From an uncultured Akkermansia sp. (GTDB lineage Bacteria; Verrucomicrobiota; Verrucomicrobiia; Verrucomicrobiales; Akkermansiaceae), in the NCBI GenBank assembly GCA_947628035.1, contig CANQYL010000007.1, positions 1 to 38,957 of the forward strand: a DNA stretch of 38,957 nucleotides, read 5' to 3'. The notes under the pieces are model-generated. The model did no database searches. It saw only the letters and a program-made list of their open reading frames with translations, and had not been told where the DNA came from. How positions within the stretch are numbered: position 1 is the first letter of the stretch; every line of letters begins with the position of its first letter. Shown in pieces: positions 1-38,957 of this stretch. The position numbers were made by a program, and so were the translations under genes.

Positions 1-168
1 GGCACTCCAACCACTGCATTCATAGAGTGATTTGATCATAACACTATTCTGCAACGAGTGTTGCAGAGAATGCAAGGATGAAGTGCCGATTTTTTATCTT
101 ATCCCTTCAGTATCTGTCTCAGCGAATTTGCCGGAGGTCCGTTTTTCACTTCTTGGGCGAAATAATGC

Positions 169-197
169 TTGCAAAATGACGCCTTTTCGCATATAGT
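169..197 (+). promoter_or_regulatory. Promoter of tRNA-Ser(GGA)
   Basis: A -35 box TTGCAA (169-174) and a -10 box TATAGT (192-197) are separated by 17 bp. They are followed by a G/C-rich stretch at the expected transcription start (about 204), as is usual for stable-RNA promoters. A 7-bp stem GCTCGCT/AGCGAGC with loop TCTC lies at 204-221, between the start site and the tRNA, so the 5' leader of the precursor tRNA is probably a hairpin removed by RNase P. Nothing else could be recognised in 1-168. Confidence 0.6.
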
Positions 198-227
198 CTG
201 CTCGCTCGCTTCTCAGCGAGCTTCTTA

Positions 228-315
228 GGGCGGGTGTCAGAGTGGTCGAATGAGCACGATTGGAAATCGTGTGTGCGCCAAAAGCGTACCGAGGGTTCGA
301 ATCCCTCCCCGTCCG
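228..315 (+). tRNA. tRNA-Ser (anticodon GGA)
   Basis: An 88-nt class II tRNA. The 7-bp acceptor stem pairs 228-234 with 308-314 (one G-U) and the discriminator is G315. The anticodon stem CACGA/TCGTG (255-259/267-271) encloses TTGGAAA with anticodon GGA at 262-264. There is a long variable arm, and the T arm GAGGG-TTCGAAT-CCCTC spans 291-307. CCA is not encoded. The long variable arm and discriminator G fit serine. Confidence 0.95.
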
Positions 316-322
316 CTGCGGG

Positions 323-901
323 TTACTGCAGGGACTTTGCGAATTGAGCGGAGCGAGCGATGATAAAGTCAGCAACCTGCTGGGGTTGGAGTTGGGAAGA
401 GGGAATGCTGATGTGGCACGTCTCAGCATAGAGGGGGTAACGTTCGTCTATGAGACGGTGTAAGGTCGCCTCGCGATCATTCTCTGCGAGCAGCGGACGT
501 CCGTGGGAACGTGCTGTACGCTGGAGGAGGGTGGGGAGATCGACATTGAGCCACACCGTGAAGCCCAGGCGTCGGAGAATGGGGCGATTTTCCTCGCGCA
601 AGACAACCCCGCCACCTGTGGAGATGACATGAATCTTGTGGTCACGCAGGAAAGCCTTCTCCATGTAGTGCAGGAGCGCTGTTTCCAACGCACGGAAATG
701 GGCTTCTCCCTTGGTTCGGAAAATTTCTGAAATGGACATTCCGACCTGTTCCTCAATGACGGAATCCATATCCAGAAAGGGGAGTCCCGTGGCGCGGCTG
801 ATCTCCTTACCGATGGTCGTCTTGCCGGAGCCCATCAATCCGATAAGGATGATAGATTGCGTGTAAGTCTGCTCGCTTTTTTCATCCATGTCCATCGACA
901 T
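323..901 (-). CDS. aroK: Shikimate kinase
   Basis: Phosphorylates shikimate at the 3-hydroxyl with ATP, the fifth step of chorismate synthesis, in the cytosol. The 192-residue product has a Walker A loop GLMGSGKTT near residue 21, the shikimate-binding DMD motif (FLDMDS), the glycine-rich STGGG motif and the lid motif RPLL, all in family order and at the usual length. The ATG at 901 shares its A with the TGA of dapF upstream, so the two are translationally coupled. A GTG one codon further upstream (904) is also possible. The gene ends 8 nt from tRNA-Ser on the other strand. Pairing with dapF joins aromatic and lysine/peptidoglycan precursor synthesis in one unit. Confidence 0.95.
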   Translation of the reverse strand: MSMDMDEKSEQTYTQSIILIGLMGSGKTTIGKEISRATGLPFLDMDSVIEEQVGMSISEIFRTKGEAHFRALETALLHYMEKAFLRDHKIHVISTGGGVVLREENRPILRRLGFTVWLNVDLPTLLQRTARSHGRPLLAENDREATLHRLIDERYPLYAETCHISIPSSQLQPQQVADFIIARSAQFAKSLQ

Positions 902-1722
902 CACAACGAAATCGTGCCCTCAAACACCATGACGGCCGGTCCCGTGAGAGTAACTTGACGAAAATCGGATTTTCCCTCGCGTTGGAAAGCCACTCTCAAC
1001 GTGCAACCTCCCGCCACATCAAGAGAAATGGGAGAGGAAGCCCCCGTGAGCGCGGCGTGCAGCAACGCCGTGGCAGTCATCCCCGTGCCACAGGCAAGCG
1101 TCTCTCCCTCCACTCCCCTTTCGTAAGTGCGCAGTTTGAGGTGCTGAGGAGAAAGCACACAGGCAAAGTTGGCGTTCGTACCGGCGGGGGCAAATTCCGG
1201 GTGGTAGCGTAGCCACGAACCTAATTTCATGATATCCAGATCATCCACGCTGTCCATGTACACCACGGCATGGGGAACCCCGGTGTTGACGAAATGCACA
1301 GGGAAAGGCAGCACATCCGAGGGAGCGAGGGCGTTCAGTTTCATATCCTTCGGCGTGGTGAGCTGCACGGTTACGGAACGGTCCTCATTCATGCGACCCT
1401 CCACGATACCGGCCAAGGTCTCAAAGCGCAGCAAGGGGTGCTTACCTCCGGTGAGATAATCCACAAATGCCGTGAAACAACGGGCTCCATTGCCACACAT
1501 CTCAGCTTCACCGCCATCGGAATTGTAATAACGCATCCTCACATCGCCGCCTGCCTGCGCGGGCTCTACGGCGATGAGGCCGTCACCGCCCACGCCGAAG
1601 CGGCGATCACAAAGGGCTGCTATGTTGTCATGCGTGAGCACGTCGGAAAGGGAAAGATCGCGGTTATCGACCATGACAAAGTCATTTCCCGCACCGGTCA
1701 TTTTATGGAAATGGAGTATCAT
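901..1722 (-). CDS. dapF: Diaminopimelate epimerase
   Basis: Interconverts LL- and meso-diaminopimelate, giving the precursor of lysine and of the peptidoglycan cross-linking residue. The 273-residue protein starts MILHFHKMTGAGNDF, the usual family N-terminus. The two catalytic cysteines are in MCGNGARC (Cys76) and ACGTGMTA (Cys211). The frame is open 8 codons further upstream, but those residues precede the conserved first strand, so the ATG at 1722 was chosen. It lies 20 nt behind the stop of the beta-barrel gene and may be co-transcribed with it. A TTGACA lies upstream but no convincing -10 box precedes this start. The stop overlaps the aroK start. Confidence 0.95.
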   Translation of the reverse strand: MILHFHKMTGAGNDFVMVDNRDLSLSDVLTHDNIAALCDRRFGVGGDGLIAVEPAQAGGDVRMRYYNSDGGEAEMCGNGARCFTAFVDYLTGGKHPLLRFETLAGIVEGRMNEDRSVTVQLTTPKDMKLNALAPSDVLPFPVHFVNTGVPHAVVYMDSVDDLDIMKLGSWLRYHPEFAPAGTNANFACVLSPQHLKLRTYERGVEGETLACGTGMTATALLHAALTGASSPISLDVAGGCTLRVAFQREGKSDFRQVTLTGPAVMVFEGTISL

Positions 1723-1742
1723 TGTTTGAGGCAAAATAAATG

Positions 1743-2585
1743 TCAAAAGCGGAAAGAAGCGCCGATGCGCACCTCATGCCAGCGCATGCTACCGGCCTTT
1801 TCATGAGGAACCTCCGGAATGGAATAATTCATCTTGGGTTCGGCCGTGGATCCGCGAAATTGGTATCCCACGTACAAGACGGTGTTCGACGTCAGGCGAT
1901 ACCCGATGTTGACGTAACCGGCGTACGCAAGACCCACGTCCGTGTCGCGCTGCCCGTCGCCCCAATCATCGTAAGGCCACCTCCACCCATAGCCGTAGTC
2001 GATATCCAGCGTCTGCACATCCATACCGCACTTCGCACCCAACTGCAGCACCCATCGCCTTCCGAGGGGCTGAGTGAAACGATAGCCGACCATCAATGTA
2101 AAACTTGAGCGGTCATAGCTGTCCGTGAAAGGATCAAAGCCACCGTGAGGATTAACGACCAAAAAATCATTGGTCTGTCCACCGCCGGCAAAGCCGATGG
2201 AGGCGGTGATGGCATGGCGCTTTGAGAGACGGTACGCGCCTTCAAGTTCAAACCCCGCGATATCACATGCATAACGGTGATCCGGCGATGCTTTGAAGCC
2301 ATATTCCAAATTGAGTCCGACCTCATAGCTGCTCGGATCCATGTAACGAGGAACGAGCGGCGAATAGTACCCCTGCGGCTGCCCGTCGGCGGCGGGATAG
2401 GATTGGGGTGATGCCGGCATCGCCTGAGGCGCCGGAGCAGATGGAGGCGGGGTCTGAGCATAGTTGGGATTCTGCACAGGTCCCCCCGTCTGCGGGTTAT
2501 AAACCACGGGGTAATCCGGCAACGAAGCCGCCTGAGCGGCTGTAGCCGTCCCCAAGAGTGCGAGGATAAAGAATTGCTTTTTCAT
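1743..2585 (-). CDS. Outer-membrane beta-barrel protein
   Basis: A 280-residue exported protein. The start MKKQFFILALLGTATAAQA is a classic signal peptide, followed by a proline/glutamine-rich linker (about residues 20-80) with PPPSAPAPQ-like runs. The rest alternates polar and aromatic residues as in amphipathic beta strands (for example YEVGLNLEYGF, VLYVGYQF) and ends HEVRIGASFRF with a terminal Phe, the recognition signal for the BAM complex. The reading frame extends to 2819, but that part is intergenic repeat, and the promoter at 2607-2635 lies inside the extension, so the start at 2585 is preferred. The barrel is about the size of OmpA/OmpW-type small barrels. No ligand can be assigned. 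Confidence 0.8.
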   Translation of the reverse strand: MKKQFFILALLGTATAAQAASLPDYPVVYNPQTGGPVQNPNYAQTPPPSAPAPQAMPASPQSYPAADGQPQGYYSPLVPRYMDPSSYEVGLNLEYGFKASPDHRYACDIAGFELEGAYRLSKRHAITASIGFAGGGQTNDFLVVNPHGGFDPFTDSYDRSSFTLMVGYRFTQPLGRRWVLQLGAKCGMDVQTLDIDYGYGWRWPYDDWGDGQRDTDVGLAYAGYVNIGYRLTSNTVLYVGYQFRGSTAEPKMNYSIPEVPHEKAGSMRWHEVRIGASFRF

Positions 2586-2606
2586 GGTTGATAAGCGCTT
2601 GGGTGT

Positions 2607-2635
2607 TTTATAGCAAAAAACGCATTCGTACGCAA
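2607..2635 (-). promoter_or_regulatory. Promoter of the beta-barrel gene
   Basis: Read on the minus strand, TTGCGT (2635-2630) and TATAAA (2612-2607) are 17 bp apart. A TGC just before the -10 gives an extended -10. Transcription would start near 2600, leaving a leader of about 15 nt before the ATG at 2585. Confidence 0.6.
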
Positions 2636-2752
2636 GCTTATAGACCCGCCCGCCGCACGAGCCGCTCCCACGAACACGCATCCTTTGCCTCCTGTAGGAA
2701 CGCAAAATCTCCTCATTTTCTACGCCCTCTTTCCGGCTCCCGTGACGGAACC

Positions 2753-3010
2753 CACATCCGTCCCAAGAAAAACGCGACCCCAACAGGCGGTTATCGGAGT
2801 GTGATGTAACATAACCCATTGATTATGTATGATGTACGATGGACGATGTCCAGAGTTCGGCGGCTACGCCGCGAATTTGGTGAACGAGAAGGCTTCTTGC
2901 AAGCCATCATCATGATGATGGATCGAGAGAACTTGCCCGCATACGTTCATGAAGCAGAAAATCTGTGCAAAGCTCACATTATCAACATATCGTAAATCGT
3001 AATTCGTAAT
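2753..3010. repeat. Dispersed intergenic repeat, copy A
   Basis: About 258 bp, nearly identical (about 95% over 2849-2998 by eye) to copy B at 5588-5842. Order of parts: the block CCGTCCCAAGAAAAACGCG with CCAACAGGCGG behind it; heptamer units ACGATGG/ACGATGT (2836-2849); a hairpin around GGCGGCTACGCCGC (2858-2871); the perfect 16-bp palindrome CATCATCATGATGATG (2905-2920); and three heptamers TCGTAAA, TCGTAAT, TCGTAAT (2990-3010). It fills the gap between two minus-strand genes. A reading frame on the minus strand is conserved between A and B, but it has no start of its own and no recognisable product. Confidence 0.8.
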
Positions 3011-3163
3011 TTTGGCACCTCTAAAAACTCGTTTTTTAGATAGCGGGCAATCGATGGTGCGTATTCTCTCGGACATTTTTCCCATTTTTCCCTTTTTTGA
3101 CTCCTTTCTCCTCAACTGTTTTTCTCTCGTTTTTTCACCCTGGTAGTTTTTAGAGGTGGCAAA
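3011..3163. mobile_element. MITE-like element with 19-bp terminal inverted repeats
   Basis: The left end TTTGGCACCTCTAAAAACT (3011-3029) is the reverse complement, with one mismatch, of the right end AGTTTTTAGAGGTGGCAAA (3145-3163). The 115-bp interior is strongly pyrimidine-rich on the plus strand and encodes no protein with a recognisable product. A second small hairpin (CTAAAAA/TTTTTAG, 3021-3039) sits at the left end. No transposase is nearby and no clear target duplication is visible. The size and structure fit a non-autonomous miniature inverted-repeat element inserted directly next to repeat copy A. Confidence 0.5.
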
Positions 3164-3173
3164 TTTGTAAACA

Positions 3174-3199
3174 GCAAACGCATTTCCTAATGCGTTTGC
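3174..3199. repeat. Hairpin repeat GCAAACGCATT, copy 1
   Basis: Perfect 11-bp stem GCAAACGCATT (3174-3184) / AATGCGTTTGC (3189-3199) with loop TCCT. The same stem occurs at 5976-6003 and 19178-19204. It lies 29 nt downstream of the lipoprotein stop and could also act as its 3' hairpin, but no T-run follows on the minus strand. Confidence 0.75.
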
Positions 3200-3228
3200 A
3201 GAGGAGATGCTCTCTTCTTTTTCTAACC

Positions 3229-3678
3229 TCAATCGCGGCGAGCGTCATCCTCGGCGCGATAGCGGTCTATGTAGTTTTGCGGGATGAAATGGTTGCACAT
3301 GCCGCTGCCGTTGAACTGCGTGGTGTAAGAGGTGACGCGATCTTTCGTAAAGGTGAGGCGGAGTACCGCGACCTGAGGAATAGTGCTCACTCCCTGGTAC
3401 GGCGGGACAAAGGTGCTGTGCACCCCACCATGTCGATCCACCCACGTGTCCGAGTGCCCGGGCACGACATAATTGGTCAGGTATGTCCCATCGTACGCCC
3501 ATTCCATGACCTTCGTCTTTCCTTCTTCATAGACGTGCGTCGGCATCCCCACAACAGAGATGACTTGCGAACTGGTTTGCCCGATGAGCTCCTGACAGAA
3601 CCGTTCGTTGTAGCACGTCGTGCAAGCTGTGGAGAGCAGGGCGAAAACGGCGATGGGTGTAAGTACTATTTTCGACAT
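3229..3678 (-). CDS. Predicted lipoprotein, BamE/OmlA-like
   Basis: A 149-residue exported lipoprotein. The signal peptide ends in the lipobox LSTAC, so the mature protein would start at Cys19 and be lipid-anchored. The stretch ELIGQTSSQVISVVGMPTHV, then a WAYDG-type strand, resembles the BamE/SmpA/OmlA fold (G-x-T-xx-xV-xx-xxG-xP), which in other bacteria binds outer-membrane assembly or stress proteins. This link rests on motif resemblance only. The promoter -10 box ends 6 nt before the ATG, so the mRNA is predicted leaderless; the GGGGAG that looks like a ribosome site is inside the promoter spacer. The gene is divergent from the polysaccharide deacetylase. Confidence 0.75.
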   Translation of the reverse strand: MSKIVLTPIAVFALLSTACTTCYNERFCQELIGQTSSQVISVVGMPTHVYEEGKTKVMEWAYDGTYLTNYVVPGHSDTWVDRHGGVHSTFVPPYQGVSTIPQVAVLRLTFTKDRVTSYTTQFNGSGMCNHFIPQNYIDRYRAEDDARRD

Positions 3679-3684
3679 GGTTTT

Positions 3685-3713
3685 ATTCTACTCCCCTCGC
3701 CCCCTCTCGGCAA
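3685..3713 (-). promoter_or_regulatory. Promoter of the BamE-like lipoprotein
   Basis: Minus strand TTGCCG (3713-3708), 17 bp, TAGAAT (3690-3685). The -10 ends 6 nt before the ATG at 3678, so transcription should start at or next to the A of the ATG. Its -35 and that of the divergent promoter form an inverted repeat GGCAAG/CTTGCC around a short A-tract. Confidence 0.65.
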
Positions 3714-3722
3714 GAAAAAAGC

Positions 3723-3750
3723 TTGCCAAGACCGAGTAATGTGCTAGTCT
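3723..3750 (+). promoter_or_regulatory. Promoter of the polysaccharide deacetylase operon
   Basis: TTGCCA (3723-3728), 16 bp, TAGTCT (3745-3750) preceded by TGC (extended -10). The start codon at 3760 is 9 nt past the -10, so the leader would be only a few nucleotides. Confidence 0.6.
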
Positions 3751-3759
3751 TGTGCGCAG

Positions 3760-5025
3760 ATGAGGTATTTTTTTACCACGCTCTGGATTGCCCTGATCCC
3801 CTGTGCCCGGGCGCAGTATTTTGAGCCGCCCCCCATCAATCCGGATCCCTCCTCAGAGGTCTCGGTGCGCCCGGTTCCGGCACCTCAGCCGGCGGGCGGC
3901 AGATCCGAGCAGCCCGCGCCTAATGATCCCGCCGCCGTCACCGAGCTGCCGGACAACTCCTCCCCCGTGCCGCGAGAAAAAACTCGAGTGGCCGTGCTGG
4001 GATACCATAACTTCAGCGACACGAAGCCGGTGTCTGAAATGCTCATGCGTACATCGGAATTCCGTCAGCAAATGGAATACATCCACAAGGCAGGACTGCG
4101 CGTCATCAGCATGAAAGAATTCCTCGACTGGCGCTTGGGCAACCTGCAGCTCCCGCCTCGCTGCGTGCTCATCACCCTGGACGATGGCTGGCGCAGCGTT
4201 TACACAGATGCCTTCCCCATCCTCAAGGAGTACGGCTACCCCTTCACCCTCTTTCTCTACACCAAATATCTCTCCGGACGCGGCGACAGCATGACTCCCG
4301 AGATGGTTCGCGAGATGCAAGCGCACGGCGCGACCATCGGCAGCCACTCCACCAGCCATCTCTACCCCCGATTCTGGAAACGAGCGCAAGCCGACGGGGA
4401 TAAGGCGTACAATGAGCTCATGGACGTCGAAATGGGCGGTTCCTTCAAACGCCTCGGCGAACTCTTCGGTCCCATCAACACCTACTGCTATCCCGGCGGC
4501 TACGTCACTCCCCAGATGATTGAACGACTCCCAGGCTACGGCTTCGTGGCGGCTTTCACCGTCATCCCGGGCAAAGTCGATTGCACGGAGGATGTGTTTC
4601 AAGTCCACCGCTACATGGTATTCGGCACAGACAGCTCCATTTTCCGCCACGCCGTTGATTTCCGGCAACTCTCTGCAGCAACCGGCGGGGATCGAAAAAA
4701 TGCCGGGGCGCCCTCCCCCGTGCCTCCCTTCCCCGTGTACCCTTTGCCGAACTCAGTGGCGCACTCAGACATCTCCCTCATCTCCGCCCAGCTCAGCGGG
4801 ATGACCAATGTCGAGCCGAACTCCATCCAGATGCAGGTCAGCGGCTTCGGGCGCGTGCCCGCCAAGGTGGATTCCTCCACCCTCTCCGTGCAATGGGCCC
4901 CTCCCCTGCGTATCTACCTTCCGCGCCTCACCGTGCGTCTCTCATGGAAAACCACTGACGGCTCCTCCCATTCTGCCGAGTGGTTCTTCTACATTGAATC
5001 CGAACCTCAAATCCAATCATCATGA
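3760..5025 (+). CDS. Polysaccharide deacetylase, NodB/CE4 family
   Basis: A 421-residue exported hydrolase expected to remove N- or O-acetyl groups from a cell-wall or surface polysaccharide. After a signal peptide (about residues 1-19) comes a proline-rich linker (about 20-72), then the NodB homology domain. It contains the base/metal pair in ITLDDGW (Asp141-Asp142), the metal-binding HxxxH in SHSTSH (His196, His200) and the CYPGG motif (near 243-247). Residues from about 325 form a beta-rich C-terminal domain without a recognised name, possibly carbohydrate binding. The last 4 bp overlap the start of the AT-hook gene, so the two are coupled. The specific substrate cannot be read from the sequence. 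Confidence 0.85.
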   Translation: MRYFFTTLWIALIPCARAQYFEPPPINPDPSSEVSVRPVPAPQPAGGRSEQPAPNDPAAVTELPDNSSPVPREKTRVAVLGYHNFSDTKPVSEMLMRTSEFRQQMEYIHKAGLRVISMKEFLDWRLGNLQLPPRCVLITLDDGWRSVYTDAFPILKEYGYPFTLFLYTKYLSGRGDSMTPEMVREMQAHGATIGSHSTSHLYPRFWKRAQADGDKAYNELMDVEMGGSFKRLGELFGPINTYCYPGGYVTPQMIERLPGYGFVAAFTVIPGKVDCTEDVFQVHRYMVFGTDSSIFRHAVDFRQLSAATGGDRKNAGAPSPVPPFPVYPLPNSVAHSDISLISAQLSGMTNVEPNSIQMQVSGFGRVPAKVDSSTLSVQWAPPLRIYLPRLTVRLSWKTTDGSSHSAEWFFYIESEPQIQSS

Positions 5026-5561
5026 ACGACCCTATGGATCAAACGCCCCAACCAACCGCGCCGATGCCCACCACTCCGGCTTCTGACGCCCCTTCCGCAC
5101 CGCGTCGCCGTGGTCGCAAACCGAAGACCCTCCCCGCCAAGGAGACGACAGCGTCTGCTCCCGTTCCGGAAGCTCCTGCAACGCCTCATCGCCGTGGACG
5201 CAAGCCTAAAAACGCTACCACGACCCCTACGGAAACCGAGTCGCCCGTCGAACAACACGTCCGCCGCTCATCTCCCGCTTCTTATCCGGAGCCGGAAACC
5301 GTGGGAGGACACGAACCTCAGGGCAACCATCGCCGACGTCACCGAGGCAGACGCCGCTCGGGGCTCGAGATGGCAGCGTCCTCTGCCCATCCCGTCGCTG
5401 TCGATCCGGAAGAACTGCACCGCCGAGCATGGAAAATCTTCTTGGGCGAGGTGACAGAGGAAGGCTTGGCTCTCATGGATGACTCTATCGCAATCGAGAC
5501 AGCCCGTCGCGCCTTCCGCGTAGCCGAGATCTTCCTCATTGAGTCTGCCTCCCATCGATAA
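5022..5561 (+). CDS. AT-hook protein of unknown function
   Basis: A 179-residue, Pro/Thr/Ala- and Arg/Lys-rich protein. Two copies of the AT-hook core RRGRKPK occur at residues 29-35 and 57-63, each followed by Ala/Thr/Pro linker, and a third basic patch HRRRHRGRRR lies near 103-112. AT-hooks bind the minor groove of A/T-rich DNA. The last 50 residues (from VDPEELHRRAWKIFLGEV) are a compact helical acidic/basic domain without a name I recognise. The start overlaps the deacetylase stop (ATGA), implying coupled translation. The linkage of a DNA-binding protein to a secreted deacetylase is unexplained; it could be an architectural protein that merely shares the transcript. Confidence 0.7.
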   Translation: MNDPMDQTPQPTAPMPTTPASDAPSAPRRRGRKPKTLPAKETTASAPVPEAPATPHRRGRKPKNATTTPTETESPVEQHVRRSSPASYPEPETVGGHEPQGNHRRRHRGRRRSGLEMAASSAHPVAVDPEELHRRAWKIFLGEVTEEGLALMDDSIAIETARRAFRVAEIFLIESASHR

Positions 5562-5587
5562 AACTGTCCCCTCCGCCGGGGCAACCG

Positions 5588-5842
5588 CACATCCGTCCCA
5601 AGAAAAACGCGATCACAACAGATGGTTATCGGAGGTCGATGCAACATAATCCATTGATTATGTACGATGGACGATGGACGATGGACGATGTCCAGAGTTC
5701 GGCGGCTACGCCGCGAATTTGGCGAACGAGAAGACTTCTTGCAAGCCATCATCATGATGATGGATCGAGAGAACTTGCCCGCATACGTTCATAAAGCAGA
5801 AAATCTGCGCAAAGCGCACATTATCAACAAATCGCAAATCGT
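5588..5842. repeat. Dispersed intergenic repeat, copy B
   Basis: Second long copy of the repeat at 2753-3010, with the same order of parts. The heptamer ACGATGG/ACGATGT is present four times here (5664-5691) against two in copy A, so the unit number varies. The palindrome CATCATCATGATGATG is conserved. It sits between the convergent AT-hook gene and RNase Z. The preceding GGGGCAACCGCA (5578-5589) is shared with copy C (26007-26018). Confidence 0.8.
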
Positions 5843-6003
5843 AAATTGACGCTTCGGCACCACCCTGCCTCAGCGCCCTTCGGGCAAAATGCTCACGCAT
5901 TTTGTCCAACCGCACTCACCGCCCGCTTCGCGTGCGCCCTACACGGGACCGTCGAGCGTCTTGTAAATCGTAAATGGCAAACGCATTTCCAAATGCGTTT
6001 GCC
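5843..6003. repeat. Structured intergenic tail with hairpin repeat, copy 2
   Basis: No gene is visible between repeat copy B and RNase Z. The stretch contains a perfect 8-bp hairpin CAAAATGC/GCATTTTG with loop TCAC (5885-5904), a GCCC-TTC-GGGC hairpin nearby, TCGTAAAT-type units, and the second copy of the perfect hairpin GGCAAACGCATTT/AAATGCGTTTGCC (5976-5988/5991-6003, 2-nt loop). Lying between convergent genes, these hairpins may act as bidirectional 3'-end structures, although no clear T-run follows. Confidence 0.6.
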
Positions 6004-6032
6004 CAGCCTTCCTGCTAATCATCCACCGAGGA

Positions 6033-6947
6033 TCAATCATCTTCAAAGGCGATGCTCTTTGTCCAGCCGTCGCGTGGGGTGTAGGTATTGGGGAAAATGG
6101 CCCGAGCTACGTCACGATAGGCCTTGGGGTTGGGCATGGATGGGCTGTAGTGCGTCAGCCAGAGTTCCTTTACTCCGCCCGCCTCCGCCGCCATCTTCGC
6201 GGCTTCCTCAAAAAGCAGGTGCCGGTTGGTCCAGCTGCTCGCCGGCATATCCGCCGTGCCATACATCCCCTCACAGATGAAGAGGTCTGAGTCGGCTGCC
6301 ATGCGCGGAATGCTCGGCGTCGGCCGCGTGTCCGTGCAATAGGTTACCTTGATGCCCTTGCGGGGCGGACCGAGCACCATATCCGGCGTGTAGGTGCGTC
6401 CCTCGTGTTCCGCGTTTTCCCCGCGTTGCAGCGTCTTCCACAACTTGAGAGGTATGCCCTCCTGCCGCGCCTTCTCGGCATCGAATTTTCCACCTCTCGG
6501 CAGGGTGAAATTGTAACCGTAGCACGGCACCCCATGATTCAAGGCAAAGGCGTGGATGTCACAGTCCAGGAAAAACATCGTTTCCTCTTCTGTCTCCAGC
6601 TCCGAGACCTTCACGTCGAACGGCAGATTCGGCACAATGCACCGCAGCGCGCGCACCACTCGCTCCGTCCCGACCGGACCCACGATGGAAACCGCCTCCG
6701 TCCGTCCGCTGTTGCCGATGCTCAGCAGCATCCCCGGAAGCCCGCTCACGTGGTCGGCATGCAGGTGCGTGAGCAGTATCTTATCGATCGGCTTTAAGCT
6801 CATCCCCGCCCTCACCGCCGCCACCTGCGTGCCCTCCCCGCAATCAATTAACACACTGTGTCCTTTGTAGCGCACCATCAGCGAAGTGAGCCACCTATTC
6901 ACCATGGGCAGCGTCCCGCCCGTCCCCATTAAGCAGATATCCAGCAC
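6033..6947 (-). CDS. rnz: Ribonuclease Z (tRNA 3'-processing endonuclease)
   Basis: Metallo-beta-lactamase-fold nuclease that trims tRNA precursors after the discriminator base. This suits a genome whose two tRNAs in this window lack an encoded CCA. The 304-residue product contains the zinc motif THLHADHVSG (His61, His63, Asp65, His66), DCGEGT earlier, and later conserved histidines including LTHYSPS. The GTG at 6947 was preferred over the upstream ATG at 6968. It gives the N-terminus MLDICLMGTGGTLP typical of the family, and the promoter -10 box lies between the two candidates. The -10 ends 7 nt before this GTG, so the mRNA is predicted leaderless. Confidence 0.9.
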   Translation of the reverse strand: MLDICLMGTGGTLPMVNRWLTSLMVRYKGHSVLIDCGEGTQVAAVRAGMSLKPIDKILLTHLHADHVSGLPGMLLSIGNSGRTEAVSIVGPVGTERVVRALRCIVPNLPFDVKVSELETEEETMFFLDCDIHAFALNHGVPCYGYNFTLPRGGKFDAEKARQEGIPLKLWKTLQRGENAEHEGRTYTPDMVLGPPRKGIKVTYCTDTRPTPSIPRMAADSDLFICEGMYGTADMPASSWTNRHLLFEEAAKMAAEAGGVKELWLTHYSPSMPNPKAYRDVARAIFPNTYTPRDGWTKSIAFEDD

Positions 6948-6954
6948 GCCGCTT

Positions 6955-6983
6955 AGTCTCTCATACACGGCGCATCATGTCAA
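6955..6983 (-). promoter_or_regulatory. Promoter of rnz
   Basis: Minus strand TTGACA (6983-6978), 17 bp, GAGACT (6960-6955). The -35 is consensus and the -10 is weak (3 of 6). Transcription would begin at about the GTG start at 6947. Confidence 0.5.
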
Positions 6984-7040
6984 GCAAAGCCCGAGAAAAC
7001 GCAGGGCACGCATCGCCTCAAAAAATTTGTTTATTTTTGC

Positions 7041-7069
7041 TTGCTTATAATTGTTATCTCTGATAGAGT
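7041..7069 (+). promoter_or_regulatory. Promoter of the Sel1-repeat gene
   Basis: TTGCTT (7041-7046), 17 bp, TAGAGT (7064-7069) with TGA upstream of the -10. The ATG at 7096 would have a leader of about 20 nt. An isolated TATAAT at 7046-7051 has no matching -35 at the right distance. Confidence 0.45.
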
Positions 7070-7095
7070 GCACTCAGTTAGAATTTCAAATTCCC

Positions 7096-8619
7096 ATGTC
7101 AAAAATCTGTTACCCCCCCCCTGTTTTGTTATTGATTCATTGTAAACATTTTATAATTCTTACCTTGGCGGGTGTTCTGATACTTGCAGGGGCGGCGGGC
7201 TTTGTGCTCGGTGGGATGGCACATGCCGCAGACGCGCCCGGGGGAGCTTCACAACCGCCGGAGCAGGAAACTTGGCAGATGCGAGCGCTTCATCTCATAG
7301 GTGAGGATACGGAGGACGGAAGGAAGGCAGCTATGGAGCTGTTGCAGGAGAAGGCTGAGTCCGGAGATGCTCGTGCGCAAGCGGCGGTCGGTCTTCAAAC
7401 ATATCTCGCCAAGGGTAGGGAGCAGAGAAAGAGCGAGGATCTGGAACAACTGGAAGCCGAGGCGAACAAGGGTTTGCTGGAAGCCATGGAGGCTTACCTC
7501 GTGTGCAATTTCGGTATGCCGGAAAACGAGGACAAAATGAAGCAGTTGGCGGATAAGGCTGTCGAACATAAGAGTGTTATCGGGTTCATTGTTCAGCGGT
7601 ATCTGGCACGGGATGAGTCGAATGTCGATGTTTTTGATGAGGTTTATGAGGAATCAGGTTTTAAGGCTGCAGGCAAAGAAGTCAAAAAAAGAATCAAAAA
7701 ATCGTACCCGAATTGGGCATGGGCATCACTCAAGCAGGGTTGCAGACCTCTGTTGAAGAAAGTGGGGGAAGAGCTGGGACTCGCTCCTTCCGGCGAGGTA
7801 TGGGGCTGTGAAAAGGAAGGAATTGAGTACTTGGATACTGCGGCTCAGCAGGGTTCGTTTAACGCTCTGCAGACTTTTTTGTCCATAGCGGAAGCACTCG
7901 CGATATATCCCAACCGCCTCAAGGAGGTTACCCAATATATGAAATATGCAAGCCTGGTTGACAATTTTGACCCGCCGGGTCTGGATAATCAGCGTAAAGG
8001 CTACGACGAAGAATACGTGGCTGAACTGATGTCACATCTCGAAACAATCAAGGGCCACAGCGAAGACAATGCCGTAGGCAAGGCTGCTGACGAGCAGATG
8101 AGGGTTCTCAAAAAAATAGCAGAACGGATGAACATGGATGCCAACGAGAATCACCCGGGAGTGGATGACGATGCGTGGTTGCGCAAAGCGGCGGAAAGTG
8201 GTTCCCCGACGGCTGTGAAGATATTGGGAGAACAACTGCTTGCGGATCCTGGAAAGGCCTCAGAATACAAGAAGATAATGGAAAAGGCGCTCAAGCACAA
8301 GGCTTGGAATGCCGCGTACTACTTGGGTCACTTGTGTGCGTCCGGTGCAAACGGGGCGAAAGATCCCAAGAAAGCGTTTGAATACTATTGCGTCAGCCGG
8401 GATCACGCCGGGGTGAAGGCCTCGTATGCAGTGGTACACTCGTATCTCTTCGGCATAGGAACGACGAAAAGCGTCAAAAAAGCCCGACTGGCGCTGCGTA
8501 CCATGTTGTGGAACGCTTTGGATTCGTACAGCATGCCGGTCACCAGGGCAATTGACGGCGGTACGCTGGCAAAGATGCTTACGGCCCACATCTTGCTCGG
8601 CAAAGATGCCAAAAAGTAA
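7096..8619 (+). CDS. Exported Sel1-like repeat protein
   Basis: About 507 residues. The first 45 residues hold one hydrophobic segment (LTLAGVLILAGAAGFVLGGM) ending AHAADA, a signal peptide or anchor. The body is alpha-helical with Sel1/TPR-like units, clearest near residues 60-100 (AMELLQEKAESGDARAQAAVGL) and again from about 355 to the C-terminus (WLRKAAESGSPTAVKILGEQ, AAYYLGHLCASGANGAKDPKKAFEYY, AVVHSYLFGIGTTKSVKKARLAL). Such repeats mediate protein-protein contacts. The upstream TTG at 7051 is in frame, but it lies in the promoter region, so the ATG was chosen. No partner can be named. It ends 9 nt before the convergent alr remnant. Confidence 0.75.
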   Translation: MSKICYPPPVLLLIHCKHFIILTLAGVLILAGAAGFVLGGMAHAADAPGGASQPPEQETWQMRALHLIGEDTEDGRKAAMELLQEKAESGDARAQAAVGLQTYLAKGREQRKSEDLEQLEAEANKGLLEAMEAYLVCNFGMPENEDKMKQLADKAVEHKSVIGFIVQRYLARDESNVDVFDEVYEESGFKAAGKEVKKRIKKSYPNWAWASLKQGCRPLLKKVGEELGLAPSGEVWGCEKEGIEYLDTAAQQGSFNALQTFLSIAEALAIYPNRLKEVTQYMKYASLVDNFDPPGLDNQRKGYDEEYVAELMSHLETIKGHSEDNAVGKAADEQMRVLKKIAERMNMDANENHPGVDDDAWLRKAAESGSPTAVKILGEQLLADPGKASEYKKIMEKALKHKAWNAAYYLGHLCASGANGAKDPKKAFEYYCVSRDHAGVKASYAVVHSYLFGIGTTKSVKKARLALRTMLWNALDSYSMPVTRAIDGGTLAKMLTAHILLGKDAKK

Positions 8620-8628
8620 ATGCCTCGG

Positions 8629-9044
8629 CTACCGCGTTCCTCCCTCCTGTCCGGAGGGGCGGTAGACACGTGGGACGCGGGCTGAGATGGAGGTGATGAC
8701 GTCAGAGGGGATGGTGTGAGCGCGGGCGGTGAGTTCCTGCCAGGGGACGTTCGGTCCCATGATTTCGACCCCATCGCCGGGCTTCACATCCTTCAAGTGG
8801 GTCACATCCACCATCACCTGATCCATCGTCACGCGACCCGGCACCGGGCAGTAAGAGTTGTTGAGGTACACGCATGCGCCCGTGTTGGAGAGGTAGTGCA
8901 GATAGCCGTCTCCGAAGCCGATGCCGATGGTGGCCACACGGGTATGCGCCGTGGTGATGTAAGTGTGGTTGTGGGACACGCCGTGGTTGTCCGGCAGCGT
9001 GCGCACGAGCGTGACGCGGCTGAACAAGGTGAGAGTGTTGCTTC
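8629..9044 (-). pseudogene. alr: Alanine racemase, C-terminal remnant
   Basis: Only the C-terminal beta domain of alanine racemase is present, from [19 protein letters not shown] to the end. It has the family landmarks [12 protein letters not shown], the catalytic-loop motif [16 protein letters not shown] (normally contributing the substrate-binding Met-Asp), PGDGVEIMG and the terminal [10 protein letters not shown]. The whole PLP barrel with its lysine is missing. Upstream of about 9045 the frame runs into the recombinase gene read out of frame, so there is no start of its own. It is continuous with the left-hand chromosome, suggesting that insertion of the recombinase-bearing element split the gene. 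The 5' part is not in this window. As read, this piece cannot be a functional racemase. Confidence 0.75.
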
Positions 9045-9047
9045 TCT

Positions 9048-10049
9048 TTAGCACACCAGCAGGGAGTCTTCCCGATGGTACACGCCTTCCATGGCAATGT
9101 AGCGCGTGCGCAACAGATCTGCTGAACGGTGCCCCATCTCCAACTGCAGCTCGGCGTAATTGCGGAAGGTTGCCAAGTGGTGTGTGGCAAAGGTGTGCCG
9201 AAGGACGTCCGGCTGCCAAGTGTCGAAGCCCGCCTCCCGATGCAGGAGGGCGCGGAGGCGTCGCCAGTTGGGAGGACAGATCCGCTCGCTCTCAGGACGT
9301 TGGATGCGCTGCAGGATGCGTGCCAGGGGCGGAAAGATGGTGACGTGCCGGGCGCCTCCGGTTTTGCTGTGGCGCGGAGCGATGCAGATGACGCCGTCAT
9401 CGATCCGCACATCACTCCAGCGCAACCGCTCCACCTCGTTCGGGCGCACGCCCGCGTAGAGCATGATGGCGGTCGCGGCGAGGCAGGCGCCGCCTTCGAA
9501 GGTCTCGGCGGTGTGCATCAACCGTCCGATTTCTTCCTTGTTCAGGATGCTGATGCGCTTTTCTTCGATGCGTTCCGGCTCGACCTTGTGCACCGGATTC
9601 TCTGCGCACCATCCCCGTTTGCAGGCGGTGGAGAAGACCCCGCTGAGGATGAGCCTTGCCTTGTTCCGCTGCCGCGGCGTGGCGAAAGCCTCTCGGATAT
9701 AATCCCGACATTCCTCGGCGGAAATGCTGCGCACGCGCCGATTCGCCAGCCCCTTGCAGCGTTTCATGAACCGTCTCGTGATGCAACGAAAGTCGCACAG
9801 AGTTCGTGCCCTCCTGTCCCTCCGTGCCTCCAGTGCCTCCTCCACGGCCCGGGCAAAGGTCACCGTCTTTTCGCACCGCCGCAGTTCTTCCTCTCCCGCC
9901 GCAATGCACGCCATGGCGCGCTTCACGCGTCCTCTCCCCGCCTCCAGCGCCCTCTTCGCCACCAACGCCGCTTCCAGCACATCCACACCCGTCTGCTGCA
10001 GCACCTCTATCGCTGCCAGCTCCATCGTTTTATTAGATTTCGTTTTCAT
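9048..10049 (-). CDS. Tyrosine recombinase / integrase
   Basis: A 333-residue site-specific recombinase. Residues about 60-160 form the SAM-like core-binding domain. The catalytic domain from about 165 contains Arg202 (AGVRPNE), Lys229 (RHSKTGG), Arg284 in [11 protein letters not shown], His307 (MGHRS) and the nucleophile Tyr317 (TRYIAM). The first histidine of the usual HxLRH box is Asp281 here, a tolerated but less common change. The stop lies 3-4 nt from the start of the truncated alr homology, so the gene marks the left edge of an inserted element. Repeats upstream of it (10060-10288) look like recombinase arm sites. The region is rich in Arg/Ala codons, unlike the A/T-rich cargo to its right. 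Confidence 0.9.
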
Positions 10050-10364
10050 GTCGGTACGTATTTAGAATCCGTGTGCAAGAAAAAATATGACAGAAAAACA
10101 AAAATTACCAGACCTACATTTGGAGAACTGCTTCCACAAGAAAAGATAACCAACGAAAGCCCATAAAATGCTCCATTTGCCAGAAAAGAACTAACTCATA
10201 ATCAACAAAAGGGATCGAAAATGGTACGGATTCTAAATTCGGTAAACTCCCTCGTGAAGCCCCAAAATATGTGGAAGCAAATTCGGTAGTGAAGTACGTA
10301 TCAGGGAATGGTTATCGGCAACACAGAACTCGATTAAAAGAAAAAATCTTCATGAGATACGTTT
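10050..10364. promoter_or_regulatory. Integrase-proximal non-coding region with candidate arm or att sites
   Basis: 315 bp without a convincing gene, visibly A/T-rich. A 13-bp inverted pair ATTTAGAATCCGT (10060-10072) / ACGGATTCTAAAT (10226-10238) brackets most of it. A 10-bp direct repeat AAATTCGGTA occurs at 10235-10244 and 10279-10288, and ACGTAT recurs near 10056 and 10296. Such sets next to an integrase gene usually are arm-type recombinase sites, an excisionase operator or the integrase promoter. Which of these applies cannot be told from sequence alone. Confidence 0.5.
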
Positions 10365-11021
10365 ATGAATACGACAACGGAAAAACTGTTCGAGGCTTTG
10401 CAAAAGGAGACTGTCACTGCTAAACAGATACAGAAGCTCATTGCCGCCGGGGCGGATGTTGATGAGAGACAAGACCACATGTCTCCTCTGCAGTTTGCCA
10501 TAGACAGCGGGGCAGGCTTGTCTGCCATTAAAGCTTTGATCGATGCCGGTGCGGATGTGAATGCCTGCCTTGGTTGGGATGACTTAAGCGACGAAGAGCA
10601 GGATGATCCGCCGTATGACGCCATGCATGCGCCGTTGCAGCTCGCAGCCAGGAGGACAGATGATGAGGCGCCTGCCATTGTCGCTGCTTTGTGTGAGGCT
10701 GGCGCAGATCCCAATCTGCCCAGCGACGACCAAGGAACCGTTGCCCTGCATTTCGCTTATACACGTGGAGCCGTTGAAGCCCTCATCCTGCACGGGGCAG
10801 ACGTGAATGCCAGGGATAATTATGGCAGCACTCCCCTCGTGGCAATTTTTCAACGTAACACGGGTGTCGACTTCGATTGTATAAAAGCGCTTATCTACGC
10901 TGGTGCTGATCCCAGCCTCCGCGAGAGTGACAATAAGACCAATGCTTTTGACTATATCGATTCCTATTGCGAGCGTCACCCCGAAGTGAAGCGGGAGGAA
11001 TTGGTGGAATTGCTAGTATAA
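10365..11021 (+). CDS. Ankyrin-repeat protein
   Basis: A 218-residue cytosolic protein made of about five ankyrin repeats. The signature turns are KLIAAGADVDERQDHMSPLQ, ALIDAGADVNACLG, ALCEAGADPNLPSDDQG, LILHGADVNARDNYGSTPL and ALIYAGADPSLRESDN. An acidic insertion (DDLSDEEQDDPP) splits the third unit. Ankyrin stacks bind other proteins; no catalytic domain is attached. The start ATG has no Shine-Dalgarno sequence, as for most genes in this stretch. It is the first cargo gene behind the recombinase, and ankyrin repeats also appear at the end of the membrane cluster (14537-15484), hinting at a common partner. Confidence 0.85.
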   Translation: MNTTTEKLFEALQKETVTAKQIQKLIAAGADVDERQDHMSPLQFAIDSGAGLSAIKALIDAGADVNACLGWDDLSDEEQDDPPYDAMHAPLQLAARRTDDEAPAIVAALCEAGADPNLPSDDQGTVALHFAYTRGAVEALILHGADVNARDNYGSTPLVAIFQRNTGVDFDCIKALIYAGADPSLRESDNKTNAFDYIDSYCERHPEVKREELVELLV

Positions 11022-11066
11022 GCATGTTGGTCCCCAAATTACATCACTTCTTTATTTCCTCAAAAT

Positions 11067-11942
11067 ATGAAAAAAGAATATACTACTATCTCGAAAACAA
11101 CTGTTCGTAGACGTTCAGATCTCTGTTGGATGGATATTGATGTCAACAAATTGAAAGATGCTGCGGAAGAGGACGAAACCTTCTTTTTTGAGTGTATCAT
11201 CAATGGTATATGTTACAAATACCATCGAAAGGCGAATTTCTTACTTAAACATTTTGAGAAAAAGAATGTTGAAATCAAAAGTAATAAGCATAATGATGCA
11301 TACAGTTTTTACCTTGGTTATGAGTCAGGTAAAATATACCGTACCACATCCAAGAGAGATGTGACCGCCGTTTGCTCTTTGAAAAAGGGAGGTAAACTTC
11401 TCCAATTGGATGGCACTCTGAGACTATATTCCAACTTTGGTGCATTACATGTACTCGGTCGGCTCATTGCTCAGACTGCGATTTGGGTTCCTAAGAAAAT
11501 ACATGATAGTTGTAAGAACGGGAATTGTTATGCTGCCAATAGCAATGTTAAACGGGGCAAGGGCAAAATAAGAAGTGGCTTTGATCCTAGATATCCAAAC
11601 GTGCGACTTGATAGCAATTGTTATCCCAAGAGTCAAATGATAAGTGCTTTAAAATCTGTTTATAAGCTCACTGTTAAAAATTATCATTTATGTCATATTT
11701 GGAAGGACACTTGTCATGATCCACGCTATCATACTTGCTACGCTAATCTTGTTATGCTTCCCTCTGCCTTGGCATCTTTGACTGACTATGATGACTGGGT
11801 TCAAGATGTGTTAAAGTACAGAGCGTGGGAACTCTATGGATGGCATCCAGAAGAATCCTCCCGACCGAAGAAACCAAAGAATTATCCTAAAGACTGGGCT
11901 TACCCAATTCCAAAACAAAAGAAAACAAAGAAGGAGAAATAA
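11067..11942 (+). CDS. Putative HNH-type nuclease
   Basis: A 291-residue basic protein. Near residues 206-240 lies NYHLCHIWKDTCHDP, then YHTCYANLVMLPSALASLTD. This pattern (Cys209-His210 of a CHIW strand, a Cys-His pair, then an Asn-Leu-Val-Pro helix start with Asn227) resembles the His-...-Asn core of HNH/ββα-metal nucleases found in restriction-like proteins. The N-terminal 200 residues are unrecognised and include a lysine-rich DNA-binding-like stretch. The C-terminal tail is Lys/Pro-rich (PKKPKNYPKDW, KQKKTKKEK). It sits 45 bp behind the ankyrin gene. The nuclease call is by motif only; an alternative is a structural zinc-binding protein. Confidence 0.45.
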   Translation: MKKEYTTISKTTVRRRSDLCWMDIDVNKLKDAAEEDETFFFECIINGICYKYHRKANFLLKHFEKKNVEIKSNKHNDAYSFYLGYESGKIYRTTSKRDVTAVCSLKKGGKLLQLDGTLRLYSNFGALHVLGRLIAQTAIWVPKKIHDSCKNGNCYAANSNVKRGKGKIRSGFDPRYPNVRLDSNCYPKSQMISALKSVYKLTVKNYHLCHIWKDTCHDPRYHTCYANLVMLPSALASLTDYDDWVQDVLKYRAWELYGWHPEESSRPKKPKNYPKDWAYPIPKQKKTKKEK

Positions 11943-12019
11943 TCTTCCAATATCCTCCTCTTCAACCGTGTTGCGAGCAAATTTATGCCAATTTTCAACC
12001 AATTCAATCCTAAACAATT

Positions 12020-12640
12020 ATGACTACCAAAGATATTGTAGCAGATCAGGAGCTATCTAGAGATAACCTCTCCCCGAAAACAGAGGAGGATAATGTGCTA
12101 ACCTCTTCCCTAATGTCAGGCAGTGGAGAGGAACTACCTCAAGAACACGAGGCAACAGCCTCAACGGGAACAACCGATGCAGTAGGGGGAGAAATTTCTA
12201 AACCGAAGGAATCTTTCCCTTGGAGAAAGGTCCTTCTTTTCCCTTTTAAATTGTGTTGGCAGATTATAGTTTGGATTTCCCTCGCAGTTTGGTGGACAAT
12301 AAAGTATTCCTCAATTACTGCGTGGTTGATAATAAAATACTCATTCTTTACTATTTGGTGGCTGGTAAAATTTGCCGCGTTCATTATCGTCTTTTGTTTC
12401 GGAATTTTTTCGGGATTTATGGAGATATTAGGTGCGATAGGTTTTGGGGGAGTGGGAGCATTCTCAGATAGATGGGAACGGAAACCAGGTGAAACCTATG
12501 GTGAATATCAGCAGAGAATACGTGACCAGCATAATCGAGGCGTAGAAAGCGATAGACGAGCCAGAAAAGGTTCCTTTCGGCTTGCAGGTAAAATATGGCG
12601 TAGCTTGTGGGGAATATCCGAGGAGGAGGAAGAAGAATAG
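12020..12640 (+). CDS. Membrane protein with periodic Trp/Lys transmembrane motif
   Basis: A 206-residue protein I do not recognise. Residues 1-68 are Ser/Thr/Glu-rich, probably disordered and cytosolic. Residues about 70-150 are a long hydrophobic region containing three spaced copies of a W-x-[IV]-K-[YF] motif (WWTIKYSSIT, AWLIIKYSFF, WWLVKFAAF) about 11 residues apart, then a Gly/Phe-rich segment (FGIFSGFMEILGAIGFGGVG). The remainder is charged (KPGETYGEYQQRIRDQHNRG) and ends in six glutamates. Lysine repeated at 11-residue intervals within Trp-rich helices suggests amphipathic or interfacial helices rather than simple spans. It opens the membrane-protein cluster. Confidence 0.65.
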   Translation: MTTKDIVADQELSRDNLSPKTEEDNVLTSSLMSGSGEELPQEHEATASTGTTDAVGGEISKPKESFPWRKVLLFPFKLCWQIIVWISLAVWWTIKYSSITAWLIIKYSFFTIWWLVKFAAFIIVFCFGIFSGFMEILGAIGFGGVGAFSDRWERKPGETYGEYQQRIRDQHNRGVESDRRARKGSFRLAGKIWRSLWGISEEEEEE

Positions 12641-12726
12641 ATGTATTTAGCTTGATCATGATCCTGAGAGAAAAAGGGAAAGCATCCAGGAGATAGCGGG
12701 GAAACAGGCAAAATCAGTAATACTAC

Positions 12727-13335
12727 ATGAAAAAGATCATTTGGTTCGTACCTATTGTGACTGTGCTTGTTGGTCTAGCCTTCATCTTCTACCCAGAGAA
12801 GAGTGAGGAAGCGAAGCAATCACTAGAGGCGGCGGGGGCAGTAGCCGTGCAGAAGACGATATCTGCCCTGGAGGAGCGTGTGGGGAAAGCAGATGTAGCT
12901 TTGGAGCATTACAAGACGGCACTGCAGGCGAAGCGGGAATCCCTTATCCAGATCAAGACACTGAAAGCCGATTGCGAACGGCAGATCCAAGATTGCAAGG
13001 CGGCCGTGGCGGAAGGGGAGGGGCGCGGGAGCGACACCTCTGCCAAGCAGGCTGAGCTCAAGATGCTGGAGGAGCGACTTCCCTCGCTCACGGCGACCGC
13101 AGAGAAAGCGGAGAGTGGATACAAGCGGTTCCAGCTTGTGCTTAAGCGAAAGAGGATCGAGCTGGACACGTTGAAAGCAAAGATGCAGAGCCTCGGTGTT
13201 GAGCTTCGGGCAGCAGGAGGGTGCGATGCCGGCTTTGCGCTCCAAAAAGCTTGTCAACTAGAAAATGAGGTACGCAGTACCTGTAACCGTTTGGAAGCCG
13301 AGCTGGAAGTGCAGGCGATGGATGAAAATAATTGA
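12727..13335 (+). CDS. Membrane-anchored coiled-coil protein (paralogue 1)
   Basis: A 202-residue protein with an N-terminal transmembrane anchor (IIWFVPIVTVLVGLAFIFYP, residues about 4-23) followed by a nearly continuous alpha-helical coiled coil rich in Glu/Lys/Ala/Leu to the C-terminus. The coil starts at ISALEERVGKADVALEHYKT and has a small break near GEGRGSDTS (about residue 100). The overall arrangement recalls PspA-like coiled coils but with a membrane anchor; I claim no family. It is paralogous to the next gene: both have a xSALExxxxxxxxALxxx segment after the anchor and matching length. The ATG lacks a ribosome site. Function unknown. Confidence 0.65.
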   Translation: MKKIIWFVPIVTVLVGLAFIFYPEKSEEAKQSLEAAGAVAVQKTISALEERVGKADVALEHYKTALQAKRESLIQIKTLKADCERQIQDCKAAVAEGEGRGSDTSAKQAELKMLEERLPSLTATAEKAESGYKRFQLVLKRKRIELDTLKAKMQSLGVELRAAGGCDAGFALQKACQLENEVRSTCNRLEAELEVQAMDENN

Positions 13336-13345
13336 TAATAGAACT

Positions 13346-13945
13346 ATGGGCAAACTAATCGGAAAGATTGTAGGTGTTGTCTGTGTGATCGTACTCGTCG
13401 CTCTTGTATGTTCGCCAGCGGCACGAACCGAATTGGGGATTATATGTAAAGTGGTGACAGGACAATCCGTGTCAGCATTGGAATCTAAACTTGATCAGGG
13501 GACACTCGCTTTGCAACGATTCGATACGGAATACTCAAGAGCCGAGCAAAAGCTTGTGACGCTTAAACATCTCCAATTAGATGCGCAGCTGTGTCTGCGA
13601 CGTGCGCAAGAGAAAGCAACGAACTACCGTAATCAGGGCAAGGAGGAGCTCGCACTGCGCAATGATGAACAGTCCGCTTTTTATGAGAAACAGCTCGCCG
13701 GTTATGGGAAGTCGATTGAGTCGCGTACAAAAAAATTACAAGAATTGCGCACAATTCGTGATCGCGCACGCGAAGACGTGCGCCTCGCGCGGGAGCGTAT
13801 TGCCATGCTGAAAGCAACAAAGGATGCGCTTGATAATTCCGGGCAAGAAGAAATGCTCGAGAAGGCAAGCGAAAACGTGAGGAATTTGCAAAGTCACTGC
13901 AACAAGTTAAGTGCAGAAATCGATATTTTGAATATAGAGGACTGA
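13346..13945 (+). CDS. Membrane-anchored coiled-coil protein (paralogue 2)
   Basis: A 199-residue protein: transmembrane anchor at residues about 4-24 (IGKIVGVVCVIVLVALVCSP), then a short ELGIICKVVTG segment, then a coiled coil from VSALESKLDQGTLALQRFDT to the end. Alignment by eye with the preceding gene shows shared length, the SALE motif and similar heptad spacing, so the pair likely arose by tandem duplication and has diverged widely. The frame is open upstream, inside the previous gene, but the ATG at 13346 starts right before the anchor and only 10 nt after the previous stop. Its stop is 1 nt before the next start, pointing to one transcript. Confidence 0.65.
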   Translation: MGKLIGKIVGVVCVIVLVALVCSPAARTELGIICKVVTGQSVSALESKLDQGTLALQRFDTEYSRAEQKLVTLKHLQLDAQLCLRRAQEKATNYRNQGKEELALRNDEQSAFYEKQLAGYGKSIESRTKKLQELRTIRDRAREDVRLARERIAMLKATKDALDNSGQEEMLEKASENVRNLQSHCNKLSAEIDILNIED

Positions 13946-13946
13946 G

Positions 13947-14516
13947 ATGGAATACTTCCTGACATCCGAGTTCTGGTGTAATATGTTGTGGGTGGGACTT
14001 ATAGTTGTGTGTGTACTTGTATTCATCAGCGGATTCTTTTTCTGCAATAAATTATCAGAGGTTGGAGGCGGAGGATTATTTATAGCATTGTCTGTTGTTG
14101 CTTTCCTGTTTATCTCGGTTATATCACTTTTGGATGAGATCAAATTTCCATGTTTGTGGGATCATTACCGCGGACCAGTCATTATTTTGGCAAAAGAAGC
14201 TCCACTGTTGCACAACTATTTCATGGCGGTGAATAGATCTCTTGCGCGTACAGAAGAAGAAATAAAGAAACTCAACGCAGAGAAAGAAAATTCAGCTATG
14301 ACCGAGGCAAAAGATGTCTACAATGACCAAATAAAGAATCAAGAGAACAGGAAAAAGGAACTGGAAAATATGGGATATCGGGTTGAACAACTTGCTCAGC
14401 GATTGTATTTTTCAAAGTATCTGACCCGCTTGGGAAACCTGTCAGCCGATTCCGATATAGAGCGAGAACTGAGAGAAGTTCAGGAAGCCTGTGCACAGTT
14501 GGTTAATGAGGAATAG
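13947..14516 (+). CDS. Two-span membrane protein with coiled-coil domain
   Basis: A 189-residue unknown protein. Two transmembrane helices (about 13-33, VGLIVVCVLVFISGFFF, and 42-62, GGLFIALSVVAFLFISVI) flank a short Gly-rich turn. The soluble part from about residue 65 is helical, with a charged coiled coil (SLARTEEEIKKLNAEKENSA, YNDQIKNQENRKKELENM). It starts 1 nt after the stop of paralogue 2 and is followed after 2 nt by a potential TTG start of the next gene, so it is tightly embedded in the cluster. Confidence 0.65.
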   Translation: MEYFLTSEFWCNMLWVGLIVVCVLVFISGFFFCNKLSEVGGGGLFIALSVVAFLFISVISLLDEIKFPCLWDHYRGPVIILAKEAPLLHNYFMAVNRSLARTEEEIKKLNAEKENSAMTEAKDVYNDQIKNQENRKKELENMGYRVEQLAQRLYFSKYLTRLGNLSADSDIERELREVQEACAQLVNEE

Positions 14517-14536
14517 GATTGGTAGGCAAACGTATT

Positions 14537-15484
14537 ATGTTGGATGATAGCAAACACATAATAGCGGGAGTAGCACTTTTCCTCTCCATCCTTATTCCCT
14601 CATGTGGGTATAACATGTGGAAGTATGTAGAAGCACGTTCTTTGCAAGCCACCATTCGGGAGTGTTCCCTATTGGATGAGCAAACCGTGAATGATGACGA
14701 GCCGTTAAAGAACTCTGAATACGTCCAACGTCTACAGGTAAGCTCTCTTAAAGAAAGAGCGAATCAGATACGCCGCAGGTACAATCGAGGCTGGCAAAAG
14801 TGCCAGGCTGTACGGGAACACCTAATGGAATTAAGCGAACATGGGTATGTGTATTCAGATGTAAGAGAGCAGGTGGAGGAACAGTTGAAAGAGGTGGAAA
14901 CGAGGAATGAGGAGTTAAAGAAACAATACAATGAGATCGTTCTCTTTGCGGAAAAATACTACGCTGAGGCGATGACAAAACGGATTTCTAAAGAGACGGA
15001 ACGGACAGCACAATTACTCGATGAGGAGAATCAAATGCTTCTCCAATCAGTCGAACTGCCCAAGGGAATGCAGGAAAGAAACAGTAGTGTGGAGCGGGTC
15101 GAACAGGAAACGAAGAGCTCTTCACGTCAGAGTATACCCGAGTCGGACATGGAGCAGCTTGATGCCATGATAGATCGGTTGCGTGCATTAAAGTGCAAGA
15201 GAGCCGACTCTGCCTTGTACCAAAGGAGGCTTCTTGAGTTGTTGCCGCTCATTCGCAATGGCGCTGATGTGGATGTAACCCTGCCGGAGACCAAAGGAAA
15301 CACGGCTTTACACTTTGCGTGCGCTTTGGGAAGTTGGAGCATTTCCCAATGGCTCGTTGAACATGGCGCGAATGTGAATGCAAAGACTCATCGCGGAGCA
15401 ACGCCGATGGATTGCCTGGGGGACGACAATGCAGCCCGTATCAAAAAACTTCTCCAAAAACATGGCGGGCATTATGGGTTGTAG
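14537..15484 (+). CDS. Membrane-anchored coiled-coil protein with ankyrin repeats
   Basis: About 315 residues. Order: N-terminal membrane anchor (HIIAGVALFLSILIPSCGYNMW), a Glu/Arg-rich coiled coil to about residue 190, a Ser/Gln linker, and two ankyrin repeats near the C-terminus (LLPLIRNGADVDVTLPETKG, NTALHFACALGSW, WLVEHGANVNAKTHRGATPM). If the anchor is a cleaved lipoprotein-type signal (SILIPSC), the protein would be periplasmic; otherwise the ankyrin part faces the cytosol. A TTG at 14519, preceded by GAGGAATAGG, is an alternative start adding six residues. It closes the run of five genes and ties the anchored coiled coils to the ankyrin protein at 10365-11021. Confidence 0.65.
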   Translation: MLDDSKHIIAGVALFLSILIPSCGYNMWKYVEARSLQATIRECSLLDEQTVNDDEPLKNSEYVQRLQVSSLKERANQIRRRYNRGWQKCQAVREHLMELSEHGYVYSDVREQVEEQLKEVETRNEELKKQYNEIVLFAEKYYAEAMTKRISKETERTAQLLDEENQMLLQSVELPKGMQERNSSVERVEQETKSSSRQSIPESDMEQLDAMIDRLRALKCKRADSALYQRRLLELLPLIRNGADVDVTLPETKGNTALHFACALGSWSISQWLVEHGANVNAKTHRGATPMDCLGDDNAARIKKLLQKHGGHYGL

Positions 15485-15719
15485 CGGAAAGATGCCTGTA
15501 ACAAGGAATAGCCGACTGCTCCTTTCTCACTAAAACAATACCAATACCCCTTCATTAAAGCTAGGGGAAAATGTCACAACAGTTAAAAGAATGATCCGAT
15601 GGTTCAAATCACTGCTAGATTAAACGGTCATTTTAATTTAAATCTATAACAATTAACGTATTATATCTCAATCTCACAAAAGGAAGGACTTCCAAAAAGA
15701 ATCACAGAACTTGGATATA

Positions 15720-16202
15720 ATGCAAAAACGCTATATGAGCGAAGAAGACATCGAACACGAGGTTATGATAGGTACAATAGAAGCCTATGAGCTCTATCTT
15801 ATCCGCGCAGACAAGATATTGGAGGGGAAGGAGCCGTATTTTAAGTTCTATGATTCAGATGAGCTGGAGGCATCCGAGCATGTGGCAAGGATATCGTTTA
15901 CAAGAGTTGGCTATATTGAGGGAGGAGAAGATGGGATGCCGGAGTTTAGGCTCAACAAGGATCAGGTAAGGGCTATGGTAGAATTTTTCGAAGGTGAATG
16001 TCAGGAAGAAAATTACAGAGAATTCACCTACTGGCAGTACGGGATCGTGCAATACAACAAAGAAAACGTCGATGCCTCGCGTGACTGGAAAGACGTAACC
16101 AAGAAATACCTGAAAGAACACGCGGGAGAGTTTGAGGGGCGTGTCGTGCTTCCCATCGATTTGGAGATGCCGGATTATTTGAATAAATTGGGGAAACATT
16201 AA
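15720..16202 (+). CDS. Conserved-looking protein of unknown function
   Basis: A 160-residue acidic soluble protein (MQKRYMSEEDIEHEVMIGTI...), with no signal peptide, membrane segment or motif I recognise. It is rich in Glu/Asp/Tyr with alternating strands and helices (EPYFKFYDSDELEASEHVA, FRLNKDQVRAMVEFFEG). An in-frame TTG three codons upstream is less likely than the ATG at 15720. The C-terminus reads VVLPIDLEMPDYLNKLGKH. Immediately behind the stop, in the same frame, a diverged copy of this tail appears (next entry). About 235 bp of A/T-rich sequence without a visible feature separate it from the membrane cluster. It resembles an immunity- or chaperone-sized protein, but that is only a size argument. 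Confidence 0.6.
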   Translation: MQKRYMSEEDIEHEVMIGTIEAYELYLIRADKILEGKEPYFKFYDSDELEASEHVARISFTRVGYIEGGEDGMPEFRLNKDQVRAMVEFFEGECQEENYREFTYWQYGIVQYNKENVDASRDWKDVTKKYLKEHAGEFEGRVVLPIDLEMPDYLNKLGKH

Positions 16203-16370
16203 ACCCGGAATCTCAGATACGCCATACCGATCGATTACCCCATGCCGGATTACCTGCGACTTCACGACTCGAATGCAGATGCCAATAATATTTTTCCATT
16301 CACAGAACAACGATATAAATACTATTTATCCTCCGGTACGGTATCGGGGGATGATCCAAACACAAACTAA
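16203..16370 (+). pseudogene. In-frame decayed duplicate of the preceding gene's 3' end
   Basis: Translation directly past the TAA at 16200-16202 gives 55 residues that include PIDYPMPDYLRLHDSNADAN, matching PIDLEMPDYL at the end of the intact gene, then a tail ending DDPNTN and TAA at 16368-16370. There is no start codon with a plausible 5' part. It looks like the 3' stub of a second, tandem copy whose 5' part was lost, or a former longer C-terminus of a fused protein. Confidence 0.5.
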
Positions 16371-16388
16371 AACCCAATAACATACACC

Positions 16389-16820
16389 ATGAAAAATACA
16401 ATCCTAGTTTCAGCTCTCTTCGCAACACTGGCGCTGAGCAGCTGTGTCTCTCACAATATGGAAGGCGAGAATGTCTCATCGACGAATGTGCGACTTGAAC
16501 AAGCAAACTACCGGGTCATTGCTACGCAAGTTAAGGGAGAAAGCACCGGTTTCCATATTCTGAGTGCCATACCAACCAGCATTCCCTCGAATTTATCAGA
16601 TTTGGGAAAAATAGCTAAACTGTCTCCGGACGGCGGCATTACGATTAAGGACGCTACTAAGGTGAAAGCTATAGAGAATCTGTACAAAAATTGCGGGGAT
16701 CTGCGGAACCGTCCGACCGCTCTAATTAATCTTCGCGAACAGACAGGGGGTACAAATTATCTTATTTTCTCACGTCCCAAGACGACGGTTACTGCTGATG
16801 TCATCGAATTCATCCGCTGA
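16389..16820 (+). CDS. Predicted lipoprotein (DUF6567-like)
   Basis: A 143-residue secreted lipoprotein. The signal peptide ends in the lipobox LSSC at residues 17-20. The mature part begins with a polar linker and then NVRLEQANYRVIATQVKGES, a pattern I associate with small Bacteroidota/Verrucomicrobiota lipoproteins of the DUF6567 type, followed by a region rich in short strands and a C-terminal TNYLIFSRPKTTVTADVIEF. Localisation to the inner leaflet of the outer membrane or periplasm is inferred from the lipobox. No function is known to me. The start has no Shine-Dalgarno sequence, and a terminator hairpin follows at 16851-16887. Confidence 0.65.
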   Translation: MKNTILVSALFATLALSSCVSHNMEGENVSSTNVRLEQANYRVIATQVKGESTGFHILSAIPTSIPSNLSDLGKIAKLSPDGGITIKDATKVKAIENLYKNCGDLRNRPTALINLREQTGGTNYLIFSRPKTTVTADVIEFIR

Positions 16821-16850
16821 GTTTCTTAATCGGTAAAATACATCTCAAAG

Positions 16851-16887
16851 GCGGCGGGGGTGGGGATTCATCTCCGCCGCTTCTTCC
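16851..16887 (+). terminator. Candidate terminator after the lipoprotein gene
   Basis: Stem GCGGCGG (16851-16857) / CCGCCGC (16874-16880) with a 16-nt loop, followed by a pyrimidine-rich TTCTTCCTTTC. The T-run is imperfect, so efficiency is uncertain. Confidence 0.45.
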
Positions 16888-16962
16888 TTTCTCTGTTCCT
16901 TGATTCCAGCTTCCCTTCGGCTCAGTGATGCAATTTTCCTGCTTTGAGTCCAAAGCGGAAGC

Positions 16963-16990
16963 TTGACACCGAAGGACTTCTCAGTATGAT
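16963..16990 (+). promoter_or_regulatory. Promoter of the small exported protein
   Basis: Consensus TTGACA (16963-16968), 16 bp, TATGAT (16985-16990). Transcription would start near 16997, 17 nt before the ATG at 17014. This is one of the best promoters in the window. Confidence 0.65.
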
Positions 16991-17013
16991 TTAACAACAA
17001 CCCCATAATAACG

Positions 17014-17322
17014 ATGCTGGTACCTGTATTAAGTTTGTTCGCAACCATGTGTACGCCTCCGCCGACGGAGGTAGTGGCTGTTCCGTATGCGACGCAGGAG
17101 ATGATCGCTGTCGTGCGGGATAAGAAGACCGTTGTGCTGTGCGATCCCGTGACTGGTCGCTGGTTGGGCGCTGCACAGGTTGCATGGAGTGATGGTGAAA
17201 TTGTCGGGCAGCCTGTGTTGAGCGGCAACAGGCTCACCGTGACTGTCGTGGAAAAAGGGCGTACGATGGTTCGTATCTACGAGATTCCCAGCTTTCGTTT
17301 GCTTCAAACGCTCTACCCCTGA
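17014..17322 (+). CDS. Small exported protein of unknown function
   Basis: A 102-residue protein. The hydrophobic start MLVPVLSLFATMC ends in a possible lipobox (FATMC), then a Pro/Thr linker. The mature part has four to six short beta strands with YATQEMIAVVRDKKTVVLCD, VTGRWLGAAQVAW and VRIYEIPSFRLLQTLYP, resembling one or two blades of a beta-propeller or an OB-like sheet. No family was recognised. Its own strong promoter supports expression. It is convergent with the AlbA_2 gene, whose stop lies 47 bp away. Confidence 0.6.
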   Translation: MLVPVLSLFATMCTPPPTEVVAVPYATQEMIAVVRDKKTVVLCDPVTGRWLGAAQVAWSDGEIVGQPVLSGNRLTVTVVEKGRTMVRIYEIPSFRLLQTLYP

Positions 17323-17369
17323 TAGCAAGAATCTGCCCTAAGCTTTTCGGGGGAGGTAGGCAGGTCGCC

Positions 17370-18848
17370 TCACTCCTGCGGGCTGTCGGCGGCGATGAAT
17401 TGCTGGCGATGGCTGCGTGGTTTGTCGGGGATGGTCATGCGAATGGCGCCGGAGCAGACGAGCGGATCAAGGTAGCGCTGAAGAGCGTACTGAGCTGAGG
17501 CGATGCCCAGATAGGCTCGGATTTCAGCACGCGTGCGTGGAACGCGACAGTAATCGACCAAGTTTTTTGCGTTGGCTGCAGCGGAAAGTTGCTTCTTTAC
17601 TTGGGAAAGGGAAGGGGTAGCGGTTGACGCTGCGTTGGAGAGGATGATTCTGAACTCTCCTGCCGAATTGCGGAAAGTAGGCTCAGGTAGATGATATTCC
17701 GCCATGACGCGCCGTATCGTGGGGATGCCGGAGTAGCGATTCTCTGTGAGGTGAAGCGTTTCCATGGCCGTCACCAGAACAGGGTTACGCGTGTCCGGCT
17801 GGCTGTGACCGAGTTGGTCAAGTGTGAGCCGACCGTACAAGCCGCCCGGATTGACGATTTCCAGTCGATCCTCGTACATGTCCAGTTGGATGGGCATGTT
17901 CTCGGTGTGGACGCTGTAGTCGCGGTGGACCAGGGCGTTCAAGACGGCTTCGCGGACGGCTTCCATCGGGTACTGCGGTTGGTCGATGCGTTTGCCGGTT
18001 TGGGGATTGATTTTTGTAGCCGTGCGCATATTGCGGCGCACGAAGTCCAGGGCTTTGGTCAACATCTCCGGGAGGGTTCCCTCAAGGCGCTTGGTGTCGG
18101 TGAAGCGATTGCCTGCGGCATCCACCGCTCCCTTGTCCGTGCCGGGAACACAGGTGGCGGAGATGCAGAGGCGGGGGTAAAACGCCTGCGGAACCAAGCC
18201 GAAGAGCAGCAGGGCGGTCATGGTGACACGTCCTTCCCGCACAATGCCGTTGAGCTCGTACTGCTGAGCCTCGGGGATATGCGCGAGGTTGGGTCTTTCC
18301 GACCGCATGAGCGCCATGTATTCATCAAGCTTGTTTTGATCCAGCACATCCAACGAAGCGCCCTCGACCGGGCGAAGATCATCGCGTACTTTCTGTCGGA
18401 ACGCCTCATAGCTGTACACCTCGTACTCCGTCATGTGCTTGTCCGCTTCGCCGACACGCGAAAACGACCCCCTAACGCGGCCGAAGGCTGTATGGAAACA
18501 CGGACGTTCCGCAACGTCCACAGGCGGTATTTCAGCGGAGACGAAAGTCTTGCCTCCTTCGTCATATACCGTGAAAACCGGGCGCACGATGGGCGTCATC
18601 TGTTCACAGTACTCTGTTACTTTTTTCTGCAAATCCTGAGCATTGTACACGCCTACCTTCGCGAAATGCGCCTTCTCATCGAGTCCGAAGAGGAGAACGC
18701 CGCCGTCATTCTGGTTCGAAAAGGCGGACAGGGTATCGTAGAGCCTCTTGGGACATCCTTCATGGGCGGACTTGATTTCCAAGGTCTGCCCCTCGCATCC
18801 CCGACGCCGGACTTTTTCGATTAACTCACGCAGCTCGTCTTCAATCAT
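17370..18848 (-). CDS. AlbA_2 / HATPase-type regulator (COG2865-like)
   Basis: A 492-residue predicted DNA-binding regulator. The N-terminal AlbA_2 (Schlafen-like) domain covers about residues 10-140, with the typical EGQTLEIKSA..., LSAFSNQNDGGVLLFGLDE and a late FSRVGEADKHMTEYE. The C-terminal half from about 285 is a GHKL-type ATPase-like domain with AVREAVLNALVHRDYS, YEDRLEIVNPGG and ENRYSGIPTIRR. The last about 80 residues look like a winged helix (LVDYCRVPRTRAEIRAYLG). Proteins of this architecture are often called ATP-binding transcriptional regulators and cluster with defence or toxin-antitoxin loci; the role here is inferred. The A/T-rich upstream region with phased repeats (18882-19048) is likely its target and control region. 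Confidence 0.85.
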   Translation of the reverse strand: MIEDELRELIEKVRRRGCEGQTLEIKSAHEGCPKRLYDTLSAFSNQNDGGVLLFGLDEKAHFAKVGVYNAQDLQKKVTEYCEQMTPIVRPVFTVYDEGGKTFVSAEIPPVDVAERPCFHTAFGRVRGSFSRVGEADKHMTEYEVYSYEAFRQKVRDDLRPVEGASLDVLDQNKLDEYMALMRSERPNLAHIPEAQQYELNGIVREGRVTMTALLLFGLVPQAFYPRLCISATCVPGTDKGAVDAAGNRFTDTKRLEGTLPEMLTKALDFVRRNMRTATKINPQTGKRIDQPQYPMEAVREAVLNALVHRDYSVHTENMPIQLDMYEDRLEIVNPGGLYGRLTLDQLGHSQPDTRNPVLVTAMETLHLTENRYSGIPTIRRVMAEYHLPEPTFRNSAGEFRIILSNAASTATPSLSQVKKQLSAAANAKNLVDYCRVPRTRAEIRAYLGIASAQYALQRYLDPLVCSGAIRMTIPDKPRSHRQQFIAADSPQE

Positions 18849-18881
18849 GACCCGAATCTTATGTTTTATACCGTAAAATTT

Positions 18882-19048
18882 ATAAGAAATTCACAAAAAG
18901 TAAAGAAAAACATAAGAAATAAGTAAAATTTTGTCCGAATTTTATAAGAAATTTATCAAATTTCACAAAATTCTCCCCCAATAACATTAGAAATCGCAGA
19001 AAAAAAACATAAGAAATTTGACAAATTGGGGAAAATTTCATAAGAGAA
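18882..19048. promoter_or_regulatory. Six phased ATAAGAAAT boxes upstream of the AlbA_2 regulator
   Basis: ATAAGAAAT occurs exactly at 18882, 18912, 18944 and 19009, with variants ATTAGAAAT at 18986 and ATAAGAGAA at 19040. The start-to-start distances are 30, 32, 42, 23 and 31 bp, close to 3, 3, 4, 2 and 3 turns of the helix, so the boxes would mostly face one side. The region is very A/T-rich. It begins 34 bp upstream of the regulator's ATG, suggesting autoregulation. A 7-bp hairpin GCACTTT/AAAGTGC follows at 19049-19069. The remaining stretch to 19177 holds no recognisable gene. Confidence 0.6.
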
Positions 19049-19177
19049 GCACTTTACTTTTGAAAGTGCGGGGAGTGTGTGGGGCGGCGAGGAGGTCAAG
19101 TCGAGCATTAATTACGCTCTGCATTCGCTCCACCCCCGCGCGTACCGCGCTAACATCCATATCGTAATTCGTAAGTA

Positions 19178-19204
19178 GGCAAACGCATTTGAAATGCGTT
19201 TGCC
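19178..19204. repeat. Hairpin repeat GGCAAACGCATTT, copy 3
   Basis: Perfect 13-bp stem GGCAAACGCATTT (19178-19190) / AAATGCGTTTGCC (19192-19204) around a single G. It is preceded by ATCGTAATTCGTAAG, the same A/T heptamer sequence seen beside the other copies. It lies just upstream of the parE-like promoter. Confidence 0.75.
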
Positions 19205-19217
19205 CTGGTCTCCGGGC

Positions 19218-19246
19218 TTGATTTTTGAGGATGAAACAAGTAAAAT
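19218..19246 (+). promoter_or_regulatory. Promoter of the parE-like gene
   Basis: TTGATT (19218-19223), 17 bp, TAAAAT (19241-19246). The -10 covers the upstream ATG at 19245, which argues for the ATG at 19263 as the true start. Confidence 0.5.
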
Positions 19247-19262
19247 GGGAAAGGCTTTATTT

Positions 19263-21116
19263 ATGGATAGCAATTACACGGAGGAAGATATCAAGACGCT
19301 GGATTGGCGGGAACACATCCGTTTGCGTCCCGGTATGTACATCGGAAGTTTGGGAGACGGTTCGGCATCGGATCACGGGCTGTACGTCCTGCTCAAGGAA
19401 GTGATCGACAACTCGATTGACGAGTTTGTGATGGGGAACGGCAAAAAGATCATCCTGACAATAGGGGAAGATGGCACGTGCGAGGTGCGCGATTTCGGAC
19501 GAGGCATCCCACTGGGGAAACTCTACGAATGCGCGGCACAAATCAACACCGGCGGTAAGTACGATGGCGAAGCCTTCAAGAAATCCGTGGGGCTCAACGG
19601 CGTGGGCATCAAGGCTGTGAACGCGCTCTCCTCGACCTTCACCGTGCAAGCTTACCGAGAAGGGAAGACGCGCTGCATCACCTTCCACGAGGGGGAAAAA
19701 GTGAAGGGAAGCGACACGACGAAAAAGACAACCGAGGAGCCGGGGACACGCGTGAGCTTCCTCTTTGACCGCACGATATTTCCGGAGGATGCCGCGTACA
19801 ACCCGGAGTTTGTGGAGCGCATGTGCCGCTACTACTGCTACCTGAACCCGGGACTCACCATTGTATTCAACGGCAAAAGTTTCACCTCAAAAAACGGGCT
19901 GCTTGACCTGCTCCGCGAGGAGATGAGCGCAGAACCTCTCTATGAACCCATCCACCTCGTTGGGGACGACATTGAGGTGGTGATCACTCACAGCGACTCC
20001 TACGGCGAATCCTACCATTCCTTTGTGAACGGGCAGCACACCACCATGGGAGGCACGCACCAGAACGCCTTCAAAGAAGCCATCGCCAAAACCCTGCAAA
20101 ATTTCTACAAGAGGAATTACGAGGCAGGAGACATCCGAGCCTGCATCGAAGCAGCTATCAGCATCAAGGTCATCGAACCTGTCTTTGAATCCCAGACGAA
20201 AACTAAGTTGGGAAGCAACACGATGGGTCCCGGCAAGGAGACGATCCGCACCTTCGTGGGCAACTTCCTCGCCAAGGAGCTGGACAACTACCTGCACCGC
20301 AATCCGGAGGTTGCCACGGCGATTGAAGAGAAGATCAAGGAGAATGAAAAGACGCGCAAGGAGGTGGCCGGCGTCACCGGCAAGATTGCCAAGGAACGCG
20401 CCAAAAAAGCAAAAATCCACACCAAGAAACTGCGCGATTGCCGGGTGCACTACGACACGAAACACAAACGAGCCGGGGAGACCATGCTCTTCATCACCGA
20501 GGGTGATTCCGCCTCCGGCTCCATCACCACGGCTCGCGACGCAGAAACCCAGGCTGTATTCTCCCTGCGAGGGAAACCTGCCAACAGCTATGGTATGAAC
20601 AAATCCGCCCTCTTTGAGGAAAAGCGCAACGAGGAACTCGACTTCCTCCATCTCGCCCTCAATATCGATAAATCCATAGACGACCTGCGCTACAACAAGG
20701 TCATCATCGCCACGGATGCGGATGTGGACGGAATGCACATACGCCTGCTCATGCTCACCTTCTTTATCCAGTACTTCCCGGAACTCATCCGCGAGGGGCA
20801 CCTCTTCATCCTGCAAACGCCCCTCTTCCGCGTACGCAATAAGCAGAAAACCCTGTACTGCTACTCGGAAGCCGAACGCGACCGCGCCATCAAAAAACTC
20901 GGCAAAAACCCGGAAATCACCCGTTTTAAGGGACTCGGCGAAATCTCACCGGATGAGTTCCGCAACTTCATCGGCGATGATATACGGCTCCAAACCGTCA
21001 CCCTGGAGAATGCCCACAATCTACGCGATGTCCTGCGCTTCTACATGGGCGACAACACGGACGACCGCCGGCAGTACATCATCGACAACCTGCGCATCGA
21101 AGAAGACCTCGCTTGA
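19263..21116 (+). CDS. parE: DNA topoisomerase IV/gyrase subunit B-like ATPase
   Basis: A 617-residue type IIA topoisomerase ATPase/TOPRIM subunit that, with a ParC/GyrA partner, passes one DNA duplex through another. Seen in order: GHKL ATPase motifs ([31 protein letters not shown]), the switch-lysine motif QTKTKLGS, the TOPRIM glutamate in [11 protein letters not shown] and the metal aspartates in [11 protein letters not shown]. The C-terminal [13 protein letters not shown] is conserved. The length suits ParE-type subunits rather than long GyrB proteins with insertions. No A subunit gene lies in the window. Starts at 19194 and 19245 are in frame, but the first lies in the hairpin repeat and the second in the -10 box. 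Assignment to ParE rather than a second GyrB is tentative. Confidence 0.85.
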
Positions 21117-21135
21117 TCCCCCCCACACTTCCGCC

Positions 21136-21831
21136 ATGAGAACCCTCATCATCGCACGCCACGGCAACACCTTCCGCCCCGGAGAGACTCCCACTCGCGT
21201 CGGATCCCGTACGGATCTCCCCCTCGTCGAGGAAGAGCGCGCCCGTGGCATCGGACGCTACCTCAGGCAACTCAATCTTGTGCCAACGCGCATCCTCGCA
21301 GCTCCCCTGCAACGGACACTGTGCACGGCGGCTCTGGCTGCCGAAGAGCTCGGCAACCCCTGCCCTATCACCCCGGATGCCCGCTTCATTGAGATCGACT
21401 ACGGACCGGACGAAAATCACACCGAGCAAGACGTTATTCTCCGCCTCGGAAGGGACCATGCTCTCGCCGCCGGACAAGATCCCGATTCGCTCCCGCAAGA
21501 AAAGCTGGAAGAACTCGGCACGCACGCCATTGAGCTGTGGAATACCCGCGCCATCGTGCCCCCCGGCTGGGTGGTCGATCCGCAACAAATCATACAAACG
21601 TGGCGAGAGACGGCAGACTCCATACAAGACGGAGAGACGCTGCTCTGCGTCTCTTCCAACGGAACCATCCGCTTCGCACCCCACATCATGGACGACTACG
21701 ATGCTTTCTGCGCCGAGCACGATATCAAGGTTCCCACCGGCGGGGTCTGCATCTTTTCCCGCGAGGAAAACTCCCCCTGGGTCTGCTCCGCCTGGGGCGT
21801 AAAAGCCTTCAAACAAACTCATTCAAAATAA
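21136..21831 (+). CDS. Histidine phosphatase family protein
   Basis: A 231-residue member of the histidine phosphatase (phosphoglycerate mutase-like) superfamily. The catalytic RHG is at residues 8-10 (IIARHGNTF), a second basic site at LAAPLQRTLCTA, the acidic motif IEIDYGPDENH in mid-protein, and the second conserved region near CVSSNGTIRFAP, where the usual histidine (SHG) is replaced by asparagine (SNG). That change may lower or alter activity. The frame is open far upstream inside parE, but the ATG at 21136 is the only start giving the family N-terminus. It follows parE by 19 bp and precedes mscL by 27 bp, so the three may be co-transcribed. Confidence 0.8.
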   Translation: MRTLIIARHGNTFRPGETPTRVGSRTDLPLVEEERARGIGRYLRQLNLVPTRILAAPLQRTLCTAALAAEELGNPCPITPDARFIEIDYGPDENHTEQDVILRLGRDHALAAGQDPDSLPQEKLEELGTHAIELWNTRAIVPPGWVVDPQQIIQTWRETADSIQDGETLLCVSSNGTIRFAPHIMDDYDAFCAEHDIKVPTGGVCIFSREENSPWVCSAWGVKAFKQTHSK

Positions 21832-21858
21832 CACACCCAAACCCAACCACACATCATT

Positions 21859-22284
21859 ATGGACATCACCAAACTCAAACCCGCCTGGATCGATGAATTC
21901 AAAGCCTTCGCCCTGAAGGGAAACGTCATGGACATGGCTGTCGGTGTCATCATCGGCGGCGCCTTTGGCAAGATCGTGTCCTCCCTTGTGAGTGACATCA
22001 TCATGCCGTTGGTTTCCCTGCTCACCGGAGGCACCAAGGACCTCGCCGCACTCTCCTGGAAGATCAGCGAAGCTGAGGGAGCCGCCGAGGTGAAGTACGG
22101 AGTCTTCTGCCAAACAGTGCTCGACTTCCTCATCATCTCGCTCTCCATTTTCTTCGCTATCCGCATTCTCTGCTCCTTCCGGGCCAAGGACAAGGAGGAA
22201 GCTGCTCCCGAAGCTCCCGAGCCCACTCCGGAAGACACGCTTCTGTTACGCGAGATCCGCGATGCTCTCAAGAAAGGCGAGTGA
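21859..22284 (+). CDS. mscL: Large-conductance mechanosensitive channel
   Basis: Opens under membrane tension to release solutes during hypo-osmotic shock. The 141-residue protein has the amphipathic N-terminal helix WIDEFKAFALKGNVMDMAVG, TM1 with GVIIGGAFGKIVSSLVSDII (constriction residues), a periplasmic loop (about 55-80), TM2 (FLIISLSIFFAIRIL) and a cytoplasmic Glu/Pro-rich linker before a C-terminal helix TLLLREIRDAL. All are canonical and the length is typical. Confidence 0.95.
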   Translation: MDITKLKPAWIDEFKAFALKGNVMDMAVGVIIGGAFGKIVSSLVSDIIMPLVSLLTGGTKDLAALSWKISEAEGAAEVKYGVFCQTVLDFLIISLSIFFAIRILCSFRAKDKEEAAPEAPEPTPEDTLLLREIRDALKKGE

Positions 22285-22304
22285 TAACTTCGCTCCTCGT
22301 TTTC

Positions 22305-22339
22305 TCCGCTCAGTCGGCTGATCTCGTCGGCTGAGCGGA
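22305..22339 (+). terminator. Hairpin after mscL (possible terminator)
   Basis: Stem TCCGCTCAG (22305-22313) / CTGAGCGGA (22331-22339) with a 17-nt loop. No T-run follows, so it could be a factor-dependent or processing structure instead of an intrinsic terminator. The loop carries a repeated TCGGCTGA. Confidence 0.4.
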
Positions 22340-22433
22340 AGCAGGAGTCCCCTTTCCTCCCCTTGAGACGATTTTCCCTTGCCACGCGCACCGTTCTGCT
22401 CCAAACGAGACTCTCCCTGCACCGTCCATCCGA

Positions 22434-23534
22434 ATGCGGCACTTGCTTCTCGCCTTTTTCCTCTGCATCGGCTTGCTGCTCTCCGCGGCTTGCCCCGCCT
22501 CGGCTTGGGAGGGAAAATGGCAGGTAGATTCCTTCAACGGGGTTGACTACGTCCACCTCAGTGACGTCTGGAAATTCTACGGCTTTTCCCCCAAACAGGG
22601 AAAACCGGGTTGCGTCTCGTTCGGCGCCGGGAACCGAGTCGTCTCCGTCCGCCCCTCCAAACAGGATTTTTACGTCAACAACTTTCGCTACATCCTTTCC
22701 TACCCCGTGCTGCAGAGCAACGGTCGCCTCTATATCTCTGCCATCGACATGAGCAAACTTGTCGATCCCGTGTTGCGTCCGCGCCTCTCCAAATCCGGTC
22801 GGATCACCACGGTTGTCCTGGACCCCGGGCACGGCGGACACGACGCAGGGGCGGTGAGTCCGTACGCTCGCGAAAAGGACTGTAATCTGGCGCTTGCTCT
22901 CAAGGTACGCGATAAGTTGAAGAAAGCCGGCTTCAAGGTTGTCATGACCCGCGACCGTGACTTCTTCCTCACCCTCGGGGATCGCGTGGCCATCGCCAAC
23001 CGCACCCCGGAATCCATCTTCGTGAGCATCCACCACAACTCCGGTCGCAGCGCCGCATCCGGCATCGAAACTTTCACTCTGGCCCCCCACGGCACCACCT
23101 CCCCGTTCGCCCGCACCCGACGAACAGAAGATCTCGCGGGCAACAATCAGGACAGCGAAAATATAGCCCTCGCCACAGCAGTCCACAGCTACTCCATCAA
23201 GAAAACGAACGCCATCGACCGCGGCATCCAACGCGCCCGCTTCTCCGTACTCTGCACCATCAAACGCCCGGCTATTCTTTTTGAAGGAGGTTTCGTAACC
23301 AATCCGCAAGAAGGCGCCAAAATCGCCTCCTCTGCTTACCAAAACCTCCTCGCTCAATGTATCTGCGACGGCATCCTTCGCTATACCTTCAACACACGCC
23401 CTACCTCCGCCCCCGTGCGACACTCCGGCAGCGGCTCCACCAGAGCCGGTACGACTGCCGGAACGCCACGCGCCGGGTTCAGTCGCTCGAGCGATGGCGC
23501 TATCATCACCTACCCCTCCCGTTACTCGAAATAG
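22434..23534 (+). CDS. N-acetylmuramoyl-L-alanine amidase (Amidase_3), first of a tandem pair
   Basis: Zinc enzyme that cuts the bond between N-acetylmuramic acid and the stem peptide, used in septum splitting and wall turnover. The 366-residue product has a signal peptide ending SAACPASA, an N-terminal beta-rich domain (about 25-125, copper-amine-oxidase-N/AMIN-like), then the Amidase_3 domain. Zinc ligands are His in DPGHGG, Glu in REKDCNLAL and His in SIHHNS, with catalytic Glu in LFEGGFVTN. The C-terminal about 45 residues are Ser/Thr/Gly-rich. It is followed without a gap by a second amidase. A TTGCCA lies upstream but no good -10. Confidence 0.88.
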   Translation: MRHLLLAFFLCIGLLLSAACPASAWEGKWQVDSFNGVDYVHLSDVWKFYGFSPKQGKPGCVSFGAGNRVVSVRPSKQDFYVNNFRYILSYPVLQSNGRLYISAIDMSKLVDPVLRPRLSKSGRITTVVLDPGHGGHDAGAVSPYAREKDCNLALALKVRDKLKKAGFKVVMTRDRDFFLTLGDRVAIANRTPESIFVSIHHNSGRSAASGIETFTLAPHGTTSPFARTRRTEDLAGNNQDSENIALATAVHSYSIKKTNAIDRGIQRARFSVLCTIKRPAILFEGGFVTNPQEGAKIASSAYQNLLAQCICDGILRYTFNTRPTSAPVRHSGSGSTRAGTTAGTPRAGFSRSSDGAIITYPSRYSK

Positions 23535-24659
23535 ATGATGTTCCCCTTCTCCCGCCATCTCTCGCTTCTGTTCGCCCTGCTTATCCCCCTTTGCCCGGCT
23601 CAAGATGAAGCGGCTCCTTCCCAGGCGGCTGCCTGGGCTCCCGCCACCATGGTTCGCGATGTCCCCTACCAATCCGTCAACGAATTGCGCAATTTTTACA
23701 AACTCGACACCGTCGCGCGCGCCTCACGCAAGGGCGCCCTCGCCATGGGCAACTCCGACATCTCGCTTGAACTCGGTCCCGGTCCCCTTTCCATGCGCCT
23801 CGGCGGTATTCCCCTCGCCTTAGCTCACCCCCTCGCCCGCGACACCAAAGGCAACCTTCTGCTCTCACGCTCCGATTGGGTCATGTGGCTGGATCCCATT
23901 CTGCGACCCACCTACATCCAAAAGCGGGAAGTCATCTCCACCGTCGTCATCGACGCCGGTCATGGCGGACGCGACACCGGCGCCTCTTTTGACGGCACCT
24001 CGGAAAAACAGGTTGTCCTTCTCGTGGCGCAAGCCCTCAAACAACAACTCGAAACAATCGGGCTGCGTGTCGTACTCACCCGCGACTCCGACATCTTTGT
24101 CTCCGACCAACAACGAGTGGACGCCACGGCAGATATGCAGCAGGCTGTTTTCCTCAGTCTTCATGTCAACAGCGCCGATCCCAATGCCTGCGGACCTGAA
24201 GTCTATCGGCTCGCTCCTCCTCGCGATGCCCATCACCCCGCTCCCGGCAACGGAGAAAATGCCCGCAACGCCGCGCTGGCTTACGCCGTGGAGAGCGCAT
24301 TGAGCAGTGTGGCGGGACGCGTAAGCGCCGGTTGCTGCTACGCGCACTACACCTTGTTGAGCTCTCTGCGCATCCCGGCCGTGTGGGTCGAGCTCGGCTA
24401 CGCAACAAATGACCGCGAGGGCAAATTGCTCAACTCCCCGGAGTACCGAGAAAAATTAGCACAAGCCATTGCCCGCGGGGTAGCTACTTTTGCTCGAGCC
24501 ACTAATCCCCAAACCAAACTGACCGTCACTCAAGCCCCCAAGGTCACCAAACCTGCAACGCCTCCATCGACTCCCCGCAACGAGACGAAAGGTGCGTCCC
24601 GCGCGTCCGACTCCAACCGAAACAACCGCTCGCGCTCCCGACGCAGGAGGAGGAATTGA
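23535..24659 (+). CDS. N-acetylmuramoyl-L-alanine amidase (Amidase_3), second of the pair
   Basis: A 374-residue paralogue of the preceding gene: signal peptide ending in LCPAQ, N-terminal domain (about 40-130) and Amidase_3 domain with His in DAGHGG, Glu in TSEKQVVLL, His in SLHVNS and Glu in VELGYATND. The catalytic set is complete. It differs by a highly basic C-terminal tail (NRNNRSRSRRRRRN), which could bind acidic wall polymers or nucleic acid. The ATG follows the previous stop directly (TAG ATG ATG). A tandem pair suggests divided labour, for example septal versus lateral wall. Convergent with metK. Confidence 0.87.
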   Translation: MMFPFSRHLSLLFALLIPLCPAQDEAAPSQAAAWAPATMVRDVPYQSVNELRNFYKLDTVARASRKGALAMGNSDISLELGPGPLSMRLGGIPLALAHPLARDTKGNLLLSRSDWVMWLDPILRPTYIQKREVISTVVIDAGHGGRDTGASFDGTSEKQVVLLVAQALKQQLETIGLRVVLTRDSDIFVSDQQRVDATADMQQAVFLSLHVNSADPNACGPEVYRLAPPRDAHHPAPGNGENARNAALAYAVESALSSVAGRVSAGCCYAHYTLLSSLRIPAVWVELGYATNDREGKLLNSPEYREKLAQAIARGVATFARATNPQTKLTVTQAPKVTKPATPPSTPRNETKGASRASDSNRNNRSRSRRRRRN

Positions 24660-24707
24660 CCCCATTTGAGGAACGAACTCCGCGGTTTTCCCGACCGCTG
24701 CCTCCGA

Positions 24708-25880
24708 CTACTTGAGCGCCTCCAGCCTCTCCGGGTCGAGTTTCTCCCAAGGCAAATCGGGCTTGGTAAAATGCCCGTAGTTCGTGGAATGCCGGAAGAT
24801 AGGACGCCGCAATCCCAACACAGCTTCCATATCCGCGGGTTTGAAGGAAAAGATTTCCTTCACGCGCCGGATAATTTCCTCCTCGCTCACACGCGCCGTT
24901 CCAAAGGTGTCCACATCAATCATGATCGACACCGGAGACGCCTTGCCGATGGCGTAGGCCACCTGCAATTCACAGCGGTTCGCCAGCCCCGCCGCCACGA
25001 CGTGTTTCGCCACCCAACGGCACATATACGCCCCACTGCGATCCACCTTGCTGCAATCCTTCCCGGAAAATGCCCCGCCGCCGTGCCTCCCCATGCCGCC
25101 GTACGTGTCCACGATGATCTTCCGACCGGTGAGACCGGAATCTCCATGCGGTCCCCCGATCACGAAGCGCCCTGTCGGGTTGATGTAGAACTCCGTCTCA
25201 TCGCGAAGAAGCGAATCCGGCAGCACTCGCCGCACCAGCCCCGTACAATACTGACGTATCTCCGGGAGGCTCACCTCCTCCGTGTGTTGCGTGCTCAACA
25301 CGACGTTGACGATGCGAGCGGGGCGTCCATCCGGTCCGTACTCCACGGCTACCTGGCTCTTGCTATCCGGTCTCAGCCAAGGGACTTCTCCCGCGTGCCT
25401 TGCCCCGGCGAGCTCCCTCATGATGCGGTGGGCGTACATGATGGGCGCAGGCATGAGTTCAGGCGTTTCATCGGAGGCAAAGCCAAACATGATTCCCTGA
25501 TCTCCGGCTCCCTGTTCCGCCCCGTCCTTACCCTCCGCTGCTCGCGCATCCACTCCCTGCGCGATATCCGGACTCTGCTCCGACAAGAAATTGAGCACTT
25601 CTACCCGTTCGGCATTGAAGATCTCATCGTCCTCGGCTGTGCGATATCCGATCTCTCGTATGGTGTTGCGCACGATCGCCTCGTAGTCAACCTTCGCCCT
25701 CGTGGTAATTTCTCCCGCAAGCACCACGTGGTCGTCCTTCACCAGTGTCTCACAGGCAACCCTGCTGTCACTGTCCTGCTCCAAACAGGCGTCCAAGATG
25801 CTGTCCGATATCAGATCCGCCACCTTGTCCGGGTGCCCCTCACCAACGGATTCCGAAGTAAATAAATGTGGTGTCTTCAT
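24708..25880 (-). CDS. metK: S-adenosylmethionine synthetase
   Basis: Forms S-adenosylmethionine from methionine and ATP, the main methyl donor. The 390-residue cytosolic enzyme has the canonical N-terminus [17 protein letters not shown], the ATP-binding hexapeptide-like [10 protein letters not shown], and the P-loop-like [16 protein letters not shown] with [11 protein letters not shown]. All three repeated domains are present. The ATG at 25880 gives [11 protein letters not shown], as in relatives; an ATG three codons upstream is also in frame. A GAGACT 12 nt upstream of the chosen ATG could be a weak -10 like that of rnz, but no convincing -35 is present. No SAM riboswitch is visible upstream. 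Confidence 0.95.
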
Positions 25881-26025
25881 GGTAAACATTGCAGTCTCTC
25901 AGGCGGTACACCGGGGAAATCGCCATCTTTCGCCGGGCTCTCCTCGGATACACTCTCGTCCCCCCGCTTATACCACACTTTAAGCAACCCTGCAAGCCAA
26001 AGCAGTGGGGCAACCGCAAGCGGTC

Positions 26026-26124
26026 CACACCCGTCCCAAGAAAAACGCGCTTCCAACAGGCGGCCACCGGTGGGCGGGGGCACCGGAGGTGCCTATTTAC
26101 GAATTACGAATTACGATTTACGAT
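26026..26124. repeat. Dispersed intergenic repeat, copy C (partial)
   Basis: The conserved block CCGTCCCAAGAAAAACGCG is followed by CCAACAGGCGG (ending 26063), as in copies A and B. After a G/C-rich section come four perfect heptamers TTACGAA, TTACGAA, TTACGAT, TTACGAT (26097-26124), the reverse complement of the TCGTAAA/TCGTAAT units of copy A. It also shares GGGGCAACCGCA (26007-26018) with copy B. It lies between two minus-strand genes. Confidence 0.75.
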
Positions 26125-26171
26125 GTCAGGGAATTTGCGCGCCGGGGGTGTGCTCTGCGGGAGTTTTCCGC

Positions 26172-27203
26172 TTACTGCATATCCAGTTCACCCACCTGAG
26201 AAAAGAGGGAGAGACCGGAGGGAATTTTATCGACGTCCTCGCGGATGCAGGCAAGTGCAGCGGTGGCAATGAGCGCCGCTTTGTTGGTGTGCTCCGGAGC
26301 CGTACGCAGCATGTGATGGAACATATCCCACCAGAGGGTGAGTTCATTACGGAAAAATTGAGCCTGTATGGCAAAGCTGCGTACCCCCCCCCCGTATAGT
26401 GATGCTTCCTCATTTTTGGTGAGGTTGCAGGTGTCCTCATCTGTAAAGAGACCCGTGCGTTCGTGGAGACGGTGCATGGATTCGACGAGCTCGTAGTTGT
26501 ACGGGTTTTTGCGCAATTGGATGGCGAGATTGATGAGGTCGCGTCGGGAAGGATAGCGGCGCGGCACGGGGTCGTTCACGATCGCGATGACTCGTTCCGG
26601 GTACTTGAGGCGCGTGTAAATAGAGGGAAGCACGGCATCCCGCGGGTGCAGAACCACCTGTGTGTACTTCTCGCAAAGTGTTCCGTAGGTTTCTGCCGTC
26701 CGCTTGTCATTGCTCATGATAAGCCGATTCGGGTGGCAAATGATGGTGAGTTTGGGGAATTTGCGACGCAGAAGTTCCGCCAGAGAATCATCAGCCACGA
26801 CCACTCCATTGCGACCTGTCGGGTTGTTTGCTTTTTTCGTGAGTTCCTGCACCAGCCATAGTCCAAAGGCATCCTCCCGATTTTCCGGGCTGATGGATGG
26901 ATTGTCGAAAACCAGCAACAGCCCCACCCTCGCCTCCGCGTAACTGGAGATGATGCTCGCGCAGGCGCGCGGACTCATCGGCGCACGCGGCTCAAGCATG
27001 TCCAGCGACCACGGGCACGGAGGCGCTCCGGCCACCCGCGCTATGCGCCGCGGCTTGAAGAAGGAGGCCAGGTAATTGACCAGCACCAGCAGATGCACAT
27101 CAAAGCGAAAGGCCCCACCCACAATCCAACTCGCCTGTGGCAAGTGGTCACGGATGAAGTAGTCGATCTCCACTCCGGGAGCTTTGGTTGTCTCTTCGCT
27201 CAT
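26172..27203 (-). CDS. U32-peptidase-like paralogue lacking the cysteine pair
   Basis: A 343-residue cytosolic protein paralogous to the next upstream gene. Shared landmarks are an N-terminal strand set, a PxGRNGVVVADDSL segment (RNGVIIGSDLL in the partner), ICHPNRLIMSN, YTQVVLHPRDAVL (YDEVMVHPDDVL) and IVNDPVPRRYPSRRDL near 208-223. The last aligns with LINEYCIRHCPLRGYHY of the partner, but both cysteines are lost (Cys202 to Val213, Cys206 to Tyr217). The fold is probably the same TIM-barrel-like one as in peptidase U32/UbiU-V relatives. Its start overlaps the partner's stop by 4 bp, so they are coupled. Without the cysteines it likely serves as a non-catalytic subunit (inference). Confidence 0.55.
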   Translation of the reverse strand: MSEETTKAPGVEIDYFIRDHLPQASWIVGGAFRFDVHLLVLVNYLASFFKPRRIARVAGAPPCPWSLDMLEPRAPMSPRACASIISSYAEARVGLLLVFDNPSISPENREDAFGLWLVQELTKKANNPTGRNGVVVADDSLAELLRRKFPKLTIICHPNRLIMSNDKRTAETYGTLCEKYTQVVLHPRDAVLPSIYTRLKYPERVIAIVNDPVPRRYPSRRDLINLAIQLRKNPYNYELVESMHRLHERTGLFTDEDTCNLTKNEEASLYGGGVRSFAIQAQFFRNELTLWWDMFHHMLRTAPEHTNKAALIATAALACIREDVDKIPSGLSLFSQVGELDMQ

Positions 27204-28168
27204 GACGGTATGGGCGCCCGTAGTGATTCAAAGAACCTCTGGGCTATGGTTTCCATGCGGTTTTCATCCGCTGCATCATTGCGCAGCGTCAGTCGGATCA
27301 AATCGAAGAGGATGGAGGAGGCATTCGAGTGACCTCTCCCCTGGAGCTTGAAATGCCGGAACCCCATGTCGTAGAGATGCTTGATTTCCGGCGTGGTGAG
27401 CGCAAGCACACCGTGCTTCTCGCTCGTGAGCATCACGTCCAACTCCCGACACCCGTTGCTCGCCTGTCTCTTGTCGAACTCGCGCCCGTCGTACCCAAGA
27501 AAGTTCAGGGCATTCTCGGAGAGCGATTTGTAGTGGTACCCGCGCAGCGGACAATGCCGGATGCAATACTCATTGATCAAAAGAATGTAACGCTCTCTCT
27601 CCGTCAACTGTTCCAGCAATTCGTCATTCAGGACATCATCCGGGTGCACCATCACCTCGTCATACTTCTCCGCCAGCTCCCGATACGCGTCCATCTTCCC
27701 CTTCCCTCCCTTTTGAACGATATTGAGAATGCTGGAAATGCAACGCAGCTCCGGGTACTTCTCACGGATGTGGGACAAAAGAAGATCCGACCCGATGATC
27801 ACTCCATTGCGTTTGGTCGGGTTATGTCTCGTGAAGAACTTGCACAACGCATTGCAGAGAGCATCGCTCAAATGCTCCTCCGAAAGAAGAATATTGGAAA
27901 AAGTGAGATACACAGCTACACCTCGCTTCTCATACTCCAGCCCGGCGGCACGCAACTCCTCCGCATCCCTCAACAATGTCTTGAGAACCCGCCCGCTGTT
28001 CCATGTGCATAGCGGCGCCCCGTGCACCATGTGAAACGGCTCAAAACCTAGGCGCGTCTTGCAGAAATCAAAGAAAGCCAGCAGCTCGCGGTCATTCACG
28101 AACGCGCCCGACACATCCCAATCCGCCCCGGGCCAATTAGGATTACTGTACTTGCTACCTCCTCCCAT
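27200..28168 (-). CDS. U32-peptidase-like protein with CxxxCP motif
   Basis: A 322-residue cytosolic protein I can place only by pattern. The run of alternating strands and helices, the RNGVIIGSDLL and YDEVMVHPDDVL segments, and the INEYCIRHCPLRGYHY motif (Cys202, Cys206) resemble U32-type TIM-barrel proteins, several of which (UbiU/UbiV, RlhA, TrhP) carry cysteine-bound iron-sulfur clusters and hydroxylate RNA or quinones. Further cysteines (CISS, NGCREL) could complete a cluster. Substrate unknown; a homologous, cysteine-less protein is encoded directly behind. It has a very good promoter and a predicted leader of about 5 nt. It is divergent from lepA. Confidence 0.55.
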   Translation of the reverse strand: MGGGSKYSNPNWPGADWDVSGAFVNDRELLAFFDFCKTRLGFEPFHMVHGAPLCTWNSGRVLKTLLRDAEELRAAGLEYEKRGVAVYLTFSNILLSEEHLSDALCNALCKFFTRHNPTKRNGVIIGSDLLLSHIREKYPELRCISSILNIVQKGGKGKMDAYRELAEKYDEVMVHPDDVLNDELLEQLTERERYILLINEYCIRHCPLRGYHYKSLSENALNFLGYDGREFDKRQASNGCRELDVMLTSEKHGVLALTTPEIKHLYDMGFRHFKLQGRGHSNASSILFDLIRLTLRNDAADENRMETIAQRFFESLRAPIPS

Positions 28169-28180
28169 TGTGCATCTTAA

Positions 28181-28209
28181 AGTTTAGCTCCCCTCTCATC
28201 TTTTGTCAA
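28181..28209 (-). promoter_or_regulatory. Promoter of the U32-like pair
   Basis: Minus strand TTGACA (28209-28204), 17 bp, TAAACT (28186-28181). The -10 ends 12 nt before the ATG at 28168, giving a leader of roughly 5 nt. The GGGGAG that resembles a ribosome site is in the promoter spacer, upstream of the transcription start. Confidence 0.65.
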
Positions 28210-28330
28210 GTTACAAACACATTTATTTTCTATGTTTGTGCACTGCAAAGACCGATGCAGCTTTTTGCAACCTGTTGCCTTCCATGGTGCAACCCGATGA
28301 TTCAAGTCGAAACCATTTGATGATTCGAGC

Positions 28331-28359
28331 TTGACTCTGTGCAGCGGATGCATTATGCT
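28331..28359 (+). promoter_or_regulatory. Promoter of lepA
   Basis: TTGACT (28331-28336), 17 bp, TATGCT (28354-28359). The start codon at 28369 is 9 nt past the -10. Two GATGATTC-AG direct repeats (near 28294 and 28320, about 26 bp apart) lie just upstream and could bind a regulator. Confidence 0.6.
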
Positions 28360-28368
28360 TGCGCGCGC

Positions 28369-30174
28369 ATGGCAACAGACATCCGTCATAAGCGCAATTT
28401 CTCCATTATTGCGCATATTGACCACGGCAAGACCACCTTGTCGGACCGTCTGCTGGAGTGGACGCACACCATCGGCGAACGCGATAAGCAGGACCAACTG
28501 CTGGATGCCATGGATCTGGAGCGCGAAAAGGGAATCACCATCAAGTCGCATCCCGTGACGATGCGCTACGTGGCGAAGGACGGGGAGGAGTATGAACTCA
28601 ATCTGCTGGACACGCCGGGACACGTGGATTTTTCGTACGAGGTGTCGCGATCGCTCGCCGCGTGTGACGGCGCGCTGCTTGTCGTTGATGCCGCCCAGGG
28701 GGTGGAGGCGCAAACACTCGCCAACATGCACCTCGCCATGGACCAACGGCTCGAAATCGTACCCGTCATCAATAAAATCGACCTTCCCGGCGCCAATCTC
28801 CCCTCTGTTTATCACCAACTTGAGGAACTCATCTGCATCCCGCGTGAAGAAGCCATCCTCTGCTCTGCCAAGGCGGGCATCGGCATCGATGAGGTGCTGG
28901 AGGCCGTTGTGCAGCGCATCCCGGCGCCGAAGGAGGCGCAGGACGACAAGTTGCGCGCGCTCGTTTTTGATTCCGTGTATGATGCTTACAGGGGAGTCGT
29001 CTCCTACGTGCGGCTGATGAGTGGACGCGTCAGCCGCGGGATGAAGGTCAAACTCTTCGCGACGGACGACACCTTTGAGGTGAAAGAAGTGGGCATCTTC
29101 ACCCCCAAAATGCAGGCCACGGAGGAACTGACGACCGGCGATGTCGGTTACATCATCGCCAACATGAAGACCGCGGCCGATGTGAAGATAGGCGACACCT
29201 ACACAAACCTGCAGAACCCCTGCGCCGAACCGCTGCCGGGGTTCAAGGAGATTCGTCCCATGGTGTTTTCCGGGATTTATCCGGTGGACTCAGCGGACTA
29301 CGAGAGTCTGAAAGCCGCCATGGCGAAGCTCCAGATCAACGACGCCGCATTCACGTACGCCGGGGAGAGTTCCATCGCCTTGGGCTTTGGCTTCCGTTGC
29401 GGCTTCCTGGGATTGCTGCACATGGAGATCATCCAGGAGCGCTTGCGCCGCGAGTTCAACATGGACGTCATCTCCACCTACCCCTCCGTCATCTACGAAG
29501 TCACCAAAACCGACGGGACGGAGATGCTCGTCGATAACCCCAGCATCCTCCCTGAAACTCAGGAAATCCGCGAGATCCGTGAACCCATCGTCAAGGTGTA
29601 CGTCATGATCCCCAGCACGTATATCGGGGATATCATGCGACTCGTGATGGAGAAACGCGGAGAGGTGACCCAGACCGAAACCATCGACGACACGCGCGTG
29701 ATGCTCACTTGCCGCATCCCCATGGCGGAGATACTTGTGGACTTCAACGACAAGCTCAAGAGCTCTACCCGCGGCTACGGCTCCATGGATTACGAATACG
29801 ACGGCTACCAACCCGCCCAGCTCGTCAAGATGGACATGATGATCGCCGGCGAACCGGTCGATGCCTTTTCGATGATTGTCCACCGTGAGCGTGCAGAAGC
29901 TCAGGGTCGGGAGCTCGCCCTCAAACTCAAGGAAGTCATCCCCCGCCAGCTCTTCACAGTCGCCATCCAGGCCTGTATCGGCGGAAAAATCATCGCCCGA
30001 GAGAGCATCTCCCCCATGCGCAAAAACGTCACCGCCAAATGCTACGGTGGCGATGTCACCCGTAAACGCAAGCTCCTTGAAAAGCAAAAGGAAGGCAAAA
30101 AGCGCATGAAAGCCATCGGTCGCGTCAACATCCCCCAAGAGGCCTTCATCAACGTCCTCAAAAGCGGGGATTGA
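28369..30174 (+). CDS. lepA: Elongation factor 4 (LepA), ribosome-associated GTPase
   Basis: Translational GTPase that acts on stalled or mis-translocated ribosomes and in ribosome assembly. The 601-residue product starts MATDIRHKRNFSIIAHIDHG with G1 AHIDHGKTT (residues 15-23), DTPGHVDF (G3), NKIDLPGA (G4) and SAKAGIGI (G5). It ends with the LepA-specific C-terminal domain (RKRKLLEKQKEGKKRMKAIG, IPQEAFINVL). The frame is open 10 codons upstream, but the promoter -10 box covers that region, so the ATG at 28369 is clear and the mRNA is predicted near-leaderless. Confidence 0.96.
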   Translation: MATDIRHKRNFSIIAHIDHGKTTLSDRLLEWTHTIGERDKQDQLLDAMDLEREKGITIKSHPVTMRYVAKDGEEYELNLLDTPGHVDFSYEVSRSLAACDGALLVVDAAQGVEAQTLANMHLAMDQRLEIVPVINKIDLPGANLPSVYHQLEELICIPREEAILCSAKAGIGIDEVLEAVVQRIPAPKEAQDDKLRALVFDSVYDAYRGVVSYVRLMSGRVSRGMKVKLFATDDTFEVKEVGIFTPKMQATEELTTGDVGYIIANMKTAADVKIGDTYTNLQNPCAEPLPGFKEIRPMVFSGIYPVDSADYESLKAAMAKLQINDAAFTYAGESSIALGFGFRCGFLGLLHMEIIQERLRREFNMDVISTYPSVIYEVTKTDGTEMLVDNPSILPETQEIREIREPIVKVYVMIPSTYIGDIMRLVMEKRGEVTQTETIDDTRVMLTCRIPMAEILVDFNDKLKSSTRGYGSMDYEYDGYQPAQLVKMDMMIAGEPVDAFSMIVHRERAEAQGRELALKLKEVIPRQLFTVAIQACIGGKIIARESISPMRKNVTAKCYGGDVTRKRKLLEKQKEGKKRMKAIGRVNIPQEAFINVLKSGD

Positions 30175-30335
30175 TTTCTCAAGGCAATTCCAACAAACGG
30201 CAGGCATTGGTTCTGTCCGGAGCTGCCTGCTCCCCTCCCGAACGTCTTGGATAAAGTTCCCCGTGTGAGGAGGAGGGCGAACGGTTGGGGATATAGATTG
30301 CATTTAGAGGCGGGAAGTGGGAGAAAAGCGAGAGT

Positions 30336-32066
30336 ATGGAAGAGAACGTATCGGATTGCTTGGTGAAAATCCTCGCGGCACAGGGAGTGCAACGAATGTA
30401 TGGACTCGTCGGGGACAGTCTGAATCCCGTGATGGAAGCATTGCAACGGAATGGACGCATCCGCTGGATTCACGTAAGACACGAAGAAACGGCGGCCTTT
30501 GCCGCGGCAGCGGAGGCGATGCTCAGCGGCAAACTCGCCGTCTGCTGCGGAAGCTGCGGACCGGGCAACATGCACCTCATCAATGGTCTCTACGATGCGC
30601 ACCGTAGCGCCGTCCCGGTGTTGGCACTCACTTCCCATATCGCTACCACCAACATCGGGACAGACTATTTCCAAGAGACGCATCCCACACAATTTTTCGC
30701 GGAATGCGCCCGCTATTGCGAACTCGCCAACAGCCCCTCACAAGCCCTTACCACCATCGGGGCGGCTGTGCGGGCGGCTCTGGCGGGACCGGGGGTGGGG
30801 ATGGTGGTGTTACCCGGAGATGTGGCGGCCATGAAAGTATCGCACGGCGTAACGTTGCCCCTGCCGGTCGCACCACAGAACGCCCCGAGAGAGCCTGCGG
30901 AGCCGGAGCTTGAGCAACTCGCTTCCCTTATCAACTCCGCCAAGAGAGTCACCTTTTTCTGCGGCGCCGGCTGCGCATCCGCCAAGCACGAAATCATCCG
31001 ACTCGCCCGCAAGGTGGCAGCACCAATCGCCTACACCCTCCGCGCCAAGGAATTCATGGAGGCCGATAATCCCTTCGCCGTCGGCATGACCGGTCTCATC
31101 GGCTGGGGGGACGCGACACGTTCCCTCTTCGAGGCGGAGCTGCTTGTGCTCTGGGGAATGGATTTCCCGTACAAAGCCTTTCTGCCGGCTCACGGACGAG
31201 TGGTACAGGTTGACGCAAATGCCGAGGCTCTCGGTCGCCGCACTAAGCTGTGCCTCGGCATCCATGCGGACGCCTCCCTCACGGCTCGCAAACTGCTTCC
31301 CCTCGTGAAAAATGACCGAGATGATGACTTTCTCGCGCGATGCCTCTCGCGCCACGGCAAGGAACTCGTGCGAATTCAGGCTCGTATCCGCCGTGTGGAC
31401 GAGCTCTCCCCCATACGCCCGGAATACCTTACCAAGCTCGTCAGCGACCTCGCAGAACCGGACGCTGTCTTTACCGTGGACACCGGCACACCCGTCATCT
31501 GGGCCGCGCGTTACCTGCAAGCCATGCCCCAACGCCGTATCATCGGCTCTTTTAAGCACGGCTCCATGGCATGTGCCCTCGCTATGGCCATCGGCGCCAA
31601 GGCTCTCTTCCCTTCCCGACAAGTCATCGCCCTCTGCGGCGACGGCGGACTCTCCATGCTGCCCGGTGACCTGCTCACCCTCGTGCAAGAGGGGCTCGCC
31701 GCCAAGATTCTCGTCTTCAATAATTCCTCGCTCGATTTTGTCTCCTTGGAGCAAGAAATAGCCGGAATGCCGCATCTCGGCACCGTTCTACCCGGAACCG
31801 ACTACGCCGCCGTCGCCCGCGCGATGGGTGTTCACTCTCTACGCGTCGAGAACCCGAATGATCTTCCCTCCGCCGTACGCTCCTGGTTGTCCTCACGCGC
31901 GCCGTCCCTGCTTGACGTCGTCATTGACACCCATGCCCTCGCCCTGCCGCCGGACACCTCCTTCATCCCCTCTCTCGATTTCGCAGAGCATCCGCTCCCT
32001 CAATCCGACCCTCGCCACGAACTCTCTCCCGTGCGTCGACTCCTCCTCTCCCTTCACTTGAGATGA
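30336..32066 (+). CDS. poxB: Thiamine-diphosphate enzyme, pyruvate oxidase/quinone dehydrogenase type
   Basis: A 576-residue TPP-dependent enzyme, likely converting pyruvate to acetate and CO2 while reducing quinone (PoxB) or using another 2-oxoacid. The N-terminal Pyr domain has the catalytic Glu in VRHEETAAFAAAAEAMLSG and CCGSCGPGNMHLINGLYDA. A central FAD-binding-like domain follows (VTFFCGAGCASA). The PP domain holds the TPP motif GDGGLSMLPGDL near residue 435, ending in VFNNSS. The C-terminal amphipathic helix typical of membrane-associated PoxB is not obvious (the end is VRRLLLSLHLR). A weak TTGCAT (30298)/GAGAAA pair, 17 bp apart, ends 9 nt before the ATG. A pyruvate-oxidase or acetolactate-synthase-like specificity cannot be excluded. 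Confidence 0.8.
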   Translation: MEENVSDCLVKILAAQGVQRMYGLVGDSLNPVMEALQRNGRIRWIHVRHEETAAFAAAAEAMLSGKLAVCCGSCGPGNMHLINGLYDAHRSAVPVLALTSHIATTNIGTDYFQETHPTQFFAECARYCELANSPSQALTTIGAAVRAALAGPGVGMVVLPGDVAAMKVSHGVTLPLPVAPQNAPREPAEPELEQLASLINSAKRVTFFCGAGCASAKHEIIRLARKVAAPIAYTLRAKEFMEADNPFAVGMTGLIGWGDATRSLFEAELLVLWGMDFPYKAFLPAHGRVVQVDANAEALGRRTKLCLGIHADASLTARKLLPLVKNDRDDDFLARCLSRHGKELVRIQARIRRVDELSPIRPEYLTKLVSDLAEPDAVFTVDTGTPVIWAARYLQAMPQRRIIGSFKHGSMACALAMAIGAKALFPSRQVIALCGDGGLSMLPGDLLTLVQEGLAAKILVFNNSSLDFVSLEQEIAGMPHLGTVLPGTDYAAVARAMGVHSLRVENPNDLPSAVRSWLSSRAPSLLDVVIDTHALALPPDTSFIPSLDFAEHPLPQSDPRHELSPVRRLLLSLHLR

Positions 32067-32095
32067 GAGGTCTCACCCTGTAATTCACCCCCCTC

Positions 32096-32226
32096 ACACA
32101 TCCGTTCCATAAAAAAGAGCCCCCCAACAGGCAGTTATCGACGCGTAATGCAGCGTAACACATTAGTTATGTGCAAGGAACAATGGACAATGGACGATGT
32201 GATTTTTAGCGCGCTACGCGCGTTTT
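32096..32226. repeat. Dispersed intergenic repeat, copy D (diverged)
   Basis: The block TCCGTTCCATAAAAAAGAG with CCCAACAGGCAGTTATCG matches copies A-C with several changes. Then come heptamers ACAATGG, ACAATGG, ACGATGT (32180-32200) and the G/C hairpin GCGCGCTACGCGCG, equivalent to GGCGGCTACGCCGC in A and B. This is the whole non-coding stretch between the TPP enzyme and the sensor gene apart from the promoter at 32336. Confidence 0.65.
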
Positions 32227-32335
32227 TGCGGAGCATGAGCAGAACGGAATTTTCGAGAACCATTCTTGCTTTTTCCCTTGATTTTTCGTGTCTCCTCCGC
32301 CGTCCCAATCTTTCGGAATTGTTAGCAATAACGTC

Positions 32336-32363
32336 TTGCCTTATCCCAAAAACATGCTAGAAT
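32336..32363 (+). promoter_or_regulatory. Promoter of the sensor/kinase operon
   Basis: TTGCCT (32336-32341), 16 bp, TAGAAT (32358-32363) preceded by TGC (extended -10). The ATG at 32382 is 18 nt past the -10, a leader of about 12 nt. Confidence 0.6.
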
Positions 32364-32381
32364 GTAGCGGCAAATTTTAGC

Positions 32382-34514
32382 ATGCGAAGGAAATTCTTAA
32401 CATGGCTCTCGGCTGTGATCTGCACTGCTTTCCTCGTGACTGCAGTGCTGGTGTACGGTCAGTTCTCGGCTCATGTCAAGGATAGGGCGGAGCAGCTCAT
32501 GAGTACCAGGCTCAACGACATGCTGGATTTCCTGAGGCACACGGAAAAAGCTGTTAGTTATCTGAGTGCCGTTAATGACACCAGCACCCTGGATCGTGCG
32601 CGCGCCGTGGCCGAAGTCCTTAAGCTTGACCCCGGAATGATCCACAACCAAGAGAAGCTCCAGGGACTCTGCAACCGCATCGGCGCAGAACAGCTCGCCA
32701 TCACTGATGAAAACGGCATTGTGGAAGCTGCCGTGCCCCAGGGCTACGTCGGTCTCAACCTCCAGGACGGCGACGACATCCGTCCCATCATAACCCAGCA
32801 GGATGAAGGAACCCAAATGCTCGCCGTGGAGGGAGCACAAGAGTTAGGCAGCATGCAGTTCGCCGGGGTTGATCGCCTCGACCATCCCGGTAAAATCCGC
32901 CTCGGCTTTCTCACCCGCCTCGAACAAGAATCGCGCGCCGAAGCTTCTCTCCGCGACGGAGCCATCAAACTACGCCTCGGTGACAAGGGCAACATCATTG
33001 TCTTCCGTCGTGGCGTTCGCCTCACTCAGGTTACGCCTGAGTTTTCCGACACCGAGCTTCTCTCCCTCCCGTTGGGCAGGGTGAAGGAACTCTCCTCCGA
33101 AGAGGGCAGCTTTTTCCTCTATGCGGTGGATGGGGCTGGTTTTCGCATCATTGGCATGGTGCCCGTTGCCGAGGTGCATCGATCTGTATTGCGCACGGTG
33201 AAAGTGCTGCTTGCAAGCAACTTTGTACTCTTCATCATGATGTTCGGCGTGGTGAGCTGGTTGCTCCAACGCATCGTTCTCAACGGCATCTCCAGCGTCA
33301 ACGAAACGCTCATGCAGATCACGGAAGGGGATCTGGAAAAAAAGGTCGAAGTGCGCACCTCGGAAGAATTCGAAAAACTCTCCAATGGCATCAACTTCAT
33401 GGTGGATTCCTTGCGTTCCGTCGGTGAAGAACGCCAATTCCTGGTCAAGCGCGACCTCAAACTCGCCCGTGCCATCCAAAGCGCCTCGTTGCCCAATAAG
33501 TTCCCCGCCTATCCCAATGTCCGGGAATTTGAACTCTGCGCCACCTGCCTCCAGGCTCAAGAGGTGGGCGGCGATTTCTATGACTTTTATATGCCGGATT
33601 CACGTCACTTGCATTTCCTCGTGGCAGACGTGGACGCATCCGGCATCCCCGCAGCTCTCTACATGATGAGGGCCATGGCGCTCATCCGAACCCTCGCCCG
33701 CACCGGCGGCTCCCTGCTCCACCTCGTTACCGAAGCCAACAGGGAACTCAGTGAGGGTAACCAGTCCGGCATCCACATGACTCTTTTCTACGGTTCTCTC
33801 GATATCACTTCCGGGGAACTCATCTACGTGAATGCCGGTAAAATGCATGGTCTTCTCCAGCGCAATGGGATGGACTACAACACCCTCGCCGATGCCACCA
33901 CCAACCCCGTTGTGGGCGACAACCCCGCCGCCATCTACCGCACGACGTCCATGAAGCTCTCTCCGGGAGACCGCCTCTTCCTCTACACCGCCGGCGTGCT
34001 CAGCAGCAACTCTGCTACCAACGTCCCCTACAGTGAGTCGCGCCTCAAAAAGGCTCTCCGAGAAGATGCGCCGGCAGTTGCCGATGTGCTGCGTATTGTG
34101 CGCACCTCCCTGCGCCATTACAACGAGGGCGAGAGCCTCAGGAAAGACGTCTCCATGCTCTGCCTCGAATACTGCGGTATTCCCACCAACGAGAAGAACA
34201 TTGCTCTCACGGCGGCCGATCGCGAACAGATCCGGGAAACGGTGAACGCCCAGATGGAGGAAATGTTCGCCGCCCCGCCCGACATCGAAGCCGTGCAGAG
34301 CGCACTGAGCGACATCCTGGGCACGCTTCCTCCGGAAACCGGCGTGTACCTGCAGACCAACTGCACCGAGAAGCAGATGAGCATCGTGCTCTCCTTCCCT
34401 GCTCCTCCCCTCAACCCCCTTGAAAAGCTTCCCGAGCTCCCCCTGGATCAAGCTTCTTACACTTTGACTGATAAAAACGAAAACGTAGTGACGCTATGCA
34501 AGAACCTGATCTGA
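32382..34514 (+). CDS. Sensor protein with HAMP and degenerate SpoIIE/PP2C-type domain
   Basis: A 710-residue membrane signalling protein. TM1 (residues about 9-28) and TM2 (about 283-306) enclose a periplasmic sensor of about 255 residues. A HAMP segment follows (ISSVNETLMQITEGDLEKKV), then a linker helix and a PP2C/SpoIIE-like domain from about residue 395 (EVGGDFYDF, VADVDASGIPAAL, NAGKMHGLL). Deviations from active relatives: GDV-xGHG reads ADVDASG, the metal aspartate in TDG is Ala (LYTAGVL, about residue 537), and the final DDxT reads KDVS. It may therefore be a weak or inactive phosphatase that senses or scaffolds. The last about 110 residues are poorly defined and could be a degenerate ATPase-like domain. 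It overlaps the kinase start by 19 bp. Confidence 0.8.
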   Translation: MRRKFLTWLSAVICTAFLVTAVLVYGQFSAHVKDRAEQLMSTRLNDMLDFLRHTEKAVSYLSAVNDTSTLDRARAVAEVLKLDPGMIHNQEKLQGLCNRIGAEQLAITDENGIVEAAVPQGYVGLNLQDGDDIRPIITQQDEGTQMLAVEGAQELGSMQFAGVDRLDHPGKIRLGFLTRLEQESRAEASLRDGAIKLRLGDKGNIIVFRRGVRLTQVTPEFSDTELLSLPLGRVKELSSEEGSFFLYAVDGAGFRIIGMVPVAEVHRSVLRTVKVLLASNFVLFIMMFGVVSWLLQRIVLNGISSVNETLMQITEGDLEKKVEVRTSEEFEKLSNGINFMVDSLRSVGEERQFLVKRDLKLARAIQSASLPNKFPAYPNVREFELCATCLQAQEVGGDFYDFYMPDSRHLHFLVADVDASGIPAALYMMRAMALIRTLARTGGSLLHLVTEANRELSEGNQSGIHMTLFYGSLDITSGELIYVNAGKMHGLLQRNGMDYNTLADATTNPVVGDNPAAIYRTTSMKLSPGDRLFLYTAGVLSSNSATNVPYSESRLKKALREDAPAVADVLRIVRTSLRHYNEGESLRKDVSMLCLEYCGIPTNEKNIALTAADREQIRETVNAQMEEMFAAPPDIEAVQSALSDILGTLPPETGVYLQTNCTEKQMSIVLSFPAPPLNPLEKLPELPLDQASYTLTDKNENVVTLCKNLI

Positions 34515-37300
34515 ACAAGTCAATTGCATCCGACGAACCCATGCAACAATCGTCCCCGCTGGCGCCTCCCCCGGTACCGGTACCGAGCGCGGCGGCGGAG
34601 ACTCCGATTGTCCTTCCCCTTCCTCCCCTCCCTGACAAGCCGGTGGCAGAGACCAATATCGCCCCGGAACCTCCGGTGAATTCATCGATGGTTCCCCCGG
34701 CTGCACCGGCAGCCCCCGTCATCCCCGCATCTACCCCCATCGTCCCGAATCCCACTCCCACGTCTCCTGAAGAGGACGCAGCTCTGCGGAGCAGGATACG
34801 CCGTACCACCGGCTCGATGACCGCCAAAAAGGGGACGGCTGCTGCTCAGGACGAACGGCTCCCTCTTCCGCCGGGTACTCAGGTAGGCGACTTCACCATC
34901 AAAGAAAAAATAGGCATCGGCGGCTTCGGTATCGTTTACTCGGCCGTCAACACCAAGGATGGCTCCGATGTTGCCATCAAGGAACATATACCTGAGGGAC
35001 TCGCCATCCGCGAACCCGGCGGTCACTACGTCATCCATTCCGCTCCGGAATCAGAGGAGCGATTTAAAGCCAGTGTGTCCGAATTCCTTCAGGAAGTTTC
35101 TGTTCTCATGGGCATCTCCCATCCCGGCATCGTGCCCATCCTCTCTGCCTTTGAAGCCAACGGCACCGCTTACTACGTGATGCCCTTCATGAAGGGAGAT
35201 CCCCTGACAGTCCCGGCGGAAAGTTCTCTCAGCTATGACCTCCAGTCTCAAGAGGCGCGCCACAACCGCCGACTCCTGCTCAGTCTGCTGTCCATCCTCG
35301 ACTACTTGCGCATGCACAACATCGTGCACCGCGACATCAAACCGGACAATATTCTCATCACGGCAGAAGGTAGCCCGGTGCTGCTCGATTTCGGCTCCGC
35401 CCGTCAGCTCCAGGAAGGCAAGGTGTTCACCAACGTTTACACACCGGACTTTGCCGCCCCAGAGCAAGTCCAAGGTGTGGATGACGCCGAAATGTCCGCC
35501 AACCTCGGTCCGTGGACAGACATCTACGCGCTGGGCGTGTGTTTCTACTACATGCTCACGCATCTTTACCCGCCAAAAGCTGAACTGCGTATGCTCTCAG
35601 GCGAGGGATCCGATCCGTACACTCCTCTTGCCGGACGTGCGGATCTGGAAGTACTCTACGGCGCCGCCTTCCTGAAGGCCATCGACCGTGCTCTTGAGCT
35701 CAAGCGGGAGGATCGCTGGCAAACGGCCGCCGCTTGGAAAATCGCCATCGGTGAAGGTACGGTCGTCTCTCAGGATGAAGAGAAGAAGAGACGCTTCCGA
35801 CTCACTTCGCTCATTCCGCTGGGCGTGCTTGCTATCCTCGGCTGCATCAGCTTCTGGGCTCTCTGGGAACGCCGGGCCGCCATCCGAGCCTACGACAACA
35901 GTGCCCAATTCACTGAGCGTCTCCTCTACGACTTCAATCAGGAAATCGCCGATATCCCCGCCTCTACCCGACTCCAAGGCATCCTCGGCGATCACCTCAA
36001 CAACTACCTCAACAACATGGGACGTCCCCCCGGCGGGCGTGATGAAAAACTCACCCTCTCGCTCGCAGCTTCCTGGCGCAATCTCGGCGTGCTGCGCCTC
36101 CAGCAGGGTCTCCTCACAGAGGCGGATTCGGACCTCCGGAATGCGGAAGGCTTCTTCCGACAGCTCTGCGAGGAACATCCCACAAAGACCAATTATTGCT
36201 ACGATCTTGCGGGCATCCTCCTCAACCGCATCGAGGTCGCCAGGAGTCGCAACCAAAGCAAGGTTCAGGCCGAACTTCTCAGCGAGGCTCTGCAAATCCT
36301 GGAGAAAATCTGCAAACAGGTGCCTTACAACCCCGAGTTCCGTTGCTGCCTCGGCGAAGCTTTCTGTGAACAAGCCTTCCTCGCTCACAGTGAAGGCAAC
36401 ACCGAGCTTTACAAGAATGCGTTGGAGAAAATGCTGGATCTGTACAGAAATCTCCTCTCAACCTTCTCCGATCATATCAAGGCTCGCCAGGGACTTGGCT
36501 ACGCGCTCGTCTATAACGCCCAGTACGCCATGGGGCAGAAGGATTTCAACACAGCCGACAAATTACTGGACGAAGCGAGAAAAGTCTTCACGGATCTCTC
36601 CACCCAACATCCCTACCGTCTCTCCTTCAAGAAGGGTCTCTCGCTGACCCTCTACAATCTCGGACGTCTCTACAATCGAGCCGGCGAAAGTTCTTCCCCT
36701 GAGGAGAGAACTCGCTACGACGAGCGCGCCTTGGAGGCTTACCGCAAGCACAACGAGATCGTCCGTTACCTTGAAACCCAGGACGAAAAGAAAACAGAGT
36801 ACCCCTACATGTACTGTCAGGCTCTCTCGAACATGGTGGACATCCTCCTGCGCAACGAACAGCCCAACTTGGCGGAAGCCTACAGTCGCACAATCATGCG
36901 CAAGATAGAGAAGCTGCGAAAGACCGCCCCGGATAACGTGGATTACGCCATGCTGGAAGCAGCCGCCTGGCGCGGGATGGCCCTGGCTCACAGTCGCTCC
37001 CCCTACTTTGCCCAAAACGCCACCGAGGAATTCACCAGCTACCGCCGCCTCGCGGAAAAACTCCTTGAGCAAAGTCCCGCCAACACCACCCTCCAGTTCA
37101 TCTACACAGATGCCCTCATGGAATCTGCTAACCATGCTGTCCGTCAGGGCGACACAGTCCAGGCGTCCAAATGGTACGCCCACGCCCGGGATCTTCTCGA
37201 AAAACTCACCCGTATCGATCCCTCCCAAACTGATTACAAGGAAAGGCTCGACAGGGTGGAGAGCTTGCTCCAGAAAACAAAAAACGACGAGAAACACTGA
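34496..37300 (+). CDS. Transmembrane Ser/Thr protein kinase with TPR-type ectodomain
   Basis: A 934-residue Hanks-type kinase. Residues 1-120 are a Pro/Ala-rich disordered region. The kinase domain spans about 125-420, with the glycine loop GIGGFGIVY (near 140), lysine in VAIKEH, catalytic HRDIKPDN (near 278), DFGSAR and APEQ. These essentials are intact, so it should be active. A transmembrane helix (LIPLGVLAILGCISFWALWE, about 440-457) follows, then a large alpha-helical, TPR-like extracytoplasmic domain to the C-terminus (many A/L-x-x-A/Y-x-x-G helices). The ATG lies inside the last codons of the sensor gene, so the two are translationally coupled and presumably form one signalling unit. 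Confidence 0.88.
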   Translation: MQEPDLNKSIASDEPMQQSSPLAPPPVPVPSAAAETPIVLPLPPLPDKPVAETNIAPEPPVNSSMVPPAAPAAPVIPASTPIVPNPTPTSPEEDAALRSRIRRTTGSMTAKKGTAAAQDERLPLPPGTQVGDFTIKEKIGIGGFGIVYSAVNTKDGSDVAIKEHIPEGLAIREPGGHYVIHSAPESEERFKASVSEFLQEVSVLMGISHPGIVPILSAFEANGTAYYVMPFMKGDPLTVPAESSLSYDLQSQEARHNRRLLLSLLSILDYLRMHNIVHRDIKPDNILITAEGSPVLLDFGSARQLQEGKVFTNVYTPDFAAPEQVQGVDDAEMSANLGPWTDIYALGVCFYYMLTHLYPPKAELRMLSGEGSDPYTPLAGRADLEVLYGAAFLKAIDRALELKREDRWQTAAAWKIAIGEGTVVSQDEEKKRRFRLTSLIPLGVLAILGCISFWALWERRAAIRAYDNSAQFTERLLYDFNQEIADIPASTRLQGILGDHLNNYLNNMGRPPGGRDEKLTLSLAASWRNLGVLRLQQGLLTEADSDLRNAEGFFRQLCEEHPTKTNYCYDLAGILLNRIEVARSRNQSKVQAELLSEALQILEKICKQVPYNPEFRCCLGEAFCEQAFLAHSEGNTELYKNALEKMLDLYRNLLSTFSDHIKARQGLGYALVYNAQYAMGQKDFNTADKLLDEARKVFTDLSTQHPYRLSFKKGLSLTLYNLGRLYNRAGESSSPEERTRYDERALEAYRKHNEIVRYLETQDEKKTEYPYMYCQALSNMVDILLRNEQPNLAEAYSRTIMRKIEKLRKTAPDNVDYAMLEAAAWRGMALAHSRSPYFAQNATEEFTSYRRLAEKLLEQSPANTTLQFIYTDALMESANHAVRQGDTVQASKWYAHARDLLEKLTRIDPSQTDYKERLDRVESLLQKTKNDEKH

Positions 37301-37350
37301 GACAAATGGCAAAAAATCTCCGAATTCTGTCCAATCTCGCCAATTTTTTC

Positions 37351-37378
37351 TTGCCAAACGGGATTTCGCGTCTATAAT
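37351..37378 (+). promoter_or_regulatory. Promoter of rpmI-rplT
   Basis: TTGCCA (37351-37356), 16 bp, consensus TATAAT (37373-37378). The rpmI ATG at 37388 is 9 nt past the -10, so the mRNA is predicted to be almost leaderless. Confidence 0.7.
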
Positions 37379-37387
37379 GCTCCCACC

Positions 37388-37597
37388 ATGACCCGTAAAG
37401 GTGGTATCAACAAGACTCGTAAGGCTGTCGCCAAGCGATTCAAGGTCACCGGCTCGGGCAAGGTTCTGCGCCGTAAGCAGGGCAAGCGCCACATCTTGCA
37501 GAAAAAATCCAGCAAGCGTAAGCGCGCCCTCGGCAAGCCCTCCCTCGTGGATAGCACACAGGTCTGGGCCGTCAAGCAGAACATGCCCTTCGCCTGA
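37388..37597 (+). CDS. rpmI: Ribosomal protein bL35
   Basis: A 69-residue basic protein of the large ribosomal subunit. KTRKAVAKRFKVTGSGKVLR followed by KRHILQKKSSKRKRALG is the bL35 signature. It has its own strong promoter, and the infC gene that commonly precedes rpmI is not here. The next gene is rplT, the usual partner. Confidence 0.95.
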   Translation: MTRKGGINKTRKAVAKRFKVTGSGKVLRRKQGKRHILQKKSSKRKRALGKPSLVDSTQVWAVKQNMPFA

Positions 37598-37742
37598 ACC
37601 GCGATTCCTGGCCTCGGCCGAGTTCCCCGTCCGCTCCTCGGACGGCCTTCGTGCAGCCTTCCTTCCCCGTGAAGGAGCAACGAGCGAGACTGCAAGGAGG
37701 TGAGGTAGAACAGCTCGTTTTATCCAATCAAGAAGTTACAAT
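37598..37742 (+). promoter_or_regulatory. Structured rpmI-rplT intergenic leader
   Basis: 145 nt with several hairpins: the palindrome CTCGGCCGAG, a 7-bp stem CCGTCCG/CGGACGG around CTCCT, a CCTTC/GAAGG stem, and a 7-bp stem AACGAGC (37679-37685) / GCTCGTT (37713-37719). The loop of the last one contains a near-perfect anti-Shine-Dalgarno match AAGGAGGTGA (37694-37703). This lies 39 nt before the rplT ATG, too far for normal use, and no start codon is at proper distance. In other bacteria L20 represses its own operon by binding such leaders; the same is possible here. Confidence 0.5.
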
Positions 37743-38114
37743 ATGGCACGTGCTACTAATGGGGCGGCTTCTCATGCCCGCCGCAAGCGCATCCTTCAAC
37801 GAGCCAAGGGCTTCCGCGGCTTCCGCTCCAAGCTCTTTCGCTATGCAAAGGATGCTGTTTACAAAGCTTGGCAGTACGAATACCGTGATCGTAAGAGACG
37901 TAAGGGACAATTCCGCCGTCTCTGGACCGCTCGTATTTCCGCTGCTGTGCGCCCGCTCGGCTTGACTTACTCCCGTTTCATGGAGGGTATCAAGCAAGCC
38001 GGCATTGAGTTGGATCGCAAGTCGCTCTCCGAGTTGGCTATTGACAACCCGGACGCCTTCAAGGCTGTCTTCGACCTCGCCAAGAAGGCTCTCGACGACA
38101 AAGCTTCCGCTTGA
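37743..38114 (+). CDS. rplT: Ribosomal protein bL20
   Basis: A 123-residue protein needed for early 50S assembly and, in several bacteria, a repressor of its own operon. The family signature is complete: MARATNGAASHARRKRILQR, AKGFRGFRSKLFRYAK, WQYEYRDRKRRKGQFRRLW and the C-terminal LGLTYSRFMEGIKQAGIELD. It has a few extra residues at the C-terminus (ALDDKASA). The ATG follows TTACAAT without a nearby Shine-Dalgarno sequence. Confidence 0.96.
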   Translation: MARATNGAASHARRKRILQRAKGFRGFRSKLFRYAKDAVYKAWQYEYRDRKRRKGQFRRLWTARISAAVRPLGLTYSRFMEGIKQAGIELDRKSLSELAIDNPDAFKAVFDLAKKALDDKASA

Positions 38115-38135
38115 ATCTCTTATCAACCTATTTCC

Positions 38136-38176
38136 CGGCGCTCCCATCCTGCGTGATGCGAGCGCCGGTCTTTTTC
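38136..38176 (+). terminator. Intrinsic terminator of rpmI-rplT
   Basis: Perfect 9-bp G/C-rich stem CCGGCGCTC (38136-38144) / GAGCGCCGG (38161-38169) followed by TCTTTTT. This is the clearest intrinsic terminator in the window. Confidence 0.85.
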
Positions 38177-38346
38177 TCCTCCTCTTTCGTTCTCGCGAAT
38201 TGGGCGAAAAACCTCTGATGGGTTTCCACTATGTGCCCCTTTTTGTGCCCCCACTATATAGACCCCTCTGCTGCCTTGTCAAAGTAGAAAAGTGTCCTGT
38301 CAAGCACTTGCATTCCCAATGAAACTCTGTGATACACGAAATGTAG

Positions 38347-38431
38347 CGGATGGGGTGGGATTCGAACCCACGGAAGGTTTCCCTTCGGCGGTTTTCAAGA
38401 CCGCTGCATTCAACCACTCTGCCACCCATCC
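38347..38431 (-). tRNA. tRNA-Ser (anticodon TGA)
   Basis: An 85-nt class II tRNA on the minus strand. The acceptor GGATGGG (38431-38425) pairs with CCCATCC (38354-38348) and the discriminator is G. The anticodon stem GCGGT/ACCGC encloses CTTGAAA with anticodon TGA. There is a long variable arm (CGAAGGGAAACCTTCCG-like) and T arm GTGGG-TTCGAAT-CCCAC. CCA is not encoded. Confidence 0.95.
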
Positions 38432-38449
38432 TCGCGTTTTGAACGCCGC

Positions 38450-38478
38450 ATTCTAGCCTATGCATCCCCTCCACGCAA
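38450..38478 (-). promoter_or_regulatory. Promoter of tRNA-Ser(TGA)
   Basis: Minus strand TTGCGT (38478-38473), 17 bp, TAGAAT (38455-38450), followed by a G/C-rich GCGGCG at the start site, as for the other tRNA promoter in this window. Confidence 0.6.
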
Positions 38479-38550
38479 GCCTTTTTTCTTTCACTTCGTA
38501 AAGTACACCGACATCCGCATGACTCCATATGTAAAGTCACCGTGCAAACA

Positions 38551-38573
38551 TTTGCGGCGTAGGCGCCGAACTC
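38551..38573. repeat. Inverted fragment of the dispersed repeat
   Basis: TTTGCGGCGTAGGCGCCGAA is the reverse complement of the GTTCGGCGGCTACGCCGCGAA hairpin section of copies A and B with few changes. The motif ATATCGTAAAT and a CACACGTGTCCCAAC block follow nearby. No gene is visible between the tRNA promoter and 38740. Confidence 0.5.
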
Positions 38574-38740
38574 CCCATATCGTAAATAGGTGGCGTTAGC
38601 CGCCCACACGTGTCCCAACAAATTTTCTCCTGGCTCATTTAATCCATGCTGCTCAGAGTCAATATTCCTTCCCTTGCATACCAACGTGACTGAACCGGTG
38701 CGAAGTGCGTCATACCGCCTCTCAATCTGCAAAATGGGTA

Positions 38741-38746
38741 TATAAT
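38741..38746 (+). promoter_or_regulatory. -10 box of the ADP-ribosylglycohydrolase gene
   Basis: Consensus TATAAT ends 6 nt before the ATG at 38753. No good -35 is found 16-18 bp upstream, so only the -10 is supported. If used, the mRNA would start at the start codon. Confidence 0.4.
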
Positions 38747-38752
38747 CCGTTT

Positions 38753-38957
38753 ATGAGAACATCTGTTTTTTCTCACTCGTCGCGGCTTTGGGCCGCTTTT
38801 ATGGCGGGGGATGCCCTGGGGGCTCCGGCTGAATTTTGCTACCGCCACGACATCGTTTCTCACTTCCCGCGCGGTGTACAGAAGATGGTTCCCGGGTTCG
38901 GCATCGTAACCGATCGTGAGGCCGGAGTGGTGACAGATGACACGCAGATGGCCGCCT
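38753..38957 (+). CDS. ADP-ribosylglycohydrolase family protein (5' part, cut by window end)
   Basis: Only the first 68 residues are inside the window. They contain AAFMAGDALGAPAEF and VVTDDTQMA, the family motifs (GDALG and the metal-binding TDDTQM) of DraG/ARH-type enzymes, which remove ADP-ribose from proteins or nucleic acids. The N-terminus MRTSVFSHSSRLWAAF is short and directly precedes the catalytic domain, so the start is convincing. Substrate cannot be inferred. Confidence 0.85.
   Translation, partial: MRTSVFSHSSRLWAAFMAGDALGAPAEFCYRHDIVSHFPRGVQKMVPGFGIVTDREAGVVTDDTQMAA

Follow-up and report, generated by a model that had tools for sequence, protein, structure and literature searches.

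An integrase island in an uncultured Akkermansia carries a cassette of four genes for membrane proteins that keeps its gene order in ten other loci of the genus, evolves under purifying selection, and encodes two paralogous coiled-coil proteins, CC1 and CC2, with remote profile similarity to the PspA/Vipp1 family. The stretch of DNA that was analysed (hereafter the window) is contig C7, 38,957 bases long, of a 2.36 Mb genome, and the cassette occupies positions 12727-15484 of its forward strand. Proteins of the PspA family brace and reshape bacterial membranes. We tentatively propose, giving this reading somewhat less than an even chance, that the cassette encodes an accessory scaffold at the inner membrane, which protects or remodels the envelope and is shuffled among conflict-type islands, and we prefer such a scaffold over a defence function.

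The initial annotation described a recombinase followed by ankyrin repeats, a putative nuclease and five closely spaced genes for membrane proteins, and all of its open reading frames are present in the window. On the reverse strand, a C-terminal fragment of alanine racemase (alr), truncated at the island junction (8629-9041; Pfam Ala_racemase_C, 4.1e-36), is followed by the tyrosine recombinase of the island (9048-10049; Phage_integrase, 2.9e-14). On the forward strand lie an ankyrin-repeat protein (10365-11021; Pfam Ank, 8.5e-17), the putative nuclease (11067-11942) and then five consecutive genes (12020-15484), which are separated by 86, 10, 1 and 20 nt. The first of the five encodes a membrane protein (WK; 12020-12640) that does show the Trp/Lys periodicity ascribed to it, with Lys 95/106/117 and Trp 91-92/102/113-114 recurring every 11 residues within a hydrophobic block. 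The other four, here called the core genes, encode CC1 (12727-13335; 202 aa) and CC2 (13346-13945; 199 aa), each with one N-terminal anchor as described; a membrane protein of 189 aa with a C-terminal coiled coil (13947-14516), in which both of the expected spans were found; and CC3, an N-anchored coiled coil (14537-15109) with an ankyrin module at its C-terminus (15110-15484; Pfam Ank_5, 9.6e-10). The start of CC2 is probably the ATG at 13346, since the start at 13265 overlaps CC1, and that of CC3 is probably the ATG at 14537. Pfam yields nothing convincing between the integrase and ankyrin protein at one end and the ankyrin end of CC3 at the other.

When a gene set on an island is considered as one module, a simple question has to be asked: which of the genes stay together elsewhere? 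The order CC1-CC2-two-span-CC3 is fixed in 11 loci, namely the window and ten other Akkermansia loci (G074, G065 with two, G071, G066, G028, G030, G014, G018 and G003; the G071 locus ends at a contig end before CC1, which falls outside the contig). The dN/dS ratios of the four core genes are 0.05-0.14, indicative of purifying selection, and these values, together with the order kept in ten other loci, show that the genes are real. The five distant loci (G028, G030, G014, G018 and G003) contain the four membrane genes but neither the nuclease, nor WK, nor the ankyrin end of CC3, and no integrase is found there within the fetched flank. The conserved unit consists of the last four genes only, and the WK gene, the nuclease and the ankyrin parts at either end are accessories whose presence varies; of the co-occurrence foreseen for all five consecutive genes, that of the last four is seen in ten other loci, whereas WK drops out of the five distant ones. 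Four of the distant loci (G028, G030, G014 and G003) have, upstream of CC1, a gene for a long, probably exported membrane protein with no Pfam match. A divergent locus in G035 (L080) encodes a lipoprotein version of CC1, a CC3-like protein (profile probability 66.9%) and a two-span protein that is equivalent by position only (0.5%).

Among the genomes searched, the cassette is confined to this genus. CC2-type matches occur in 11 of 76 congeners, the genome of the window included, which also has a second, partial copy of the cassette, with CC1, on contig C147. Outside Akkermansia, such matches were found in none of 289 genomes of the order, and the cassette in none of 388 genomes from 198 genera of the phylum. 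Viral contigs, phages and plasmids yielded no match to CC2 or the cassette, and a phage or plasmid gene set was rejected on the basis of these searches. Genomes in which this type of island occurs are MAG-like and fragmented, and contig ends and mis-binning restrict statements on neighbourhoods; the cassette itself recurs in independent assemblies.

The mobile location proposed at the outset is borne out by the interruption of alr, which is broken at position 9041. In G067, whose flank shares about 95% identity with that of the window, and in G071, the corresponding place has an uninterrupted alr, followed by hipBA-type genes and then, 2.6-3.0 kb on, by the same integrase; hence, hipBA and the 5' portion of alr have been lost from this site in the window. 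A second, intact alr is found on contig C5 of the same genome. Integrases of this family, 83-90% identical, lie beside related cargo in several congeners. The cassette of the window is, moreover, a mosaic with swapped alleles: compared with G074 at the DNA level, the two-span gene and the CC3 core are 99% identical, and CC2 is 78% identical. The two-span gene exists in two allelic types that are 57-61% alike. The WK gene recurs in G074, in G065 and on C147, is truncated in G069 and, among the loci examined, is confined to integrase-type islands; an 11-residue periodicity such as that of its product also occurs in amphipathic helices on lipid surfaces. A viperin label for a nearby radical-SAM protein (PADLOC, 3e-18) was set aside, and this protein is read as a peptide-modifying type because it contains a SPASM part and matches PqqD weakly.

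That the cassette is carried on integrase islands, next to nucleases and restriction systems, and that its alleles are swapped would suit a part in conflicts with phages or rival bacteria; given the five distant loci without an integrase in the fetched flank, this link is contextual. One form of conflict would involve an anti-phage module: infection would be detected at the membrane by the anchored coiled coils and then halted, either by the nuclease or through failure of the membrane. The patchy presence of the cassette (the 11 of 76 congeners identified by CC2) and the allele swapping are in line with such a module. The proximity to defence genes that was to be expected is seen insofar as G071 has a type II restriction-modification system as cargo of the same integrase, and nuclease-family genes do recur beside the cassette in some islands: in the window, in L038, where 6 nt separate a PD-(D/E)XK-type member from the CC1 gene downstream of it, and in L039, where an insertion remnant lies between the two. 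However, the nuclease is not an obligate partner, being absent from the five distant loci; PADLOC has no match for the membrane proteins beyond generic coiled coil and ankyrin; and CC2 is missing from the viral contigs, phages and plasmids searched. We view the anti-phage function as unlikely.

The nuclease itself deserves separate consideration. Its HNH-like motif, C-H-I/V-W...T-C-x-D-x-R-Y-H-T-x2-A-N-L-V, is kept in 10 relatives, with the His and the Asn invariant, so that the HNH label stands at the level of the motif but not at that of a Pfam or PDB sequence match, none of which was obtained. In the structural model, the N-terminal domain, some 105 residues long, has a pLDDT of about 75-93 and the C-terminal half is mostly below 60; the fold search with the N-terminal domain gave no clear match (best Z 5.4). 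This domain occurs fused to HNH-like ends, to PD-(D/E)XK-like ends (a label given by eye, from GPDIIAYR...LIQVKGR), or alone. Such swapping would suit an effector, and the cassette could then protect the cell, as immunity or as an armour of the envelope, from toxins that other Akkermansia secrete or deliver by contact, with the ankyrin proteins, which adjoin the nuclease, as immunity partners. In a G069 island, the N-terminal domain is accompanied by an FtsK/SpoIIIE ATPase and two WXG100-like proteins, although the WXG100 matches (E 0.002 and 0.012) fall short of the Pfam cut-off; domain searches detected no known trafficking domain on the window nuclease, and the island of the window shows no recognisable secretion gene. 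This reading seems quite improbable to us.

The envelope scaffold, which we prefer, draws on the core proteins themselves. They went unrecognised in the initial annotation, and searches of Pfam, NCBIfam, PADLOC and PHROGs indeed return only generic coiled-coil noise for the membrane proteins, and the CC1 and CC2 profiles have no relevant match in the PDB sequence search; profile-profile comparison, however, reveals a remote similarity of CC1 and CC2 to PspA. Specifically, CC1 and CC2 are paralogues (hhalign probability 99.0), and, against a reference profile of 19 PspA-type proteins from the same phylum, CC1 reaches 82.5% (score 40.9), CC2 80.8% (score 40.0), and the combined CC1 and CC2 profile a probability of 93.8 with a score of 52.1. 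Among the controls, the highest score in 180 block shuffles is 36.6 for the combined profile, reversal of the alignments gives 17.6-28.7 for CC1, CC2 and the two combined (28.7 for the last), and 14 slices of SMC arms peak at 29.9. When the combined alignment is rotated, the high score is kept only if most of the matching stretch is intact. For CC2 alone, one of 180 shuffles beats the observed score (one of 60 with 28-column blocks, 40.8 vs 40.0). The hairpin tip of CC1 and CC2, G(K/R)E(D/E)LA, is aligned in register with the G-x-E-x-LA of PspA, and AlphaFold2 bends the CC2 chain at the same tip, between residues 96 and 100.

Coiled coils easily give false matches, and CC1 and CC2 might be no more than anchored coiled coils of a general kind, similar to spanins, BAR domains or tethers and unrelated to PspA, with the profile match a coiled-coil artefact. 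The weak match of CC1 to an Rz-spanin profile (E 0.009) and the tie between BAR domains and PspA in the fold comparison speak for such an origin; the combined score of 52.1, as opposed to at most 36.6 in the shuffles and at most 29.9 in SMC coiled coils, and the tip motif in register with PspA speak against it, and we regard an artefact as unlikely. A periplasmic hairpin of the membrane-fusion-protein type was rejected (score 17.0, profile probability 0.4%).

The CC2 model (mean pLDDT 88) comprises a transmembrane segment (2-22), a hairpin (24-96/100-157) and a helix (164-197). PspA/Vipp1 structures are among its matches in the PDB: Foldseek places it next to the PspA rods 7abk and 9hzm with a probability of 1.00 but E-values above 0.05 (rmsd 2.6 Å for 9hzm). 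With VIA, it matches PspA 4whe at Z 11.0 (rmsd 2.2, 122 aligned residues) and BAR domains at Z up to 12.3; because such values are common for helical bundles and those of BAR domains exceed that of PspA, the fold alone is not decisive, and the sequence profile comparison decides more. Neither CC1 nor CC2 reaches the Pfam cut-off of PspA_IM30 (PF04012), as does no protein in the 76 congeners, so that a canonical PspA was not found in Akkermansia by this measure. Helix alpha5 is absent from the CC2 model, where one helix follows the break and the protein ends at residue 199, and the amphipathic alpha0 is missing from CC1 and CC2, a hydrophobic anchor (residues 4-22) being in its place. CC1 and CC2 thus look like distant, hairpin-forming relatives of PspA/Vipp1 (ESCRT-III superfamily), which resemble PspA and may act likewise; we call them PspA-resembling, rather than PspA, because of the missing Pfam match, alpha5 and alpha0, and the different partners. 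Envelope remodelling, initially mentioned only as an alternative, gains most from these data owing to the resemblance of CC1 and CC2 to PspA/Vipp1, with the lack of a PF04012 match and of alpha5 counting against it.

The resemblance is confined to these two: CC3 and the two-span protein, considered as further PspA relatives, were rejected (hhalign 0.5% and 14%, respectively). The ankyrin end of CC3 is present in six island-type loci and absent from the five distant ones. Ankyrin repeats do occur at both ends of the set, as noted initially, but a single link joining the ends is weak, because 46 of 76 congeners have relatives of the C-terminal module, and the proteins that bear them come in many lengths. 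Among these are signal-peptide-bearing proteins with a caspase domain.

On which side of the membrane would the hairpins be located? PspA, Vipp1 and ESCRT-III act on membranes from the cytoplasmic side. CC1 and CC2, in contrast, are most likely periplasmic, attached to the outer face of the inner membrane, as suggested by the lipobox (LTSC) of the CC1 relative in L080, by the charges around the CC1 anchor (+2 before and -2 after), and by the presence of the ankyrin module on exported caspase-like proteins; the charges of the CC2 anchor (+1/+1) are uninformative. The more specific proposition, that the mobile cassette provides hairpins of PspA/ESCRT-III type at the periplasmic face, tethered by transmembrane segments or lipid, which build an extracytoplasmic remodelling polymer used in bacterial or phage conflict, is in our opinion rather doubtful.

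The working of the scaffold can be envisaged as follows. The transmembrane segment, or the lipid anchor in one relative, would replace the N-terminal amphipathic helix; CC1 and CC2 would assemble, hairpin against hairpin, into a mixed polymer that lies on the inner membrane; the two-span protein would fasten this polymer in the bilayer; and CC3, with its optional, ligand-binding ankyrin end, would regulate or cap it. Upon an attack on the envelope, the membrane would be held or remodelled by this polymer. What the data show is the conservation and mobility of the cassette, the purifying selection on it and the remote profile similarity to PspA, whereas the periplasmic side, the polymer, its trigger and its part in conflicts are what we infer.

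If this scenario is correct, a membrane-anchored, probably periplasmic branch would widen the PspA/ESCRT-III superfamily and offer a small, testable system, and the spread of the cassette on Akkermansia islands would tie membrane remodelling to bacterial conflict. The main text of two mSystems surveys of the PSP system mentions neither the periplasm nor Akkermansia or Verrucomicrobia, and the ESCRT-III paper does not mention the periplasm; an anchored periplasmic PspA-like cassette is not described in the literature searched, a coverage that leaves subscription journals largely outside.

Among the known systems, polymorphic toxins (PMC3482391) invite comparison with the nuclease only, which shares with them one N-terminal domain with varied nuclease ends, stand-alone copies nearby and ankyrin neighbours, but differs in the lack of a known trafficking domain and of a demonstrated immunity partner. 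Periplasmic membrane-fusion proteins of the RND/HlyD type likewise combine an inner-membrane anchor with a periplasmic helical hairpin; the cassette proteins, unlike these, have no lipoyl or barrel domains, in keeping with the profile probability already given. BAR-domain proteins are helical bundles of similar size, as their Z-scores reflect, but the identity is about 6-12%, no sequence link was found, and the CC2 model has a transmembrane anchor. From PspA/Vipp1 (IM30, PF04012), the cassette departs in having N-terminal membrane anchors instead of alpha0, in its probably periplasmic location, in the absence of alpha5, which in Vipp1 contacts the neighbouring hairpin and is needed for polymer formation (PMC8281802), and in lacking a recognisable PspB/C, LiaI/F or stomatin-like partner. 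What CC1 and CC2 have in common with this family is the long alpha1-alpha2/3 hairpin, the hallmark of PspA/IM30 (PMC8281802), followed by a break and a further helix, the tip motif in register, and the arrangement as tandem paralogues, which has been reported for PspA clusters of cyanobacteria (PMC11237479).

At the island junction alr, the alanine racemase gene, is cut off (window 8629-9060); in sister genomes (L181, L182) alr is intact and followed, before the integrase, by hipBA-type genes that have been lost from the window. The window also encodes a Schlafen/AlbA_2 and RecG-C-like protein (17370-18848, minus strand), of which just the final ~60 residues were detected at the island end in two congener genomes, G066 and G068. 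A partial second copy in the window's own genome (G000:C147, locus L081) comprises the integrase, the Trp/Lys gene, CC1 and CC2.

The HNH-like half of the putative nuclease, with its conserved motif C-H-x-W...Y-H-T-x2-A-N-L-V, for which there is no Pfam model, is joined to different N- and C-terminal parts in more congeners (L048-L051). Stand-alone nuclease N-domains are adjoined by radical-SAM-SPASM genes (L039:4929-6383, L046:3383-4837, L052:1175-2629, L080:9737-12602), the pair in L080 lying upstream of the lipoprotein CC1; peptide modification is a possible role of these neighbours.

Upstream of the distant cassettes (L040-L042, L079), which lack the ankyrin end on CC3, lies a long multi-span protein of 657-1084 aa, probably exported and without a Pfam match, a candidate extra component. 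Ankyrin modules related to that of CC3 occur on large caspase-domain proteins with signal peptides (L044:4101-7769, L045:2467-12367), one of which also bears Sel1 repeats.

Elsewhere in the phylum, canonical pspA-like genes stand in tandem, two or three consecutively (L110, L111, L113). Another island with the same integrase as the window (G069:C31, L047:4716-9385) encodes an FtsK/SpoIIIE ATPase (6e-32) and two small WXG100-like proteins, possibly representing a type VII-like secretion system in Akkermansia.
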